A DNA stretch of 64,000 bases, from positions 3,658,001 through 3,722,000 of the forward strand of contig NZ_CP058579.1 in the NCBI RefSeq assembly GCF_013402875.1, read 5' to 3'. The position numbers were made by a program, and so were the translations under genes. Below are positions 1-64,000 of this stretch, piece by piece (within the stretch, counting starts at the first letter, position 1; each line of letters begins with the position of its first letter). Origin of the DNA: Halorarum salinum (lineage in GTDB: Archaea > Halobacteriota > Halobacteria > Halobacteriales > Haloferacaceae). The notes under the pieces are model-generated. The model worked only from the letters and a program-made list of their open reading frames with translations, ran no database searches and was not told the DNA's origin.

Positions 1-662
1 TCGGCGTCGAACGCGGACTCGACGAGCCTCGAGTACTCGCTCCCCTCCTCCAGCACCACGGCGACGTCGGCGGCGTTCTCGACCGTGACGGCCTCCAGCA
101 GCGTGTCGACGATCGCGGCCGCGGAGTCGAGGATCCGGAACCGCGGGCGGTCGAACGCCTCGTCGGTGAACGGGTCGACCGCGTGATGCTCGGAGGGCAG
201 GACGGAGCGTTCGAGCGACGTGAGCTGACCCGACCCGACGACGGCCACCGACTCGCCGCCGTCGACGACGAACTCCGAGAGCCGGCCGGAGGTGGTCTCC
301 AGCCCGGAGAGGTGGTCGACGGCGCGCCGATGCCGCTCGTCGTCGAACCGGGGGTACTCCAGCACCGCGTCGGGCCGCCCCTGGTGCTCCCAGCACTGGA
401 GGACGTTCCCGACCGCGTGGGCGGCGTCCTTCCAGTCGAGGTCAGTCTCCGAGACGAGTTCGAGGAAGGCGAGGCGGTCCTCGGCCTCCTCGCGCCGGCC
501 GGCGGCGAGCCGTCGGGGGGTGACCGCGAAGGGGCCGAACTGCGGCCGGTCGAGCCGCCGGTTCAGGGCGCTCGCGAGCGGGGCGTCCGGGACGACGACG
601 AGGTCGTGGCCCGCACACTCGTCGTAGAGGTCGTCGACGGGTTTCGCACGGGCGATCGGCAC
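1..662 (-). CDS. AddB-like / PD-(D/E)XK-type DNA repair protein, N-terminal part
   Basis: Only about the first 220 residues lie in the window; the gene runs off the left edge. I read it from a GTG start at 662, because an in-frame TGA lies five codons upstream. The start of the protein (VPIARAKPVDDLYDEC, then VVVPDAPLASALNRRLDRPQ and TPRRLAAGRREEAEDRLAF) resembles haloarchaeal proteins usually annotated as AddB-like or PD-(D/E)XK nucleases next to a UvrD/AddA-like helicase. The nuclease domain itself would be in the missing C-terminal part, so the function rests on family resemblance only. Confidence 0.5.
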   Translation of the reverse strand, partial: MPIARAKPVDDLYDECAGHDLVVVPDAPLASALNRRLDRPQFGPFAVTPRRLAAGRREEAEDRLAFLELVSETDLDWKDAAHAVGNVLQCWEHQGRPDAVLEYPRFDDERHRRAVDHLSGLETTSGRLSEFVVDGGESVAVVGSGQLTSLERSVLPSEHHAVDPFTDEAFDRPRFRILDSAAAIVDTLLEAVTVENAADVAVVLEEGSEYSRLVESAFDA

Positions 663-772
663 GTAGTCGTGGTTTCATCCATCCGTGATAAATCTGGTCG
701 ACAGGTGGTCGGCGTCCGGTCGACGGGTTCGGCGGGGGCCGGGCGGGGTCGGCCGTCGTCGGAAGTCGTCGA

Positions 773-820
773 AGGAATCGAAGGCGGTCGATGGGATGGA
801 GAGGAATCGAAGGCGGTCGA
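773..820. repeat. 19-base exact direct repeat, period 29
   Basis: The 19-mer aggaatcgaaggcggtcga occurs at 773-791 and again at 802-820. It lies between the start of the AddB-like gene and the end of the SRAP gene, about 110-160 bases upstream of the former. It may be a regulator site or simple tandem duplication. Confidence 0.8.
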
Positions 821-856
821 CGGAGACGGGGGCGTTCGGCGGGGGCGAGACGGCCG

Positions 857-1555
857 CTATCCCGCGAAGTCGCCGAGCCCGGACTGGTCGCCGACGTCGA
901 CCTCCTCCAGCAGGTCCGCCGAATCGTTCCCCGGATCGTCGACGCGCTTCGACACGGGGTAGGCGTGTAACTCGTCGCTCGGGTACGGCTTCAACACCGA
1001 CCGGAGTTCGTCGGGTGACTCCTCGGAGAGCCACCGCTCCTCGTTCCCCTCCTCGAGGATGACGGGCATCCGGTCGTGGATGGGTTCGACCACCTCGTTC
1101 GCGTCGGTCGTGAGGACGGTGCAGGTGACGCGCGGGTCGCCCTCCGCGGGCGTCCACGTCTCCCAGAGGCCGGCGTAGGCGAACGGTGATCGGTCGGGAC
1201 GCTCGATGCGGTAGGGTTGCTTCGACCCGCGGGTTCCCTGCCACTCGTAGAACCTGTCGGCGGGGACGAGACACCGGCGGGACTCGAACGCGTCACGGAA
1301 CATGGGCTTCTCGGCGACCGTCTCCGAGCGCGCGTTGATGGGCCGGGGGACGTCCTCGGGGTCGTCCGCCCACTGGGGGAGCAAGCCCCACTCCAGAAGG
1401 TCGAACTCGTGGGGGACGTCGTTCCGGACGACGAGGAGGTCGTCCCGGGGGGCGACGTTGTACCGCGGCCGGATGGTGACGCCCTCGGCCGGTCGGGCGT
1501 CGAACCGTTCCTCCAGGACGGCGAGGTCGACGGCGAGCGAGGTGCGGCCGCACAT
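857..1555 (-). CDS. SOS response-associated peptidase (SRAP, YedK/HMCES family)
   Basis: SRAP proteins covalently capture abasic sites in single-stranded DNA through the amino-terminal cysteine exposed after Met removal, shielding them until repair. The start is fixed at 1555 because the protein must begin MCGR: Cys2 is catalytic. The other family residues are at the expected places: Asn33 in RYNVAP, Asn74 in INARSE, Glu104 in FYEW and His160 in EPIHDRMP (E. coli YedK: C2, N75, E105, H160). The 232-residue length is normal. It follows the AddB-like gene in the same direction, consistent with a small DNA-repair neighbourhood. The frame extends upstream to 1615 but those residues would bury Cys2. 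Confidence 0.93.
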   Translation of the reverse strand: MCGRTSLAVDLAVLEERFDARPAEGVTIRPRYNVAPRDDLLVVRNDVPHEFDLLEWGLLPQWADDPEDVPRPINARSETVAEKPMFRDAFESRRCLVPADRFYEWQGTRGSKQPYRIERPDRSPFAYAGLWETWTPAEGDPRVTCTVLTTDANEVVEPIHDRMPVILEEGNEERWLSEESPDELRSVLKPYPSDELHAYPVSKRVDDPGNDSADLLEEVDVGDQSGLGDFAG

Positions 1556-1645
1556 GTCGTGTGATTCGGCCGCCGACGGCGTAAACGTGTGCGTCGCACG
1601 GAACGGGTGACGCATTTATCGGTCATGGGAGTGATGAACAGGTGT

Positions 1646-1933
1646 ATGCCCGAAGAAGTACTGTTCAAATCCGAGAGCGGCCAGAGTCGAGAAGAGATCG
1701 CGTCGTACCTCCGGACGGTCGCGGATCGGCTCGACGGCGGGGACGCGGTCACGCTGACGGCGGGTGGCGACTCCGTGACGCTGGACCCGCCCTCCAGCCC
1801 GACCTTCGAAGTCAAGGCCGAACGCGAGGGGCCGACGGACGGTCCCGGCGAACTGAGCATCGAATTCGAACTCGAATGGGACGAGAACGGCGACGACGGG
1901 GATGGAACGAGCGGACGGTTAGAGATCGAGTGA
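1646..1933 (+). CDS. amphi-Trp domain protein
   Basis: A 95-residue acidic protein starting MPEEVLFKSESGQSREEIA. The conserved start (E-[VI]-L-F-K-S), the REEIASYLRTVADRL helix and the closing amphipathic strand ELSIEFELEW match the amphi-Trp domain common in halophilic archaea, whose function is unknown. I start at 1646 rather than upstream ATGs because the family begins here. Divergent from the SRAP gene, so 1556-1645 is a shared promoter region. Confidence 0.85.
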   Translation: MPEEVLFKSESGQSREEIASYLRTVADRLDGGDAVTLTAGGDSVTLDPPSSPTFEVKAEREGPTDGPGELSIEFELEWDENGDDGDGTSGRLEIE

Positions 1934-2056
1934 GAGTGGCGCAGACGGGGGTCACGTTTGGTCCTCCCTCGGGGACGACCGCTCCGTCCCGAGGAGATGC
2001 GTATCAAGGCCTGGGTTGCCTGACTGGCGAGGCGTCGGGCGATCGCGCCGCGTTTA

Positions 2057-2389
2057 TCAGCGATGTATGAGCCCCAGTAACCGGCTTCGAACGTCGTCGG
2101 CGGAGTCGTACGTCTGGTTGTCTGTTGGGGCGAGCACTTCCTCGAGGGACGCCTCCCCGCGCTGCGTTTCGATCTCGTAGTCGCCGTAGGCCTCGACCAG
2201 TTCATCCGTCGTCGTTGGATAGTCGTGGGTTTCGAGCACTTCATCGAGGTCACCTAGCCGCTCGCCAGGGTCGCCTCGCATCGGTTCGTCTTCATCGGCG
2301 CGGTTACGTGCTTCCTCCACCTCCCGCTTTTGCTGGCGTCGCTCTTCGTCGTCCGCTTGCTTGTCTCGGCCCTGTTTGTCGTCTGCCAT
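2057..2389 (-). CDS. DUF5789 family protein
   Basis: 110 residues: a charged N-terminal tail (MADDKQGRDKQADDEERRQQ) followed by a compact domain with HDYPTTTDELVEAYGDYEIE and SLEEVLAP, then a C-terminal helix DVRSRLLGLI. This is the halophile-specific DUF5789 fold, function unknown. A second protein of the same kind lies at 3545-3871. The start at 2389 is preferred over an ATG three codons upstream because a TATA-like cgttatccg sits about 25-30 bases before it. Confidence 0.75.
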   Translation of the reverse strand: MADDKQGRDKQADDEERRQQKREVEEARNRADEDEPMRGDPGERLGDLDEVLETHDYPTTTDELVEAYGDYEIETQRGEASLEEVLAPTDNQTYDSADDVRSRLLGLIHR

Positions 2390-2590
2390 CCCGCGCAATA
2401 GGAGACCGACTCGGATAACGGTGTGGTCACTCGCGGACGTGGGCGGCGCGACCTCGGCCGACCGATCCCACCCGGACCGGCGGGCGAACGACGCCCGGAC
2501 GCGGACGTACGGCGGAACCGTTCGAGAAGCGGGCGAATCTCGTCGGGTTCACGGCAACGCGGACACGAGCAACGGATGATACGGTGGAAC

Positions 2591-2606
2591 GGATTCGAAC
2601 CGGCGG
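2591..2606 (-). other. tRNA T-arm-like remnant
   Basis: The 16-mer ggattcgaaccggcgg matches 15 of 16 bases of the T-arm of the intact tRNA-Val 86 bases away (2677-2692). No acceptor stem or anticodon arm can be folded around it, so it is not a gene. It may be a relic of tRNA duplication or of an old integration event. Confidence 0.35.
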
Positions 2607-2665
2607 TGGGTAGCTTACGAGGAATGCGCCGCAGTCGGTGCCCTGGAAACTGTCCGCAAAGCGAA

Positions 2666-2740
2666 TGGGTCGGGGCGGATTCGAACCGCCGGCCTGCTCC
2701 GTGTGAAGGAGCCGTCATAACCGGACTAGACCACCGACCC
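2666..2740 (-). tRNA. tRNA-Val (CAC)
   Basis: On the minus strand the 75-base sequence folds as a full cloverleaf: acceptor arms GGGTCGG (2740-2734) and CCGACCC (2673-2667), discriminator A at 2666, a T-arm with loop TTCGAAT and stems GGCGG/CCGCC, and an anticodon stem GCTCC/GGAGC with loop TTCACAC. The anticodon is CAC, which reads the valine codon GTG. CCA is not encoded. No intron is seen. Confidence 0.95.
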
Positions 2741-2898
2741 GGTACCCCGAACTATCCCAGTGGGAGACTTAACCCTTACCTCTCGGTCGCGTCCCCGGCA
2801 CCTCGTCCGGCACCGCCGCGGGCGGCCCTCGGAACGTCGGTCGCTCCCCGAGTTACCGTTCGTGATGCTCCCGGCGGGCGCGGCGCCGCCCGGGACTG

Positions 2899-3474
2899 TC
2901 AGTCGTGGTCGGCCGAGTCGCCGAGCTCCTCCAGCAGCACCTGGCCGTCCTCGCCGTCCGTGATGGACTCGAGCGTCCGGAGCGTCGCCTCGTCCTCCTC
3001 GAGGTTCCGCTCAAGGCTGTCGATCACCTCGTCCGGGACGTCGAGGTGGTCCCCGATTTCGAGCAGCCGCTCGTAGGCCGTTATCTCCATCTGCTCGATC
3101 TGTCGGGCCGTCCCGACGTAGAACAGGGGCCTGATCTGGTCGTTCAGCACGACGTTGTTGAACCGTTCCTTCTCCTCGACGAGCCCCTCGAGCGCCGGCG
3201 CCGACTGGGAGTTCCGCGTCGACCGGGAGTCCGGCGTTCGACCGAGCACCTCGAGCACCTCTTCGAGCCGCTCGGCGTGCGTCCGCGTCTCCGTCTCGTG
3301 TTCGGCGAGAACCTCCCTGAGCGTCTCGCGGGCGTCCGTCTCCTGGAGGCCGTCGAGGGCGTCGACGCCGGCGTCCCGCTCTAGCGTCGCCAGTTCGTCG
3401 GCGACCCGGGTTTCGACGGCGTACAGTCCTTGGATCTCGAAGAGGAACAGGTCGTGCAGGGTTTCGACGTTCAT
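2899..3474 (-). CDS. DUF892 / YciE-YciF family ferritin-like protein
   Basis: 191 residues, nearly all helical. The start NVETLHDLFLFEIQGLYAVE is the usual opening of the DUF892 (YciF-like) family, a ferritin-like four-helix bundle linked to stress responses. Candidate metal-binding Glu/His residues recur in the helices (Glu13, HETETRTHAERLEE, the E-QMEITAYERL helix). Length fits the family. It stands downstream of tRNA-Val in the same direction. The enzymatic role is not established. Confidence 0.85.
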   Translation of the reverse strand: MNVETLHDLFLFEIQGLYAVETRVADELATLERDAGVDALDGLQETDARETLREVLAEHETETRTHAERLEEVLEVLGRTPDSRSTRNSQSAPALEGLVEEKERFNNVVLNDQIRPLFYVGTARQIEQMEITAYERLLEIGDHLDVPDEVIDSLERNLEEDEATLRTLESITDGEDGQVLLEELGDSADHD

Positions 3475-3544
3475 GGTCGGGCGTTGGAAAGGTGGTGTCG
3501 TGTGCTGTCCGGGAAGCCGAAGGTGGCGGTGGTCGTGCGGGCTA

Positions 3545-3871
3545 TCAGAAGGACCGGTGCGTCCGGTCGAGGTCCTCGATGTTCTCGTCGCCGCGGTCGC
3601 TGTACCGCGGGCGGCCGACCGCGTTACGGCCCACGCCGTTGAGGATGGCGAGCTGGAGCTCGTCCACCGTCTCGTACGTCTCCATGCCCGATGTGCGGAG
3701 GATGTCCTCGATCCGGTCAGTCCCCCGCGGGTACCTGACTTCCCGGTCCCCGAACTCGCCGATGAGCTCCGCGGTCGTCATCGGCATGCGCCCGGGATCG
3801 AGGAGCTCGTCGACGTCCTCCATCCCGAGGGAACGCAGGTTCGACGCGGCCTCCGACTCGCGCTGGTCCAT
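3545..3871 (-). CDS. DUF5789-like protein
   Basis: 108 residues from the ATG at 3871. The core GRMPMTTAELIGEFGDREVR...RIEDILRTSGMETYETVDEL parallels the DUF5789 protein at 2057-2389 (YPTTTDELVEAYGDYEIE...SLEEVLAP), so the two are probably paralogues. Function unknown. It is 70 bases downstream of the DUF892 gene's start, on the same strand. Longer upstream in-frame starts were rejected because the added sequence is Arg/Pro-rich and not acidic. Confidence 0.65.
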   Translation of the reverse strand: MDQRESEAASNLRSLGMEDVDELLDPGRMPMTTAELIGEFGDREVRYPRGTDRIEDILRTSGMETYETVDELQLAILNGVGRNAVGRPRYSDRGDENIEDLDRTHRSF

Positions 3872-4171
3872 TACGACTAGGACCACGGTAGCGATGCTGA
3901 AGAGAGTTCGGCCCGATATCGCAATCTCGATACGGGGTCCGTCCGCCCAGGAACCGGTCCGCGCCCACGGCCGTTCCTGCGCTCGTGGCGCCGGTCGCCG
4001 CGACCCCCAACAATGGCTTTCGAGCTCCGTGGTGAACCCTGAGTACGTGGCGCTCCGACAGCCGGCACCGATGAACGACGCACGCGGACGGACCACCACG
4101 TCGCGCGGCTCGCCGACGTACGTCGCCTGGCCGCCGGGGAGCCACGACGGCGCGGAGCCACCCGCACCGAC
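3872..4171. other. intergenic, 300 bases
   Basis: Divergent region between the DUF5789-like gene and the cupin gene. I see no RNA gene, repeat or clear hairpin. Open frames here are not acidic and look like noise. Confidence 0.5.
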
Positions 4172-4726
4172 GTGACCGAATCCATCGAGAACCCGGCGAC
4201 GGGCGAACGCATCGAGTTCAGGGGGGCGACCGACGGGGCGCTTCGGTTCGACTACTACCTGGAGCCGGGCGGGTACGCGATGGGGAAGGTCGACCATGTC
4301 CATCCGCGCCAGGAGGAGCGGTTCACGATCGAGTCGGGTCGGCTCGGCGTCAGGATCGACGGCGACGAGTGGACGGCGACGCCGGGGTCGCGGTTCGCGA
4401 TCCTCGCCGGAACGCCCCACACCGTCTGGAACGACGCGCCGACCGAGACGCACGCGGTCATCGAGATGCGGCCCGCGCTGGACGCCAGAACGCTCTTCGA
4501 GACGATGTATGGGCTCGCCCGCGACGGGAAGACGCGACGCTGGGGGCTTCCGGGGCCGCTCCAGCTCGCGGTCGTCGCGGACGAGTTCCGGGAGGAACTG
4601 GCGTTCGCCGGCGTCCCCGTTCCGATCCAACGCGCGCTCGCCTCCGGCGTCTCGACCGTCGGTCGACGCGTCGGGTGTCAGGGGCGCTATTCACGCTACA
4701 GCGGACTTCCCGTGGAATCGAAGTGA
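4172..4726 (+). CDS. cupin domain protein
   Basis: 184 residues from a GTG at 4172 (VTESIENPATGERIEF). The cupin barrel is shown by motif 1, HVHPRQEERFTIESGRLGV (two His and Glu as metal ligands), and motif 2, PGSRFAILAGTPHTVWNDA (third His). A C-terminal helical segment (TLFETMYGLARDGK) is typical of small metal-binding cupins annotated as dioxygenase-like or unknown. Substrate cannot be told. Confidence 0.8.
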   Translation: MTESIENPATGERIEFRGATDGALRFDYYLEPGGYAMGKVDHVHPRQEERFTIESGRLGVRIDGDEWTATPGSRFAILAGTPHTVWNDAPTETHAVIEMRPALDARTLFETMYGLARDGKTRRWGLPGPLQLAVVADEFREELAFAGVPVPIQRALASGVSTVGRRVGCQGRYSRYSGLPVESK

Positions 4727-4810
4727 CCGCTGGGACGGCGACGTCGGGTGACCGCGCCCGGCGGGACGAACCGTGGGAACCGCGACGCCGAGCTGGGGCC
4801 GCCGTCCGAC

Positions 4811-5344
4811 TCAGTACGTCGGCCGGTCCTCGGGTTCGCCGTCGCGCCGGTTCACCACGCGTGCGAAGGTGAACAGCGCGTCCGAGAGCCGGTTGAGATA
4901 GGCGATGGCCTCCCCGTTCACCTCCTCGTCGTTCGCGAGCGCGACCGCCCGGCGCTCGGCCCGGCGACAGACCGCCCGGGCGTGGTGGAGGGTCGCCCCG
5001 GCGTCGCTCCCGGACGGGAGCACGAAGTGGGTGAGCGGCTCCAGCTCCTCGTCGAGTTCGTCGATCCAGTCCTCCAGTCGTTCGGTGTGTTCCTCCCTCA
5101 CCACCGGGTCGTCCCCGTCGGGATCCGGGTTCGCGAAGTCCGCCTGGACGACGTGGAGGTGGTTCTGGACCGTTCGAAGCATCCGGTCCACGTCCTCGTA
5201 TCCGGTCGGCCTGACGGTCCCGACGAGCGCGTTCGCCTCGTCGACGGTGCCGTACGCCTCGATCCGGGGCGACGTCTTCGAGACGCGGGACATGTCCTTG
5301 AGGTCCGTCTTCCCCTCGTCGCCCCGTCCCGTGTACACCTTCAT
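4811..5344 (-). CDS. pduO: cob(I)yrinic acid a,c-diamide / cob(I)alamin adenosyltransferase, PduO type
   Basis: Transfers adenosyl from ATP to cob(I)alamin to make coenzyme B12. The 177-residue protein opens MKVYTGRGDEGKTDL, the PduO ATP-binding loop, and ends with the family pattern FVLPSGSDAGATLHHARAVC, RRAERRAV and YLNRLSDALFTFAR. Its ATG overlaps the stop of the glutaredoxin gene (ATGA, 5341-5344), so the two are translationally coupled. Haloarchaea salvage and make cobalamin; no other cob gene is near. Confidence 0.93.
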   Translation of the reverse strand: MKVYTGRGDEGKTDLKDMSRVSKTSPRIEAYGTVDEANALVGTVRPTGYEDVDRMLRTVQNHLHVVQADFANPDPDGDDPVVREEHTERLEDWIDELDEELEPLTHFVLPSGSDAGATLHHARAVCRRAERRAVALANDEEVNGEAIAYLNRLSDALFTFARVVNRRDGEPEDRPTY

Positions 5345-5586
5345 GACGACGCCAGCGTCGAGTCGACGTACTCGAGGACGTTCGCGGACTCGTTCATCGT
5401 CACGCCGCGCTCCTCGTCGACGAGCACCGGAACGGCGCGCTGTCCGCTCACGCGCTTGACCCCGTCGCGTTCGGAGTGGAGCGCCGCCACCCACTCCGTC
5501 TCGTAGTCGATCTCCGCCGCCTCGAGCGCGTCGTGGACCTTCTCACACCACGGACAGCCGTCCAGCGCGTACAGCGTGATGGACAT
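5341..5586 (-). CDS. glutaredoxin-like thiol-disulfide protein
   Basis: 81 residues with a thioredoxin fold: CPWC active site at residues 11-14, the cis-proline strand RAVPVLVDEE, and a C-terminal helix NESANVLEYVDSTL. It belongs to the haloarchaeal glutaredoxin/GST-N-like group. Its TGA overlaps the start of the downstream adenosyltransferase gene, suggesting linked expression, perhaps because the redox state of thiols matters for cobalt reduction (inference). Confidence 0.88.
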   Translation of the reverse strand: MSITLYALDGCPWCEKVHDALEAAEIDYETEWVAALHSERDGVKRVSGQRAVPVLVDEERGVTMNESANVLEYVDSTLASS

Positions 5587-5871
5587 GTCGCTGGGTTGGG
5601 CGAGCGCGGGGAAGTAGCTTCGCCCGAGGGACGGGACCGGCGCGCGAGGGCTGTTCCGTGTCCCGGCGCGGAAGCCCCCGGTTCGACGCCGACCCCGGCA
5701 CGCCCCCGGAGCGCACCTCCGGAGGCGCGCCCGATCCATCACGGCGCCGCTCCGGGGCGCGACGGAACGCGGTCTCCCCCTACCGAACGCGAGAACAGTC
5801 AGCCCCGCGTCGGACGGAGGTCCGACTTCTCCCCATGCTTTTTCCGATCGAAATGAAAGGTTCGGCGAGGG

Positions 5872-6837
5872 ATGGACCCGGATTCCGAATCGACGGACGC
5901 GTCCGACGTGAGGGCGCTGCGCGAGCGGTCGCTCCCCGCAGACGTCGAACGTCTCGTCGAGCGCTACCTCGAGACGGTTCCGGAGCGCGGGCGGTACGTC
6001 TGGGGGTGGCTCGACGACGCGCTCCCGACGTTCCGTCTGAGTTCGGTCCCCCCGAGCCTGACGGAGCCGGCGGACGAGGCGCGACTCCTCCTGCTGGTGT
6101 ACGTGACCGCGCTCAACGACCTCGCCGACCGCCGGGAGGACGACGCGGCGTTCGAGGCCGCCGCCGCCGTCCCGCGGCGCGACCGCGAGCCGAGCGCCGG
6201 TTCCGACCCGGCGGTCCGGGTCGCGGCCGACGCGTGGACGGCCCTGCTCGACCACCTCGAGGGGGCGCCGCGCGCGGACGCCCGCCTGGACACGCTCGTC
6301 CGCGACGTCCGGTGGGCCTGCGCCGGCCTCCGACACGGCGCCCACGCGGCGGCGAACCCGGCCGCGGTGACCTACGAGGAGTGTCTCCACGCGCAGGCGC
6401 CGACGATGTGCATGGACCCGCTCGCGACGGTGGATCTCACGTACTCGCCGACGTTCGACCCCACGGAGGAGCCCGCCGTTCGGGAGGCGGTCGCGCTCGC
6501 CGAGTCGGTCGCGCGCGTCGGCAACTGGCTCACGACCTGGGAGCGCGAACTCGCGGAGGGCGACCTCGCGAACGGGGTCGTGGTGAAGGCCGTCGAGGAC
6601 GGGGTCGTGACCCCCGAGGCGGCGAGGGCCGCCCGGACCGACCCGTCGACGCGGCCGTCGTTCCGCGACCGGATCGTCGATCGAGGCGTCGAACGCGCCG
6701 TCGCCCGCGACTGGCGGCGTCGATTTCGCCGGGTCACGGGGGCGTCCTGGAGCGTCGACACCGTCGACCTGGAGGGGTACGTGTCCGCGATGGCCGGCAT
6801 CCGGCGGCGGCAGGACGCCGGGCGGGGGCGCAAGTGA
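5872..6837 (+). CDS. class I terpene-synthase-like protein (isoprenoid synthase fold)
   Basis: 321 residues, mostly helical. Two features of class I terpene synthases are visible: an Asp-rich metal motif D83-x-x-D86 in VYVTALNDLADRREDD, and an NSE-type triad N218-x3-T222-x3-E226 in GNWLTTWERELAEGD, followed by LANGVV. The spacing of about 135 residues is of the right order for that fold. The family would ionise a prenyl diphosphate, but the product is unknown and I cannot exclude a non-catalytic relative. It stands alone; no prenyltransferase or P450 is nearby. Confidence 0.55.
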   Translation: MDPDSESTDASDVRALRERSLPADVERLVERYLETVPERGRYVWGWLDDALPTFRLSSVPPSLTEPADEARLLLLVYVTALNDLADRREDDAAFEAAAAVPRRDREPSAGSDPAVRVAADAWTALLDHLEGAPRADARLDTLVRDVRWACAGLRHGAHAAANPAAVTYEECLHAQAPTMCMDPLATVDLTYSPTFDPTEEPAVREAVALAESVARVGNWLTTWERELAEGDLANGVVVKAVEDGVVTPEAARAARTDPSTRPSFRDRIVDRGVERAVARDWRRRFRRVTGASWSVDTVDLEGYVSAMAGIRRRQDAGRGRK

Positions 6838-6938
6838 ACGACCGCCCGTTTCCGGATCGGATCGCAGCGGGCCGGATGGACGCCGTGCCGCGTTCCCGTT
6901 CCCGAACCGTGAAGTGACCGCTCTCCGAGGCCGTCCGC

Positions 6939-9074
6939 ATGGACGAACGGATCGATCTCGAGGAGTTCTACGACCTCCGCCTCCTCACCGACCTCGCGCT
7001 CTCGCCCGACGGCGACCGGCTCGCGTTCCTCGCGAGCGAGTCGGACCCCGACGCCGACGAGTCCCGGACCGGCCTGTACGTCGTCCCGACCGACGGCTCG
7101 CGGGACCCGCACAGGCTCACGCGCGCCTCCGCCGCCTCCGCGCCGACGTGGGGGCCCGACGGCGACACCCTGGGCTTTCTCGCCGCCCGCGAGACGGACC
7201 TCGACCGGCGGGCGGGTCGGAGCGGGGACGACCACGACGGGAGCGAGGGCGCAGACGGATCCGACGACGGCGAGGACGGCGGGTCGAACTGGGGCGGCGG
7301 CCGGACCGACGACGACCCGAGGTCGCAGGTGTGGACGTTCGACCTGGCTCGGGGCGGCGACGCCCGCCAGGAGACCGACTTCGAGCGCGGCGTCCGCGAG
7401 TTCGACTTCGGCCCCGAGGGGGACCGCCTCGTCGTCTCCGCGCGCGACCCGACCGACGAGGAGGCGGAGTACCTTGACCGGCGCGAGGAGGACGGGCCGA
7501 TCGAGGTCACGCGACTGCAGCACAAGTACGACGGCGCCGGCTGGCTGGACGACGTGACGACGTACCTGTTCGTGGTCGACCGGGAGTCGGGCGAGACCGA
7601 GCGGCTCGACGATGCCTACGGCGCCGGCTCCGGCGAACCCCTGATGGGGCTCCAGCCGGCGTGGGGGGCGACCGACCGCATCGCGTTCTGCCGGTCGAGC
7701 GCCGACGACCCGGACGACGACGGGGCGGTCGACGTGTTCACCGTCGCCCCGGACGGCGCCGACCTCCGGCGGCTCACCGACGCGTCGCTGCGCTGCTCGG
7801 TCCCGACGTGGAGCCCCGACGGCACCCGCCTGGCGTTCGCCGGGGGGAACCCGGAGAACTGGTACGAGCCGACCGAGGTGTACGCCGCGTCGGACGAGGC
7901 GGGCGCGGATCGCGAGTCGCTCTCGGCGTCCCTCGACCGGACGCTCCCGCTCGGCGGCGGCCGACCGGCCTGGCTGGACGACGAGCACGTGGTCTCGCCC
8001 ATCGCCGACGAGGCGTGGACCCGCCTGGCGGTGCTCCCGCTGGACGGCGAGCCCCGGCGGGCCTACGAGCGGCAGGGTCGCCACCGCACCGTCTCGGCGT
8101 TCGACCTCGCCGGCGACACGGTCGCGCTGGGGCTCACGACCGCCGACGACACCCCGCAAGCGTTCGCGCTCGACGCGGGCGAACTCCGCGACGGCGGGAC
8201 GGGGGAACCCATCCGCCGGCTGACGAGCCTCAACGCCGACTGGGTCGCGGACGCCCCGCTTCCCGACTGTGACGTCGTGGGCTACGAGAACTCCGACGGC
8301 GAGCGGGTCGAGGCGGTGGTGTACTACCCGACCGGCTTCGACCCCGACGAGGACGGTCCCGCGCCCGCCGTCTGTTCCATCCACGGCGGGCCGATGAGCT
8401 ACGACGCGCCGGGATTCCGCTTCGCCAACGCCTACTGGACGGGCCGGGGGTACGTCGTCGTCAAACCGAACTACCGCGGATCGACCTCGTACGGCCGCGA
8501 GTTCTCGGAGTCGCTGAAGGGGAGCCGGGGCGACCTCGAGTCCGACGACGTCGTCTCGGCGATGGACCACCTCGTCGCCGCCGGCGTCGCGGACCCGGAC
8601 CGACTGTTCTGTACCGGCTTCAGCTACGGCGGCATCACGACCGCCCACGTGGTCACCCGGACCGACGAGTTCGCCGCCGCCGCGCCCGAACACGGCATCT
8701 ACGACTTCTACTCGAACTTCGGCACCGACGACAACCACAACTGGCACGAGTGGGAGTTCGGGATGCCATGGGAGAACGAGGCGACGTACCGCGACGTCTC
8801 CTCGATCACCCGGGTCGACGAGATCGACACGCCGCTGCTGATCACGGCGGGCGAGGAGGACTGGCGCTGCCCGCCGACGCAGGCCGAACAGCTCTACGTC
8901 AGCGTCCGGAAGCGGGGCGTCGACGCGAAACTGGTGATCTACCCGAACGAGCACCACGACGTCGGGAAGCCGAAGCGGGCGACCCACCGGCTGGAGGAGT
9001 TGACCGAGTGGTTCCGGAGGCACGACCCGGGCGTGACCAAAGGCGAGGAACTCGGCCGAAGCGGCGGGCGGTAG
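6939..9074 (+). CDS. S9 family peptidase (acylaminoacyl-peptidase/prolyl oligopeptidase type)
   Basis: 711 residues, the usual length. The N-terminal two thirds is a WD40-like/TolB propeller (repeats such as LSPDGDRLAFLA, SPDGTRLAFAGGN); the C-terminal part is an alpha/beta hydrolase. The triad is visible: Ser in FCTGFSYGGITT, Asp in ITAGEEDWRCPP and His in YPNEHHDVGKP. A Gly/Asp-rich linker with EDGGSNWGGGR interrupts the propeller. It cleaves oligopeptides, most likely in the cytoplasm because no signal peptide is seen. Confidence 0.93.
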   Translation: MDERIDLEEFYDLRLLTDLALSPDGDRLAFLASESDPDADESRTGLYVVPTDGSRDPHRLTRASAASAPTWGPDGDTLGFLAARETDLDRRAGRSGDDHDGSEGADGSDDGEDGGSNWGGGRTDDDPRSQVWTFDLARGGDARQETDFERGVREFDFGPEGDRLVVSARDPTDEEAEYLDRREEDGPIEVTRLQHKYDGAGWLDDVTTYLFVVDRESGETERLDDAYGAGSGEPLMGLQPAWGATDRIAFCRSSADDPDDDGAVDVFTVAPDGADLRRLTDASLRCSVPTWSPDGTRLAFAGGNPENWYEPTEVYAASDEAGADRESLSASLDRTLPLGGGRPAWLDDEHVVSPIADEAWTRLAVLPLDGEPRRAYERQGRHRTVSAFDLAGDTVALGLTTADDTPQAFALDAGELRDGGTGEPIRRLTSLNADWVADAPLPDCDVVGYENSDGERVEAVVYYPTGFDPDEDGPAPAVCSIHGGPMSYDAPGFRFANAYWTGRGYVVVKPNYRGSTSYGREFSESLKGSRGDLESDDVVSAMDHLVAAGVADPDRLFCTGFSYGGITTAHVVTRTDEFAAAAPEHGIYDFYSNFGTDDNHNWHEWEFGMPWENEATYRDVSSITRVDEIDTPLLITAGEEDWRCPPTQAEQLYVSVRKRGVDAKLVIYPNEHHDVGKPKRATHRLEELTEWFRRHDPGVTKGEELGRSGGR

Positions 9075-9323
9075 ACCGACGGCCTGATCGCCCGTCGTCG
9101 CCCCTGCCGACGACGGACGACGTCGATCCGATGGCGACTCGCCCACCTCCTGCAGCCGTTCGTTCACGGGCGTTCAGTATCGCCGCGGCAAACCGGCGAC
9201 GACTGACCACGTTCGAACGAAACCGCCCTATTTCCTCCGTTGCTACGAAAGTTCGGAGATAGGACGAACGTATTTGATGAGATGAAATAGATATTATCGT
9301 GTTTGTCCCGTTATCGGGCAAAC

Positions 9324-9329
9324 TTTATC
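9324..9329 (+). promoter_or_regulatory. TATA-like box for the 9354 gene
   Basis: tttatc lies 25-30 bases before the ATG at 9354, in a locally AT-rich stretch of an otherwise GC-rich region. It suggests a leaderless transcript for the zinc-finger gene and the overlapping NAD synthetase gene. Confidence 0.5.
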
Positions 9330-9353
9330 TGGAATCGGAAACGAGTAGGTTCC

Positions 9354-9530
9354 ATGTCAGCCACCGAAACGTGGACCGACCCGAACAGCTGCCCGTTCTG
9401 TGGCGGCCGGCTGAGTTCGCCCGGCGCAGGGTTCGTCGACCACATCGACGAGGCGCCCGAGTGCGCGTCCCGCTTCGAGCAGTGGCGGGACCGCATCGGG
9501 GACGACATCCAGGGAGACTGGAGCGGGTGA
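9354..9530 (+). CDS. small CPxCG-type zinc-finger protein
   Basis: 58 residues: MSATETWTDPNSCPFCGGRL, then GFVDHIDEAPECASRFEQW. One CPFC knuckle plus a distal His and Cys could hold one zinc. Small zinc proteins of this sort are numerous in haloarchaea and mostly uncharacterised. Its TGA overlaps the GTG of the next gene, so the two are coupled. Confidence 0.75.
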   Translation: MSATETWTDPNSCPFCGGRLSSPGAGFVDHIDEAPECASRFEQWRDRIGDDIQGDWSG

Positions 9531-10396
9531 CCGGCGGCGGGACGGACGCCCCCGACGCCGGGCCGGCGGAGCCGCGCCGCCCGTTCGGAACCGACGCGGA
9601 CGAACTCGCGTCGACCCACGGGCGGGCGACGGCGTTCGTCCGGTCGGTCGTCGACCGGAGCGGGGCCGAGGGCGTCGTCGTGGTGCTCCGCGGCGGCCTC
9701 GACTCGACCGTGGCGGCGACGGTCGCGGTCGACGCGCTCGGCGCGGACGACGTCGTCGGGCTCGTGTTGCCCTGCTCGCTCAGCAGCGAGGCGGACGCCC
9801 GCGACGCCGAGGCGGTTGCGGACCTGCTCGGCATCGAGGCCGTCGACGTCCAGCTCCGGCCGCTGTTCGAGGCGTTCCGGGGGACCGTCGGGGCCGAACT
9901 TGCCCCGTCGGCCGACACCGTCGCCACGATGAACGTCGTCGCCCGGCTCAGGATGACCTGCGCCTACTACCTCGCGAACGCCACCGGCCGGCTGGTCGTC
10001 GGGTCGGTCACGCGGACTGACCGCCTGCTGGGGGATCCGACGAAGTACGGGGACGGCGCGGCCGACCTCCACCCGCTGGGGAGCCTGTTCGAGACGGAGG
10101 TTCGAGCGCTGGCGGAACGCCTCGACGTCCCCGAGTTCGTCGCGGAGAAGCCCTCGCGGGGTAACCTGTGGACCGGGTACGCCGACGAACGGAGCCTCGA
10201 CGCCCCGGTGGAGACGGTCGACCGGGTGCTCGCCGCCGCGGTCGAGTCGAACCTGGACGTCGACGCGACCGCGGCGGCGCTCGGGGTCGAGGCGGACCTC
10301 GTCGAACGGGTGATCGCCCGGCACGCCGGGAGCCGACACAAGCGGCGTCGCCCCCTGCGCCCCGGCCCCGACGGGGTGGGGTGGACGGGGAGCTGA
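9527..10396 (+). CDS. nadE: NAD synthetase family protein with altered PP-loop
   Basis: Family reaction: nicotinate adenine dinucleotide + NH3 + ATP gives NAD. From the GTG at 9527 (overlapping the previous stop) the protein has 289 residues. Recognisable NadE blocks are VGSVTRTDRLLGDPTKYGDG, AADLHPLGSLFETEVRALAE and KPSRGNLWTGYADE. The ATP PP-loop, normally SGGxDS, reads RGGLDS (residues 55-60), with Arg for the first Ser, and NLWTGYADE replaces the usual DLWPGQTDE. It is probably a divergent paralogue rather than the main NAD synthetase. Confidence 0.8.
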   Translation: MTGGGTDAPDAGPAEPRRPFGTDADELASTHGRATAFVRSVVDRSGAEGVVVVLRGGLDSTVAATVAVDALGADDVVGLVLPCSLSSEADARDAEAVADLLGIEAVDVQLRPLFEAFRGTVGAELAPSADTVATMNVVARLRMTCAYYLANATGRLVVGSVTRTDRLLGDPTKYGDGAADLHPLGSLFETEVRALAERLDVPEFVAEKPSRGNLWTGYADERSLDAPVETVDRVLAAAVESNLDVDATAAALGVEADLVERVIARHAGSRHKRRRPLRPGPDGVGWTGS

Positions 10397-10528
10397 CCGA
10401 CGTCGACGGGGCTCGAACGGGCGAGCGGTCGACGAGGTTCCGGAACCATCACTCGTTCCGCTCAGAACGAAAGATACGGTCAGTTGTCTTCGCGTGCGGA
10501 CCCCGATGATTGTCCCGTTCCACAGATA

Positions 10529-10536
10529 CTTATACG
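10529..10536 (+). promoter_or_regulatory. TATA-like box for the 10556 gene
   Basis: cttatacg is centred about 24 bases before the GTG at 10556, the spacing of a leaderless haloarchaeal promoter. This supports the GTG start over upstream in-frame codons. Confidence 0.6.
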
Positions 10537-10555
10537 AACGGCCATCAGTTCGAGT

Positions 10556-11080
10556 GTGAACCGGATCGAGTTGAACGGGATCCAGCGGGAGATACTCGCG
10601 GCCCTGATCGAGGAGCACCGGGCGACGGAATCGCCCGTGAGGGGGGAGGTCATCGCGGAAGCGGTCGGGCGGACGGCGGGGAGCATCCGCAACCAGATCC
10701 AGAGCCTCACGGCGCTCGGCCTGGTGAACGGGATCCCCGGCCCGAAGGGCGGCTACAAGCCGACCCATGAGGCGTACGACGTCCTCGACTACCAGGACCT
10801 CGAGGACCCCCAGCGGCTCATCGTCGCGCGCGACTACGAGCGCGTCACCGTGACCGTCGACGAGATCGACCTCACCGACGTCCACGACCCGGATCGCTGC
10901 CGGGCGCGGGTCCGCTTCGAGCGGCCCGTCGAGGGGTTCTCGGTCGGTGACCCGATCGTGGTCGGACCGACGCCGGTCTCGAAGCTCGTCATCGTGGGGG
11001 AGATCGAGTCGATCGACGACGACGGCACCGGCGTCCTCCTCGACGTCGGCGAGATGGAGGCGCCGTTCCCGGCGGAGTAG
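10556..11080 (+). CDS. winged-helix DNA-binding regulator
   Basis: 174 residues from GTG. The first 75 residues form a winged helix: IQREILAALIEEHRATESPV, then EVIAEAVGRTAGSIRNQIQ as the recognition helix and LVNGIPGPKGGYKPTHEAY as the wing. The C-terminal domain is beta-rich (RVTVTVDEIDLTDV, FSVGDPIVVGPTPVSKLVIV) and may sense a ligand. Haloarchaeal homologues are annotated Rrf2-like or HTH proteins; no Fe-S cysteines are present, so it is not a classic Rrf2. Target genes unknown. Confidence 0.75.
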   Translation: MNRIELNGIQREILAALIEEHRATESPVRGEVIAEAVGRTAGSIRNQIQSLTALGLVNGIPGPKGGYKPTHEAYDVLDYQDLEDPQRLIVARDYERVTVTVDEIDLTDVHDPDRCRARVRFERPVEGFSVGDPIVVGPTPVSKLVIVGEIESIDDDGTGVLLDVGEMEAPFPAE

Positions 11081-11175
11081 CCGTCGGGCGATCGAACGGC
11101 GGAGGGGCGGCCGACGTTCGAGCCGGAGGGGATCGGACCGGGGGCCACCGCACCCGTCGACCCCGCGGCGAGTCG

Positions 11176-11562
11176 TCACTCCGGATGTCGCTCGAACGCC
11201 TCGCGGACGTCGGCCGGGATCGGCGTCGGCGCCCCCTCGTCGTCCAGCGCGACCTGCACCGACTCGGCGGTCGCCGCCGTCTCGCCGTCCAGTCGGAGGT
11301 CGTACGACAGCGTCGCGCTCGTCGTGCCCAGGTCGACCACCGCCAGTTCCACGGTGACCTCGCCGAGGCGGTCGATCGAGCGTCGGAACTCGATCGAGAG
11401 CGACGCGAGCGCGACGTTCGCGTCCGCCAGGTCCCTGCCGACGGCCTCGCGGAAGAACGCCGTCCGCGCGTGCTCGAGGTAGGTGGCGTACACCGCGTTG
11501 TTGACGTGGCCCATCGGGTCGAGGTCGCGGTACCGGGGCTGAACGGTCGTCTCGAAGGTCAC
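11176..11562 (-). CDS. acyl-CoA thioesterase, 4HBT hotdog family
   Basis: 128 residues. The YbgC/4-hydroxybenzoyl-CoA thioesterase signature is clear: QPRYRDLDPMGHVNNAVYATYLEHAR, with Asp15 as the likely catalytic residue, followed by the hotdog strands (VELAVVDLGTTSATLSYDLR). It would hydrolyse acyl-CoA to free acid and CoA in the cytoplasm. Followed closely on the same strand by the HPP membrane protein's end. Confidence 0.9.
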   Translation of the reverse strand: MTFETTVQPRYRDLDPMGHVNNAVYATYLEHARTAFFREAVGRDLADANVALASLSIEFRRSIDRLGEVTVELAVVDLGTTSATLSYDLRLDGETAATAESVQVALDDEGAPTPIPADVREAFERHPE

Positions 11563-11593
11563 GGCCGGGGCGTCGGCCGGCGGGGGCTTTTGC

Positions 11594-12142
11594 CTACCGT
11601 TCCGACGGCGAGAGCCCGAACCGGTCCGCGACCACGGAGGCGGCGTACAGCCCGCTCACCCCGACCGCGATGACGAGCGCGTCCGCCAGCGTGGGGAGCA
11701 GACCGAGCGAGACGATGAGCGTCGTCGCGCAGGCGGGCGCGTGTCTGGTGTCCGTGAGCGCCATCCCGGCCGTGGTGAGGACGACGGAGGCGACGGCGCT
11801 CGCGATCAGGTGGGCCGCGACCGTCCCGCCCGCCGCGAAGCCACCGAAGATCCCGCTGCCGGCCGCGAGCGAGTGGTACGAGGCGAGTCCGGCGAGGACG
11901 CCGACCGCGTGCCCGCCGAGCAGTTCGCGGTCGGTCGTCGACCCCGGATCGGCCGCCAGGAGGTACGCGGAGGGGCCGAGGCTCGGGAAGACGAGCGGTC
12001 GGCCCGTGATCCAGGCGAGCGTCCCGGCGACCGCGAGCAGGGCGCCGGCGTACGTCGCCTCCGTCACGGTTCGCTGCACGTCCGGGGGTGGCTCGCGGCG
12101 GAGGATGAACGCGTCGGTTTCCGCGGGGCTACCGCCCCACAA
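11594..12142 (-). CDS. HPP family membrane protein
   Basis: 182 residues with about four to five membrane segments. Family motifs: LVFPSLGPSAYLL, GGHAVGVLAG, and RHAPACATTLIVSLGLL, which corresponds to the HPP signature with Pro changed to Ala in its second position. Bacterial and plastid HPP proteins act in nitrite transport; the role in archaea is unproved. The first 25 residues are polar and the true start could be slightly further in. Confidence 0.8.
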   Translation of the reverse strand: MWGGSPAETDAFILRREPPPDVQRTVTEATYAGALLAVAGTLAWITGRPLVFPSLGPSAYLLAADPGSTTDRELLGGHAVGVLAGLASYHSLAAGSGIFGGFAAGGTVAAHLIASAVASVVLTTAGMALTDTRHAPACATTLIVSLGLLPTLADALVIAVGVSGLYAASVVADRFGLSPSER

Positions 12143-12180
12143 TCGGAGTCTTGAAACGTTCGCCGGAGCTACGTCGACGT

Positions 12181-12360
12181 ATGAGCCTCGAGCTGGAACA
12201 CGACTGCCCGCGCTGTGGGGGGTCGCGGACGTTCTGGCGGACCGCCAGCATGCAACTGCACCTCGGCGAGAAGACGAAGTGGCGCTGCCCGGAGTGCGAC
12301 TACGGCTTCGTCCGCATCGACGACGGGGCCGACATCGACTCCTCCCGCGCCGACGCGTAA
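12181..12360 (+). CDS. small zinc-ribbon protein
   Basis: 59 residues with two zinc knuckles, CPRCGGSRTFW and CPECDYGFVRID, separated by about 25 residues: a complete zinc ribbon. Likely a nucleic-acid or protein-interaction module; haloarchaea have many such proteins. Divergent from the HPP gene, with only 38 bases between the starts. Confidence 0.8.
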   Translation: MSLELEHDCPRCGGSRTFWRTASMQLHLGEKTKWRCPECDYGFVRIDDGADIDSSRADA

Positions 12361-12456
12361 TCGCCCCGACATCCGGTCGCCGCCCCCGTTCTTCCGCGCC
12401 CGTCCCGTTCCCGAGTCATCGCGGGTCACACCTGCAGGTCCGCGAGTCGTCACGGA

Positions 12457-13125
12457 TCATCCCGGCAGCAGGTCCCCGAGCGCCGCGCCGACCGACATCG
12501 GCACCAGCACGGCGAGCACGTTCCCCAGCGCGAACGCCGGGTCCGCCCACGTGATGCGCCCCCAGACGGTCAGGCCGACCGTGGCGGTCAGCGTCGCGAC
12601 GCCGAGGACGCCGACGAGTCGCCGCGGTACCACGCCGAGGATGGGCTCGTCGACGCGGACGTCCTGGAAGTCCGCCACGTAGATGATGCCGACGACGACC
12701 GCGACGGTGAACGCCGCCGTCCCGACCATGTACGCGGGGTTCGCCGCGAGGTACGTGCCGACCTCCTGGGTCCCGCCCTCGACGAGCATCGGCGCGCCGA
12801 AGATGACGCTCCCCAGCAGCGCCTCCGCGAGGTCGCTCCTGTCGAAGCCGCGGACGACGCGGCCGAACACCGTCGGCCGCGAGAGCCGCGTCGCGGTCCG
12901 CATCGCGGCCCGCACCTCACGGACCTCCTCGGGTTCGTCGACCGTCTCCTCCAGCGTCTCTAGCTGGTCGAGCAGGTCCTCGACCGTGGGTTCCTCGGAC
13001 GCGTCCTCGCCACCGTCGGTCGTTCCCCCGCCCGGGTCGAGCGTGCTCTCGCCGCCCTCCGGAGCCGCCGGGTCCGACGGCGCCCGGCCCGGACCGGCGC
13101 TACCGTCGTCTAGTCCGCCGTCCAT
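12457..13125 (-). CDS. DUF2391-like integral membrane protein
   Basis: 222 residues. A disordered acidic N-terminus (residues 1-60, Gly/Glu-rich) leads into a helix (VEDLLDQLETLEETVDEPEE) and then about five membrane segments (LLGSVIFGAPMLVEGG, AFTVAVVVGIIYVADF, VGVLGVATLTATVGLTV, LAVLVPMSVGAALGDLLPG). This is the DUF2391 type, function unknown. A sequence also found at 14559-14579 covers its core promoter position (13148-13168). Confidence 0.7.
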   Translation of the reverse strand: MDGGLDDGSAGPGRAPSDPAAPEGGESTLDPGGGTTDGGEDASEEPTVEDLLDQLETLEETVDEPEEVREVRAAMRTATRLSRPTVFGRVVRGFDRSDLAEALLGSVIFGAPMLVEGGTQEVGTYLAANPAYMVGTAAFTVAVVVGIIYVADFQDVRVDEPILGVVPRRLVGVLGVATLTATVGLTVWGRITWADPAFALGNVLAVLVPMSVGAALGDLLPG

Positions 13126-13147
13126 ACTCGGTCGCCTCGCCCCCGGC

Positions 13148-13168
13148 CGACGTAGTTCCGCCGGTCGG
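13148..13168. repeat. 21-base repeat, copy 1
   Basis: Intergenic sequence beginning cgacgtagttccgccggtcg, identical over 21 bases to 14559-14579. It sits 23-43 bases upstream of the DUF2391 start, where a promoter would be. Confidence 0.7.
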
Positions 13169-13247
13169 GCGGCCGTCGACCCCTCCCTGTTCGGGGACGG
13201 ACTCCGATCGACGTCCGAGGACACCGAGCAGCAGCCGAGCGAGGCGT

Positions 13248-13517
13248 TCAGGTCGGGGTGACCGAGACCTCGCCGTCGCTTCGAACGTGGACGTCGTAGC
13301 CGCAGTAGGTGAAGGAAACGGCTCCGATCGCCGGCGAGTCCTCCCGGGTAGACGAACGGAAGAGCGAATCCAGCGCGTCGGGGTCGACGACGGAGTTGAG
13401 CGGGGGAGACAGGTCGGTGGGGCACGTCCCCTCGCGGTCGGCGATCAGATCGACGACGTCCAGACTCGGTCGATCCGTCGCGGTAGCGGTCGGGCGTACC
13501 GTACGTGGCTCTTGCAT
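13248..13517 (-). CDS. HalOD1 output-domain protein
   Basis: 89 residues carrying the HalOD1 pattern: VVDLIADREGTCPTDLSPPL, then VVDPDALDSLF and FTYCGYDVHVRSDGEVSV. The domain is restricted to haloarchaea and is thought to be an output or small signalling module. It often occurs next to Bat-type regulators, and here the next gene upstream on this strand is one (13632-14297). Confidence 0.88.
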   Translation of the reverse strand: MQEPRTVRPTATATDRPSLDVVDLIADREGTCPTDLSPPLNSVVDPDALDSLFRSSTREDSPAIGAVSFTYCGYDVHVRSDGEVSVTPT

Positions 13518-13631
13518 CGACGTTCCCTCTCGCCGCTTCGGGGACTCAAGTTCACCGTCGAACTGTTCCCCCCTTTATGTCGGGGCGGGCGTTCGACCAC
13601 GCGACGGCTCCGACGGGCGAACCGCCTCGCG

Positions 13632-14297
13632 TCAGTCCTCCCGGAACAGTTGCCCGAACACCTTCGCCGTGGCCCTTCGGAGGTGCGTCGAGAGCGTCGA
13701 CGGCGAGATGTCGAGTTCGGCGGCCACCTCCTCGGCGCTGGCGCCGTCCGTCTCGTAGTACCCCATTCGCGTCGCGGTGCGGGCGACTTCCCGCTGGCGG
13801 TCCGTCAGCCCCGCCGTGCTGCTCCGTCCGTCCGGCAGCTCGGTCATCGCGCCCGTACTGTACAGTTTGTTGATCTCGAAGCGTACCCCCTCCCCGCGGC
13901 AGTACTCCCAGTACGCGCCGAGTTTCGCCTTGTCGGGGGAGTGTAGTCGGAAGGTCCACCCTCGTTCGGCGTTCGTCGCGGAGAGGACGCGCACGCCCAG
14001 GTCGATCGTCTTGGGCGTGAGAACTTTGACGCAGGGTCGAAAGCGGATCCGATAGACCCGACACTCGGCGATCGACACCGGAACGTGCCACTCGCGCACG
14101 GTGCGGTCGTCCGCGAGCGCCGATTCGAAGGCCCCGAAGTCGGGGCCCTTCACGGAGTAAAACAGGGTGGGCGCCTGCGGATCTGAGAGCGGCTGTGACT
14201 CCAACTCGACGGTCACGTCCGAGACGGCGTCGATGGTCGGGGCCAGCGGGAGGTCGGGATGGGTGACGGTGATCTCGGCGATGTAGCTTTCGCTCAC
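13632..14297 (-). CDS. Bat-type HTH transcriptional regulator
   Basis: 221 residues. The first 150 form the bacterioopsin-activator sensor-like domain; the last 60 are the HTH_10 domain (LTDRQREVARTATRMGYYE, EEVAAELDISPSTLSTHLRR). Such proteins activate haloarchaeal genes in response to oxygen, light or other cues. No PAS/GAF module is present, so it is a short Bat homologue. The neighbouring HalOD1 gene is probably in the same regulon. Confidence 0.9.
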   Translation of the reverse strand: MSESYIAEITVTHPDLPLAPTIDAVSDVTVELESQPLSDPQAPTLFYSVKGPDFGAFESALADDRTVREWHVPVSIAECRVYRIRFRPCVKVLTPKTIDLGVRVLSATNAERGWTFRLHSPDKAKLGAYWEYCRGEGVRFEINKLYSTGAMTELPDGRSSTAGLTDRQREVARTATRMGYYETDGASAEEVAAELDISPSTLSTHLRRATAKVFGQLFRED

Positions 14298-14698
14298 GGG
14301 TTCCCCACTGTACCCGTCATGCCGACGCCGCGGTAAGGGTTTCGTCGTGGAGCGTCCTCGGGAGGGTTCCGGCGAGTTCGAGGCGTGCTCGCGGCGAAGC
14401 GGCGGTTCGGGGAGGCCCCGCCCGGGCGACGGGACCTCGACTCTCGCCGCGCGGGTTTCGTCGCCGTTCCGGGCCGCTCACTCGTCCGACTCCGACGGGA
14501 GGGGTCCCTCGCGGGGCCGATAGCTCCGTCGTTCACGTCCCGTTCGCTCTCGTGGTGGCGACGTAGTTCCGCCGGTCGGCACGGGACCGCCAGCCGACGG
14601 TACCGAACGTGACCGATCGGGTCCCAGGTGCTCGCGGTGGCACAAAGGGTCGTTTGGCCCTACACGAACTACTTGGCCGCGGTCGGTGTAGCACCGGT
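14298..14698. other. intergenic, 401 bases
   Basis: Divergent region between the Bat-type regulator and a lipoprotein gene. It holds copy 2 of the 21-base repeat (14559-14579). Open frames through it are short and Arg-rich. No RNA gene is seen. Confidence 0.5.
14559..14579. repeat. 21-base repeat, copy 2
   Basis: Identical to 13148-13168 and in the same orientation, 1.4 kb away. It lies 120 bases before the lipoprotein start and 262 before the Bat-type regulator start. Confidence 0.7.
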
Positions 14699-15448
14699 AT
14701 GCGACGACGGACGTTCCAGGCCGCCGTCGGTGCCGGACTGCTGTCGCTTCCGGGTTGTCTGTCGGCGGCCGGCGGCGACGGGAGACCGGACGGCGACGGA
14801 ACCGACACTCCCGACGGCGACGGAACTCCGGACGACGACGGGACCGGAACCCCCGGCGAACCCGGGGACCGTCGCTACGAGGAGTGTCCCCGGGAGGTGA
14901 TCCCGTACGACCAGTTCCCCGAGGAGGTTCGGGCCGAGATCGACGCCGCCCTCGACGGTCGTTACGAGTCCGACCGGGTGTTCCTCCGGGAGGCGATGGA
15001 CGTCGACGGGTCGTACGTCTCCGTCGAGGAGACGTACTACGACCCGACCCTGGCCGTCGAAGGCGACCGGGAGGTGCTCGAACTCAGACCCGTCGAACCG
15101 AAGGCGCTCCCGAACCCCCGCCCCGTGAGCGTGGAACAGACGCGGGACGGCAAGCGGACGGTGACGGTCGAACTCGTGGCCGACGACGGGACGGTCCTGA
15201 TCGACGAGTCCCGTGACCTGTGGCCGGGTGGCGAGGTCGAGTTCGGGCGGACGCACCGGGTCGGAACCCACGAACTGCGGATCACCGTCACGGACGGCGG
15301 TCGCGTCGAGGACGAAGTCACCGATCCGGTTCGGATCGGCGAGTCCCACTTCGACGTGCTCGCGGTCGTCGAACCGGACGACGTCTCCCTGACCGGGACC
15401 GTGGCCGACCTGGGGTACTGTCGGTTCGACGCGGAGAACGACGGGTAA
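14699..15448 (+). CDS. secreted Tat lipoprotein
   Basis: 249 residues. The start MRRRTFQAAVGAGLLSLPGC has a twin-arginine motif and a lipobox (LPGC), so it should be exported folded and anchored by lipid on Cys20. A Gly/Asp/Thr-rich linker (residues 24-55) follows, typical of haloarchaeal surface lipoproteins. The rest is beta-rich (VSVEQTRDGKRTVTVELVAD, HELRITVTDGG), perhaps Ig-like. Ligand unknown. Confidence 0.85.
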   Translation: MRRRTFQAAVGAGLLSLPGCLSAAGGDGRPDGDGTDTPDGDGTPDDDGTGTPGEPGDRRYEECPREVIPYDQFPEEVRAEIDAALDGRYESDRVFLREAMDVDGSYVSVEETYYDPTLAVEGDREVLELRPVEPKALPNPRPVSVEQTRDGKRTVTVELVADDGTVLIDESRDLWPGGEVEFGRTHRVGTHELRITVTDGGRVEDEVTDPVRIGESHFDVLAVVEPDDVSLTGTVADLGYCRFDAENDG

Positions 15449-15598
15449 CCGACTGCGACGATCGCGTTCGGTCGCCCGGCACGAGGCCGCCGGTAGCGGT
15501 CGGGAGGAGGCGAGCGATTGGGTGGGACCGGACGGACGGTCGGGCTCGGGTTTCCGCCCGGCCGTTCGAGGTCGATCCGGTGTCCGACCTCCGTTCGG

Positions 15599-16693
15599 TC
15601 AGTCGTCCGACTCCGACGGCACGGGCTCCTCGTCGGACTCCGCGGGGGCGGACTCCTCGCCCGTTCCCCCGGAGGAGATGGGGTCCGACTGCTCGTCGCT
15701 GAAGCCCTCCGAGGACTCGATGCGCTCGCGCGCCTCGGGGTCGAACCGCGTCTCGATCTCCTGGAACCGGTCGACGAACGAGAGCTCGTGGTGGCTCTCG
15801 GTCTCGTGGCCGAGGTACCGCTCCTCGAGGTCGAACTGCGCCTCCTCGTCGGCCTCCGCGAGCTTCGCGAAGTCCTCGTACACGCTGTGGGCGCCCGAGT
15901 GGAGCCCGAACAGCGTGATGAAGATGTACTCGTAGCCGAGGTCGCCCAGTTCCCGGAACGTGAGCGGGTCGTCCTCCTCGCTCCACGCGAACGAGGAGGA
16001 GTAGTTGAACGCCAGCTTCAGCTCCGGGTGCGTCTCGTGGATCGTCTCGGCGTACGCGACCGCGTCCTCGCGCGATGGGTCGGGCATCTCCGGCCAGACC
16101 AGGTCGACGCCGGCGTCGGCGTAGATGCGGCCGCGTTCGAGGTGCTCCTCCCAGTCGCCGTTCGCGGAGCCGTAGGCGTCGGTGCGGGCGATGACGACGG
16201 TGTCCTCGGACTGCCGGGCGTCGACGGCGGCCTCGAACCGGGAGCGGGCCTCCTCGCGGGACACGATCCGCTTGCCCGCGATGTGGCCACAGCGCTTGGG
16301 CGTCGTCTGGTCCTCGATGTGGACGGCGGCGACGCCGGCCTTCTCGTACTCGCGCACGGCCCGACGGACGTTGTGCGTGCCGCCGTAGCCGGTGTCGCAG
16401 TCGGCGACGACGGGGAGCGTCGTCGCCTCGACGATGCGCTTCGCGTTCTCGACCATCTCGGTCATCGTCACCATCTCCAGGTCCGGGAAGCCGAACTGGC
16501 CGAGGACCGTCGAGTAGCCGCTCATGTAGGCGGCGTCGAGCCCCGCCATCTCGGCGAGGCGGGCGTCGAGCGCGTGGTACAGCCCGGGCGCGAAGACGAA
16601 CTCCTGTTCGTCGAGCTTCTCGCGCAGTTCGCGGCCCTTCGGGTTGTCGACGTCGCGGACGTACGTGTCGGTTTCGAGTTCGGTGGGGTTCAT
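15599..16693 (-). CDS. aceA: isocitrate lyase (ICL/PEPM family)
   Basis: Splits isocitrate to glyoxylate and succinate in the glyoxylate shunt. 364 residues with the isocitrate-lyase signature KRCGH (Cys135), metal-binding [11 protein letters not shown] and HIEDQTTPK. The last 45 residues are an acidic Ser/Glu/Pro-rich tail. Malate synthase, often adjacent in haloarchaea, is not next to it here. Upstream, small frames overlap its ATG (ATGA at 16690-16693), so translation is probably coupled to a leader ORF. A methylisocitrate lyase role cannot be ruled out. Confidence 0.9.
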
Positions 16694-16860
16694 TCGGCGT
16701 CCTCCATGAGATCGAGTTCGAACGGGTCGGGTCGTCGCGGGCGGCCGGGTCGAGGGCCGCGTTCCCCCGACCGGTCGCGCCCGCCGAGGTCGGGGACCAG
16801 CGGCGCCCCCTCCTCGTCGGTCCGGGCGGCCTGCCGGTCGGTCGGTGCGGGGCGAGTCAT
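16690..16860 (-). CDS. candidate small protein upstream of aceA
   Basis: A 56-residue frame whose TGA overlaps the aceA ATG by four bases. By my count 46 of 56 codons end in G or C, which is close to real genes here. It ends in an acidic run ([11 protein letters not shown]), but the middle is Arg/Pro/Gly-rich. I recognise no family. It could be a coupled micro-protein, a leader peptide, or a chance frame. Confidence 0.4.
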
Positions 16861-16976
16861 CCGCGTCGCCCCCGCGTCGCGGTCGGGCCGCTTCGCTCGG
16901 CGTCGAAGCGGCTCGGTTCTCGGTCGTCGGTGCGGTCGATGTCGGTCGTGGGGTTCAGGTCGAAGGTCAACTGCAT
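16857..16976 (-). CDS. candidate micro-ORF, second in the aceA leader
   Basis: 39 residues starting [18 protein letters not shown]; 34 of 39 codons end in G or C. Its TGA overlaps the ATG of the next small frame by four bases, repeating the ATGA arrangement used by that frame and aceA. No family recognised. It starts about 116 bases after a TATA-like box. Confidence 0.35.
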
Positions 16977-17091
16977 TCTCGTTCGGGTGGTGTCGGTGGT
17001 TCGGGTTCGTCCGGTCGTGCGGTGCGTGCGTCGGCGGAACGGGTGTGTACGCCCATCGGTTGCACCTCGTCAGGGAAGTCCGGGGAGCGGA

Positions 17092-17098
17092 AGATAAA
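17092..17098 (-). promoter_or_regulatory. TATA-like box for the aceA leader
   Basis: On the minus strand the region reads ctttatctt within a very AT-rich stretch (17091-17155), the only plausible core promoter before the micro-ORFs and aceA. It implies a transcript with roughly 370 bases ahead of aceA. Confidence 0.45.
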
Positions 17099-17269
17099 GG
17101 TAATGAACGATAATGATAATATTCTTTAATGGGTTTTGGGTCCTGAAGGTCGTTTTATTGGGAACCGGTAGCACGCGGCTCGCTGCTTCGGCGGATTCGG
17201 CCTCCGCTCCGGGACGACCGGACGCGAACTCCGGAAAACGACTACGAGGCTGGCGCCCCGAGTTCGACC

Positions 17270-17794
17270 ATGACCGACGACGAACGCGGCCACGAGGGGG
17301 ACCCGGCCGACACGGTCGGGTCGTATCGGCTCGCGCCCCCCGGGCCGTTCGGCGACCCGTGGACGGCGGTCCGTCTCGGCCCGGATTCGCTGACGCTCGT
17401 CGGGGAGGGCGGGGAGACGACGGTCCCCTACTCCGACCTGCGGGGCGTCGAGTCGGTGTCGGTCAGGGACGTACACGACGCGAAGCGGATCTCGCTGGAC
17501 CTCGTGATCCTCGGGTCGTACCTCGTGTTGACCGGCGGGGTCGAACTCGCGCGCCGCCTCTCGGACCGCGATCTCGTCACGCCCGCGGGGCTCACCAGGT
17601 ACGCGAACGAGGTGGTCGCGAGAGAGCCGCTCGTCCGCCTTCGCCTCGACACGGACGACGGGTCCCACTTCCTCTACGCGGGCGAGGCGACGGGGGAGGA
17701 ACTCGCGTGCGTGCTGGAAGCGCACGTGAATCGGGACGGCGAGCGGACGGGGGACGGCGAACGGGAGGGCGCCGGAGGGACTGCGGGGACCTGA
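17270..17794 (+). CDS. hypothetical protein
   Basis: 174 residues, not recognised. The core alternates short strands (TAVRLGPDSLTLVGEGGETT, VPYSDLRGVESVSVRDV, SLDLVILGSYLVL), which looks like a PH-like barrel. Both ends are acidic and low in complexity. It is convergent with gcvPB and divergent from the aceA promoter. The acidic composition and codon bias support a real gene. Confidence 0.65.
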   Translation: MTDDERGHEGDPADTVGSYRLAPPGPFGDPWTAVRLGPDSLTLVGEGGETTVPYSDLRGVESVSVRDVHDAKRISLDLVILGSYLVLTGGVELARRLSDRDLVTPAGLTRYANEVVAREPLVRLRLDTDDGSHFLYAGEATGEELACVLEAHVNRDGERTGDGEREGAGGTAGT

Positions 17795-17818
17795 CCCGGG
17801 AGGGACGCCGTCGGCAGA

Positions 17819-19285
17819 CTACTCCCCGTCGAGCGCCCGCCAGGAGAGCCGCGGGTTCCGGGCGGCGCCCGCCTGGTCGATGCGACGGGCAGTGGTCTTC
17901 GAGGGGGCCGACGCCAGTTCCCCGTCGGCGTCCGCGGCCGCGGCGTTGAACGCCGCCGCCAGGTCCTCCAGCGAGGACTTGCTCTCGGCCTCCGTCGGCT
18001 CGGTGAGCATCGCCTCGGGCACCATCTCGGGCCACTTCGTCGTCGGCGGGTGGACGCCGTAATCGAGCATCCGCTTTGCCACGTCGGCGGCGTCGCGGTC
18101 GCCGGCGGTCGCGGCGAACTCGTGGTGGAACGGGCCGTACGGCACGTCGAACTCGACGAGTTCCGCGAGGTAGTTCGCGTTGAGCACCGCCTTCGCGGAG
18201 GCGTCGAGCAGTCCCTCGTGGCCGAGGCGGTGGATGTACGCGTACGCCTTCACGAGCACGAGCCAGTTCCCCTGGAAGCCGTGGACCTTCCCCACGGAGC
18301 GCTCGGGGTCGAACAGTTCGTACTCGACCTCGTCGCCCCCGTCGCCGGCGTCCCCGTCGGCCGCGGTCGGCGCCTCGCGGACCTGCGGTCGCGGGAGGAA
18401 CTCGGCCAACTCCTCGACGACCCCGACCGGGCCCGCGCCCGGACCGCCGCCGCCGTGGGGGGTCGCGAACGTCTTGTGGACGTTGTAGTGCATGACGTCG
18501 AACCCCATGTCCCCGGGGCGGGCCCGGCCCAGCAGCGCGTTGAGGTTCGCGCCGTCGTAGTAGAGCAGGCCGCCCGCGTCGTGGACGATCCCGGCGATCT
18601 CCTCGATGTCGCGCTCGAACAGCCCCACCGTGTTCGGGTTCGTGAGCATGAGCGCCGCGGTGTCCTCGGAGACGGCGGCCGCCAGCGCCTCGACGTCGAC
18701 CCGGCCGTCCTCGTCCGAGGGGAGTTCGACCACGTCGTAGCCCGCCATCGCGGCGGTCGCGAAGTTCGTCCCGTGTGCGGAGGCGGGGACGACGACCTCG
18801 TTCCGGTCGTTCCCGTTCGCGTCGTGGTACGCCTTCGCGACCGTGATGCCGGCGAACTCGCCGGCCGCGCCCGCCGGCGGCTGGAGCGTCACGGCGTCCA
18901 TCCCGCCGACCTCCGCGAGGTACTCCTGCAGGCCGTGGAGCAGTTCCAGGGTGCCCTGGACCGTCGAGGGGTCGCGGTCGGGGTGGACCGCCGCGTTCGG
19001 GTCGGCCGCGACGACCTCCGTGAACGTCGGGTTGTACTTCATCGTACACGAGCCCAGCGGGTAGGGCCCGGACTCGACGCTCCAGTTCATCTGGGAGAGC
19101 CGGGTGTAGTGGCGGGCCAGCTCCGGCTCCGAGAGCTCCGGCAGTTCTAGCGAGTCCCGCGTCAGCCCGTCGGGGAGGATCGAGCCCTCGCCCGGGTCGA
19201 CCTCCTTCCCGTCCTTCTCGGAGAGCAGCGGCTCGTAGCGCTCGTCGTCGCCGTAGCGGGCCTGATCGTGGTTCACGCGAGGCAC
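17819..19285 (-). CDS. gcvPB: glycine dehydrogenase (decarboxylating) subunit 2
   Basis: 488 residues. P-protein large half: decarboxylates glycine with PLP and passes aminomethyl to the lipoyl arm of GcvH. The PLP lysine is Lys271 in HYNVHKTFATPHGGGGPGAG; DGANLNA and LGSCTMKYNP are also family hallmarks. Works as a heterotetramer with GcvPA, encoded 46 bases upstream on the same strand. Confidence 0.96.
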   Translation of the reverse strand: MPRVNHDQARYGDDERYEPLLSEKDGKEVDPGEGSILPDGLTRDSLELPELSEPELARHYTRLSQMNWSVESGPYPLGSCTMKYNPTFTEVVAADPNAAVHPDRDPSTVQGTLELLHGLQEYLAEVGGMDAVTLQPPAGAAGEFAGITVAKAYHDANGNDRNEVVVPASAHGTNFATAAMAGYDVVELPSDEDGRVDVEALAAAVSEDTAALMLTNPNTVGLFERDIEEIAGIVHDAGGLLYYDGANLNALLGRARPGDMGFDVMHYNVHKTFATPHGGGGPGAGPVGVVEELAEFLPRPQVREAPTAADGDAGDGGDEVEYELFDPERSVGKVHGFQGNWLVLVKAYAYIHRLGHEGLLDASAKAVLNANYLAELVEFDVPYGPFHHEFAATAGDRDAADVAKRMLDYGVHPPTTKWPEMVPEAMLTEPTEAESKSSLEDLAAAFNAAAADADGELASAPSKTTARRIDQAGAARNPRLSWRALDGE

Positions 19286-19331
19286 CCCCGTGCCGAGCGT
19301 GAAGTAGACCGGACCGGCGTCCGGGCGTGAT

Positions 19332-20666
19332 TCATCGGCCCGTCACCTCCGCGAACGCCGCGACCAGCCCGTCGGCCTCCCCGGCGTTCAGGTCGGTGAC
19401 ACAGACCTGCAGCGTGTCGTCGTCGAGGACGTGGACCGCGTAGCCGGCCTCCCGGAGGCCCTCGGCGACGGCGGGCGCCCCGTCGACGCCGACCGCGAAC
19501 TCGCGGACGTGGTGGCGGTCGTGCAGCGGCGCGGTCACGCCCTCGATCCCGTCCAGGTCGGCGGCGAGGTCGCGGGCGTTCCGGACGCAGTCCTCCGCGA
19601 GGTCCGCGAGCCCGGACGCCCCGAGCATCGCGAGGTGCATCGCGGTCCGGAGCGCGACCCACGCCTGGTTCGTGCAGATGTTCGAGGTCGCCCGCTGCTT
19701 GCGGATGTGCTGCTCTCTGGTCTGGAGCGTCAGGGTGTACGCGCGCATCCCGGCGGCGTCCTCGCTCGCGCCGACGAGCCGACCGGGCACCTGCCGGAGG
19801 AACTTCTCGCGGCAGGCGAACAGCCCGAGCCCCATCCCGTAGGCCGTCGGGAGGCCGAGCGCGCCCGCCTCGCCGACGACCACGTCCGCCCCGACCGACG
19901 CCGGTTCCCGGAGCAGACCGAGCGCGACGACGTCGCTGCCGACGCAGAACAGCGCGTCGTGGTCGTCCACGAGGTCCCCGACCGCGTCGAGGCCCTCCTC
20001 GATGGCGCCCGTGACCGTCGGGTTCTCCGCGTAGACGAAACAGACGTCCCCGTCGAGGCGCTCCGCGAGCGCGTCGAGGTCGACGTTCCCGTCGTCGTAC
20101 GGGTACGTCTCCACCGAGAGCGGCGAGCCGTCGACGTAGTTGTCGAGCGTCGAGCGCTTCCCGTCCCGGAGCGCCTCCGGCACGAGCACGACGTCGCCCG
20201 AGGTCGAGCGCACGCGCTCGGAGAGCAAAGCAGCCTCGGCGAGCGCGGTCGCCGCGTCGTACATCGAGCAGTTGGCGACCGGGAGCCCCGTCAGCTCCAC
20301 CAGCATCGACTGGTACTCGAACAGCGCCTGCAGGAACCCCTGGGTGATCTCCGGCTGGTACTGGGTGTAGCTCGTGAGGAACTCCGAGCGCGAGGAGAGG
20401 TCGTCGACGAGCGCCGGCACGTAGTGGCCGTAGTGGCCGCGCCCGAGGAACTCGACGAGGTCGTCGTTGCGGGCGAACGTCCGCCGGAGGTCGGCGACGA
20501 CGTCCCGCTCGCTCCGAGCGGGGACGTCGAACTCCCCGTCGAAGGCGACCGACTCGGGGATGTCGAACAGGTCGGCCTCCGAGTCGGCGCCGACGGCCTC
20601 CAGCATCTCCGCGGTCGTCCCGGGCGTGTGCGGGGCGAAGGGGGTGCCCGTCGTCCGTCCGCTCAT
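19332..20666 (-). CDS. gcvPA: glycine dehydrogenase (decarboxylating) subunit 1
   Basis: 444 residues. N-terminal half of the split P-protein: [15 protein letters not shown], the GHYGHYVPA stretch, [27 protein letters not shown]. Partner of GcvPB. First gene of a two-gene operon. In many haloarchaea gcvT-gcvH-gcvPA-gcvPB are contiguous; here gcvH and gcvT are 5-7 kb away. Confidence 0.96.
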
Positions 20667-20862
20667 CGCCGCCGGCCACCTCCGATTCCACGTCCGTGCC
20701 GTCCGGGGACCGCCTCGCGTCCACGTCTGTCCATGGGTTTGCCTACGACCGGGCGGTCAAGAGTCGTTCGTTCCCGGACGGAGGTACCGGGGGAGCCACA
20801 CGGAACGAGGGGACGAGCGCGGGGACGGACGGGACCGCGCCCGGCGCCATTTTTCTATATAT

Positions 20863-20883
20863 ACTATTGAGTAACGCAATAGT
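20863..20883. promoter_or_regulatory. perfect inverted repeat, operator candidate
   Basis: ACTATTG, seven bases, CAATAGT (20863-20869 and 20877-20883), beside tatatata at 20856. It lies just upstream of the TATA-like box of the metallophosphoesterase gene and in the 5' region shared with gcvPA. Confidence 0.5.
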
Positions 20884-20895
20884 TTTGCCGTTACG

Positions 20896-20902
20896 CTTAT
20901 CA
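20896..20902 (+). promoter_or_regulatory. TATA-like box for the 20927 gene
   Basis: cttatca lies 25-31 bases before the ATG at 20927, consistent with leaderless transcription of the metallophosphoesterase gene. Confidence 0.5.
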
Positions 20903-20926
20903 CTCGATCGCGGCAAGTTCGCGCGA

Positions 20927-21973
20927 ATGCACGTTCAGGAACTCGCCGACCGTCGACTGTTTTCGAGCGAGCGGTCCGCTCACGACCTCGCCTACGAGAC
21001 CCTCACGGGGGACGAGCGGTGCGTCGCCCGCTTCGATCGACCGCGGAGCGCGGTTCCCCGGCGGCTCGCCGTCGTCTCCGACCCCCACGTCGCCGGAGAC
21101 GAGCGCGGGACGTGGAAGCTGTTCCACCGAACCCGCGAACGGTTCCGGGCGACGCTCGCCGACGTCGAGGCGCTCGGGGTCGACGCCCTCGTCGTCCCCG
21201 GCGACCTCACGAAGGACGGGGAGGCCGAGAACCTCGACTGGACGGAGGCGGCGCTCGACGACGTCGACGTTCCGGTCCTCGCAGTTCCCGGCAACCACGA
21301 CGTGAAGGGGTTCCCCGTCTCGGCGTTCGAGGAACGGTTCACCGAGGACGGGTTCCCGGTCCGCCTGCGCCTCGACGGCCTCGACGTCGTCGGCCTGAAC
21401 AGTGCGATGTGCCCGGACGAGGGAGATGACCCCGAACTGGACGTCGTCTCCGAGGACCAGTTGGAGTGGCTCGAGGCGACGCTGCCGGACGCGACCGATC
21501 CGATCGTCGTGACCCACCACAACCTGCCGGGGCTCGAAGCACACGTCGGCGGCGACGGCTGGGCCCCCCACCCGCCGGTCGGGAACGCCGACGCCCTGGC
21601 GGAGGTCCTCTCGGCCCACGACGTCCCCCTCCACCTCTCGGGGCACGTCCACCTCCTGTCGCTCACCCGACCCCGGGGCGTCCGCGGCCTGATCGCGCCG
21701 TCGCTCGCCTCGTTTCCCCAGTCGTACCTCCTCCTGGACGTCGACGCGACCGGCACGACGGTACGGTGTCGGACCGCCGCGACCAGGGCGGACGTCGAGG
21801 AGTCCTACGAGGAGGGACTGGCCCACTCCCCGCGCAGCACCGTCATCTCCGAACTCAACGCCGAACAGCTCCGGCGCCTGCCGCTCGTCGACGAGCGCAC
21901 GGACCCCACGCCGGAGATCGACCCGATCCGGACGGACGGACCGGACGCTGGCCCCGACGGCGGGGCGTCCTGA
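20927..21973 (+). CDS. calcineurin-like metallophosphoesterase
   Basis: 348 residues. All five motifs of the dinuclear phosphoesterases are present: D52-x-H54 in VVSDPHVAG, GDLTKDGE, GNHD in LAVPGNHDVKG, VTHHN and the closing SGHVHL. It hydrolyses phosphomono- or diesters; the substrate is unknown. The start at 20927 is favoured by the promoter just upstream; in-frame sequence before it is not protein-like. Confidence 0.9.
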   Translation: MHVQELADRRLFSSERSAHDLAYETLTGDERCVARFDRPRSAVPRRLAVVSDPHVAGDERGTWKLFHRTRERFRATLADVEALGVDALVVPGDLTKDGEAENLDWTEAALDDVDVPVLAVPGNHDVKGFPVSAFEERFTEDGFPVRLRLDGLDVVGLNSAMCPDEGDDPELDVVSEDQLEWLEATLPDATDPIVVTHHNLPGLEAHVGGDGWAPHPPVGNADALAEVLSAHDVPLHLSGHVHLLSLTRPRGVRGLIAPSLASFPQSYLLLDVDATGTTVRCRTAATRADVEESYEEGLAHSPRSTVISELNAEQLRRLPLVDERTDPTPEIDPIRTDGPDAGPDGGAS

Positions 21974-22049
21974 CGGGGGCTGTCGTCCCCAGTTGGACCG
22001 CGGCCCGTCGGTGCACTCGGGGCCGAACGGCCGCCACGCGTCGGTACCG

Positions 22050-23090
22050 CTACGGGACGATGACGGCCCGCCCCTCGATCTCGCCGTGTTCGAGCCGCTC
22101 CGCGACCTCGTTCACCTCGTCGAGCCCGTACCGCGTCGTCCGCAGTTCGACCGCCCCCCGCTCGACGAGCGCGACGAGTTCCTGGAGTTCGGCGTACCGC
22201 CCGACGAGCGTCCCGCGGTACGCGATCTCGCCGTCGACGAGCGACTGGGCCGGCTCGTGGACGTGCCCGCCGTAGCCGACGACGTGGTGTGAGCCGCCCT
22301 GGGCGAGGACGTCGGGCGCGAGCGCCGTCGTCTCGTCGGCGCCGACGAAGTCGAGCACCTGGTGGGCGCCGACGCCGTCCGTGAAGTCGTCGACGACCGC
22401 GGCCACGTCCTCGGCGGTCGGGTCGACCGTGAGGTCCGCGCCGAGTTCCGCGGCCAGATCGCGCGCTTCCGGTTTCACGTCGAGCGCGACGACGTCCGCG
22501 GCGCTCATCGCGTCGAGACACTGGAGGCCGATGTGGCCGAGCCCGCCGATCCCCACGACGACCGCGGCGTCGCCGGGGTTGAGTTCGCGGGTCGCCTTCT
22601 TGACGGCGTGGTAGGCGGTGATTCCCGCGTCCGCGTGGGGCGCGACGTCCGTCGTATCGACGCCGTCCGGGAGGGGGACGACCGCGCGCTCGTTCGTCAG
22701 GAGGAACTCGGCGAAGCCGCCGTCGGTGGTGAGGCCCGGGAACTGGACGTTCTCGCAGTACATGTCCTCGCCCTGCCGACACGGGCGGCACGTCCCGCAC
22801 GTCATCACCGGGTGGCAGACGACCGGGTCGCCGACCTCGACGGTCGTCACCGACTCGCCGACCTCCGCCACCCTCCCCGCGTTCTCGTGGCCGAGCGTCA
22901 TCGGGAGCTCCTGGGGGACGTACTCGGTCCACATCCCCTCGATGACGTGGTTGTCCGTCTGGCACCACCCCGCCCCCTCGATCTCGACGACGACCCCGCC
23001 GGGCTCGGTCGGCGTCGGCCGGTCGACCTCGTCGATGCTGAGGGCCTCGCTCATGTCGTCGGTGTAGGCGTGGAGTCTCGCGGCCTGCAT
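22050..23090 (-). CDS. zinc-dependent alcohol dehydrogenase
   Basis: 346 residues of the medium-chain family. Catalytic-zinc ligands lie in AGWCQTDNHV and LGHENAG; the structural zinc has four cysteines in CGTCRPCRQGEDMYC. The NAD-binding motif is VVVGIGGLGHIGLQ. It faces the amidohydrolase-DUF59 pair across a short promoter. An alcohol dehydrogenase accompanies the same pair in propane monooxygenase clusters, where it oxidises 2-propanol to acetone; that role here is inference. Confidence 0.9.
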   Translation of the reverse strand: MQAARLHAYTDDMSEALSIDEVDRPTPTEPGGVVVEIEGAGWCQTDNHVIEGMWTEYVPQELPMTLGHENAGRVAEVGESVTTVEVGDPVVCHPVMTCGTCRPCRQGEDMYCENVQFPGLTTDGGFAEFLLTNERAVVPLPDGVDTTDVAPHADAGITAYHAVKKATRELNPGDAAVVVGIGGLGHIGLQCLDAMSAADVVALDVKPEARDLAAELGADLTVDPTAEDVAAVVDDFTDGVGAHQVLDFVGADETTALAPDVLAQGGSHHVVGYGGHVHEPAQSLVDGEIAYRGTLVGRYAELQELVALVERGAVELRTTRYGLDEVNEVAERLEHGEIEGRAVIVP

Positions 23091-23185
23091 GTCAACTAGT
23101 GACACACGAGGGACCAAAGTCGTTGTCACGGCTCGCTGTCAGTTCCCGGGCGCGGGCGCCCCGGGCGGGGACCCCCCGACGAAAG

Positions 23186-23208
23186 TATCATGATAATTGG
23201 GAACAATT
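23186..23208. promoter_or_regulatory. two adjacent palindromes between divergent genes
   Basis: tatcatgata (23186-23195) is a perfect 10-base palindrome. AATTG-ggaa-CAATT (23195-23208) is an inverted repeat ending 11 bases before the amidohydrolase ATG. A regulator bound here could control both the alcohol dehydrogenase and the amidohydrolase-DUF59 operon. Confidence 0.5.
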
Positions 23209-23218
23209 AGCGAACGGG

Positions 23219-24265
23219 ATGTACGAGCACGAAGGGGAGGACGTCTTCGTCGTCGACTCCCACATCCACCTGTGGGACGCGAGCGAGGAGAACGTGAAGT
23301 CGGACGGCGGTGAACAGTTCATCCAGTGCTTCTACGACTACCACACGGGATTCACGCCGGAGGGGGAACAGTGGTCCCTCGAGGAGTACCGGAAGTACGG
23401 ACCCGAGCGGATGGCGAGGGACCTCTTCGGGAACGCCGCGGTGGACATGGGCATCTTCCAGCCGACGTACCTGAACGACTTCTATCACACCGGGTTCAAC
23501 ACCGTCGACGACAACGCCGAACTGGCCGAGCAGTATCCGGAGCGCTTCCTGCTCAACGGCCGGTTCGACCCGCGCGACGGCGAGCCGGGGCTCCGCGAGC
23601 TCGAGCGCCAGAAGGAGGAGTACGACGTCCAGGGCGTGAAACTGTACACCGCCGAGTGGCGCGGGGACTCGAAGGGATGGCGGCTCGACTCCGAGGAGGC
23701 GTTCGAGTTCCTCGACAAGTGTGCGGAACTCGGCATCGAGAACATCCACCCGCACAAGGGGCCGACGATCCGCCCGCTGAACCGCGACGCCTTCGACGTC
23801 GGCGACGTCGACGACGCCGCCACCTCGTTCCCGGAACTGAACTTCGTCGTCGAGCACGTCGGGCTCCCGCGGCTGGACGACTTCTGCTGGATCGCCGCCC
23901 AGGAGCCGAACGTCTACGGCGGCCTCGCGGTCGCTGCGCCGCTGGCGGTCCACCGCCCGCGGAAGTTCGGCGAGATCATGGGCGAGCTCCTCTTCTGGCT
24001 CGGGGAGGACCGCCTGCTGTTCGGCTCGGACTACGCCCTGTGGAACCCCGACTGGCTCGTCGAGACCGTGATGAACGCCGAGCTCACCGAGGAGCAGCGC
24101 GACGAGTACGGCGTCGAGTTCGACCTCGAGACGAAGCGGAAGATCATGGGCGAGAACGCCGCCGAACTCTACGACATCGACATCGAGGAGAGGAAACGCC
24201 GGTTCGAGGACGACGCGGCGAGCCGCGAGTTCGGGATCGGCGACGGCTACGCCGCCGCCGACTGA
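23219..24265 (+). CDS. amidohydrolase-family protein of propane-monooxygenase-cluster type
   Basis: 348 residues, TIM-barrel metal hydrolase of the amidohydrolase_2 group: metal motif VVDSHIHLWD, then NIHPHKGPT, VVEHVGLPR and the final FGSDYALWNPDW. The phrases IFQPTYLNDFY, VKLYTAEWRGDSKGW and QEPNVYGGLAV are, as I recall, distinctive of the amidohydrolase encoded in actinobacterial prm/mim propane monooxygenase clusters. Its own reaction is unknown. Its TGA overlaps the next ATG (TGATG at 24263-24267). Confidence 0.85.
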   Translation: MYEHEGEDVFVVDSHIHLWDASEENVKSDGGEQFIQCFYDYHTGFTPEGEQWSLEEYRKYGPERMARDLFGNAAVDMGIFQPTYLNDFYHTGFNTVDDNAELAEQYPERFLLNGRFDPRDGEPGLRELERQKEEYDVQGVKLYTAEWRGDSKGWRLDSEEAFEFLDKCAELGIENIHPHKGPTIRPLNRDAFDVGDVDDAATSFPELNFVVEHVGLPRLDDFCWIAAQEPNVYGGLAVAAPLAVHRPRKFGEIMGELLFWLGEDRLLFGSDYALWNPDWLVETVMNAELTEEQRDEYGVEFDLETKRKIMGENAAELYDIDIEERKRRFEDDAASREFGIGDGYAAAD

Positions 24266-25095
24266 TGGGCGCCGACGCACGGCCCGCCGTCACCAGCGAG
24301 CGGGCGCGACGACGGCTCCGGCGGGTCACGGACCCGGAGCTCGACGAGTCGATCGTCGACCTCGGCTACCTCGACGAGGTCGCCGTCGACGGCGGCCGCG
24401 TGGCGGTGTCGTTCACGCTGCCGACCGCGTGGTGTTCGCCCGCGTTCGCCTGGATGATGGCGACGGACGTCCGGGACGAACTGGACGCGCTACGGGACGT
24501 CCGTGACGTCCGGGTGAACCTCCGCGATCACGTGCACGCCGACGAGATAACGACGGGCGTGAACGACCGCCGCTCGTTCGCCGAGACGTTTCCCGACGCC
24601 GAGGACGGCGTCTCGGCGGTCCGGGCGAAGCTGGACGACAAGGCACGGCTCGCCCGCCAGCACGAGGCGGTCGGGGCGCTCCTCGAAGCCGGCCTGTCGC
24701 GGGAGCAGATCGTGTCGCTCACCCCGGCCGACCTCGACGGGGTCGGCCGCCCCGCCGCGGACGTGGCCGGGGCGCCGGACCGGTCGCCCGATGGGGACCG
24801 TGAGTCGCCGGACGACGACTTGGCGTGCCTGGCGCTCCGCGACGGAGCGGTTCACGTCGCCGTCGAGGCGGGGCCGCTCGTTCGGTACCTCGAGAAGGCG
24901 CGGGAGACCGGGTTCCTCGCGGACGTGGACGACCCCCTGTTCGGGACGCCGGACGGGGAGGCGCTCACCGCCGAGCGGTTCGACGACGTCCGTGCCCGTA
25001 CCAGGCTGGCGTCGGTGAACATGAGCGGGCAAGGCGGGGTCTGTGACGCGCTCAACGAAGCACGTCGGTCGAAACTCGGCCGGAAGGAGCGGTGA
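24265..25095 (+). CDS. DUF59 / MIP18-type metal-sulfur cluster assembly protein with long C-terminal extension
   Basis: 276 residues. The first 110 are a DUF59 domain (VTDPELDESIVDLGYLDEV, LPTAWCSPAFAWMMATDVRD, with the conserved Cys). Then come a helical stretch (ARQHEAVGALLEAGLSREQI) and a C-terminal region ending SVNMSGQGGVCDALNEARR. DUF59 proteins help insert or repair Fe-S or di-iron centres. Coupled to the amidohydrolase by TGATG, the same pairing as in prm clusters. Confidence 0.85.
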   Translation: MGADARPAVTSERARRRLRRVTDPELDESIVDLGYLDEVAVDGGRVAVSFTLPTAWCSPAFAWMMATDVRDELDALRDVRDVRVNLRDHVHADEITTGVNDRRSFAETFPDAEDGVSAVRAKLDDKARLARQHEAVGALLEAGLSREQIVSLTPADLDGVGRPAADVAGAPDRSPDGDRESPDDDLACLALRDGAVHVAVEAGPLVRYLEKARETGFLADVDDPLFGTPDGEALTAERFDDVRARTRLASVNMSGQGGVCDALNEARRSKLGRKER

Positions 25096-25153
25096 ACGCG
25101 GGCGGGGACGCGCTCCGCGAGGGACCGACTGCCCTACCGCTCCTCCACCCGCC

Positions 25154-25309
25154 CTACGTCTCCTCGATCATCCCCCGCGCGTCGTCGTCGCTCACGTCCA
25201 TGTCGTGTTTCTCCTGCGCGTGCCGCTTGACGATGGAGACGACCTCGCTTTCGTCCTCGGACTGTACCATGAAGCCGTCGTCCTGCCCGCAGTTTACCTT
25301 GTACGCCAT
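25154..25309 (-). CDS. DUF1059 small protein
   Basis: 51 residues, too short to stand out among open frames: MAYKVNCGQDDGFMVQSEDE, then VVSIVKRHAQEKHDMDVSDD and GMIEET. The Cys after YKVNCG and the HAQEKH helix are the DUF1059 signature. Function unknown; common in haloarchaea, often in several copies. A TATA-like tatagctat lies about 50 bases upstream. Confidence 0.88.
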   Translation of the reverse strand: MAYKVNCGQDDGFMVQSEDESEVVSIVKRHAQEKHDMDVSDDDARGMIEET

Positions 25310-25556
25310 CGTGGTGCACCCACCGCCACGTTCGTCCGAGCCCGCAATAGCTATACGGAGGGTACTCGCGGGAAAGACGGCCGTTCGTTCACCGCGGTGA
25401 CGCGAACGGGACTCGCCGGGGGAACGACGCCGGAAACCGCGGGAGGCCCGGACGTAAGCGGTCCCTGTGCCGGCCGAACGGCGGCCTACCTCGACCCGGC
25501 GAACCGTACGGACCGGCGCGTCCGGCCGGGCGCGGCCGCGAGCCGGCCGTATCTGG

Positions 25557-25937
25557 TCACTCGATCTGGTCGCGGTAGTCGTCGGGGGAGAGCAGGTCCT
25601 CCAGTTCCGACTCGTCGGACGGGTCGACCTCCAGCATCCACCCGTCGCCGAACGGGTCCTCGTTGACCAGTTCCGGCTCGTCGAACAGCGCCTCGTTGAC
25701 GGCGACGACCTCCCCGGAGACGGGGGCGTACAGGTCCGAGACGGCCTTGATCGACTCGACCACGCCGAACTCCTCGCCCGCGGCGAGTTCCTCGCCCTCG
25801 TCGGGCAGTTCGACGAACACCACGTCGCCGAGTTCGTCCTGGGCGAAGTCGGTGATGCCGACGCGGTGGGGCGGTTCGGTCGAGACCCACTCGTGGGACT
25901 CGCGGTACCGGTTTCCGTCGGGCACGTCGAAGCTCAT
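25557..25937 (-). CDS. gcvH: glycine cleavage system H protein
   Basis: 126 residues. The lipoylated lysine is Lys64 in [28 protein letters not shown] and [15 protein letters not shown] are also conserved. It carries the aminomethyl arm from GcvPA/B to GcvT. It lies between DUF1059 and a divergent cupin, not next to its partners. Confidence 0.96.
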
Positions 25938-26096
25938 CGTGTCTCGGGTCGAGGTTCACGGGAGTCGGCCAAAAAGCCCCACCTTCCCGGAGCGGGGTCG
26001 ACGGCCCGCAGCGCCGGTTCGGCGGTCGGTCTGACCACACGGCCGGCCGTTCGGACCGGCGGAGCGCTTTTGGACGACCCGTACGATGGTTGTCAC

Positions 26097-26414
26097 GTGA
26101 GCTACTCGAAGGAGAACTACGGCGACGTCGAACCGCAGGCGCCCGGCATGCACTTCCTCCGGGACGCGCTGGACTGCGAACGCCTCGGGCTCACCGTCGT
26201 CGAGGGCGACGGGGAGTGGAGCGGGATGGAACACGACCACGCGGAGGAGGACCACGAGGAGGTGTATCTCCTGATGGAGGGCTCGGGGACCCTCACCGTC
26301 GACGGCGAGGACGTCGACCTCGACCCGGGCGACGCGGTCCGCGTCGCGCCCTCGTCGACCCGGACGTACGAGTTCGACGAGCGGAGCCGGATGGTCGTCG
26401 TCGGCGCCCCCTGA
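26097..26414 (+). CDS. small cupin protein
   Basis: 105 residues from a GTG (the nearby ATG at 26086 leads to a stop). Cupin motif 1 is HDHAEEDHEEVYLLMEGSG, motif 2 PGDAVRVAPSSTRTYEF; the third His is missing from motif 2. It opens with VSYSKENYGDVEPQAPGMHF. Binding function unknown. It splits gcvH from gcvT and is transcribed the opposite way. Confidence 0.85.
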   Translation: MSYSKENYGDVEPQAPGMHFLRDALDCERLGLTVVEGDGEWSGMEHDHAEEDHEEVYLLMEGSGTLTVDGEDVDLDPGDAVRVAPSSTRTYEFDERSRMVVVGAP

Positions 26415-26467
26415 GAGTCCGGGGACCTCGGCGGGGCCAGCGGTAGGAAGAACTATCGCCGCCGCGG

Positions 26468-27562
26468 TCACTCGAACGGCGTATCGACGACGGTCGCCCG
26501 CTTCTCCTCGCCCCTGACGACGACGTGCACCGGCGCTCCCGGGTCGGCGAGGTCGGTCGGGACGTAGCCGAGCGCGACCGCCTTGCCGAGCGTGGGGCTC
26601 ATCGTGCCGCTGGTGACCCGGCCGACGACGTCGCCCTCCTCGTCGGTGACGTCGTAGCCGTGGCGGGCGACCCCCCGCTCCCGCAGTTCGATGCCGACGA
26701 ACGACTCCTCGATCCCGCCCCCCTTCTGCTCGCCCAGCGCGTCGCGGCCGACGAACTCCGTGTCGAGGTCGACGACGAACCCGATGCCTGCCTCGTAGGG
26801 GGTGTGCGGTTCCTCCCCGGGGTGGAAGTCCTGCCCGGAGAGGAGGAACCCCTGCTCGATGCGGAGCGTGTCGCGGGCGCCGAGCCCGCAGGGCTGGCAC
26901 TCCGCCGCGAACGCCGACCAGACCGCCTCCGCGTCGCCCCACGGGCAGACCAGTTCGAAGCCGTCCTCGCCGGTGTAGCCGGTCCGGGCCACCCAGCACT
27001 CGACGCCCGCGACGCGGGCAAACGTCGCCGTGAACTTCGAGAGGTCGAGGACGTCCGCGTCGGCCTCGTCCGCGACCAGGTCCGGCGCGTCGGGGCCCTG
27101 GACCGCGAGCATCGCCCAGTCCTCCGTGACGTTCCGCACCTCGGCGTCGAGGTCGGCGTCGTCGCGGTGGGTGACCCACCGGTCGTACGCCTCCTCGTCG
27201 TGCCCAGCGTTCGGGACGAACAGGTACGCGTCTTCCCCGCCCTCATCGGGCAATCGGTAGACGACCGTGTCGTCCAGCATGACGCCGTCCTCGCGGCAGA
27301 TGGCCGAGTACTGCGCGTCGCCCGGTTCCAGCGCGGTGACGTCGTTGGTGGTGAGCCGCCCCATCAGCGCCGTGGCGTCCGGCCCGACGACCTCGATCTC
27401 GCCCATGTGGGAGACGTCGAAGACGCCGGCCGCCTCGCGCACGGCCTCGTGCTCCACCCTGATGGAGTCGAACTCCACCGGCATGTCCCAGCCGCCGAAC
27501 TCGGTGAACGACGCGCCGCGTTCGGCGTGGACGTCGCGCAGCGGCGGCTTCCGTAAGGTCAT
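26468..27562 (-). CDS. gcvT: glycine cleavage system T protein (aminomethyltransferase)
   Basis: 364 residues. Tetrahydrofolate-dependent release of NH3 and transfer of CH2 from the H-protein arm. Family blocks: SFTEFGGWDMPVEFDSIRVE, GVFDVSHMGEIEV, RTGYTGEDGFELVCP and GARDTLRIEQGFLLSGQD. I start at MTLRKPPLRD (27562), eight codons into the frame. Same strand as gcvH and gcvPA/PB. Confidence 0.96.
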   Translation of the reverse strand: MTLRKPPLRDVHAERGASFTEFGGWDMPVEFDSIRVEHEAVREAAGVFDVSHMGEIEVVGPDATALMGRLTTNDVTALEPGDAQYSAICREDGVMLDDTVVYRLPDEGGEDAYLFVPNAGHDEEAYDRWVTHRDDADLDAEVRNVTEDWAMLAVQGPDAPDLVADEADADVLDLSKFTATFARVAGVECWVARTGYTGEDGFELVCPWGDAEAVWSAFAAECQPCGLGARDTLRIEQGFLLSGQDFHPGEEPHTPYEAGIGFVVDLDTEFVGRDALGEQKGGGIEESFVGIELRERGVARHGYDVTDEEGDVVGRVTSGTMSPTLGKAVALGYVPTDLADPGAPVHVVVRGEEKRATVVDTPFE

Positions 27563-27639
27563 GGTCGAACCGTCGACAGGCGGCAAGTAATGTCTTTTTA
27601 CTCGCTCCGACGCCGGCGCTGCCGTCGGCGCGGCGCGGG

Positions 27640-28395
27640 TCAGGCGTCCCGCATCGAGGCTGGCCGGGGCGTCACGTACGGGACCCGGGAGGTCAGGAGG
27701 TAGGCGCTCTTCCGTACGGCGCCCTTGGCGTACTGACGCGCGCTGCGGTGGATCGGCGTCCGCCGGCCCCGGATCCGGGTCTCGCCGACGCGGAACGCCT
27801 CGACCACGTCGTCGACGGCGATCTCGGCGGGCGGCGTCCCCGGGTCGACGTCGGGGAGCCCGAGTTCCGTGTACGCCCGGCCGACGTTACGGATGTGGTG
27901 AGCGTCGCTCGCCCCGAGCTTCGAGTACCCGCGCCGCTCGGCGAACGCGTTCGCCCGGCGGTTCCGATAGCCCGTGAACACCATCGAGTTGTACACCTCG
28001 ATGCCGTCGCAGTCCCCGATCCAGCGTTTCCGCACCCCGTGGCGGCTCCGCTGGAACGGGTGGGGGACGACGCCGACCCCGCCGAGGTCGCGCACGGTCT
28101 CGATGGTCTCCTCGAGCGGCCGCCCCTTCCTCGGCCGCTCCTCGACGCCGATGGCGAGCAGGTGGCCGGCCGCGGTCGAGACCTCGACGCCCGGGATGCC
28201 GACCAGCCCGTACTCGTCCGCCAGCTCCGCCGCGTGCAGCGACTCGTCGATCGAGTCGTGGTCCGTGACGACGACCCCGTCGAGGCCGATGTCGCTGGCG
28301 TGCTCGAGGATGAGTTCGACCGGTTCGCGACCGTCGTAGGAGCCCTCCGAGTGGACGTGCGGGTCGATCCGGAGCACGGCCCCCTCCCCCGTCAT
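27640..28395 (-). CDS. PHP-domain metal-dependent phosphoesterase
   Basis: 251 residues. PHP motifs: DPHVHSEGSYDGREPVELI, VVTDHDSID, VVPHPF and LGASDAHH, giving the His/Asp set for a trinuclear site. Close to RNase AM/nucleoside bisphosphatase-type PHP proteins, but the last 60 residues (Arg-rich, IRGRRTPIHRSARQYAKG) differ. Probable 5'-3' exonuclease or phosphoesterase; substrate uncertain. Confidence 0.85.
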   Translation of the reverse strand: MTGEGAVLRIDPHVHSEGSYDGREPVELILEHASDIGLDGVVVTDHDSIDESLHAAELADEYGLVGIPGVEVSTAAGHLLAIGVEERPRKGRPLEETIETVRDLGGVGVVPHPFQRSRHGVRKRWIGDCDGIEVYNSMVFTGYRNRRANAFAERRGYSKLGASDAHHIRNVGRAYTELGLPDVDPGTPPAEIAVDDVVEAFRVGETRIRGRRTPIHRSARQYAKGAVRKSAYLLTSRVPYVTPRPASMRDA

Positions 28396-28579
28396 GTGAC
28401 CGGCGTACCGGCTCCAGCGTTAAGAACTCGCCCATCCGTCCCCCGGAACGGTCCGGACGGCGACGCGAGGGCGGGGACGCGCCCGACCGCGTCGAGTCGG
28501 CCGCCTCCCGCCGTCCCGAACGACGGGGGCGACTCGGACCCACCTCGGCCGCGGGGTCGGAGGAGACCGGCAGGGTCGG

Positions 28580-28786
28580 TCAGGACCGCTTTCTCTCCTT
28601 GAGCTGATCGATCGTCGACTCCACCGCGGTCCGTTTCTCGCCGATCGTCGCGCCCACGAGCGCGCCGACGCCGGCGGCCGTGCTGGCGGCGTTCCGACCG
28701 ATCAGGCCGCCGAGCGCACCGCCGACGGCCGCACCCATGGCCGCGAACTTCGCACGACTCAACGCACGCGTGATTCGATCTCTCAT
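28580..28786 (-). CDS. small glycine-zipper protein
   Basis: 68 residues: a basic N-terminus, then a Gly/Ala-rich stretch (MGAAVGGALGGLIGR, TAAGVGALVGATIG) that could insert in the membrane as a glycine zipper, and a charged C-terminal helix. No family beyond this pattern. Alone on its strand, 116 bases from the AOR gene's end. Confidence 0.65.
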   Translation of the reverse strand: MRDRITRALSRAKFAAMGAAVGGALGGLIGRNAASTAAGVGALVGATIGEKRTAVESTIDQLKERKRS

Positions 28787-28902
28787 GGTTCAACGTCGTG
28801 AATATCGACCATAAAGCTACTCCAGCCCCGTCACGTCGCGCGAGGTGGAGGGACGGTCGAGCGAGCCCGAAGCGCCTCCCGCAGTTCGACGAGCGGTCGC
28901 GG

Positions 28903-30591
28903 TCAGTCCGCGCTCGCCTCGCCCGTGGCACCGCTCGCCGCGTCCGGCGGGACGGTGCCGTCGGGGTTCCAGCCCCGCTGGTCGTAGTAGGCGTCGAGCG
29001 CGTCGTGGAACCCGTCGAGCGAGTACGGCAGCGTGTCGTCCGCGCGGGAGAACCCGCGCTCGTTGTTGAACCGTCGCTCCAGCGTGACGACCCGGTCGCC
29101 GACCGCGAGCAGGTCGTCGTAGTCGGCCTCGAACAGCGCCTCGAAGCGCTCGGGCGTCATCATGCCGCGCGAGAACCGGCAGACGATGCCGCAGTCCTCC
29201 AGCGCGCGGGTGTTCTCGACCTCCACCAGGCGTTCGACCTTCTCGGGCGGGAGCCCCTCGGGGTCGAACGCCTCCTCCTTCGAGACGAGCGGGTACTCGT
29301 AGGCGTAGAACGTCGCGTACATGTGGTCGGCGCCCCGGTTCGCGACCGCGAACGAGAGCCCCTGGCCGTTGAGCGTGCGGCCGTCGTGGGCCGGGAAGTC
29401 CATCCCCTTCACCGTCCAGTTGTCGACGCCGAGTTCGCCGTGGACGCGGTCGACGCCCTCCGCCAGCGTGTCGCCGATCCCCTCCCGGTGGGCGATCTTG
29501 TCGACCAGTTCGTGGATCAACTCCGTGTCGCCGAAGGCGTCCTCGCTGGCCAGGTACGCGGCGACGGTGTCGCCCGCCGAGATGGTGTCGAGGCCGTAGC
29601 GGTCGCACTGCTCGTTCGAGCGCATCACCTCGACGATGTCGTCCTCGTCGCAGTTTCCGCCGAACGACATCACCGTCTCGAACTCGGGACCCTCGGTCTC
29701 GACGCCCGCCGCCTCGTCCTTCGTCGGAAGCTTGCAGGCGAACGCGCACTGCGAGCAGGTCCCCTTCTTGAACTTCTTGGACTCCACCGCGTCGCCGTTG
29801 ATGGACTCGGCCCTCTCGTAGGACGTCTCCGAGAAGTAGCGCGTCGGGAACGCCTCCACCTCGTTCGCGAGGTCGGTGACGCTGGTGGTGCCCTGGCGCT
29901 TCATGATGTGTTCGCTCGTCGCGGCCTCGCGGTGGACGTCCATCGCCGTCGCGTCGACGTCGATCTCGGGGGCTGCGTCGCCCTCGAAGGTGAGCGCCTT
30001 CACGTTCTTCGCGCCGAGGACGGCGCCGATGCCGCCGCGGCCGAACGCCCGCGACTCCGAGGTCATGACCGAGGCGAACCGGACCTGGTTCTCCCCTGCG
30101 GGGCCGATGCAGGCGAGGTGTTCGGCCTCCAGGTCGTGTTCGGCCTCGGCCCACTCGGTCACCTCGGGGACCTCGGCGCCGGCGAGGTCGGGGACGGGTT
30201 CGAACTCGACCCCGTCGTCCCGGACGTGGACCGCGAGCAGTTCGTCGGCGGCGCCGACGAGTTCGACGGCCGCGTTGCCGGTCCCGGCGAAGTTCCGCGA
30301 GAGGAAGCCGCCGGCGTTCGACGAGAGCAGGCCGCCGGTGAGCGGCGAGAGCGCGGTGGCCGCCATCCGACCGGTGAAGCTCATGCGGCTGGCCTGCATC
30401 GGTCCGGTCGAGAGGTAGACGCGGTTCTCCGGTCCGAACGGGTCGGCGTCGAACGGGATGCGGTCGTACGCGAGCGCCGTGTTGACGCCCCGACCGCCGA
30501 TGAATCGTGCGAGCGTGTCGTCGACGTCCTCGGTCGTCGCCTCCCGTGCGTCGAGGTCGACGGTCAGGAGTGGCCCTTCGGCGTGGAGCAT
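28903..30591 (-). CDS. aldehyde ferredoxin oxidoreductase family protein
   Basis: 562 residues, tungsten- or molybdenum-bispterin enzyme. Pterin-contact motifs are GRGVNTALAY, GGRG and GRGGIGAVLGAKNVKA; the [4Fe-4S] cysteines are C279, C282 and C286 in CSQCAFAC, with a later Cys (DCGIVC) as fourth. Oxidises aldehydes to acids with ferredoxin. Length is somewhat under the classic 600. The nearby SDR and CoA-transferase genes could take on the acid product. Confidence 0.9.
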   Translation of the reverse strand: MLHAEGPLLTVDLDAREATTEDVDDTLARFIGGRGVNTALAYDRIPFDADPFGPENRVYLSTGPMQASRMSFTGRMAATALSPLTGGLLSSNAGGFLSRNFAGTGNAAVELVGAADELLAVHVRDDGVEFEPVPDLAGAEVPEVTEWAEAEHDLEAEHLACIGPAGENQVRFASVMTSESRAFGRGGIGAVLGAKNVKALTFEGDAAPEIDVDATAMDVHREAATSEHIMKRQGTTSVTDLANEVEAFPTRYFSETSYERAESINGDAVESKKFKKGTCSQCAFACKLPTKDEAAGVETEGPEFETVMSFGGNCDEDDIVEVMRSNEQCDRYGLDTISAGDTVAAYLASEDAFGDTELIHELVDKIAHREGIGDTLAEGVDRVHGELGVDNWTVKGMDFPAHDGRTLNGQGLSFAVANRGADHMYATFYAYEYPLVSKEEAFDPEGLPPEKVERLVEVENTRALEDCGIVCRFSRGMMTPERFEALFEADYDDLLAVGDRVVTLERRFNNERGFSRADDTLPYSLDGFHDALDAYYDQRGWNPDGTVPPDAASGATGEASAD

Positions 30592-31052
30592 GTGTCGGGT
30601 GGTGGGACCGGAAGGTCAAAAAGGACTACCCCGCGAGGGGAGGTTCGTTCCCGTCGCATGGTTTCCGGAAGTCCCCGGGGCGCTCGGCTCGTGCCCGGTT
30701 CAGCCGTCGTGGCGCAGTCGTCGAAAGCCCCCGCGGGCTGGACTCGGTGCGGCCGCCGTCGTTCGCGTGAGCCTCGCGCGGGCCGGACGCGCACTACCCG
30801 GGACCTCCGGTCCCGGGAGGTGCTCCGAGAATCTTCGATTCTCGGCGTGACGAGACGGCGAGGCCGTCTCGAACCATCACGCTCGCTCGCTTCTCTCGCT
30901 CGCGTGACCGAGGCGCTGCCGCCGCGCGCCGCGTGGTTGGACCCCCGAGGAGCGGCGGGTCTGGGCGGCCCCCGGAACGCCCGCCGGCGAACCTGCCAGC
31001 AACGTTTCGGGACGGGCCAACGATTATACCGGTACTCGCCGGAGGTCCCCGC
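30592..31052. other. intergenic, 461 bases, with a structured element
   Basis: Divergent region between the AOR and SDR genes. 30722-30907 holds a structured element described separately; a TATA-like gattatacc (31022-31030) lies before the SDR start. No protein-like frame is convincing. Confidence 0.6.
30722..30907. repeat. structured intergenic element with three 9-3-9 hairpins
   Basis: It opens with cgaaagcccccgcgg (30722-30736), also found at 41807-41821. Then come three perfect hairpins with nine-base stems and three-base loops: CCCGGGACC/GGTCCCGGG (30797-30817), CCGAGAATC/GATTCTCGG (30825-30845) and CGAGACGGC/GCCGTCTCG (30851-30871). A weaker fourth has arms TCACGC/GCGTGA (30877-30907) enclosing gctcgc-type repeats. 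The stems differ in sequence but not in geometry. Confidence 0.8.
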
Positions 31053-31850
31053 ATGGATCTGGGCATCGACGGCGACGCGGCGCTCGTGACCGCCTCGAGC
31101 GGGGGGCTCGGAAAGGCATCGGCGCGGGCGCTCGTCCGCGAGGGGGCGAACGTGGCGATCAACGGCCGGACCGAGTCGACGCTGGAGTCGGCCGCGGCCG
31201 ACCTCCGCGGGGAGGCGGCCGGGGACGCGAGGGTCGTGCCGATCGCAGGCGATCTGACCGACCCCGACGGCGTGCGGAACCTCGTGTCGACGACGGCAGA
31301 GGAGTTCGGGGGGCTGGACCACCTGGTGACGAGCGCCGGGGGCCCGCCGTCGGGCGCGTTCCTCGACACCACCGACGGGGACTGGTACGACGCGTACGAC
31401 CTGCTCGTCATGAGCGTCGTTCGGACGGTCCGGGAGGCGGCCCCCCACCTCCGCGCGGACGGCGGTGGGACCGTCGTGACCGTCGCGTCGCGGACCGTGA
31501 AGGAGGCGGTCGACAGCATGGTCCTCTCGAACTCGGTGCGGGCGGGCGTGGTCGGCCTGGAGAAGACGCTCTCGAAGGAGCTCGCCCCGGAGGTGCGCGC
31601 GAACGCAGTCCTCCCGGGGTCACACGACACCGAGCGCGTGCGCAACCTCGTCGACCAGGCGGTCGAACGGGGAGATTACGAGTCCGCCGACGAGGCGAGC
31701 GCCGCGCGCGTCGCGGAGGTCCCGCTGGACCGCCTCGGGACGACCGAGGAGTTCGGGGCCACCGTCGCGTTCCTCTCCTCGCCGAAGTCCGGCTTCGTCA
31801 ACGGGACCGCGCTCCCCATCGACGGCGGGTCGATCGGGTCGAACCTCTGA
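31053..31850 (+). CDS. atypical short-chain dehydrogenase/reductase
   Basis: 265 residues, Rossmann fold with nucleotide motif TASSGGLGKAS and LVTSAGGPPSGAF. Ser146 is present, but the YxxxK pair is replaced: by alignment of VLSNSVRAGVVGLEK, Tyr becomes Ser159 and Lys becomes Arg163. This matches the BKR-like SDR subgroup known to lack a full tetrad. A close paralogue is at 38342-39130. Two bases after its stop the CoA-transferase gene begins. Confidence 0.88.
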   Translation: MDLGIDGDAALVTASSGGLGKASARALVREGANVAINGRTESTLESAAADLRGEAAGDARVVPIAGDLTDPDGVRNLVSTTAEEFGGLDHLVTSAGGPPSGAFLDTTDGDWYDAYDLLVMSVVRTVREAAPHLRADGGGTVVTVASRTVKEAVDSMVLSNSVRAGVVGLEKTLSKELAPEVRANAVLPGSHDTERVRNLVDQAVERGDYESADEASAARVAEVPLDRLGTTEEFGATVAFLSSPKSGFVNGTALPIDGGSIGSNL

Positions 31851-31851
31851 G

Positions 31852-33327
31852 ATGTCGGGAGCGCCCACCGACGCCGACGCGCTCGACGGACGACTGCACG
31901 GCGACCTCCCGGTGACCGACGCCGGGAGCGCCGCCGCCATCGTCGCCGACGACGCGACGGTGCTCACAAGCGGGTTCGGCAGCGTCGGCTACCCGAAACT
32001 CGTGCCGCTCGCGCTGGCCGACTCGGACCGCGACCTCTCGCTCACGCTCGTGAGCAGCGGCAACGTCGGCGAGGAGATCGACGTCTCGCTCGTCGAGTCG
32101 GGCGCGGTCGCCCGCCGCTCGACGTACCAGTCCTCGTCGGTCGCCCGCGCGGCCACGAACGACCGCGAGGTCGCGTTCACCGACCGGAACGCCTCCGCCA
32201 TCGGCGACGAGGTCCAGTACGGCGGGATGGTCGACCCCGACGTGGCGGTCGTCGAGGCGGTCGCGGTCGGCGAGGACTGGTTCGTCCCCTCGACGTCGCT
32301 CGGGGCGACGCCGGCGTTCGTCGAGGCCGCCGACGAGCTGATCGTCGAGGTGAACCGGGCCCAGCCGCTCGGACTCGCGGCGCTCCACGACGTCCACCGC
32401 CCCGACGCGCCGCCGGACCGCGGCCCGATTCCGCTCTCCGGTCCCGGGGACCGCATCGGCACCGCCCACGTGGCGTTCGACCCCGGGAAGCTCGTCGCCG
32501 TCGTGGAGACGGACCGACCCGACTCGACGTACACCTTCCGCGATCCGACCGACGACGACCTGGCCATCGCCGCGAACCTCGGCACGTTCCTCGCGGCGGA
32601 GATGGAGCGCTCGCCGGCGTTCGAGGACGCCGTCCACCTCCAGTTCGGCGTCGGCTCGCTCGGCAACGCGCTGATGGGCGAGCTGATGGACCTCGAGTTC
32701 GGCGGCCGCGACGTCGTCTACTTCGGCGAACTCATCCAGGACGGCCTGCTCGACATGCTCGACGCCGGCCGGCTCGAGTGCGCGAGCGCGACCTCGCTCG
32801 CGCTCACCGCGGAGGGGCAGGAGCGCCTGTTCGCGGACGTCGAGCGGTACGCCGAGGACGTCGTGCTCCGCCCGGCCGACGTCTCGAACCACGCGGGGCT
32901 CATCGACCGGTTCGGCGTCGTCGGCGTCAACAGCGCCATCGAGGTGGACGTCTACGGCAACGTCAACTCGACCCACGTCGGCGGCACGCGGATGATAAAC
33001 GGAGTCGGCGGCTCGGCCGACTACAACAGGAACTCGCTGGTGACCGTCTGCGCGCTCCCCTCGACGCTGAAGGGCGGCGAGGTGTCCCGGGTCGTCCCGA
33101 TGACGTTCCACGTCGACCACACCGAACATGACGTCGACGTGTTCGTCACCGAGCAGGGCGTCGCCGACGTGCGTGGCCGCTCGCCCGTCGAGTGCGCGCA
33201 ACTGATCATCGAGCAGTGTGCCCACCCCGACGTCCGACCGGATCTGCGCGCGTACCTCAGGGACGCCCGCGAGGGGGGCGGCCACATCCCCCACGACGTG
33301 AAGCGCGCGGCCGAGTGGGACGGGTAG
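31852..33327 (+). CDS. acetyl-CoA hydrolase/transferase family protein
   Basis: 491 residues of the family that moves CoA between carboxylates (acetate, succinate, 4-hydroxybutyrate, propionate). The Glu that forms the acyl-CoA thioester is probably Glu293 in VVYFGELIQDGLLDML; the GTRMINGVGGSADYNRN and MTFHVDHTEHDVDVFVTEQG blocks are typical of the C-terminal half. In an operon with the SDR at 31053. Substrates cannot be told. Confidence 0.88.
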   Translation: MSGAPTDADALDGRLHGDLPVTDAGSAAAIVADDATVLTSGFGSVGYPKLVPLALADSDRDLSLTLVSSGNVGEEIDVSLVESGAVARRSTYQSSSVARAATNDREVAFTDRNASAIGDEVQYGGMVDPDVAVVEAVAVGEDWFVPSTSLGATPAFVEAADELIVEVNRAQPLGLAALHDVHRPDAPPDRGPIPLSGPGDRIGTAHVAFDPGKLVAVVETDRPDSTYTFRDPTDDDLAIAANLGTFLAAEMERSPAFEDAVHLQFGVGSLGNALMGELMDLEFGGRDVVYFGELIQDGLLDMLDAGRLECASATSLALTAEGQERLFADVERYAEDVVLRPADVSNHAGLIDRFGVVGVNSAIEVDVYGNVNSTHVGGTRMINGVGGSADYNRNSLVTVCALPSTLKGGEVSRVVPMTFHVDHTEHDVDVFVTEQGVADVRGRSPVECAQLIIEQCAHPDVRPDLRAYLRDAREGGGHIPHDVKRAAEWDG

Positions 33328-33433
33328 GCGTCCGCCTCCGCGACGCGGTCGTCCGAGAACGTTTCGACGGTTCGGGGACGGCGTCGCCCCCGGCCGTCGG
33401 TCGGAGCCGCCGCCGGCGAACCCCCCTACGGGG

Positions 33434-33670
33434 TCAGCCGGCGAGGAAGAAGAGGTACAGCCAGTAGACGTAGCCGCCGGTGAGCACGAGGGCGACGATC
33501 CCCTCGAGGACCTTCGTGTAGGAGTCGCCGTGCGTCTCCCGGAACTCCTGGACGAGCCGGAACCGGTCGTAGACGGGCAGCAGCGGATCCGGCAGGACCT
33601 CCTCGAGTCCGCCGACGTTCTCGACGTCGGCGTGCTCCTCGGCCGCCTCGGCCGTCTTGGAGTCGCTCAT
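33434..33670 (-). CDS. small single-span membrane protein of the TRAP operon
   Basis: 78 residues: acidic N-terminus, helix LPVYDRFRLVQEFRETHGD, then one membrane segment VLEGIVALVLTGGYVYWLYLFF. Its ATG overlaps the permease stop (ATGA, 33667-33670), so it is coupled. Probably an accessory subunit of the TAXI-TRAP transporter; it is not a full DctQ. Confidence 0.7.
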   Translation of the reverse strand: MSDSKTAEAAEEHADVENVGGLEEVLPDPLLPVYDRFRLVQEFRETHGDSYTKVLEGIVALVLTGGYVYWLYLFFLAG

Positions 33671-35661
33671 TGGCCCACCCCCTTCAGGAACGGCAGTTTC
33701 ATGCCGCGCGTGATCACCTTCTCGGCGACGAACACGGCCGCGAAGACGGCCACGCCGGCGAGCTTCGCCAGTTCACCGGGGTAGACCATCACGAGCACGC
33801 CGAGCACGGTCAGCGCGACCCGGAGCAGCACCCGGCGCCCCACCCGCATCTCGAACGGGTAGTTCAGCCCGTAGATCATCGCGATGCCGCCCATCAGCAC
33901 CAGCGCGCCGGCGATCAGCGTCGGCAGCCCGAGCGACATCGAGACGATCGCCGGGTTGTAGACGAACGCGACAGGGAGAACGAAGAGCGGCGCGGCGATC
34001 TTGATCGCGGCCCCGCAGACGCGCCAGAAGTTCGCCTCCGCGATGCCGGCGGTGACCACGGCCGCCGTCGCGACCGGCGGGGTGATCCCCGCGAGGATGG
34101 CCGCGTAGAAGACGGTGTAGTGGGCCGTGATGGCGGGGACGGCGAAGTCCGAGATGAGCGTCGGCGCGATGAGGATGGCGACGATGACGTAGGCCGCGAC
34201 CGTCGGCATCCCCACGCCCATCACGATGCTCACGACCATCGCGAGCAGCACGGCGAACAGCAGGACGCCGCCGGAGAGGTCCATGAGCAGCAGGGCGATC
34301 TTGTTCGGGACGCCGGTGACGCTGAAGATGTCGATGACGCCGTTGACCGCCACCAGGATGATGGCGATGGGCGCGAGGATGATCGCGCCGCGCCGGAACC
34401 CGAGCACCGTGTTCCAGAACTGGTCGACCAGTTCGGAGCCGGGACCCGTCTCGGAGCCGTCGAGCGCCCGCTGGATCGGCGGGACGGCGACGCCGAAGAC
34501 GACCATCGCGACGATGGTGTACAGCGCCGAGGTCATCACCGTGTACTGGAGGATCCCGAGGAGGTAGATCAACACGAGGAACGGGACGCCGAACCGGACC
34601 GCCTCGAACAGCTTCTCGTCGTTCGTGAGTTCGTCGTCGAAGAACTCGGAGAACTCCATCTCCTGGTCGCTCGTGTCGCTGATCGCGGTGTAGTGGACCG
34701 CGATGCCGATGCAGGCGACGAGGATGGCCGCCGGGACCAGCCCCGCGACGACGATGTCGATGTAGGCGACCCCCAGGTACGAGGCCATCACGAACGCCGA
34801 GGCGCCCATGACCGGCGGGAGCACCTGCCCGGACGTCGACGCGACCGACTCGATGCCGGCCGCCCGGTAGCCCTTCATGCCGCTGTCCTTCATCGTCGGG
34901 ATGGTGAACGACCCGGTCATCGCGGCGTTCGCGGTGTAGGAACCGTTGATCGACCCGATGACCGCCGACGCCAGCACCGCCGTCTGGGCGACGCCCGACT
35001 CGATGTACTTGCCCGACTGGATGGCGACCCGGAGGATCAGATCGAACGCCCCGTAGCCGAACAGCAGGCCCGCATAGAGGAGGAACGGCGCGATCCACGC
35101 GGCCGTCAGCTGCGTGAGGCTCCCGTAGAACCCGTAGAGGTCGGTGACCAGCGACTGGAGGAGCGTCAGCTCCGTCATCCCGCCGTGGTTGAGGATCCCG
35201 GGCGCGTGGTTGCCGAAGACGCCGTAGATCATCGCGCCGCCCACGAGGCCGAGGAAGAGGTTCCCGAACTCGCGCCAGGTGAGATACAGGATGGAGACGA
35301 TGATGATCCGCGCGAGCTGGTACTCGTGCTCGAGCGCGTACCCCTGCTGCATGACGTACACCCGGTCGAAGTTGGCCGCGAAGTAGAGCGAGGCCGAGAT
35401 GAGGATGATCGACGCCGGCAACAGCACCGCCGCGTCGATCCTGTCGCCCGCCTCGAGCGCCTGTCGGGTCTGGTCGATCGCGTAGACGGTGAGGATGCCG
35501 CCGACGAAGATCACGCCGTACTGGACGCGAGACATGGTCTGGGTGTACGCCCAGAAGAGGACGATCCCCCAGAACAGGATCGCGCTCACGGTGACGCTAA
35601 CGTCCAGGCCGCGTAGGGTATTGGATACGAGAGTACTCCGTTGGTCTGTCTCTGAACTCAT
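33667..35661 (-). CDS. TRAP transporter fused permease (4TM/12TM)
   Basis: 664 residues with many hydrophobic spans. The fused DctQ-DctM type used with TAXI receptors: INGSYTANAAMTGSFTIPTM, GQVLPPVMGASAFVMASYLG and GITPPVATAAVVTAGIAEA are characteristic. Moves organic acids with Na+. Follows the TAXI receptor gene on the same strand with 98 bases between, and is coupled to the small protein after it. Confidence 0.93.
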   Translation of the reverse strand: MSSETDQRSTLVSNTLRGLDVSVTVSAILFWGIVLFWAYTQTMSRVQYGVIFVGGILTVYAIDQTRQALEAGDRIDAAVLLPASIILISASLYFAANFDRVYVMQQGYALEHEYQLARIIIVSILYLTWREFGNLFLGLVGGAMIYGVFGNHAPGILNHGGMTELTLLQSLVTDLYGFYGSLTQLTAAWIAPFLLYAGLLFGYGAFDLILRVAIQSGKYIESGVAQTAVLASAVIGSINGSYTANAAMTGSFTIPTMKDSGMKGYRAAGIESVASTSGQVLPPVMGASAFVMASYLGVAYIDIVVAGLVPAAILVACIGIAVHYTAISDTSDQEMEFSEFFDDELTNDEKLFEAVRFGVPFLVLIYLLGILQYTVMTSALYTIVAMVVFGVAVPPIQRALDGSETGPGSELVDQFWNTVLGFRRGAIILAPIAIILVAVNGVIDIFSVTGVPNKIALLLMDLSGGVLLFAVLLAMVVSIVMGVGMPTVAAYVIVAILIAPTLISDFAVPAITAHYTVFYAAILAGITPPVATAAVVTAGIAEANFWRVCGAAIKIAAPLFVLPVAFVYNPAIVSMSLGLPTLIAGALVLMGGIAMIYGLNYPFEMRVGRRVLLRVALTVLGVLVMVYPGELAKLAGVAVFAAVFVAEKVITRGMKLPFLKGVGQ

Positions 35662-35695
35662 TCGTTAGTGGTTGAATCGCGTCGTATGTTAACTT

Positions 35696-35713
35696 ACCCT
35701 CGACGGGGAGGGT
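35696..35713 (-). promoter_or_regulatory. hairpin between receptor and permease genes
   Basis: ACCCTC-gacggg-GAGGGT, a six-base stem within the 98-base gap. In transporter operons such structures can protect the receptor mRNA and give more receptor than permease; here that is only a suggestion. Confidence 0.35.
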
Positions 35714-35759
35714 CGTCGAACGGTCGGTGCAGGAGACCCGGGCGGACTCTCGGGCCGGT

Positions 35760-36893
35760 CTACTCGCCCACGGTCAGGCTGTCGTCCCAGGCGTCCTTGT
35801 CCTGGAAGTACTGGGCCGCCCCCGGGTGGAACGGGTACTGGTCGCCCTCGAGCGCGGCGCCGAGCAGGTCCTCGGTGGACTCGACGGTGATGAACTGGTT
35901 CTCCGCCTCGGTGACGGTGTCGTTGTGCTCGTCGACGACGCGGCACAGTTCGTACACCGCGTCGGCGTTCGCGTCGGGGTGGAAGACGTAGGTGACCTGC
36001 AGGTCCCAGGTGAACACCTCGTCGGTGCCGATGTCCTGTTGCCAGTTGAACTCGTCGACGGAGATGTCCGAGGAGCCCGCGCCCGCGTACTGCTCGGCGG
36101 ACTGGCGGAGCGCGTCGGTCGGTTCGACGTACTTGACGTCGACCCGCGCGTCGTACTCGGTCACCCAGCCGGTGTGGCCGGCGCCCGGGGTGCCGTACGC
36201 GATGGCGGCGTCGATGCGGCCCTCCTCCATGGCGCCCGGCGCGTCGCTGACGCCCATGTTCTGGATGTTCATCTGGTCGTAGACGTCCGCGGTCGGGTCC
36301 TGCGACCAGACGTCGAGCGTCGTCGCGCGCGTCGAGAACCCGGGCTCGGCCGGGTAGACGTTCTTGCCCGCGAGGTCGTCGAACGTCTCGATGTCGGTGT
36401 CCGACCGTGCGACGACGTAGATGCTGTACGGGAACGCGAAGAACCCCTGATACGGGACCGAGTCGACCGACTGCTCGGAGAAGTCCCCCCGGTCGTTCGC
36501 CGCCTTCGTCATCGAGTTGTTGTCGACGATGCCGGCGTCGAACTGGTCCTGGTCGAGCCGGTACAGGGTGCCGATGTACCCCGGACTCTCGACGGTCGAG
36601 TAGTCGAGCGAGTCGCTGTTCTGGCTGACCGCACGCTCGACGGCGAGGCCGACGTCGCGCGTCCCGCCGGTCGACGTGCCGACCCTGAGCGAGAGGTCCC
36701 CGCTGCCGCCGCCGTTGCCGCCGCCGTTGCCGCCGCCGTTACCGTCGCCGTTACCGCCGCCGTTCCCGTCGCCGTTGCCGCCGCCGTTTCCTCCGCCGTT
36801 GCCGCCGTCCCCGCCGCAGCCGGCGAGGCCGACTACGCCCGCTGTCGCGCTTCCGTACAGGAACTGTCGCCGGCGGATGGGATCATCTGCCAT
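35760..36893 (-). CDS. TAXI family TRAP solute receptor (Tat lipoprotein)
   Basis: 377 residues from ATG at 36893 (MADDPIRRRQFLYGSATAGV). It has a twin-arginine motif and lipobox (LAGC), then a Gly/Asn repeat linker of about 40 residues, then the receptor: LRVGTSTGGTRDVGLAVERA, FDAGIVDNNSM, DDLAGKNVYPAEPG. Binds the solute outside and passes it to the permease. Start chosen because the TATA-like box (36919-36925) puts transcription start almost at this ATG. Confidence 0.92.
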   Translation of the reverse strand: MADDPIRRRQFLYGSATAGVVGLAGCGGDGGNGGGNGGGNGDGNGGGNGDGNGGGNGGGNGGGSGDLSLRVGTSTGGTRDVGLAVERAVSQNSDSLDYSTVESPGYIGTLYRLDQDQFDAGIVDNNSMTKAANDRGDFSEQSVDSVPYQGFFAFPYSIYVVARSDTDIETFDDLAGKNVYPAEPGFSTRATTLDVWSQDPTADVYDQMNIQNMGVSDAPGAMEEGRIDAAIAYGTPGAGHTGWVTEYDARVDVKYVEPTDALRQSAEQYAGAGSSDISVDEFNWQQDIGTDEVFTWDLQVTYVFHPDANADAVYELCRVVDEHNDTVTEAENQFITVESTEDLLGAALEGDQYPFHPGAAQYFQDKDAWDDSLTVGE

Positions 36894-36918
36894 AGTCATC
36901 CGTGTCGAATGGGGGCAT

Positions 36919-36925
36919 CTATAAC
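36919..36925 (-). promoter_or_regulatory. TATA-like box for the TAXI-TRAP operon
   Basis: Minus strand gttatag, about 29 bases before the ATG at 36893. The surrounding 150 bases are AT-rich compared with the window. Confidence 0.55.
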
Positions 36926-37176
36926 AATCCTTTCGTTGGCTGCGCGAAACTAGCGGTAAAAATAACAACATACACATTTATCGTGACAGCTACGGCCCGA
37001 TTCGTGTCCGATCCGCATCCAGTTAGCGTCCGGTAACGAAGGATTGAAGGGCCGTAACCTGAGGATGGACCGCGACAGCCGACCGATTTCCGAACCCACA
37101 GAACATGAAATCTCCATTACCATCTCCGATCGTGAAAATCGTCTTATAGGAAAACGGAGGGTGGGTTCCGACGTGC

Positions 37177-38004
37177 TCAGCGGGTGACGGGCGCGTCGAC
37201 CGACCCGATGGACTCCACGACTGCTCGGACGTGGTCGCCGGGTTCGATCGGGGCCGCGCCGGGCGTCCCGGTGCTGAACAGGTCGCCCGGGCGGAGCGTC
37301 ATCACGTCCGAGTGGAACGAGACGATCTCCCGGGGCGGGAACAGCATGTTCTCGATCCCGTTCTCCGCCTCGACGGCGTCGTTGACCTCCGTCCGCACCG
37401 AGAGCTCGCTCAGTCCGATCGGCTCCTCCGGGACCGCGATCGTCGGCCCGACGACGAGGAACGAGTCGTAGCTCTTCGCGCGCGTCAGGAACCGCGGGTT
37501 GCGCTGGAGCACGTCCTCGGCGGTCATGTCGATGACCGGGAGGAAACCGGCGATCACGTCGTCGACCTCGTCCCCCGCGACGGAGCGACACTCGCGGCCG
37601 ATCAGCACGGCGAGTTCGGCCTCGGCGGTGACCCGCTCGCTCTGCTCGGTCGGCGGCAGTCGGATCGGGCCGCCCGGCCCCCGCAGGACCGTGTTCGGCT
37701 TCATGAAGCTCGCGGGCTCCTGGGGGCGGTCCTCGTCGAGGTCGCCGGCGTGCTCCTCGTAGTTCAGGCCGATGCCCCAGAGCTTCCCGAAGCGTTCGAG
37801 CGGCGCGCCGAACGTGAGGTCCCCGGCGGGGACCCGGTCGGCGGTCGCCCCGTCCGGGTCGCCGAGCGTGCCCGCGGCCGCGTGCGGGAGCGCCTCGCGG
37901 ACGCTCCCCAGGTCGGGGTTCGCGGCGCCGAGCGGGACGAACCCCTCGTCGTCGCCGAGCAGCGGGTCGCCGGTCGCCGTGCGTGCGAGGTACTTCATCG
38001 TCAT
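37177..38004 (-). CDS. fumarylacetoacetate hydrolase family protein
   Basis: 275 residues. The C-terminal FAH domain has the metal site residues in KLWGIGLNYEEHAGDL, the acidic ligands in AEAELAVLIGRECR and VIDMTAEDVLQRN, and the closing FSTGTPGAAPIEPGD. The family cleaves or hydrolyses diketo acids. In diketo-hydrolase pathways of L-fucose and L-rhamnose it gives pyruvate and L-lactate. ATGA overlap with the cupin upstream fixes the start at 38004. Confidence 0.9.
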   Translation of the reverse strand: MTMKYLARTATGDPLLGDDEGFVPLGAANPDLGSVREALPHAAAGTLGDPDGATADRVPAGDLTFGAPLERFGKLWGIGLNYEEHAGDLDEDRPQEPASFMKPNTVLRGPGGPIRLPPTEQSERVTAEAELAVLIGRECRSVAGDEVDDVIAGFLPVIDMTAEDVLQRNPRFLTRAKSYDSFLVVGPTIAVPEEPIGLSELSVRTEVNDAVEAENGIENMLFPPREIVSFHSDVMTLRPGDLFSTGTPGAAPIEPGDHVRAVVESIGSVDAPVTR

Positions 38005-38345
38005 TCCCGGTCCGTCCAGAAGTCGAACGAGCGCCCCGGCGCGAACACGTCCAAGCCGACCGCCAGTTCGTCGCCCGTGTTCTCGACGCGGTGAGTCTCC
38101 CAGGACTCCAGCAGCACGGAGTCGTACTGCTCCAGCGTCACCTCGTCGTCCTCGGTCGCGACGGTGAGTTCGCCGCGCAGGCAGAGACACACCTGCTCGT
38201 TCTCGTGGTCGTGCATCGGGGAGCTGTGGCCCGGCGGCTTCTCGAACCACTCGAACGCGAACCGCTCGCTGCCGGCCAGCGAGACGCGCCGCCAGCCCTC
38301 CTCCGGCTCGTACGTCTCCGCGTCGTCGAAGTCGACCGGCCTCAT
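38001..38345 (-). CDS. small cupin protein
   Basis: 114 residues. Cupin motif 1 HSSPMHDHENEQVCLCLRG and motif 2 around LEQYDSVLLESWETHRVEN give three His and a Glu for metal. Overlaps both neighbours by four bases (SDR upstream, FAH downstream), so it is a full member of the three-gene operon. Could be a sugar-acid isomerase/mutarotase-like protein or a non-enzymatic binder. Confidence 0.85.
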   Translation of the reverse strand: MRPVDFDDAETYEPEEGWRRVSLAGSERFAFEWFEKPPGHSSPMHDHENEQVCLCLRGELTVATEDDEVTLEQYDSVLLESWETHRVENTGDELAVGLDVFAPGRSFDFWTDRE

Positions 38346-39130
38346 AGGTTCGCGCCCGTGGAGCCGCCGTCGATGGGGAGCGCGGTCCCGTTGACGAAGC
38401 CGGACTTCGGCGAGGAGAGGAACGCGACGGTGTTGCCCAGTTCCATCGGGTCGCCGATGCGTTCGAGCGGGTTGCCCGCCCAGTCGCTCAGCCCCTCCTC
38501 GTAGGAGTCGTAGTCGCCGCGGTCGACCGCCTGGTTCACGAGGTCCTGGATGCGGGAGGTCTCGTGCGGGCCGGGGAGCACGGTGTTGGCGCGCACCTCC
38601 GGCGCGAACTCCTTCGAGAGCGTCTTCTCGAGCCCCACGACGCTCATCCGCACCGAGTTCGAGAGCACGAGGCTGTCGAGCGCCTCCTTCACGCTGCGGG
38701 AGGTGATGTTGACGATGGTGCCGCCGTCGCCGTCCTGCAGGTGCGGGTGGGCCTCTCGAGCCAGCCGGACGACGCTCATGACGAGCAGGTCGTACGCGTC
38801 GTACCAGTCCTCGTCGTCCGTCTCCAGGAACGCACCGGAGGGCGGTCCGCCCGCGCTCGTCACCAGGTGGTCCAGCCCCCCGAACTCCTCCACCGTCGTC
38901 TCCACCAGCGCGGCGACGTCGTCCTCGTCGGTCAGGTCGCCGGGCTGGGCGACGACCTCGCCGGTCGCCTCCGCCTCGATCTCGGACGTCGCCTCGGCCA
39001 GTCGCTCCTCGTCGCGCCCGTTGACGACCACGTTCACGCCCTCGCGGGCGAGCGCCGTCGCCGACGCCTTCCCGAGGCCGCTGCTGGATGCCGTGACGAG
39101 CGCCGCGTTGCCGTCTATCTCTAGGTCCAT
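38342..39130 (-). CDS. atypical short-chain dehydrogenase/reductase
   Basis: 262 residues, close to the SDR at 31053-31850 along its length (TASSSGLGKASATALAREG, GGPPSGAFLETDDEDWYDAY, FLSSPKSGFVNGTALPIDGG). It too has LSNSVR where YxxxK should be. I start at MDLEIDG by comparison with the paralogue; an ATG at 39142 is possible. First gene of the SDR-cupin-FAH operon. Confidence 0.88.
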   Translation of the reverse strand: MDLEIDGNAALVTASSSGLGKASATALAREGVNVVVNGRDEERLAEATSEIEAEATGEVVAQPGDLTDEDDVAALVETTVEEFGGLDHLVTSAGGPPSGAFLETDDEDWYDAYDLLVMSVVRLAREAHPHLQDGDGGTIVNITSRSVKEALDSLVLSNSVRMSVVGLEKTLSKEFAPEVRANTVLPGPHETSRIQDLVNQAVDRGDYDSYEEGLSDWAGNPLERIGDPMELGNTVAFLSSPKSGFVNGTALPIDGGSTGANL

Positions 39131-39153
39131 GTGATGGGACACCGGATATGACG

Positions 39154-39168
39154 GGGAAAGATTTTCCC
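39154..39168. promoter_or_regulatory. perfect inverted repeat, operator candidate
   Basis: GGGAAA-gat-TTTCCC lies 24-38 bases before the SDR-cupin-FAH operon start, overlapping the expected promoter. Similar design to the palindrome at 40565-40581 (three-base spacer, G/A-rich arm). Confidence 0.5.
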
Positions 39169-39226
39169 TAGGGGCAAGCGGACTCGGTTCCGACGGCGCC
39201 GCGACCGCGCCCGGGCGCCGACGCCG

Positions 39227-40525
39227 CTACTCCGTCCGGAACGAACGCGTCCCGTCCTCGAACCGGAGCTCCTCGCGATCGAGCACGCGGGCGCCCTCCG
39301 GGAGTTCGTCCAGAAGCGGCTCCGAGACGTGGAACTCCGTGAGGTCCTGCGTGTTCTTCACCCAGACGATGCGTACCGTCTCCGGGTCGTAGCCGCCGAG
39401 GGCGGCCAGCGAGGTCCGCAGCGCGAACTCGTCGTCGGGCGCGACGACGGGGAGCTTCGCCTTCGCGAGCGACCCGCTCGTCAGCGCGTTCGCGTACGTC
39501 TTCTTCGCGTCGAGCTGGTCGACCGCGGCCCGTCGGGTGACGTCCGCGAGCCCGATGCCGTTGCCGTTCCCCTTCGTTCCCTCGGTGAGCCCCCGGGCGT
39601 AGATCAGCTTGATCGCGGGTCTCTCGGGGTCGTCCGTGTTGAGCACGCGGTACCGGCCGATGACGTTCGTGTCCATCCCGGCGCCCGAGATCTCCTTGCC
39701 GAGTTCGTCGACGACGAGGAGGTCGACCTCCTCGACCGGGAGCGTCGCCATCTCGTCGTACGCCCGTTCGAGCAGCGCCGGCTCGCGCTCGGTGAACTCG
39801 GCCGCCGGGATCGCCTCGACGTGGGCCGTCTCCTCCCGGAAGTTCTCCACGAGCGCGACGCCTCCGAGCAGCGGGGCCGACTCCCGGATGGTCGCGAGCG
39901 CGGGCTCGAGCGTCTCCAGGTACCCCTCCTTGATCGCCGTCGAGTGGAACGACTTCGCCCCGCGCTGCTTGCCGAGGCCGACGACGGTCATCTTGCAGAG
40001 CCCGCTCTCCAGGCGCCCGCTGAAGTTGGTGTGCGCCTTGACGCGGTTGATCACCAGGACGGCGTCGGCCTCGAGGGCGGCCGCCGAGAAGTACACCGTC
40101 GCGGTCGTGTCGCCGACCTCGATCTCGCCGACCGGGTCGGCGTCCATCCGCGCGTCGATGGGGACGCCCAGCCGCTCCTCGGTGACGCCGAGCACCTCGA
40201 GCACCTCGCGCTGCCCCTCGGGGGTCGCGCCGCCGTGGCTCCCCATCGCGGGGACGACGACGGGGTCGAAGCCCCGCTCCTCGAGCTCCGCGATCGTCGC
40301 CTCGACCACGTCGTCGATGCCGTGGATACCCCTGCTGCCGGCGCCGACGGCGACGGTCGCGCCCGGTTCGAGCCCCTCGAACTCGAGCCGGTCCAGCTCC
40401 GACCGCGTCGTCGCCGCGGGGTCCGCGACGGTCTCCGTCTCCGGTTCGTGGCGAACGCGCGCGAACGACGGCAGCGGCTGGGGCTCGATCAGCCCGTCGA
40501 CGTCGGATCGCTCCGGGAAGTCCAT
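39227..40525 (-). CDS. LarA-like (lactate racemase domain, DUF2088) protein
   Basis: 432 residues. LarA racemises lactate with a Ni-pincer cofactor held by one Lys and two His. Matching residues are visible: His97 in PAMGSHGGATPEGQ, His165 in NRVKAHTNFSG, Lys178 in GLCKMTVVG and His194 in AKSFH (L. plantarum LarA: H108, H174, K184, H200). The acid-base sites therefore look intact. No larB/C/E cofactor gene is in view. Divergent from the enolase-superfamily gene at 40621. Members of this group may epimerise other 2-hydroxy acids. Confidence 0.75.
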   Translation of the reverse strand: MDFPERSDVDGLIEPQPLPSFARVRHEPETETVADPAATTRSELDRLEFEGLEPGATVAVGAGSRGIHGIDDVVEATIAELEERGFDPVVVPAMGSHGGATPEGQREVLEVLGVTEERLGVPIDARMDADPVGEIEVGDTTATVYFSAAALEADAVLVINRVKAHTNFSGRLESGLCKMTVVGLGKQRGAKSFHSTAIKEGYLETLEPALATIRESAPLLGGVALVENFREETAHVEAIPAAEFTEREPALLERAYDEMATLPVEEVDLLVVDELGKEISGAGMDTNVIGRYRVLNTDDPERPAIKLIYARGLTEGTKGNGNGIGLADVTRRAAVDQLDAKKTYANALTSGSLAKAKLPVVAPDDEFALRTSLAALGGYDPETVRIVWVKNTQDLTEFHVSEPLLDELPEGARVLDREELRFEDGTRSFRTE

Positions 40526-40564
40526 GCGCGACCCGAGGGGAGCGGGGGGTGTAAATCGTGTGCT

Positions 40565-40581
40565 GGAGCAAGTTTTGCTCC
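40565..40581. promoter_or_regulatory. perfect inverted repeat, operator candidate
   Basis: GGAGCAA-gtt-TTGCTCC, 17 bases, in the 95-base gap between the divergent LarA-like and enolase-superfamily genes. It ends ten bases before the TATA-like gtataac (40591-40597) of the latter. Confidence 0.6.
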
Positions 40582-40590
40582 CACGCGCGG

Positions 40591-40597
40591 GTATAAC
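40591..40597 (+). promoter_or_regulatory. TATA-like box for the 40621 gene
   Basis: gtataac lies 24-30 bases before the ATG at 40621, in a GC-rich context. Confidence 0.55.
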
Positions 40598-40620
40598 GAC
40601 GAGTGGGTCGCCGTTCCCCC

Positions 40621-41730
40621 ATGGAAATCGCCGAGGTCGAATCCTACCCGATCAAGATCCCGCTCGACTCGCCGGTCTCGTTCTCCAACCGGACGATCAC
40701 GTTCCGCGACCACGTGATCACGCACGTCCGGACCACGGACGGCCTGGAGGGCGTCGGCTACTCGCTGGGCTACGAGGGCGCGCCGCTGCTCGCGCAGGCG
40801 GTCGAGACGATGCTCGAACCGCTGCTGGTCGGCGAGGATCCCCGCGACACCGAGCGTCTGTGGCGCGAGATGTACGACGGCAACATCCAGATCGGCCGGA
40901 CCGGCGTCATGCTACGCGCCATCTCCAGCGTCGACATCGCGCTGTGGGACCTGAAGGCGAAGGCGGCCGACCAGCCGCTGTACAAGCTGCTCGGCGGGTA
41001 CGCCGACGCGGTCCCCTCCTACGGGAGCGGCGGCTACTACCGCGACGACAAGGGCCACGATGGCCTCCGCGCGGAGATGCGCCGCTACCTCGACGAGGGC
41101 CACGACGTGGTGAAGATGAAGGTCGGGCGACGCTCCGTCCCAGAGGAGGTCGAGCGCGTGGCGGCGGTCCGCGACGAGATCGGCCCGGACCGGACGCTCC
41201 TGCTGGACGCGAACGGCGTGTGGGAGACGACGCCCGAGGCGGTCAGGGCCTGCCGCGCGTTCGAGCCGTACGACCCCTACTTCATCGAGGAGCCGGTGAT
41301 GATCGACCGCGTCGAGACGATGGCCGAGGTGAACGACGCCATCGACTACCCCGTCGCGACGGGGGAGCTGGAGGGGACCCGGCACAACTTCGCGCGGCTG
41401 TCGGACACGGGCGCGGCGGGGGTCCTCCAGCCGGACGCGACGGTGTGTGGCGGCATCACGGAGTGGCTGAAGATCGCCCACTTCGCGGCGGCCCACGACG
41501 TGCCGGTCGCGCCCCACTACAACTGGAACCTCCACGCGTCGCTGCTGGGCGGCGTCGAGAACGGTCTCTGGGTGGAGTACTTCTACCGCGACATGGACGT
41601 GAAGGCGTTCGACGACGTGGTGGCGGAGCCGCTGGGGCCGGGCGACGACGGCATGATCGAACTCCCGGACAGGCCGGGCCACGGGGTCGTGCTGGACGAG
41701 GACGCGCTCGAACGGTTCGAGTGGACGTGA
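40621..41730 (+). CDS. mandelate racemase/muconate lactonizing enzyme family protein (enolase superfamily)
   Basis: 369 residues. Active-site set of the MR group: Lys165-x-Lys167 in VVKMKVGR, metal ligands Asp196 (LLLDANG), Glu223 (FIEEP) and Glu249 (TGELEG), and the Asp272-His299 dyad (QPDATVCGG, VAPHYNWN). Abstracts a proton alpha to a carboxylate; likely a sugar-acid dehydratase or racemase. Start at 40621 follows the promoter spacing. Shares its promoter region with the LarA-like gene. Confidence 0.9.
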   Translation: MEIAEVESYPIKIPLDSPVSFSNRTITFRDHVITHVRTTDGLEGVGYSLGYEGAPLLAQAVETMLEPLLVGEDPRDTERLWREMYDGNIQIGRTGVMLRAISSVDIALWDLKAKAADQPLYKLLGGYADAVPSYGSGGYYRDDKGHDGLRAEMRRYLDEGHDVVKMKVGRRSVPEEVERVAAVRDEIGPDRTLLLDANGVWETTPEAVRACRAFEPYDPYFIEEPVMIDRVETMAEVNDAIDYPVATGELEGTRHNFARLSDTGAAGVLQPDATVCGGITEWLKIAHFAAAHDVPVAPHYNWNLHASLLGGVENGLWVEYFYRDMDVKAFDDVVAEPLGPGDDGMIELPDRPGHGVVLDEDALERFEWT

Positions 41731-41807
41731 TGTTCTAGGCGTTACGGGTTCTCCGTTTCTTTGGTCGGTGTTCTTGCAGAAGTCGAGGGGACGACGATGA
41801 TGCTCTC

Positions 41808-41924
41808 GAAAGCCCCCGCGGCTGTCGACTCCCGCGGGCCGCTCTGCGCTCCTCGGTCGCTCACTTCGTTCGCTCCCTGTGGTGCTTGAGGGCCCGGGGT
41901 TCGCCGACAGCCGCGGCCCCTTTC
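41808..41924. repeat. 117-base element with 20-base inverted ends
   Basis: Left end gaaagcccccgcggctgtcg (41808-41827) and right end cgacagccgcggcccctttc (41905-41924) are inverted copies with 17 of 20 matching. The left 14 bases plus the preceding c equal the start of the element at 30722. No flanking target duplication is obvious. It may be a MITE-like unit or a large RNA hairpin. Confidence 0.6.
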
Positions 41925-42007
41925 AGTCCCACCCACCGCACCGCCCCGCACCTCGCCCTCCCCAGCCTCCTGCGCTCCTCGCCTCGGTCGCTCACTCCGT
42001 TCGCTCC
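41845..42007. repeat. imperfect direct repeat with tcgctcact-cgttcgctcc core
   Basis: tgcgctcctcggtcgctcac followed by ttcgttcgctcc (41845-41876) recurs at 41971-42007 with a five-base insertion and one change. Similar ctcgct-type runs occur in the element at 30877-30907. Confidence 0.55.
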
Positions 42008-42141
42008 ATCGGCTGCGGTGCTCGTCCCTCGCGCGCGTCGTGCTCGCCCCACGAGGGGGCTCGCGTCGCGCGCGCCGGCAGGCTGGTTCGTATGCCGACC
42101 GACGCCGAAAAAATCCGTTCGCGAAACGCCGTGGACCCGAC

Positions 42142-43365
42142 TCAGTCGAACCCGTCCGTGCCGGGCACGAGGTGCTCCTCGACGACGTCCTCGTCGAGTT
42201 CGACGCCGAGGCCGGGTTCGGTCGGCACGTCGACGTAGCCGTCCTCGATGACCGGCTCCTCGCGGGTGAGCAGGTCGTCCCACCAGTCGACCTCGAGCGC
42301 GTGGTACTCCAGCACGTCGGCGTTCGGAATCGCGGCGCAGAGGTGGACGCAGGCCATCGTCCCGACCGGGCTGCAGACGTTGTGCGGCGAGAACGGGATG
42401 TAGCGCTCCTCCGCGCGGTCCGCGACGCGCTTGGACTCCGCCAGACCCCCGAGCGTCGTCGGGTCCGGGGTCGCGACGTCCACCGCGTAGTCGTCGAGCA
42501 GTTCGGTCAGTTCGTGGACGCGGAACCGGTTCTCGCCGGTCGCGGTCGGGGTGGCGGTCGCCCGGGCGACCTCCCGCTGGGCGCGCGTCTCCTCCGGCGG
42601 CACCGGGTCCTCGAGCCACATCAGGTCGTAGGGTTCGAGCTTCCGCGCCAGGCGCTTGGCGCTCTCGACGGTGTAGTCCCAGTGGCAGTCGAACGCGAGG
42701 TCGACGTCGTAGCCGACCGCCTCCCGGACCGCGTCGACGACCTCGACCTTGTGCCGGACGGCGGCGTTCGAGAGCCGGCCGTTGGCGGGGTCCGGGTCGT
42801 TGTCCATCTCCATGTCGAGGTCGAACTTGATGGCGGTGAATCCCATGTCGAGCACGCGCTCGGCCTCGGCCGCGTACGCCTCGGGCGTGTACGCCTCCTC
42901 GTCCGCGTACTCGGTGAACCCGCCCTCGTCGACGGCGTACGCCTCGCCCGCGTGGCAGTCGCAGTAGATGCGCACCCGGTCGCGGTACTTCGAGCCGAGC
43001 AACTGGTAGACGGGGACGTCGAGAATCTTCCCCGCGACGTCCCACAGCGCGATCTCGATGCCCGACGCCGCGGTGACGACCTTCCCGGTCGTGCCGCCGT
43101 GGCCCGACATCTCCTGCACGATGAGCCGGAACAGTCGCTCCACGTCCAGCGGGTTCTCCCCGACGAGGAAGCGGTTGGTGTACTCGATGATCTCGGGGAC
43201 GCCGCCGCCCCGGTACGACTCGCCGACGCCCGTCACGCCCGCGTCGGTGTGCACCTTCACCAGGTTCCACTCGAAGTTCCCCTCGACCGCCGCGGACTCG
43301 ATCCCGGTGATCTCGACGTCCGCCCCCTCCGGCCGCTCCGTCGCATGGTTGGAGTAATCCCTCAT
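42142..43365 (-). CDS. enolase-superfamily sugar-acid dehydratase-like protein
   Basis: 407 residues. Lys180-x-Asp182 in TAIKFDLD replaces KxK; metal ligands are Asp226, Glu252 and Glu278; His228 follows the first ligand (FDCHWDY), and Asp301-His328 form the second acid-base pair (SPHNVCSP). The Asp-x-His pattern is that of galactonate/gluconate-type dehydratases. Probably dehydrates an aldonate to a 2-keto-3-deoxy acid. A TATA-like box (43392-43399, minus) lies about 30 bases upstream. Confidence 0.85.
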   Translation of the reverse strand: MRDYSNHATERPEGADVEITGIESAAVEGNFEWNLVKVHTDAGVTGVGESYRGGGVPEIIEYTNRFLVGENPLDVERLFRLIVQEMSGHGGTTGKVVTAASGIEIALWDVAGKILDVPVYQLLGSKYRDRVRIYCDCHAGEAYAVDEGGFTEYADEEAYTPEAYAAEAERVLDMGFTAIKFDLDMEMDNDPDPANGRLSNAAVRHKVEVVDAVREAVGYDVDLAFDCHWDYTVESAKRLARKLEPYDLMWLEDPVPPEETRAQREVARATATPTATGENRFRVHELTELLDDYAVDVATPDPTTLGGLAESKRVADRAEERYIPFSPHNVCSPVGTMACVHLCAAIPNADVLEYHALEVDWWDDLLTREEPVIEDGYVDVPTEPGLGVELDEDVVEEHLVPGTDGFD

Positions 43366-43460
43366 TCGGTAGTGGCTCCCACGGGCCCGGGCTTATGGCC
43401 TTGGGTTCCGCGAAATATCTCTTCGACGCGAGCGCGTCGCCCGGACGGACGGCGAACCGG

Positions 43461-44432
43461 TCAGACGACCTGGTTCCGCAGGTCGCGGTGCTCGCCGTCC
43501 GCCTCGACGTGCTCGAGGTTCTCGATGAGTATCCCCGCGACCCGCTCCCAGTACTTCGGCGTGTGGCCCGCCGCGTGGGGGGTGAGAAAGACGTTCTCCA
43601 TCGACCAGAGCGGGTGGTCCTCCGGCAGCGGCTCCGGGTCCGTCACGTCGAGGGCGGCGCCGTGGATCCGGTTCCACCGCAGCGCGTCGACCAGCGCGTC
43701 CGTGTCGAGGACCCCGCCGCGGGCGACGTTGACGACGACCGCGTCCGGCGGGAGCGTCCGCAGTTCCTCCGCGCCGACGAGCCCCTCCGTCGTCCCGGTG
43801 AGCGGGCACGCGAGCACGAGCACGTCGGTCCGCGCCAGCGCGTCCGCGAACTCCGCCTCGCCGTACCCGATCACCTCGTCGGTCGGGCCGCCCTTCCCCG
43901 GCGAGTAGCGGACGCCGACGGTCTCGACGCCGAACGGCTCCAGCCGACGGACGATCGCCTCGCCGATGGCCCCCAGGCCGACGACGGTGACGGTCCGCCC
44001 CTCGAGCTCCCCGAACGACTGGAACCGGCGCCACTCGCGGCGCCGCTGCCGGCGGAGCCCCTCGTCGAGCCGTCTGGTGAACATCAGCAGCCACCCGATC
44101 ACGTGTTCGGCCATGTTCGGGCCGTGGACCCCCGAGGCGTTCGTGACCGCAACCCCGGCGTCCTCGAAGGCGTCCAGCGGGAGGTGGTTGACCCCCGCCG
44201 TCGTGCAGGCGAACAGTTCGAGCCGCGGAGCGGCTCGGACCGTCTCCGCGTCGAGCGCCTTCCCGGTGACGACCTCCGCACGCGGGACGAGTTCCCGCAC
44301 CTCGGCCGGCATGCGGGCGTGCTCGACCGTCGCGTCCGGCAGCCCGTCCCGGAGGATCTCCACGTAGTCGGCGGCCGGGACGGCGTGCGCGTCGTCGTCG
44401 AGCACGACGATGTGGGGCGTGTCCGTGTCCAT
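43461..44432 (-). CDS. D-2-hydroxyacid dehydrogenase (NAD(P))
   Basis: 323 residues. NAD motif VVGLGAIGEAIVRRL; catalytic Arg in VNVARGGVLDTDAL, Glu in DPEPLPEDHPLW and His in LTPHAAGHT. Interconverts a D-2-hydroxy acid and its 2-keto acid, for example D-lactate and pyruvate or glyoxylate and glycolate. Starts at MDTDTPHIVVLDDDA; upstream residues are Arg/Pro-rich. Same strand as its neighbours on both sides. Confidence 0.92.
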   Translation of the reverse strand: MDTDTPHIVVLDDDAHAVPAADYVEILRDGLPDATVEHARMPAEVRELVPRAEVVTGKALDAETVRAAPRLELFACTTAGVNHLPLDAFEDAGVAVTNASGVHGPNMAEHVIGWLLMFTRRLDEGLRRQRRREWRRFQSFGELEGRTVTVVGLGAIGEAIVRRLEPFGVETVGVRYSPGKGGPTDEVIGYGEAEFADALARTDVLVLACPLTGTTEGLVGAEELRTLPPDAVVVNVARGGVLDTDALVDALRWNRIHGAALDVTDPEPLPEDHPLWSMENVFLTPHAAGHTPKYWERVAGILIENLEHVEADGEHRDLRNQVV

Positions 44433-44567
44433 GGCTGAGCGGCGGTCCGCGTCGGGACCGTCCGGCCGGAACGTACTCGGCCGGGCGTACAAGTACCCGC
44501 GGGGTCCGGCAACGGGCGCGGGCCGAACCCCGGACGGGGATCACGATTTCGCGCCCGGCGGGGCGGC

Positions 44568-45821
44568 TCACGCGTCGGCTCGAACGGGCGGCGCGCGGTG
44601 GACCAGGAACAGGCAGCCGATGCCGGCGGCCGCCGCGAGCACGCTCGTCGCGACGCCGACCGACCGGACCGCCGACGCGAACCCGAGCCGCGGCGCCGCG
44701 AGCGCGATGGCCCCGCCCATGAGGATCGGCGCGAGCGTCGCGCTCAGGCGCCCGACGCCCTCCCCCACGCTCACCAGGCCGCCGCGCCGGGCCGGGTCGG
44801 CCATGTTCGTGATGACGCTCCGGTACAGCGAGAGGACGACCCCGAACCCAGTGCCCATCGTGACCGCGCCGACGAACGCGGCGACGAGCGTCCCAGCGAC
44901 GAACACGAGGCTGAGCCCGACGGCCATCGCGACGTTCATCGCCACGAGCGGCCACAGCCGGCTGTCGAACCGCTCGGTGATGCGGCCGGCCTGGCTCGCG
45001 GCGAGCGCGAAGCTGAGGCTACTGAGCGCCGCGAGGACGCCCGCCTGGACCGGCGTGCCGCCGACGAGGTCGACGACGACGATCGAGTTGTACGTGAGGA
45101 ACCCGAGCCAGACGAACATCGGCGTCCCGCGCGCGACGACCATCGCCCAGGCGCGCCGCTGGGAGACGAGCGCCCACAGCTCCCGGAGCTGCGTCCGGAC
45201 GTCCCGCCCGTCGTCATCGGCGTCGGCCTCGGGGTCGACCGGCTCCTCGAACCACAGGTACACGACCGCCGCGATGGGGAACGCGACAGCGTACAGCAGG
45301 AACGGGTACTGCCACGCGAGCACGACCAGCGCGCCCGCCGCGAGCGGGAACGCCGTCTGGGCCACGCCGGTCCCCGTGAAGCGGAGCCCCTGCGCGGTCG
45401 CCTCCTTCGTCCCGGTGTAGAGGTCGCCGATGCTCGTGATGATGATCGGGGTGAGCGCGGCGAAGCCGACGCCCTGGAGCATCCGCAGCCCGAGCGCGAC
45501 GCGGAAGTCCGTCGTGAGCGCGATGGCGGACCCGGCCGCGCCGAACCACAGGAGCCCGAAGAGGATGACGGGGCGTCGCCCGAGCCGGTCGGCGATCACG
45601 CCCGCGACGGGGATCACGACGACGGCGGGGCCGGTGAACGCCGACATCAGCAGGCCCACGTTCGCCGTCGTCGTCCCGAGCGGGTCGACGAGCGAGCCGA
45701 GCACCGGCGAGAGGAGCGCCGTTCCCAGCGCCGGGAGCACGTTCGCGAGGAGCAACAGCTGGAACGGCCGCTCGCGGAGCACCTCGGCGTCGCTCCCGAC
45801 GATCGACGAGAGGGGTGCCAC
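44568..45821 (-). CDS. MFS transporter
   Basis: 417 residues with 12 predicted spans. Motif A is present in the loop GVIADRLGRRPVILF. Exporter or importer of a small molecule; substrate unknown. It sits between the D-2-hydroxyacid dehydrogenase and the L-2-hydroxyglutarate oxidase, so an organic acid is a fair guess. Confidence 0.9.
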   Translation of the reverse strand: MAPLSSIVGSDAEVLRERPFQLLLLANVLPALGTALLSPVLGSLVDPLGTTTANVGLLMSAFTGPAVVVIPVAGVIADRLGRRPVILFGLLWFGAAGSAIALTTDFRVALGLRMLQGVGFAALTPIIITSIGDLYTGTKEATAQGLRFTGTGVAQTAFPLAAGALVVLAWQYPFLLYAVAFPIAAVVYLWFEEPVDPEADADDDGRDVRTQLRELWALVSQRRAWAMVVARGTPMFVWLGFLTYNSIVVVDLVGGTPVQAGVLAALSSLSFALAASQAGRITERFDSRLWPLVAMNVAMAVGLSLVFVAGTLVAAFVGAVTMGTGFGVVLSLYRSVITNMADPARRGGLVSVGEGVGRLSATLAPILMGGAIALAAPRLGFASAVRSVGVATSVLAAAAGIGCLFLVHRAPPVRADA

Positions 45822-45904
45822 GGCGTCAGCGCCCCCGGCCCGGCCCCTCGGCGATCCCCCTCCGGGAGTCGCCCCGACCCGAACGCGAGGCGGTTCCGCC
45901 CGAG

Positions 45905-47113
45905 TTACCTGTCAAGGTTCTCCAGAACCGCGTCCGAGAGGTGGTCCCCGAACGGGAGCGAGCAGGTGAGCCCGGGCGAGACGGCGTTGAGGACGTGCGT
46001 GGAGTCGCCGGCGTGCTCGAACAGCGGGTCCTTGACCAGGTCGCCGTCCTCGCTCACGAGCTGTGCCCGGATGCCGGCGTAGCTCCTCGTGAAGTCGTCG
46101 GCCTCGGCCCCGGGGACGAGCCGCCGCGCGGCCTCGACGAACTTCCCCTTCCGGTAGGACCTGTTGAGTTCGTCCCATCCGACCTTCAGTATCTTCGGGT
46201 CGGCCATCAGCCGCCGGAAGCCGCGGTAGCCGAGCGTCTCCGCGAGTTCGCGTGGGTTCACGTCGGTGTTCCCGTAGGCCTCGCGGCCGAACGCCAGCAC
46301 CGCGTTCGGCCCGACGATGACCTTGCCGTCGGTGCGCCGGGTGAAGTGGACGCCGAGGAACGGCAGGTCCGGGTCCGGCGTCGGGTAGATCATCGTCTCG
46401 CAGAGGTGGCGCCGCTCGGGGACGACCTCGTAGTACTCCCCGCGGAACGGGACGACCTGGAGCCCCTCGCCGACGCCGAACTCCGCGGCGACGTGGTCGG
46501 CGTGGAGCCCGGCGGCGTTGACGACGTACCCCGCCCGTAGCTCCCCGGAGGTGGTGTCGAGCCGGAAGCCGTCGAGGTCCCGCCGGACGTCGTCGACGCG
46601 GGTGCCGGTGTAGAGGTCGACGCCGCGGTCCGCGAGATCGCGGGCGAGCGAGTAGACGTACTGCTGGGAGTCGATGGAGGCCGCCCCCGGCGCGTACAGC
46701 GCCGCCTGCCCCGTCGCGTGCGGCTCGTGTTCGGCGATGGCGTCCGGCTCGTACAGGAGTTCGGTCCCGACTCCGTTCTCGGTCGCCCGCTCCTGCATGG
46801 TCTCGAGGTGCGCCTCCTCGCGGTCGTTCCGGGCGACGACGAGGACGCCGAAATCCTCGATCGGAACGCCGTGTTCGGCCGCGTACTCCTTCATCCGGCG
46901 GGTCCCTTCGGTGGCGAACCTCGCCTTCAGCGAGCCGGGTTCGTAGTTGAACCCCGGGTGGAGTACCCCCGAGTTGCGGCCGCTCTGGTGGGCCGCGAGG
47001 TGGTGCTCCTTCTCGACGACGGCGACGTCGAGGTCCGACTTCGACGCGAGCGACCGCGCCACCGAACAGCCGACGCAGCCGCCGCCGACGACGACGATGT
47101 CGTGAGCGGTCAT
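45905..47113 (-). CDS. lhgO: L-2-hydroxyglutarate oxidase-like FAD enzyme
   Basis: 402 residues. FAD motif VVVGGGCVGCSVARSL; the family block HLAAHQSGRNSGVLHPGFNY and SYAGIRAQLVSEDGDLVKDP identify the LhgO/YgaF group of the DAO superfamily. Oxidises L-2-hydroxyglutarate to 2-oxoglutarate. Glutamate dehydrogenase, which uses 2-oxoglutarate, lies two genes upstream. Confidence 0.9.
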   Translation of the reverse strand: MTAHDIVVVGGGCVGCSVARSLASKSDLDVAVVEKEHHLAAHQSGRNSGVLHPGFNYEPGSLKARFATEGTRRMKEYAAEHGVPIEDFGVLVVARNDREEAHLETMQERATENGVGTELLYEPDAIAEHEPHATGQAALYAPGAASIDSQQYVYSLARDLADRGVDLYTGTRVDDVRRDLDGFRLDTTSGELRAGYVVNAAGLHADHVAAEFGVGEGLQVVPFRGEYYEVVPERRHLCETMIYPTPDPDLPFLGVHFTRRTDGKVIVGPNAVLAFGREAYGNTDVNPRELAETLGYRGFRRLMADPKILKVGWDELNRSYRKGKFVEAARRLVPGAEADDFTRSYAGIRAQLVSEDGDLVKDPLFEHAGDSTHVLNAVSPGLTCSLPFGDHLSDAVLENLDR

Positions 47114-47245
47114 GCGTCGGGGTCCGGGACGAAGGTTGATAACCCCTGACTTGTCGGGGACTTTCGCGACGGCCGGTCCGACCCGTGGGCCGCGGTCCGG
47201 CCGTCGGGGTCGTCCGCCGACGACGGGTGAGCGCGTTCCGCGCCG

Positions 47246-48295
47246 TCAGCGGGAACTCACGTGGGCGGCCACGTCGAGCAGCCGGTTGGAGAAGCCGTAC
47301 TCGTTGTCGTACCAGGCGAGCACCTTCGCCAGGCCGTCCTCGCCCACGACGTTCGTCGAGTTCAGGTCGACGTACGAGGAGAACGGCAGCCCCAGGATGT
47401 CGCGCGAGACGACTTCGTCGTCGGTGTAGCCCAGCACGCCCGCGAGCGGCCCGTCGTCCGCGGCCGCCCGGAAGGCGTCGTTGATCTCCTCGGCGCCCGG
47501 CGAACCCTCGAGATCGACCACGAAGTCCGTGACCGAGCCGTTCGGCACGGGGACGCGCATCGCCATCCCGTCGAGTTTCCCCTCGAGGCCGGGCAGGATC
47601 TCGGTCGTCGCCTTCGCCGCGCCGGTCGAGGTCGGCACGATGTTCTCGGCGGCCGCGCGGCCGCGGCGGGTCTTCCCCTTCGGCCCGTCGACGAGGTTCT
47701 GGGAGCCGGTGTAGGCGTGGACCGTCGTGAGCATGCCGTGGGCGAGGCCGAACTCGTCGTCGAGCACCTTCGCGACCGGCGTCACGGAGTTGGTCGTACA
47801 GGAGGCGTTCGAGACGACCGACTCGCCGTCGTACTCCCCGTGGTTGACGCCGTAGACGAGCTGTTTGACCGGGGTCTCGCCCTTCGGCGGCGCGGAGACG
47901 ACGACCACGTCCGCGCCCGCCTCCACGTGCCGGGCGGCGTCCTCGTGGGTCCGGAACACGCCGGTGCACTCGAGCACCACGTCCGCGTCGAGTTCGTCCC
48001 ACGGGAGCTCCCCGGGGTCCTGCTCGTCGAGCACCGGCACCGCCGTGTCGCCGAGGACGAGCTCCCCGCTCGCGTCGTCGTAGGACAGCCCGTCGAGCCG
48101 ACCCATGACCGAGTCGTAGCTCGCGAGGTAGCGCATCTCCTCGCCGTCCATCACGTCGTTGACGCCGACGAGTTCGATCCGCGGGTCCGACCGCACTGCC
48201 CGGAACACGTTCCGGCCGATGCGGCCGAAGCCGTTCAGGCCGACCCGGACGGGGTCGGCGACGTCCGCGTCCGCGGCGAGGTTCGATTTACTCAT
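47246..48295 (-). CDS. gap: glyceraldehyde-3-phosphate dehydrogenase, bacterial (class I) type
   Basis: 349 residues. NAD motif VGLNGFGRIGRNVFRA; catalytic Cys166 in SNASCTTNS; WYDNEYGFSNR near the C-terminus. Bacterial type, distinct from the archaeal class II enzyme. Haloarchaea use this type mainly for sugar breakdown. Between lhgO and glutamate dehydrogenase on the same strand. Confidence 0.95.
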   Translation of the reverse strand: MSKSNLAADADVADPVRVGLNGFGRIGRNVFRAVRSDPRIELVGVNDVMDGEEMRYLASYDSVMGRLDGLSYDDASGELVLGDTAVPVLDEQDPGELPWDELDADVVLECTGVFRTHEDAARHVEAGADVVVVSAPPKGETPVKQLVYGVNHGEYDGESVVSNASCTTNSVTPVAKVLDDEFGLAHGMLTTVHAYTGSQNLVDGPKGKTRRGRAAAENIVPTSTGAAKATTEILPGLEGKLDGMAMRVPVPNGSVTDFVVDLEGSPGAEEINDAFRAAADDGPLAGVLGYTDDEVVSRDILGLPFSSYVDLNSTNVVGEDGLAKVLAWYDNEYGFSNRLLDVAAHVSSR

Positions 48296-48387
48296 GTTCG
48301 AATAACCGACGCGGTCGGACTTAAATTGTCGTCATGGCGGGGCGGCGGCCCGCGGCACGCGGGGGTGACCCGCGGGACGCCGCCCGG

Positions 48388-49692
48388 TCAGGGCCAGATC
48401 CCGCGCGCCTCGTGCGCGCGACCGACCCTGTCGAGCGCGACGACGTACGCCGCGTCGCGCCACGTCACGCCGCGCTCCTCGACCACCGCCTCGACAGCCT
48501 CCCACGCGGCCGTCATCTCCGACTCGAGTTCGCGGTGGACCCGTTCGAGCGACCACGACCGCCGGTTGATGTCCTGGAGCCACTCGAAGTACGAGACGGT
48601 GACGCCGCCGGCGTTCGCCAGGATGTCGGGGACGACGGGGACGTCCCGTTCCGCGAGGATGGCGTCGGCCGCGCTCGTCGTCGGCCCGTTCGCCCCCTCG
48701 ACGACCATCGTCGCCCGCACGTCGTCGGCGTTCGCCCCGGTGAGGACGTTGCCGACCGCCGCGGGGATCAGCACGTCGACGTCGAGTTCGAGCAGTTCCG
48801 CGTTGGTGACGGTGCCCTCCGCGTGCGTCTCGGCGTACCTCGTCACGGCTTCGGGCTCCTCGTCGTGGGAGGGGATCTCGTGGATCGGAATCCCCACCGG
48901 GTCGTAGGCGGCCCCGTTGACGTCGCTGATCGCGACGACGGTCGCTCCCCAGTCGTCGAGCAGGCGGGCGGCGTTCGCGCCGACGCTGCCGAACCCCTGT
49001 ACGGCGACGGTCGTCCCCTCGAGGGGGTAGCCGTAGTGCTTGCACGCCTCGCGGGTGACGATGGCGACGCTGCGGCCGGGCGCCTCCTCGCGCCCCTCCG
49101 ACCCGCCCACCACCGGCGGCTTGCCCGTGACGACGCCGGGGAGCGTCTCGCCCTGCTGCATGCTGTAGGCGTCCATCAGCCACGCCATCGTCTGCGCGTC
49201 GGTGCCCATGTCCGGCGCGGGGATGTCCTTGTTCGGGCCGATCGCGTCGCGGATCTCCTCGGTGAACCGACGGGTGAGCCGTTCGCGCTCGGTCCTGCTC
49301 AGGTCCTTGGGGTCGACGACGACGCCCCCCTTCGCGCCGCCGAACGGGAGGTCCATCACGGCGCACTTCCAGGTCATCCACATCGAGAGGCCGACGCACT
49401 CCTCCCGGGTGACGCCCGGGTGGTAGCGCAGGCCGCCCTTGTACGGCCCGCGGACGCTGTCGTGCTGGACGCGGTAGCCGGTGTACACCGACAGGCTCCC
49501 GTCGTCGCGGACGACCGGGACGTGGACCTCGTGGACGTGCGCGGGGTGTTTCAGGCGCTCGACGATGTTCGGGTCGACCTCGAGGAGGTCGGCCGCGTGT
49601 TCGAGCTGTCGGATCGCCGTCCGCTGTGCCGGTTCCTCGGACCGTTCCCCGCCGTCCGGGAGGGCCCCGGTCGCGGTGGCATCTCCTGTCAT
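48388..49692 (-). CDS. gdhA: glutamate dehydrogenase
   Basis: 434 residues. [15 protein letters not shown] and [13 protein letters not shown] carry the substrate and catalytic lysines; the NAD(P) motif is [17 protein letters not shown]. Interconverts glutamate with 2-oxoglutarate and NH3. Cofactor preference cannot be read safely. The small rubrerythrin-like gene ends 16 bases upstream of its start. Confidence 0.93.
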
Positions 49693-49708
49693 ACGTTCGA
49701 GCCGGCGT

Positions 49709-49852
49709 TCACTCGAGCGACATCGCCCTGTTCTGCATCTCCGCCCCGCAGTCCGGACACTGTCCGGGGTGCGAGTCGGCCGTCACGATCGTCCCGCACT
49801 GCAGGCACTCGTACGCCGACTCGACTCCCTCGTCGGTTGGAACGTCGAACAT
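49709..49852 (-). CDS. rubrerythrin-like zinc/iron ribbon peptide
   Basis: 47 residues: [20 protein letters not shown], then [20 protein letters not shown]. Two CxxC pairs form a rubredoxin-type ribbon. Haloarchaeal peptides of this kind are annotated rubrerythrin-like; function unknown. The start follows a TATA-like box by about 20 bases, so it is probably leaderless. Confidence 0.85.
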
Positions 49853-49871
49853 CGGTGGGACATCGGCGTTC

Positions 49872-49880
49872 GATATAAAT
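49872..49880 (-). promoter_or_regulatory. TATA-like box for the 49852 gene
   Basis: Minus strand tttatatcg in an AT-rich stretch (49870-49920). It also holds an inverted repeat TTATTA/TAATAA (49891-49896, 49910-49915) that could be a regulator site. Confidence 0.55.
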
Positions 49881-50062
49881 AATAGATGGGTTATTAGGTC
49901 GATTGAACGTAATAATATACCATGCCGTTCCGCCATACGACCCGCCATCAGGACGAGTCACGCTGGAAGCGGCCCGAGGGTCACGAGTAGGTACTCCATC
50001 AGGCCCGTTTCTAGCGAAACTGCATCCGAAGGAGGGGCTTTCAATTGGGCCGGGGGAGAAGG

Positions 50063-50068
50063 CTTATC
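50063..50068 (+). promoter_or_regulatory. TATA-like box for the Hsp20 gene
   Basis: cttatc lies 25-30 bases before the ATG at 50093. Confidence 0.5.
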
Positions 50069-50092
50069 GGGGTTAACGGGCAAGTCCGGAGC

Positions 50093-50467
50093 ATGCGAGA
50101 CGACCGCGACGACCCCTTCGGCGACATCTTCGACGAGATCGAGCGGATGATGAACCAGATGACGGGCGCCGGCACCCACGGCGGTGACAGCGGGTTCGGC
50201 ACCGAGACGCACGTCTCGGTCCAGCACGAGGACGAGGAGGTGCGACTCCTCGCGGACCTCCCGGGCGTCGGGAAGGACGACATCGACCTGAAGTGCGACG
50301 GCCGGACGCTCACGATCAGCGCCCGCAGCGAGACGCGCCGGTACGACGAGCGCGTCAGGCTCCCGGTCCGCGTCGACGAGCACTCCGCGTCGGCGTCGTT
50401 CAACAACGGCGTCCTCGAGGTCACGTTCGACGCGATGGAGCCGTCGGCCGACATCGACGTCGAGTAG
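50093..50467 (+). CDS. Hsp20/alpha-crystallin small heat-shock protein
   Basis: 124 residues. Alpha-crystallin domain: THVSVQHEDEEVRLLADLPG, DIDLKCDGRTLTISA and the closing SASFNNGVLEVTF. An ATP-independent holdase. The N-terminus (DPFGDIFDEIERMMNQM) is a typical short helical arm. No I-x-I tail is seen at the C-terminus. Confidence 0.92.
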   Translation: MRDDRDDPFGDIFDEIERMMNQMTGAGTHGGDSGFGTETHVSVQHEDEEVRLLADLPGVGKDDIDLKCDGRTLTISARSETRRYDERVRLPVRVDEHSASASFNNGVLEVTFDAMEPSADIDVE

Positions 50468-50536
50468 CCCGCGGGAACCCGAACCGCCGGCCGTCCCCGC
50501 GCCGCCGGAGCGGTCCGGGTCTACCCCCCGGCGCCG

Positions 50537-51427
50537 TCAGCGCCGCCCCGCCGTCCGCCACACCAGGTCGGCGAGGTCCTCGTCGAACCCCTCCTCGTAC
50601 TTCGTCGCCTCGTCCACGGTCGGACGCGCGTTCGTCTCGGAGACGACCACCCTCCCGTCCGTCTCCAGCAGGTCCACGCCGAGCAGCGGGATCGAGAGCG
50701 TCGCAGCGGCACGCTCGGCCAGCCGGCGGCGTTCCGCCGGGAGCGAGACGCCCTCGGCGACGGCGCCGCGGTGGACGTTGTGTTTCCACTTCCCGGCGTC
50801 CGTCCCCGCCGCCGGGAGTCGCCGCTCGACCGCCCCCGCGTACTCGCCGTCGACCACCATCACCCGGTAGTCGCGCGCGTTCGGGAGGAACTCCTGGAGG
50901 AGGTACGACCTGTCGCCGGTGGCGCGGTAGTCGTGGACCAGGTCGAGGTAGTCCGTCGCGCCGAGCAGCGAGTCCGGGTCGGCCGCCTTCGTCACGCCGA
51001 CGCCGCGTGTCGTGGAGTTCGGCTTGAGGACGACGGGATAGCCGAGCGACTCGGCCGCGGCGAGCACCGCGTCCTCGTCGGCGGGGTTGGAGACGAGCGT
51101 CGTCTCGGGCACGGGCAGGCCCGCGTCCGAGAGCGCCGTGAGCACGCCGGCCTTGTTCCGGGAGTCCAGCACCGCGTCGCGGCCGTTCACCCACGGGACG
51201 TCGAGGGCGGCGTCGACGACCGCGCCCTCCATCAGCCGCGAGGGGTACACCCAGCCGACGTCGGCGTCGGGGAACGATTCGACGCAGTCCTCCCCGGTGA
51301 CCGGCAGCACCCGCTCGTCCGGCCGGACGTGGACCACGTCGATGCCGCGCCCGGCGAACCGTTCACGGAGGCGCTCGAACGTCTCCGCCCGCGTCGTCAC
51401 GGCGAGCCGGAGGTCGGTGTCGCTCAC
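50537..51427 (-). CDS. RimK-like ATP-grasp ligase
   Basis: 296 residues from GTG at 51427 (VSDTDLRLAVTT). ATP-grasp blocks: YPVVLKPNSTTRGVGVTKA, LLQEFLPNARDYRVMVVDGE, GKWKHNVHRGA and the metal end LLGVDLLETDGRVVVSETNA. Joins an amino group to a carboxylate, as in RimK or LysX. The acceptor cannot be told. It ends shortly after the convergent Hsp20 gene. Confidence 0.88.
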   Translation of the reverse strand: MSDTDLRLAVTTRAETFERLRERFAGRGIDVVHVRPDERVLPVTGEDCVESFPDADVGWVYPSRLMEGAVVDAALDVPWVNGRDAVLDSRNKAGVLTALSDAGLPVPETTLVSNPADEDAVLAAAESLGYPVVLKPNSTTRGVGVTKAADPDSLLGATDYLDLVHDYRATGDRSYLLQEFLPNARDYRVMVVDGEYAGAVERRLPAAGTDAGKWKHNVHRGAVAEGVSLPAERRRLAERAAATLSIPLLGVDLLETDGRVVVSETNARPTVDEATKYEEGFDEDLADLVWRTAGRR

Positions 51428-51634
51428 GGTGACACGGTGGGAACCGGGGGAGCATAAGCGCCGCCGGTGGCGCGGGGTCGACGCCCTACCCCCAGGAGGT
51501 TCACCCGGACCGTCCGTCCCCGTCGACTTCCCGCCCCGCGGCGGCCGAACGGACGCCGAAACGCGCGGTGTCGGCGCGTTCCGACCCTGGGGGCCGACAG
51601 CCTCTTGCCGTTCCCGGGCCAACCTCGGTTCCCT

Positions 51635-51988
51635 ATGCTCGGAGCCTACGCGGTCGGGAAGAAGGCGGTCAAGTTCGGGTACAAGCGGTACGGCGTCCCG
51701 GGCGCGGTCGCCTCGGGCGGGGTGGCGCTGGCCGGCTACCTCGTCGTCCGGCGCGCCCTGAGGTCGTCGACCGACTCGGAGGACGTCGATTCGGCGATCG
51801 ACGTCGGGACGATCAAGTCCGCCGTCGAGGAGGGAGGCCTCGGCGCAGTGACCGACAGGGGAACGCTCGACGACGCGATAGACGAGAACGAACTGGGCAC
51901 GTCCATCGACGTGGAGGAGGTCCAGTCGTCCGCGGAGGACGAGGCGGACGAGGTACGGGACGGGGACGGAACGAGCGGCGAGACGTAG
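51635..51988 (+). CDS. hypothetical protein with one membrane segment
   Basis: 117 residues. A basic N-terminus (GKKAVKFGYKRYG), one hydrophobic stretch (AVASGGVALAGYLVV), then an acidic tail (DSEDVDSAIDVGTIKSAVEE). Not recognised. The sharp contrast between basic head and acidic tail suggests a membrane-anchored protein with a cytoplasmic tail. Confidence 0.65.
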   Translation: MLGAYAVGKKAVKFGYKRYGVPGAVASGGVALAGYLVVRRALRSSTDSEDVDSAIDVGTIKSAVEEGGLGAVTDRGTLDDAIDENELGTSIDVEEVQSSAEDEADEVRDGDGTSGET

Positions 51989-52064
51989 ACGGGCGTCCGA
52001 CCTGCCGGCGCCGCCCGACGCTCCCGCCGCTGAGCCGTCGGGGTCGAGGACCGGTCCGCCCCGC

Positions 52065-52895
52065 TCACCCGCGGTCGTACGTGACGGTCCGGCCCCAGCT
52101 GCTCTTCTTCCCCCAGAGGCCCGAGCGCATGCACTCGAGTTCGACGATCTGGGAGTTGTCGACGAAGAGGTTGACGTTCGGCCCGAAGTTCTTGACGTAC
52201 CACTCGAACACCGGCGGGTCGGCGGCCTCGAACACGCAGTGCTCGATGCCGACCTCGTTCGCGATCGCGAACGCGACGTCGGTGCGCCACTCGCGGACGC
52301 GCTCGGTGATCCCCTCGGACTCGACCATGATCTTGTACGCGCCGGCCTCGAGGTGACGCTCCGCCTCGGCGATGGCGCTCGCGGGGTCGATCGCCTCCTC
52401 GCTCTCGAGTTCCTCGACGCTCGATGCCCCGCCGGCGCCGAACTGGACGTTGATCTCCGGCTTGGGCTTCAGGCCGTGGTCGGCGACGAGTTCGGTCAGC
52501 CCGACCATGTCCTCGACGTCGACCGCGAGGAACCCGCTGGAGATCTCGACGATGTCGAAGCCGAGGTCGCCGGCCTCCTCGACGTACCGTTCGACCTCGT
52601 CGTGGTCCCGGACGAGGACGTTCTCGATGAAGCCGCCGGTCGACACCTCGACGTCGAACTCGTGGCAGACGTCGAGGAGTTCCCGGACGGCGTCCTCGGG
52701 CATCAGCGCGAACGACCCGCCGGAGAACTTGTAGATGTCGACGTACCGGCCCATCGTCTCGAGGATGTCGCGGAGTTCCCGGGGACCCATCGGGTCGTAG
52801 TACGGGCCGCGTATCTCGGTGATCCCCTTCTCGCGCGGTTTGTCCGGCCGGTGGTTCCGGTGCAGGAAGCTGAACGCTAGGTCCGAATCGGTCAT
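52065..52895 (-). CDS. comA: phosphosulfolactate synthase-like (ComA family)
   Basis: 276 residues. The family adds sulfite to phosphoenolpyruvate to give (2R)-phospho-3-sulfolactate, first step of coenzyme M synthesis in methanogens. Blocks seen: DIYKFSGGSFALM, EVSTGGFIENVL, FDIVEISSGFL and KIMVESEGI. Haloarchaea do not make methane, so the product is probably another sulfonate. No comB/comC neighbour is seen. Confidence 0.85.
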   Translation of the reverse strand: MTDSDLAFSFLHRNHRPDKPREKGITEIRGPYYDPMGPRELRDILETMGRYVDIYKFSGGSFALMPEDAVRELLDVCHEFDVEVSTGGFIENVLVRDHDEVERYVEEAGDLGFDIVEISSGFLAVDVEDMVGLTELVADHGLKPKPEINVQFGAGGASSVEELESEEAIDPASAIAEAERHLEAGAYKIMVESEGITERVREWRTDVAFAIANEVGIEHCVFEAADPPVFEWYVKNFGPNVNLFVDNSQIVELECMRSGLWGKKSSWGRTVTYDRG

Positions 52896-52986
52896 GGTCA
52901 CAGTGACGTTCGCTCGCCGATTCCTTAGTGATACGCCATGCACGCGCCGGTCGGCCCGGCGCTGTCCGATCGTGCCGCCGTCCCGG

Positions 52987-54339
52987 TCAGTCGAGCAGGA
53001 CGACGAGATCGGCGACGTCGTGGTCCTCGAGGCTCCGGATCGTCTCGACGATCTCGGCCCGACGGGCCTCGTCGTAACGCCCCTCGGCCATCGTCGTGAA
53101 CTTCGCCTCGACCTGCTCCCAGGACATCGGCTTGGACGGGTGGCCGCCGAACGCGTCCTTCTCGATCCGATGGACCGTGCCGTCCGCGAGCTCGACCTCG
53201 ATGCGGGCCGGCATCTCGCCGTCCTCGAACCGTTCGGTCAGCGCGGGGTCCTCCTCGACCTCGACCCGTCGGAGGAGCGTCTGTACCGCGCCGCGTCGGA
53301 TCCGCTCGGACTCGTAGGCCGTGGCCGTCATCTCGCGGTCGAGGAGCGACGCGGCGAGCATGTACGGCAGCGAGTGGTCCGCCTGGGCCTTCGTCTCCAC
53401 CTCGTAGCGCGACCCCTCGCCGCCGCCGATGATGAGCTTCGCGCCGGCGAACGTCTCGAGGCGGATGGCCTCGACGTCCTCGTGATCGATTCGCTCCCGT
53501 TCGGCGAGTTCGATGATCCCCTCCACGGCCGACTGCGCGTACGTCTCGGCGACGTAGCGCTTCGTCATCGTGTCGAACACGTGCTCACATCCCGGGTCGA
53601 GGTCCACCTCGAACGGCCCGGAGACGACCTCCTTCCATCCCTTCTGGCCCTCGAACAGGTTCACCGGCCCCTCCATCCCGTTCCGGGCGAGCAGCACCGA
53701 GAAGACGGCGTTCCGGGCGGCGTTCGCGCTGGCGATCCCCTTCCACTCGTTTATCCCGCCCGTCCGGGTGACCCGGAGCGCGTTGTGGGCCGTCCCCGCG
53801 ATGCCGATGGCGTTCCGGAGTTGGTCGTGCGAGAGGTCGAGTACCGCCCCGGCGCCCGCGGCCGCGGAGATCACCGTGTGGGTGACGTGGTCAAAGCCCC
53901 GGTCCCGAACCGGCGCGTTCCACGCGAGTTCGCCCTGGATCTCGTAGGCGACGCCGATGGCTTCGAGGAGTTCCCGCCCGGACGCGTCCGCGACCTCGCC
54001 ACAGGCGACGACGCTCGCGACGTTGTCGCTCGGATGCGGCGTCTCCCCCGGCGCGAGGAACGAGTCCATGAAGTCCAGATAGCGCGTGAGCGCCGTGTTG
54101 TACATCGCCGCCTCCGCCGGCGGGACGGTCTCCTCGCGGCCCCAGAGGTGACACGGGCCGCCGTGCCCGAACTCCGTGACGGTCGCCGCGACGGCGTCGA
54201 CCGGTTCCGCGCCGAGCGCTCCGACGCCGATGCCGACCGAATCGAGCACGCGCTTCTTGAGCTCCTCCCGCACGTCCGACGACAGGGAGTCGTACGAGAC
54301 GGAGCGGACGAACCCCGCCAGTTCCGCCGTCGTGGTCAT
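52987..54339 (-). CDS. MmgE/PrpD family protein
   Basis: 450 residues. Family of 2-methylcitrate dehydratase (PrpD), cis-aconitate decarboxylase and related lyases: GAEPVDAVAATVTEFG, YNTALTRYLDFMDSF, HPSDNVASVVACGEVADAS and GIAGTAHNALRVTRTGG. No other methylcitrate gene is adjacent, so the substrate is uncertain. Same strand as the ComA-like gene, 91 bases apart. Confidence 0.9.
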   Translation of the reverse strand: MTTTAELAGFVRSVSYDSLSSDVREELKKRVLDSVGIGVGALGAEPVDAVAATVTEFGHGGPCHLWGREETVPPAEAAMYNTALTRYLDFMDSFLAPGETPHPSDNVASVVACGEVADASGRELLEAIGVAYEIQGELAWNAPVRDRGFDHVTHTVISAAAGAGAVLDLSHDQLRNAIGIAGTAHNALRVTRTGGINEWKGIASANAARNAVFSVLLARNGMEGPVNLFEGQKGWKEVVSGPFEVDLDPGCEHVFDTMTKRYVAETYAQSAVEGIIELAERERIDHEDVEAIRLETFAGAKLIIGGGEGSRYEVETKAQADHSLPYMLAASLLDREMTATAYESERIRRGAVQTLLRRVEVEEDPALTERFEDGEMPARIEVELADGTVHRIEKDAFGGHPSKPMSWEQVEAKFTTMAEGRYDEARRAEIVETIRSLEDHDVADLVVLLD

Positions 54340-54681
54340 GGCCCCGTATTGGGTCGCGACGAGGAAAGCGGTACCGGCGGCTCGGACGCCGACCGTCGAC
54401 CGACTGTCGACGCTGCGAGTCGACGGTCACGTCCACGAGCGGGGTTCCCGCCCCCACGGACGACCGTCTCGGTCGAGTCCCTCACGGCAGAAGTGACTGG
54501 GACGTTCGTGGTAATCGTATCGCGCAGTTGGTGCTCGGTCCGGTGCTCCTGGCCGTCCCCGTCGTGGCGTTCCTCGGCGAACTCGCCCCCGCGCCGGTCG
54601 TGTTAGCGGCCGTCCCTGTTGCGATCCTCGGGGCGCCGGCACGAGAAACAGCTATTTTCCGATCGTTTCAACGGTCACCCG
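54340..54681. other. intergenic, 342 bases
   Basis: Divergent region between MmgE/PrpD and a small membrane protein. A hydrophobic frame near 54528-54640 has no good start and may be a decayed membrane segment. No RNA gene or repeat seen. Confidence 0.45.
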
Positions 54682-54870
54682 ATGGATCCGAAACCGTTGC
54701 GCCCGATCCTCCCGTCGACGCGACGGGACTGGGTTTACCTACTCGGCACCCTGGTCGTGCTCCTCGTCTGGGTGCTGTTTCTCCTCGTAGACCTGTCGAT
54801 CCAGGTCACGATCGGACTCGTCCTGGCGATCTTCGTCCTGACGGTCGTGATCGCCTTCGCCGTCGACTGA
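54682..54870 (+). CDS. small two-span membrane protein
   Basis: 62 residues: a short polar start (MDPKPLRPILPSTRRDW) and two hydrophobic segments (VYLLGTLVVLLVWVLFLLV and VTIGLVLAIFVLTVVIAFA). Not recognised. The clean hydrophobic pattern and positive-inside start support a real gene. Confidence 0.6.
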   Translation: MDPKPLRPILPSTRRDWVYLLGTLVVLLVWVLFLLVDLSIQVTIGLVLAIFVLTVVIAFAVD

Positions 54871-55171
54871 CTTCGGCCGTGGGCGACTTCCGGTCGACGG
54901 GGACGTCTGCCGGCAGGGAACTCCGAACCGTCGTGGTAGGATGCGGGCGATCGCGTCAGGAGGGACTCGTCGATCCGCGAGGAGGTCGGGTACACGGATG
55001 GTCGAAGCCGACCGACGGGGAAACGGGAGGCCGCTACCGGTCCACGCGATACCTGACTCGAGGAGACGTACTACCTTCCGGTTCCATGCGCGCACCTATA
55101 GTTTATGGTACAGGAGGTCGAACTTGCACGTTGGTAGGCCAACTGCTGACAAATCACACGGGAGTATACCA
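54871..55171. other. intergenic, 301 bases
   Basis: Upstream region of the AmiS/UreI gene. It holds a TATA-like ctatagttt near 55096 and a small hairpin GTTGG-tagg-CCAAC (55130-55143). Nothing else recognised. Confidence 0.45.
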
Positions 55172-55702
55172 ATGCCACTATACGACGTTCTCGGAATGGG
55201 GTTACTGTTCGTCGGAGCCGTCCTGATCGTCAACGGACTGTGGCTCCTGGGGAAGGGATCCGATCGGGACACGTCCATCCTGAACTTCTTCGTCGGGGCG
55301 CTCACGTTCCTGATCGCGATGTGGTGGGCGTTCGGCGGGGACGCCTCCGAGGGGACCGCGTTCAACGCCGCCGGGACGCTCCTGTTCGCGTTCACGTACC
55401 TCTGGGTGGGGAGCAACGCGTACATCGGCCAGGAGGACCAGCGCTCGCTGGGTTGGTACTGCATCTTCGTCACCGTCGTCACCGTCCCGACCGGCTGGCT
55501 CGTCCTCCTGAGCGGGGACCTCGGGCTCGCGGCCCTCTGGTGGATCTGGGGGGTCCTCTGGGCCACGTTCTGGATCCTGCTCGCCCTCGAGCGCACGGAG
55601 TACACTTCTCCCATCGCGTGGTACACCGTCGTCGTCGGCATCGTCACCGGTGCCGCGGGCTACCTGATGGCGGCGGGGTTCTGGCCCTGGCTCCCCGCGT
55701 AA
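55172..55702 (+). CDS. AmiS/UreI family amide or urea channel
   Basis: 176 residues, six membrane spans. Start MPLYDVLGMGLLFVGAVLIV and the block FNAAGTLLFAFTYLWVGSNA are typical of the AmiS/UreI proton-gated channel family. Lets urea or short amides diffuse into the cell. A formamidase gene lies 3.6 kb downstream, which suggests amide rather than urea use. No urease gene is in the window. Confidence 0.88.
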   Translation: MPLYDVLGMGLLFVGAVLIVNGLWLLGKGSDRDTSILNFFVGALTFLIAMWWAFGGDASEGTAFNAAGTLLFAFTYLWVGSNAYIGQEDQRSLGWYCIFVTVVTVPTGWLVLLSGDLGLAALWWIWGVLWATFWILLALERTEYTSPIAWYTVVVGIVTGAAGYLMAAGFWPWLPA

Positions 55703-55728
55703 CCGCCCCCGTCACGCCCCGCCGGAGC

Positions 55729-56085
55729 CTACGACGGGAGGCCGGTCACCAGCCACGCCAGGCCGATGGCGACCAGCGCCCCGATCAGGTTGACGGTGGC
55801 GTAGCCGATCGATTTTCCCCTCGCGCCGGTCTCCCAGAGCCGAACGGTGTCGAACGAGAACGACGAGAACGTCGTGAACGAGCCGCAGACCCCGGTTCCG
55901 ACGAACAGCAGGACGTCCTCGCCCGCGCCGAGGAACGTGACGAGACCGAGGACGAAGCTCCCCACGACGTTCACCGTCAGCGTCCCCAGCGGGAACGCCT
56001 CGACGTCGACGTACTCGCCGACCAGGTAGCGAAGGACCGCGCCGAGCATCCCGCCCGCCCCGACGAGATACGCCTGATGCTCCAC
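55729..56085 (-). CDS. crcB: FluC/CrcB fluoride channel subunit
   Basis: 118 residues, four spans. Family motifs GGMLGAVLRYLVG, GTLTVNVVGSFVLG and GVCGSFTTFSSFSFD, whose Phe and Thr line the fluoride path. Paired with the second CrcB three bases upstream, so probably a heterodimer. Protects cytosolic enzymes from fluoride. Confidence 0.93.
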   Translation of the reverse strand: MEHQAYLVGAGGMLGAVLRYLVGEYVDVEAFPLGTLTVNVVGSFVLGLVTFLGAGEDVLLFVGTGVCGSFTTFSSFSFDTVRLWETGARGKSIGYATVNLIGALVAIGLAWLVTGLPS

Positions 56086-56088
56086 GGG

Positions 56089-56496
56089 TCACTCCACCTC
56101 CAGTTGCGCCGCGAGTTCCGCGCCCAGCAGCACGCCGCCGAAGCCGAACGCGTAGCTGGCGACCACGTTGAGTACGCCGAACGGGAGCGCCGCCTGCATG
56201 GTCTGGAGCGCGAACGTGCTGTACGTGGTGAACGACGACAGGAGCCCGGTCGCCGCGACGAGGTGCGTCTTCTCCGACAGCAGTTCCGTGTAGATCGCCT
56301 CGTAGAGGATGAAGCCGAGCAGGAAGCTCCCGAGCGAGTTCGCGAGGAACGTGCCGGCGAGTCCGGGGAACACGAGCGCGAGAAGGTGCCGCAGGGTCGC
56401 ACCCACGAACCCCCCGATCGCGATCAACGCGAGCGTTTCCAGACGAACGAGCGGGTGCGACTGGGCCATCGTCGGTGTCTCCAGGGATGTGTCCAT
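56089..56496 (-). CDS. crcB: FluC/CrcB fluoride channel subunit
   Basis: 135 residues from MDTSLETPT. Motifs GGFVGATLRHLLA, GTFLANSLGSFLLG and GLLSSFTTYSTFALQ. The N-terminal extension of about 20 residues before the first span is polar. First gene of the pair. No fluoride riboswitch is apparent upstream, as expected for haloarchaea. Confidence 0.93.
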   Translation of the reverse strand: MDTSLETPTMAQSHPLVRLETLALIAIGGFVGATLRHLLALVFPGLAGTFLANSLGSFLLGFILYEAIYTELLSEKTHLVAATGLLSSFTTYSTFALQTMQAALPFGVLNVVASYAFGFGGVLLGAELAAQLEVE

Positions 56497-56587
56497 TTCG
56501 ACAAGGGGGATAAAAGAGTTGCCGCGCTCGGCGCGCTCGCACTGCCGGGCGCGAGTGGGCGGCCGAGCACGCCGGTCGGCGGGCACG

Positions 56588-57019
56588 TCACCGCACGACC
56601 GTGACGGGTACGGGCGAACGGCGGACGACAGTCTCCGCGACGCTCCCGAGGAGCACGCGCGAGACGCCGGAGCGCCCGTGGCTCCCCACGACGACGTGAT
56701 CGACGTCGTGCTCCTCCACGTAGTCGAGGATGGTTCGGGCCGGACGGCCGAGCTCGACGGCCGTCGAGAGCGCCACGCCCCGTTCGTCGGCGAGGTGCCG
56801 CGCACGCTCGAGCAGCGCCTCGGCCTCCTCGGTGGCGGTCTCGAACCAGTCCCCGTCCCACGGGCCGCTGAACCCGACTTCGGGGTCGACGTCCGCTTCG
56901 AAGGGGTGGACGACGTGTAGGGCGGTGATGTCAGCGTCCGGGAACGTCGACAGCGCGTACTCCAGCGCTTCGGTCGCGAGGTCCGCGTCCTCCAGCGGAA
57001 CGAGGATGTGGGACGTCAC
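56588..57019 (-). CDS. universal stress protein (UspA family)
   Basis: 143 residues. Starts SHILVPLEDADLATEALEYA; the ATP-binding end G-x2-G-x9-G is in VVGSHGRSGVSRVLLGSVAE. Cytoplasmic, function tied to stress or persistence. It lies upstream of the CrcB pair on the same strand. Confidence 0.93.
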   Translation of the reverse strand: MTSHILVPLEDADLATEALEYALSTFPDADITALHVVHPFEADVDPEVGFSGPWDGDWFETATEEAEALLERARHLADERGVALSTAVELGRPARTILDYVEEHDVDHVVVGSHGRSGVSRVLLGSVAETVVRRSPVPVTVVR

Positions 57020-57109
57020 GATCGGACGTACGGGTTCCGACCGTAAAGTACCGTCAGTAGTCGGTCGGCGAGCCTCGGAAGGGGCCGGCCGACGGCGATC
57101 CGTAGCGTG

Positions 57110-57511
57110 TCATCCGTTCCAGCCCAGCCCCTGTCCGCCGTAGTACGCGTTCCAAGCGTCCAGCACGGCGCGGAGGGCCTCGTCGAAGGAGCGGTCGGTC
57201 TCCCCGCCGTCGGACGCTTCCGCCGCGGCGATCTCCCGGACGCGCCGGACCAGCCCCCCGTCGACGTCGACCCGTCGTTCGCCCTCCAGGTCGGCCATCC
57301 GGACGTTCGCGTCGCTCCGGTCCGCGGTGAGGCGGCGTGCAGCGTCGCGCCAGGTCGTCCCGCCATCCGCGTCGAATCGGTCCCACACCCTCACCAGCAC
57401 CTCCACGCGCCAGTCGACGGGGTACTGGCCCGCGTCGACGGTCTCGTCGAGGTGGTGGTCGACGGCGTACGTGAGCTTCCAGACCGTCTCGCGGCTCACC
57501 TCGACGTCCAT
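57110..57511 (-). CDS. hypothetical protein
   Basis: 133 residues, not recognised. Mostly helical and acidic (VWKLTYAVDHHLDETVDAGQ, VEVLVRVWDRFDADGG), ending in YYGGQGLGWNG. The start at 57511 is the first ATG after the end of the plausible codon bias. Next to the AhpD-like gene on the same strand. Confidence 0.6.
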   Translation of the reverse strand: MDVEVSRETVWKLTYAVDHHLDETVDAGQYPVDWRVEVLVRVWDRFDADGGTTWRDAARRLTADRSDANVRMADLEGERRVDVDGGLVRRVREIAAAEASDGGETDRSFDEALRAVLDAWNAYYGGQGLGWNG

Positions 57512-57611
57512 TCCGTCCCCCTCCACGGCCGGGCCGTCCCTCCGACGTCGCCCGACGGAGTCACGCCGTCGACGCCGGAGGTCGGCGATCCCCGCGGGTG
57601 GTCTCCGGTGT

Positions 57612-58184
57612 TCATGGGTCGAACGGGTACGTGAGGGGGGTCGGGTAGGGGCTCCCCTCGGCGGTGTCGAGTCGCAGCGCGACCGTGAAGCGATCGAGTC
57701 CGACCTCCAGGCTCGCGAACAGCAACAGTTCGACGAGTTCCCGGTCGGTGAACTCCCCCTGGAGGTCCTCGAAGAACTCGTCGGACAGTCGGTGGGGGTC
57801 CCGCGAGAGCAGGTCGGCGACCCGAACCGCGAGTTCCTCGCGCCGCGTGAGCGCGTCGGTCCCGACGTCCTCGCCCAGGACTGCGTCCTCCCGGGGCGCC
57901 ACGTCGTCGCGAACACCCCGGGTTCGCACCGTCGCACAGTAGGCACACCGGTGGACGACAGCCACGCGGAGTCGCATCAACTCGAGCAACGCCGGGTCGA
58001 GCGAGTCGCTCGCGGGGAAGGCCTCGAGCGTCGACGCGATCCGCTTGAACAGCCGGGGCTGATGTGCCATGGCTCCGAAGAACGCCGCGTCCTCGTACCA
58101 CCCCTCCTCCGCTTCCCGCAGGAGTTCGTTCACCGCCTCGTCGTCGGATTCGCCGGGGGTGACGATGTCAAGTCTGGATGCCAT
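57612..58184 (-). CDS. AhpD/carboxymuconolactone decarboxylase-like protein
   Basis: 190 residues. The redox pair is in HRCAYCATVRTRG (CxxC), with FFGAMAHQPRLFKRIAS before it. Family members are AhpD-type peroxidase adaptors or decarboxylases. Followed by GLDRFTVALRLD. Here the CxxC suggests thiol chemistry; the partner peroxidase is not in view. Confidence 0.85.
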   Translation of the reverse strand: MASRLDIVTPGESDDEAVNELLREAEEGWYEDAAFFGAMAHQPRLFKRIASTLEAFPASDSLDPALLELMRLRVAVVHRCAYCATVRTRGVRDDVAPREDAVLGEDVGTDALTRREELAVRVADLLSRDPHRLSDEFFEDLQGEFTDRELVELLLFASLEVGLDRFTVALRLDTAEGSPYPTPLTYPFDP

Positions 58185-58331
58185 GTCGTCACGTACCGAT
58201 TGGCGGGGATCGCCCTAAAACTACATCCCGCCCCGGGCGGACCGTCGTCCCGACGCGCCGCCGGACACTCCGACGCACCACCGGATCGCTGGCTGGACGG
58301 GCCACCGGATTGCCCTTCGACGCGCCGCGTG

Positions 58332-58988
58332 CTAGGCACGCTCCGGCGCGAGGAACATCCGGTACTCGAGCGCGTCCTTGTCGTCGCCGACGACGAGGGA
58401 GTTCACCTTCTCGAACCGGCGGCCGTCGACGTCGGTCGCCCCGACGTCGTAGAGGCCGTCGGCGAGCCACTGGACGGTGCCGGCCTCGGTCGCGGGCGCG
58501 CGCAGGACGACCCCGTCGTACTCCGGGGAGCGCTCCAGCACCTCGGTCAGCGCGTCGTGAAGCTCCCCGACGTCGGTCGACCCGTCGACCAGGACGCCAC
58601 GGTACGCGCTCCCCCGGTATCTGATCTCCCCCTCCGGGTCCCCGCCGTCGTCGGCCGAACCGTCGTACAGGTCGGCGCCGTGGACCCGCCGGTGGAGCGC
58701 CTCCGTGCGCGGTTCGAGCCGCGCGTGCCACTCGGCCGCGCTCTCGCCCGGTCTACACCGGACCCGGAACCGGTCCGGGCCGTCGCGCCGGAGCAACCCG
58801 TACGCGACGAGCGACGCCAGGCGGTCCGGGAGGTCCCGCGTTCCGCGGTCCCGGCCGTCGGCCTCGTGCGCATCCAGCCATTGCGCCAGTTCCCGCGCCG
58901 CGAACGGCTCGTCGCCGAACCGGTCCCAGATCCGGTGGTACAGCGGGACGGCCTCGTCGACGTCGTCGGGGAGTCCGTTCGAATCCAT
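58332..58988 (-). CDS. hypothetical protein with N-terminal winged helix
   Basis: 218 residues. The first 75 look like a winged helix (VDEAVPLYHRIWDRFGDEPF, ARELAQWLDAHE, RLASLVAYGLLRRDGPDRF). The rest is mixed strand and helix with a conserved-looking YRGVLVDGSTDVGELHDA. I do not recognise a family. Possibly a DNA-binding regulator; it is divergent from the formamidase gene. Confidence 0.6.
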   Translation of the reverse strand: MDSNGLPDDVDEAVPLYHRIWDRFGDEPFAARELAQWLDAHEADGRDRGTRDLPDRLASLVAYGLLRRDGPDRFRVRCRPGESAAEWHARLEPRTEALHRRVHGADLYDGSADDGGDPEGEIRYRGSAYRGVLVDGSTDVGELHDALTEVLERSPEYDGVVLRAPATEAGTVQWLADGLYDVGATDVDGRRFEKVNSLVVGDDKDALEYRMFLAPERA

Positions 58989-59241
58989 TCCTCGCGGTAC
59001 ATGACGTGTAAATCGGGGTTAACAGTTGCGTCGGGCAGGAGCCCGCGGTCGCCCTCGCGTCGACGTGCCGCGTCCCCCGTATCGACGTGGTCCGTACCCG
59101 GTCCGAACGGGGCCATAGAACGACGCTATTTTCTGACGGAAACAGCTGACGATTCCGTTTCCCTCCGCGCCTTACGCGTGTTACGGCGTGACAACTCGAA
59201 GATTCAATTGGGATTTCGTAAGTGAACGGGCCGATGCTCAA

Positions 59242-59248
59242 TTATAAT
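59242..59248 (+). promoter_or_regulatory. TATA-like box for the formamidase gene
   Basis: ttataat lies 30-36 bases before the ATG at 59278, in an AT-rich stretch. Confidence 0.6.
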
Positions 59249-59277
59249 TGATTTGGAGTCCAATGTTACCACGGCCC

Positions 59278-60534
59278 ATGCCAGAGACCGTATTCGAGGT
59301 TGACGTCGACGCCCCCATCGACGAGCAACCGGACCCGATCGTGAACCGATGGCACCCCGACGTTCCCCCTGCCGCGTCCGTCGAACCCGGCGAGAAGTTC
59401 CGCGTCGAGTGTCTCGACTGGACGGGGAACCAGGTCGTGAACGACGACAGCGCGAACGACATTCGGGACATGCGTCTCGACCCGAACCACCACCTGAGCG
59501 GACCGATCGAGGTCCAGGGCGCCGAACCCGGTGACGTGCTGGTCGTCGACATCCTCGACCTCGGCCCGTTCCCGGACAACGAGTGGGGTTTCACCGGCAT
59601 CTTCGAGCTGGAGAACGGCGGCGGGTTCCTGACCGACCACTTCCCCAACGCCCGGAAGGCGATCTGGGACACCGACGGCGTCCTCACGTCGTCCCGGCAC
59701 ATCCCGGACGTCCGGTTCCCGGGCTGTGTCCACCCCGGCATCGTGGGGACGGCGCCGTCCCACGAACTGCTCGAGCAGTGGAACGAGCGCGAGCAGGCGC
59801 TCATCGACGCGGGGCCGGACTCGCCACAGGGAGTCAACCACGAGACCGGCGAGGACCAGCCGCCCCTCGCGCTCCCGCCGGAGCCGAACGAGGTCATTCT
59901 GGGCGACATGCCCGAGGAGGACGTGGAGGAGGCCGCAGAGGAGGCAGCACGCACCATTCCCCCGCGCGAGAACGCCGGCAACTGCGACATCAAGAACCTG
60001 GGCCGGGGGTCGCGCAACTACCTCCCGGTGTTCGTGGAGGGTGCCAACTTCATCACGGGCGACCTCCACTTCTCGCAGGGCGACGGCGAGATCACCTTCT
60101 GTGGTGCCATCGAGATCGCCGGGTGGATCGACCTCAAGGTCGATCTCATCAAGGGTGGGATGGAGCGGTTCGGGATCGACCACGCCATGTTCAAGCCCGG
60201 GTACCAGGACCCCGACTTCGCGAGCTACCTCGTCTTCGAGGGCTACTCGGTCGACGAGGACGGGACCCAGTTCTACAAGAACTCCACCGTCGGGATGCGT
60301 CGGGCCTGCCTCGACGCGATCGACTACCTGAAGAACTTCGGGTACACCGGCGAGCAGGCGTACACCATCCTGAGCACGGTGCCGGTCGAGAGCCGGATCG
60401 CAGGGATCGTCGACCTCCCCAACTCCTGTGTGACCGTCTCCGTGCCGACCGAGGTGTTCGACTTCGATCCGGCGCCGGAGGGACTCGAGGACCCGCACAC
60501 CGTCTCGGAGGGCGACCTCGCGCAGCCGTCGTAG
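59278..60534 (+). CDS. fmdA: formamidase/acetamidase (FmdA family)
   Basis: 418 residues. Family blocks: IVNRWHPDVPPAASVEPGE, RLDPNHHLSGPIEVQGAEPG, NAGNCDIKNLGRGS, VFVEGANFITGDLHFSQGDG and TILSTVPVESRIAGIVDLPN. Hydrolyses formamide or short amides to acid and NH3. Works well with the AmiS/UreI channel at 55172. An in-frame ATG at 59263 is possible, but the family begins at MPETVFEVD. Confidence 0.93.
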   Translation: MPETVFEVDVDAPIDEQPDPIVNRWHPDVPPAASVEPGEKFRVECLDWTGNQVVNDDSANDIRDMRLDPNHHLSGPIEVQGAEPGDVLVVDILDLGPFPDNEWGFTGIFELENGGGFLTDHFPNARKAIWDTDGVLTSSRHIPDVRFPGCVHPGIVGTAPSHELLEQWNEREQALIDAGPDSPQGVNHETGEDQPPLALPPEPNEVILGDMPEEDVEEAAEEAARTIPPRENAGNCDIKNLGRGSRNYLPVFVEGANFITGDLHFSQGDGEITFCGAIEIAGWIDLKVDLIKGGMERFGIDHAMFKPGYQDPDFASYLVFEGYSVDEDGTQFYKNSTVGMRRACLDAIDYLKNFGYTGEQAYTILSTVPVESRIAGIVDLPNSCVTVSVPTEVFDFDPAPEGLEDPHTVSEGDLAQPS

Positions 60535-60577
60535 GACGAACACGCGATGACCGTGGTCGGCCCCCGGTCGGCCTCGG

Positions 60578-60582
60578 TTTTT
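60578..60582 (+). terminator. T-run terminator candidate
   Basis: Five T after a GC-rich stretch, 44 bases past the formamidase stop and in the convergent gap before the thermosome gene. Archaeal terminators are T-runs. Confidence 0.35.
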
Positions 60583-60626
60583 CGGCCGGATCACCGACTG
60601 TCAGCGGAGCACGGGTCGGGACGCGT

Positions 60627-62312
60627 TTACGACGAGTGCCCGAGCGTCCACGGGTAGCCTTCGGTGCTCTGGAGGGCCCCTGGGCCCCCGTGGTCGTGGT
60701 CGTGGCCGCCCTCGTCGGCGTCGGGGGCGGCGGCGACGACGTCGTCGACGCGGAGGATCGTTCTCGCGGCCTCCTCGGCCCCCGCGAGCGCCCGTTGCTT
60801 GACGAGGAACGGTTCGAGGACGCCGCCCGAGGCCATCTCCCCGACCTCCCCCTCGACGGCGTCTATCCCCGCGCCGGACTCGCCCAGGTGGTGACGTCGA
60901 TGTAGTTCCACGAGCGCGTCGATCGGGTCCAGCCCGGCGCTCTCGGCGAGCGTCCGCGGGACGCTCTCGAGCGCGTCGGCGAACGCCTCGATCGCGAGCT
61001 GTTCGCGCCCCTCGACGGAGTCGGCGTGCTCGCGCAGCACGCGGGCGAGTTCGACCTCGGTCGCGCCGCCGCCGGCGAGGAGGCGTCGCTCCTCGACGGC
61101 CAGCGCGACCACGTCGATACAGCTCTCCACGACGCGTTTCGTCTCCTCGACGACGTGCTCCGAGCCGCCCCGGAGGACGAGCGAGTACTGCCTCGAGCGG
61201 GGGCACTCGCTCACGACGGTCAGGTCGGCCCCGGCGACCGTCCGCCGTTCGACGAGGCCCGCGCGGCCGACGTCTGCCTCGACGAGTTCGCCGGTCGACA
61301 TGACGAGCGCTCCGCCGGTCGAGCGGGCCAGTTTGTGCATCTCGTCCTGGCGGGTCCGCTCCAACGCGAGGACGCCCTCGCGCGCGAGGAGGCTACGCAG
61401 CCCGTCGTCGATCGACTTCTGGCAGAACACCACGTCGGCACCGACCCGCGACAGGTGCTCGACCGCATCGGCGTAGACCGCGTCCTCGTGTTCGAGCAAC
61501 GCCCGTCGTCCCTCCGGTGACTCGAACGTGAGGTGGGAGACGGCGTCGGACGTCTCGACGGTCATCTCGTCGTCGACGAACGCGATCCGGGCGTCCTCGA
61601 TGCGCGTCGGGAGGCGGGCGTCGAACGTCTCGAGCGACGTCGACGAGCGCTCCATGTCGATGACGACGCCCTCGACGAACTCCGAGTCCCCCGGCGACCC
61701 GCCGATCACCGTCTGGAGGACGACGTTGTCGTGAACGGCGGCCCCGTCGTCGGCGACGGCGAGCACGGCATCGACGGCGAGCCCCGAAAGGGCGTCGGCG
61801 GTGCGCTCGTCCCACTTGCCCGTGACCGCCGTCCGACCGACGTCCACGAGTCGGGTGCGGTCGTCGACGTCCACCTCGACGACGAGGTCCGTCATCGCCT
61901 CGGTCGCCCTCGACGCGGCATCCCGGTAGCCGTCGATGATGCTGGTCTGATGTACGCCCCGGTCGAGGAGTACCTCGGCCCTCCCGAGGAGTTCCCCCGT
62001 CAACATCGCGGTGGTGGTCGTTCCGTCGTTCACCCGGTCCTTCTGCTCGGTCGCGACGTCGACGATCAACCGGGCGACCGGATGGTCGATGTCCATTTTC
62101 TCCAGGATCCGAGCCCCGTCGTTGGTGACGATCACCGTTCCCGACGCGCCCACGAGCATCTTGTCCATTCCTCTGGGACCCAGCGTCGTCCGGATTACCT
62201 CGGCGAGCGCCTTCCCCGCCGCGATGTTCGTCCCCAGAGCGTCACGCCCTTCCGTTCGGTGACCGTCATCGCTCGAGATCCGATGAAACCATCCTTGCTC
62301 GGTTCGGGACAT
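60627..62312 (-). CDS. divergent thermosome (group II chaperonin) subunit
   Basis: 561 residues. Chaperonin motifs: RTTLGPRGMDKMLVG, VTNDGARILEKMDIDHPVAR, and NDGTTTT (residues 95-101), where the usual Gly before the catalytic Asp96 is Asn. AGGGATEVELAR replaces AGGGAPEVELA. The C-terminal tail is His-rich (EGGHDHDHGGPG) instead of the usual GGM repeats. ATPase Asp is kept, so it may still fold proteins, but with different partners from the main Cct subunits. Confidence 0.88.
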   Translation of the reverse strand: MSRTEQGWFHRISSDDGHRTEGRDALGTNIAAGKALAEVIRTTLGPRGMDKMLVGASGTVIVTNDGARILEKMDIDHPVARLIVDVATEQKDRVNDGTTTTAMLTGELLGRAEVLLDRGVHQTSIIDGYRDAASRATEAMTDLVVEVDVDDRTRLVDVGRTAVTGKWDERTADALSGLAVDAVLAVADDGAAVHDNVVLQTVIGGSPGDSEFVEGVVIDMERSSTSLETFDARLPTRIEDARIAFVDDEMTVETSDAVSHLTFESPEGRRALLEHEDAVYADAVEHLSRVGADVVFCQKSIDDGLRSLLAREGVLALERTRQDEMHKLARSTGGALVMSTGELVEADVGRAGLVERRTVAGADLTVVSECPRSRQYSLVLRGGSEHVVEETKRVVESCIDVVALAVEERRLLAGGGATEVELARVLREHADSVEGREQLAIEAFADALESVPRTLAESAGLDPIDALVELHRRHHLGESGAGIDAVEGEVGEMASGGVLEPFLVKQRALAGAEEAARTILRVDDVVAAAPDADEGGHDHDHGGPGALQSTEGYPWTLGHSS

Positions 62313-62439
62313 GGTTTGCCAACTATCATGTACCTTCGTTCGAATTCTACAAAAAGATACACCTCGCGTGGCACCGCGTCGTCGCACGCCGCGCGGACGG
62401 AAACGAGAGGTTTTACGCCCACGGCCGGTAGTCGGGCGC

Positions 62440-63090
62440 ATGAGCGACACCGAGCCCGCCGAGCGCGTGCCGGCGGACTGTCCAGGCTGCGGCGACCGGA
62501 CCCCCCACGAGGTGCTGAAACCGGGAGGCCACGCCACCGTGCGCTGTACGGAGTGTGGCCACACCCACAAGATCGAGGTCGAGCGGCCCGAGACCGCGGA
62601 GGTCGACGTCGTCGTCTCCCAGGAGGACGAGTCGTACCCGACGACCCTGACCGCGAACCCCGAGGAGACCGTCGCGATCGCCGACGAGTTCGTCGTCGAG
62701 ACCGAGGAGGCCATCCAGCAGGTCCGCGTCACCGCCGTCGAACTCGACGGCGAGCGACGGGTCGAGGAGGCACCGCTCGGCGAGGTGGGGACGGTGTGGA
62801 CCCGCGTCGTCGACAACGTCGGCGTCAACGTCACCGTCCACCCGAACGGCGGCCGCCGCGAGGAGACGCGGAGCCTGAAGGTGTACGTCCCGGGCGACTT
62901 CGAGTTCACCGTCGGCGAGGTCGAGCGCTTCGGCGACGACGAGTTCGAGATCGAGGGCGTGCAGGTGCGCGACGACTCGGAGGGCTACCGCCGGGAGAAG
63001 TTCGACCACGAGGGCGACGTGGTGTTCGCCAAGGACGTGAAGCGGGTGTACGCCCGCGACGAGACCTCGACGGCCTGGTCCGCCTGGTAG
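62440..63090 (+). CDS. HVO_0476 family zinc-finger protein
   Basis: 216 residues. A zinc ribbon at residues 14-39 (CPGCGDRTPHE and CTECGHTHKIE) followed by a beta-rich domain (VVVSQEDESYPTTLTANPEE, SLKVYVPGDFEFTVGE). Conserved in haloarchaea, probable RNA or translation link, unproved. Divergent from the thermosome gene. Confidence 0.88.
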   Translation: MSDTEPAERVPADCPGCGDRTPHEVLKPGGHATVRCTECGHTHKIEVERPETAEVDVVVSQEDESYPTTLTANPEETVAIADEFVVETEEAIQQVRVTAVELDGERRVEEAPLGEVGTVWTRVVDNVGVNVTVHPNGGRREETRSLKVYVPGDFEFTVGEVERFGDDEFEIEGVQVRDDSEGYRREKFDHEGDVVFAKDVKRVYARDETSTAWSAW

Positions 63091-63204
63091 CCGACCGTCC
63101 GGTCCGTCCGCTAGCGTGGTCGCCGTCGACGCCCGCACCGGCCGCCGGCGTTCGCCGGTTCCGGACGGGCGGGGGCCGTCACCGGTCCCCGACGGGCGGA
63201 CCCC

Positions 63205-64000
63205 TCACTCGTCCGGGAGGGCGCCGGCGAGCGCGAGCACCCGGTCGACGGCCGTCCCCGCGTCGGGCGCGAGGACCCGCGTGACGGCCTCCTTGCCGAC
63301 GTCGCCGCGGTCGTAGACGGCGGCCGGCGTCCCGTCGGCGCGCCCGACCGCCCGGCGCGCGAGCCACCCCATGGTGCTCCCCTCCACGTCCGGGTCGGGT
63401 TCCTCCGTCCGGTCGAGTTCGACCGCGGGGCCGTCGAGCGCGCCGAGCGCCCGCTCGACACGGTCGTCGAACCGGCAGTTGACGGCGAACCGGAGCGACG
63501 GGTCGAACTCCCGGGCCGAGAGCAGGAAGCGCGCGACGTGGCTCGACGCCCCGAACCTGACGCCGCGGTTGGGCTTGACCCCTGACAGGGTCCGGGTGAT
63601 CCGCCCCTCGACTGCGGCGGTCTCCCCGGGGTCCTCGGCGTAGGGCGTCGCCGCGACGACGTTCATCCCCACCTCGGGCACGAGCGGCGAGACGTCGGCC
63701 TCGACGAACCGCCGGACTACCTCCTCGACCGCCTCCCCCGTGGGCTGGCGGGCCGCCCGGTCGCGCAGCGCGACCAGGTGGTGGACCGACCCCGGCCCCT
63801 CCCCCACGTCGAGGTGGTAGCGGACGGCCCGTTCCAGGAACGAGACGCCCTCGGCGACGGCGTCGACGAGCGGGTCGCCGTGCGCGAGGCGGGTCGCGAT
63901 CGCGCTCGCGAGCGTACAGCCGGAGCCGTGGGTCGCGTCGGTGTCGACGCGGGGGTGCTCGAACGTCTCGACGCCCTCGGGCGCGACGAGCACGTCCCGG
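63205..64000 (-). CDS. thiDN: ThiD-ThiN fusion (HMP-P kinase / thiamine-phosphate synthase), C-terminal part
   Basis: About 265 residues are visible; the start is beyond the right edge. The first 60 end the ThiD kinase domain (THGSGCTLASAIATRLAHG). Then comes ThiN, residues around EVGMNVVAATPYAEDPGETA, ITRTLSGVKPNRGVRFGAS and SLRFAVNCRFDD. ThiD phosphorylates hydroxymethylpyrimidine phosphate; ThiN joins it to the thiazole phosphate, as in other archaea lacking ThiE. Confidence 0.88.
   Translation of the reverse strand, partial: RDVLVAPEGVETFEHPRVDTDATHGSGCTLASAIATRLAHGDPLVDAVAEGVSFLERAVRYHLDVGEGPGSVHHLVALRDRAARQPTGEAVEEVVRRFVEADVSPLVPEVGMNVVAATPYAEDPGETAAVEGRITRTLSGVKPNRGVRFGASSHVARFLLSAREFDPSLRFAVNCRFDDRVERALGALDGPAVELDRTEEPDPDVEGSTMGWLARRAVGRADGTPAAVYDRGDVGKEAVTRVLAPDAGTAVDRVLALAGALPDE

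Follow-up and report, generated by a model that had tools for sequence, protein, structure and literature searches.

What do an amidohydrolase (AMI) and a DUF59 protein do together when no monooxygenase accompanies them? In bacteria, the two genes belong to a conserved accessory set described downstream of prmABCD (PMC4428276), and the reports on propane/acetone-monooxygenase operons list them without a function (PMC4428276, PMC7176365). The same pair, together with a zinc-dependent alcohol dehydrogenase (ADH), occurs in Halorarum salinum, in a 64-kb stretch of DNA hereafter called the window. A sequence-only reading had connected this trio with prm/mim clusters and described it as an accessory module lacking its monooxygenase. 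That reading left three options: the trio works alone, serves a distant monooxygenase, or has been taken over for another metal enzyme.

Organization of the trio locus in H. salinum

The features of the locus are listed in Table 1. As the sequence-only reading had stated, AMI and the long-form DUF59 gene are coupled by TGATG, and the pair faces a divergent zinc ADH gene. An inverted repeat (TAATTGGGAACAATTA) is present in the ADH/AMI intergenic region at ~23194-23209. It was not conserved at the other loci compared, so the idea of a shared operator in this region was rejected.

Table 1. Positions of the trio genes and associated features in the window
Feature	Position	Strand	Description
ADH, zinc-dependent medium-chain alcohol dehydrogenase	22050..23090	-	346 aa; MDR; ADH_N + ADH_zinc_N
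ADH/AMI intergenic region, divergent	23091..23218	.	would hold promoters of both units
AMI, amidohydrolase	23219..24265	+	348 aa; PF04909 at 7e-50
TGATG stop/start overlap AMI/DUF59	24263..24267	+	TGA 24263-24265, ATG 24265-24267
Long-form DUF59 (FeS_assembly_P) protein	24265..25095	+	276 aa; PF01883 at 3e-15, residues 14-85
Stretch missing in both sister species	21930..25555	.	trio + small DUF1059 gene; flanks phosphoesterase gene, gcvH

The absence of a hydroxylase, reductase and coupling protein noted by the same reading was borne out across the window, which is also free of a MimG-like GroEL gene of the prm/mim type; tblastn with the bacterial components against the window revealed no reductase, MmoB-type coupling protein or MimG near the trio. 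The sole chaperonin of the window (60675-62261) is distant and group-II-like.

The glycine cleavage genes gcvPB, gcvPA, gcvH and gcvT (17819-27586) are interrupted by a phosphoesterase gene; relative to two sister species, the trio is an additional interruption. Both sequenced sister species keep gcvT-gcvH-phosphoesterase-gcvPA-gcvPB but, at the same phosphoesterase-gcvH junction, lack the 3.6-kb trio block and retain only ~120 and ~250 bp in its place. The trio is thus gained or lost as a block, in which no transposase or integrase was noticed. A functional link between the trio and glycine cleavage was rejected, because the sister species, which lack the trio, still carry the gcv cluster. 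The stretch that they are without also contains the small DUF1059 gene (25154-25309, minus strand). This gene was rejected as a fourth member of the trio, since it is absent from every other locus compared.

Relationship to bacterial prm/mim operons

AMI is homologous to the amidohydrolase of prm/mim clusters, being 53-58% identical to copies inside propane/acetone-monooxygenase operons; in the best bacterial plasmid-borne proteins, this identity extends over 92-95% of AMI length. The operons of Paracoccus and Caballeronia contain, in order, hydroxylase alpha, reductase, hydroxylase beta, MmoB-type protein, AMI, DUF59 and GroEL genes, with an ADH of the trio kind nearby. The H. salinum ADH belongs to the same subfamily as the ADHs in bacterial trios, with which it shares 46-50% identity; the figure for other ADHs around the loci is 31-35%. 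Its nearest solved structures are Aeropyrum pernix ADH (1h2b, 2e-100) and the Rhodococcus ruber secondary ADH-A. The trio is a real conserved module with a known address, the prm/mim operons; on this point the sequence-only reading held.

IclR-type regulators lie beside the AMI copies of Thermomicrobium, Thermogemmatispora, Nitriliruptoraceae and some haloarchaea, which suggests an inducible catabolic unit. As a fourth trio gene, the IclR-type gene was rejected because it adjoins only 7 haloarchaeal loci.

Conservation of the trio in haloarchaea

A close AMI was found in 123 of 391 haloarchaeal genomes, about one third of the sample. Long DUF59 was present in 122 of these 123 genomes and never without AMI; in the sole exception, AMI is at a contig end. 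The DUF59 gene adjoins AMI in 58/58 haloarchaeal loci and in 79/80 bacterial loci. When the DUF59 start closest to the AMI stop was taken, the two genes overlapped by 1 nt in 36 of 57 haloarchaeal loci, and the gap was ≤10 bp in all 57. These findings indicate that AMI-DUF59 pairing is obligate. No AMI-DUF59 fusion was seen; for two of the AMIs that lie in long open frames, the coordinates showed that the two genes are not joined.

ADH lies no more than ~1.4 kb away in 52 of 58 haloarchaeal loci (divergent and upstream in 47), and the remaining 6 have no ADH nearby. The AMI-DUF59-ADH arrangement is not due to chance. Across haloarchaeal families, no further gene family is a constant neighbour of the trio, and extra neighbours are common only to close relatives. 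The idea that the trio had been taken over for another metal enzyme consequently gained no support.

The AMIs of haloarchaea group in a single clade (support 100). The hydroxylase-linked label requires 4-5 changes on the AMI tree, on which the stand-alone AMIs of Chloroflexota, Bacillota and haloarchaea fall outside the mainly proteobacterial/actinobacterial groups with linked copies. The tree is unrooted; the branch of a Natrinema paralog was too long for an outgroup. This paralog, on a Natrinema salinisoli plasmid (locus L041, 5989-7457), is a distant one (34%) with several metal ligands gone (HxH to VxH, Asp to Gly). It is directly followed by a short DUF59 gene, among genes of acyl-CoA metabolism.

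Independence from di-iron monooxygenase

A genome-wide search for the di-iron hydroxylase family PF02332 gave zero matches in H. salinum; as a control, the same search detected the family in four related genomes and in bacteria that carry a monooxygenase. PF02332 was present in 4 of the 391 haloarchaeal genomes, all four without a close AMI. The comparison of 0/123 AMI genomes with 4/268 others is an absence of association, not a significant exclusion. The trio is therefore independent of the hydroxylase in haloarchaea. Service to a distant monooxygenase is not supported by these results, and working alone is the best of the three options. The part of the sequence-only reading that connects the trio with the prm/mim set stands; the missing monooxygenase that it implied does not, for haloarchaea.

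The four haloarchaeal genomes with PF02332 contain a toluene-4-monooxygenase-like cluster (alpha subunit with YHS domain, beta subunit, TmoB, Rieske); an XylR_N/V4R protein is encoded close by, and AMI is absent.

In bacteria, a hydroxylase was found in the neighbourhood of AMI in 57 of 82 loci and not in the other 25, in a sample biased to relatives of the Thermomicrobium query. Among 23 searchable bacterial genomes with a hydroxylase-free AMI neighbourhood, several of them incomplete metagenome-assembled genomes, PF02332 was absent genome-wide in 15, including members of Chloroflexota, Bacillota and Poribacteria, and was located elsewhere in the genome in 8, mostly Pseudomonadota. The PF02332-free AMI genomes include those of the isolates Thermogemmatispora carboxidivorans and Jeotgalibacillus soli.

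Other candidate clients are encoded in the H. salinum genome. Two PaaA/PaaC-like clusters (C1:2641428-2643807 and C1:3996974-3999242) each carry their own PaaD-like DUF59 gene, and service of the trio to PaaA/PaaC was rejected for this reason. Two amidohydrolases of the type of the amidohydrolase-related dinuclear oxygenases (AROs) are encoded far from the window (C1:1086961-1088007 and C1:3984401-3985189). Both have D-x-H, H, E and D-x-x-H ligands and are followed by a small Rieske gene, and are candidate dinuclear monooxygenases. Service of the trio to AROs was likewise rejected: among 42 related genomes, ARO relatives occurred in 7/22 trio-free and 0/20 trio-bearing genomes. The H. salinum genome, which has both, is an exception to this lack of association.

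Fold and metal site of AMI

AMI has an Amidohydro_2 domain, and its AlphaFold model (pLDDT 88) is an ACMSD-like TIM barrel that matches ACMSD-like decarboxylases and hydrolases in fold. The best PDB match was 3irs (Z 26.8); dihydroxybenzoate decarboxylases matched at Z ~22, and SfbO (8sm6) and DitZ (8uyr) were also among the structural matches. The predicted metal site consists of H15-x-H17, K141, H179, H213 and D271. We take H15, H17, H179, D271 and H213 to correspond to the site residues of ACMSD, H213 being the catalytic one. In 141 sequences of all classes, H15, K141, H179, H213 and D271 were invariant and H17 was kept in 139; the metal site is not strictly invariant, as two Bacillota copies have Ala at H17. 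In the alignment, haloarchaeal, stand-alone and monooxygenase-linked copies have identical metal-site residues. Judged from its sequence, AMI has retained the metal site found in redox-neutral enzymes of the ACMSD type.

The two copies with Ala at the second His of HxH are those of Peribacillus and Jeotgalibacillus. In both, a DJ-1/PfpI gene follows AMI-DUF59, where ADH would stand.

The SfbO and DitZ matches hinted that AMI might be an ARO-type monooxygenase. In AROs, the two metals are held by AibH2 Asp25, His27, His211, Glu265, Asp337 and His340 (PMC10401708). When AMI was aligned with the two ARO-type proteins of H. salinum, every AMI sampled had His15 in place of Asp, His213 in place of Glu and Leu/Ile274 at the position of the last His. 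Because three of the six ligands are replaced, an ARO-type assignment was rejected, and AMI should carry out redox-neutral chemistry.

The DUF59 partner

The DUF59 protein has an N-terminal SufT/CIAO2B-type FeS_assembly_P domain (14-85) with the conserved Cys57, and a family-specific C-terminal extension with Cys260. Both cysteines were invariant in 39 aligned sequences. The structural model (pLDDT 89) matches SufT-type proteins and CIAO2B in the N-terminal domain only. The protein scored 35.4 bits against a PaaD NCBIfam cut-off of 180.

A 206-aa open frame (G014:C3:2410955-2411497) matches residues 78-273 of the DUF59 protein only. It represents the C-terminal extension as a separate unit and apparently lacks the DUF59 domain.

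Proposed role of the trio and alternatives

Our preferred reading, to which we give a probability of about 0.5, is that the trio is a self-contained three-gene unit in which DUF59 is the obligate partner and likely metal-loader of AMI, and ADH acts on a related compound. AMI, a metalloenzyme of the amidohydrolase fold whose site is of the ACMSD type (HxH, H179, D271, catalytic H213), would most likely act on a small organic compound in a redox-neutral step: hydrolysis, hydration or decarboxylation. The obligate pairing is best explained, we infer, by a need of AMI for DUF59, most plausibly for metal. DUF59 most likely delivers or maintains the AMI metal, probably iron, via Cys57 and Cys260. 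ADH, expressed from the same intergenic region, would oxidise or reduce the matching alcohol or carbonyl compound. Because the trio works without a monooxygenase in haloarchaea, its true job must be something else; bacterial propane/acetone-monooxygenase operons would carry it to process a product that this chemistry yields. The 57 hydroxylase-linked bacterial loci are a point against the self-contained reading. Together with the abundance of the amidohydrolase alongside acetone monooxygenase in acetone-grown cells (PMC7176365), they mean that the trio may have a monooxygenase-related role in bacteria. The eight bacterial genomes with a hydroxylase elsewhere, the six haloarchaeal loci with no ADH close by and the Ala at H17 in two Bacillota copies also count against this reading.

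A more specific proposal, which we make tentatively, is that AMI and DUF59 are a new kind of two-component metalloenzyme. AMI would depend for its metal on a dedicated DUF59 with two invariant cysteines and perform an undescribed step in the metabolism of small alcohols or ketones in haloarchaea, Chloroflexota, Bacillota and propane/acetone oxidisers.

AMI and DUF59 could instead jointly mature or repair dinuclear iron enzymes, acting on PrmABCD/MimABCD in bacteria and on some other, unlinked iron enzyme in haloarchaea. DUF59 domains act in iron and Fe-S handling, and the fold match to CIAO2B and the usual location of the bacterial pair in hydroxylase operons, chaperonin gene included, are consistent with such a role, as is PaaD, a DUF59 protein that adjoins the di-iron PaaA/PaaC in the H. 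salinum genome. However, these PaaA/PaaC have DUF59 genes of their own, the pair is found without PF02332 in 15 bacterial and 123 haloarchaeal genomes, ARO relatives are distributed as described above, and the trio is not linked to any other iron enzyme. AMI also keeps a full catalytic site, which would be superfluous for a pure assembly factor. In the source cited in PMC7570240, the accessory protein required for active MimABCD is MimG; so, as far as that citation goes, AMI and DUF59 are not known as needed. We consider a maturation role unlikely.

That AMI is itself an oxygenase like AibH2, PtmU3 and SfbO, loaded with iron by DUF59, is very improbable given the replaced ligands. AROs are in the same family, PF04909 (PMC10811679), two of the structural matches point to them, and an iron enzyme could well have a DUF59 partner of its own; but a Rieske gene adjoins ~90% of AROs (PMC10401708) and none is conserved beside the trio. 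We assign the lowest probability of all to the idea that the trio is left over from a monooxygenase operon that was lost, and is decaying or has only residual function. Complete prm/mim operons do have the same gene set, but decay would be expected of a relict, and the single, well-supported haloarchaeal clade with its kept metal-site residues, the tight gene coupling and the obligate pairing count against it, as do stand-alone copies in several phyla. On the unrooted tree, stand-alone copies occur in several phyla and make up the entire haloarchaeal clade, which casts doubt on describing the trio as a monooxygenase module deprived of its monooxygenase.

Haloarchaea, with the trio but no monooxygenase in about one third of the sample, allow its role to be studied free of monooxygenase. 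Accounts that make AMI and DUF59 mere monooxygenase helpers must explain these copies. DUF59 has mostly been studied as an Fe-S or di-iron assembly factor, and having an amidohydrolase as obligate partner would broaden the role of the domain.

Comparison with known systems

AMI shares the TIM barrel (Z 19-27) and the HxH/His/His/Asp metal site with ACMSD-like amidohydrolases of PF04909 (ACMSD, 2,3-/2,6-dihydroxybenzoate decarboxylases, LigW, LigJ, BB4693/3irs). It differs from the solved members in being only 13-20% identical and from the group in having an obligate DUF59 partner. With AROs (AibH2, PtmU3, SfbO) it shares Pfam family and fold, but not three of the six metal ligands or the Rieske partner.

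The accessory genes of prmABCD/mimABCD, a group 5 soluble di-iron monooxygenase, encode a metal-dependent hydrolase, a "metal-sulfur cluster biosynthetic enzyme", an alcohol dehydrogenase and the GroEL-like MimG. The haloarchaeal trio resembles this set in having AMI beside DUF59, in its metal-site residues and in protein identity (DUF59, 32-37%; AMI and ADH as given above). In contrast to prm/mim clusters, it has no hydroxylase, reductase, coupling protein or MimG and sits in genomes without PF02332, and its ADH is divergent rather than co-directional.

The trio DUF59 shares the DUF59 domain, the signature Cys (Cys57) and the matching fold with PaaD, SufT and CIAO2B. It is far under the NCBIfam cut-offs for both PaaD and SufT, and differs from all three in being extended by ~190 C-terminal residues that contain the invariant Cys260.
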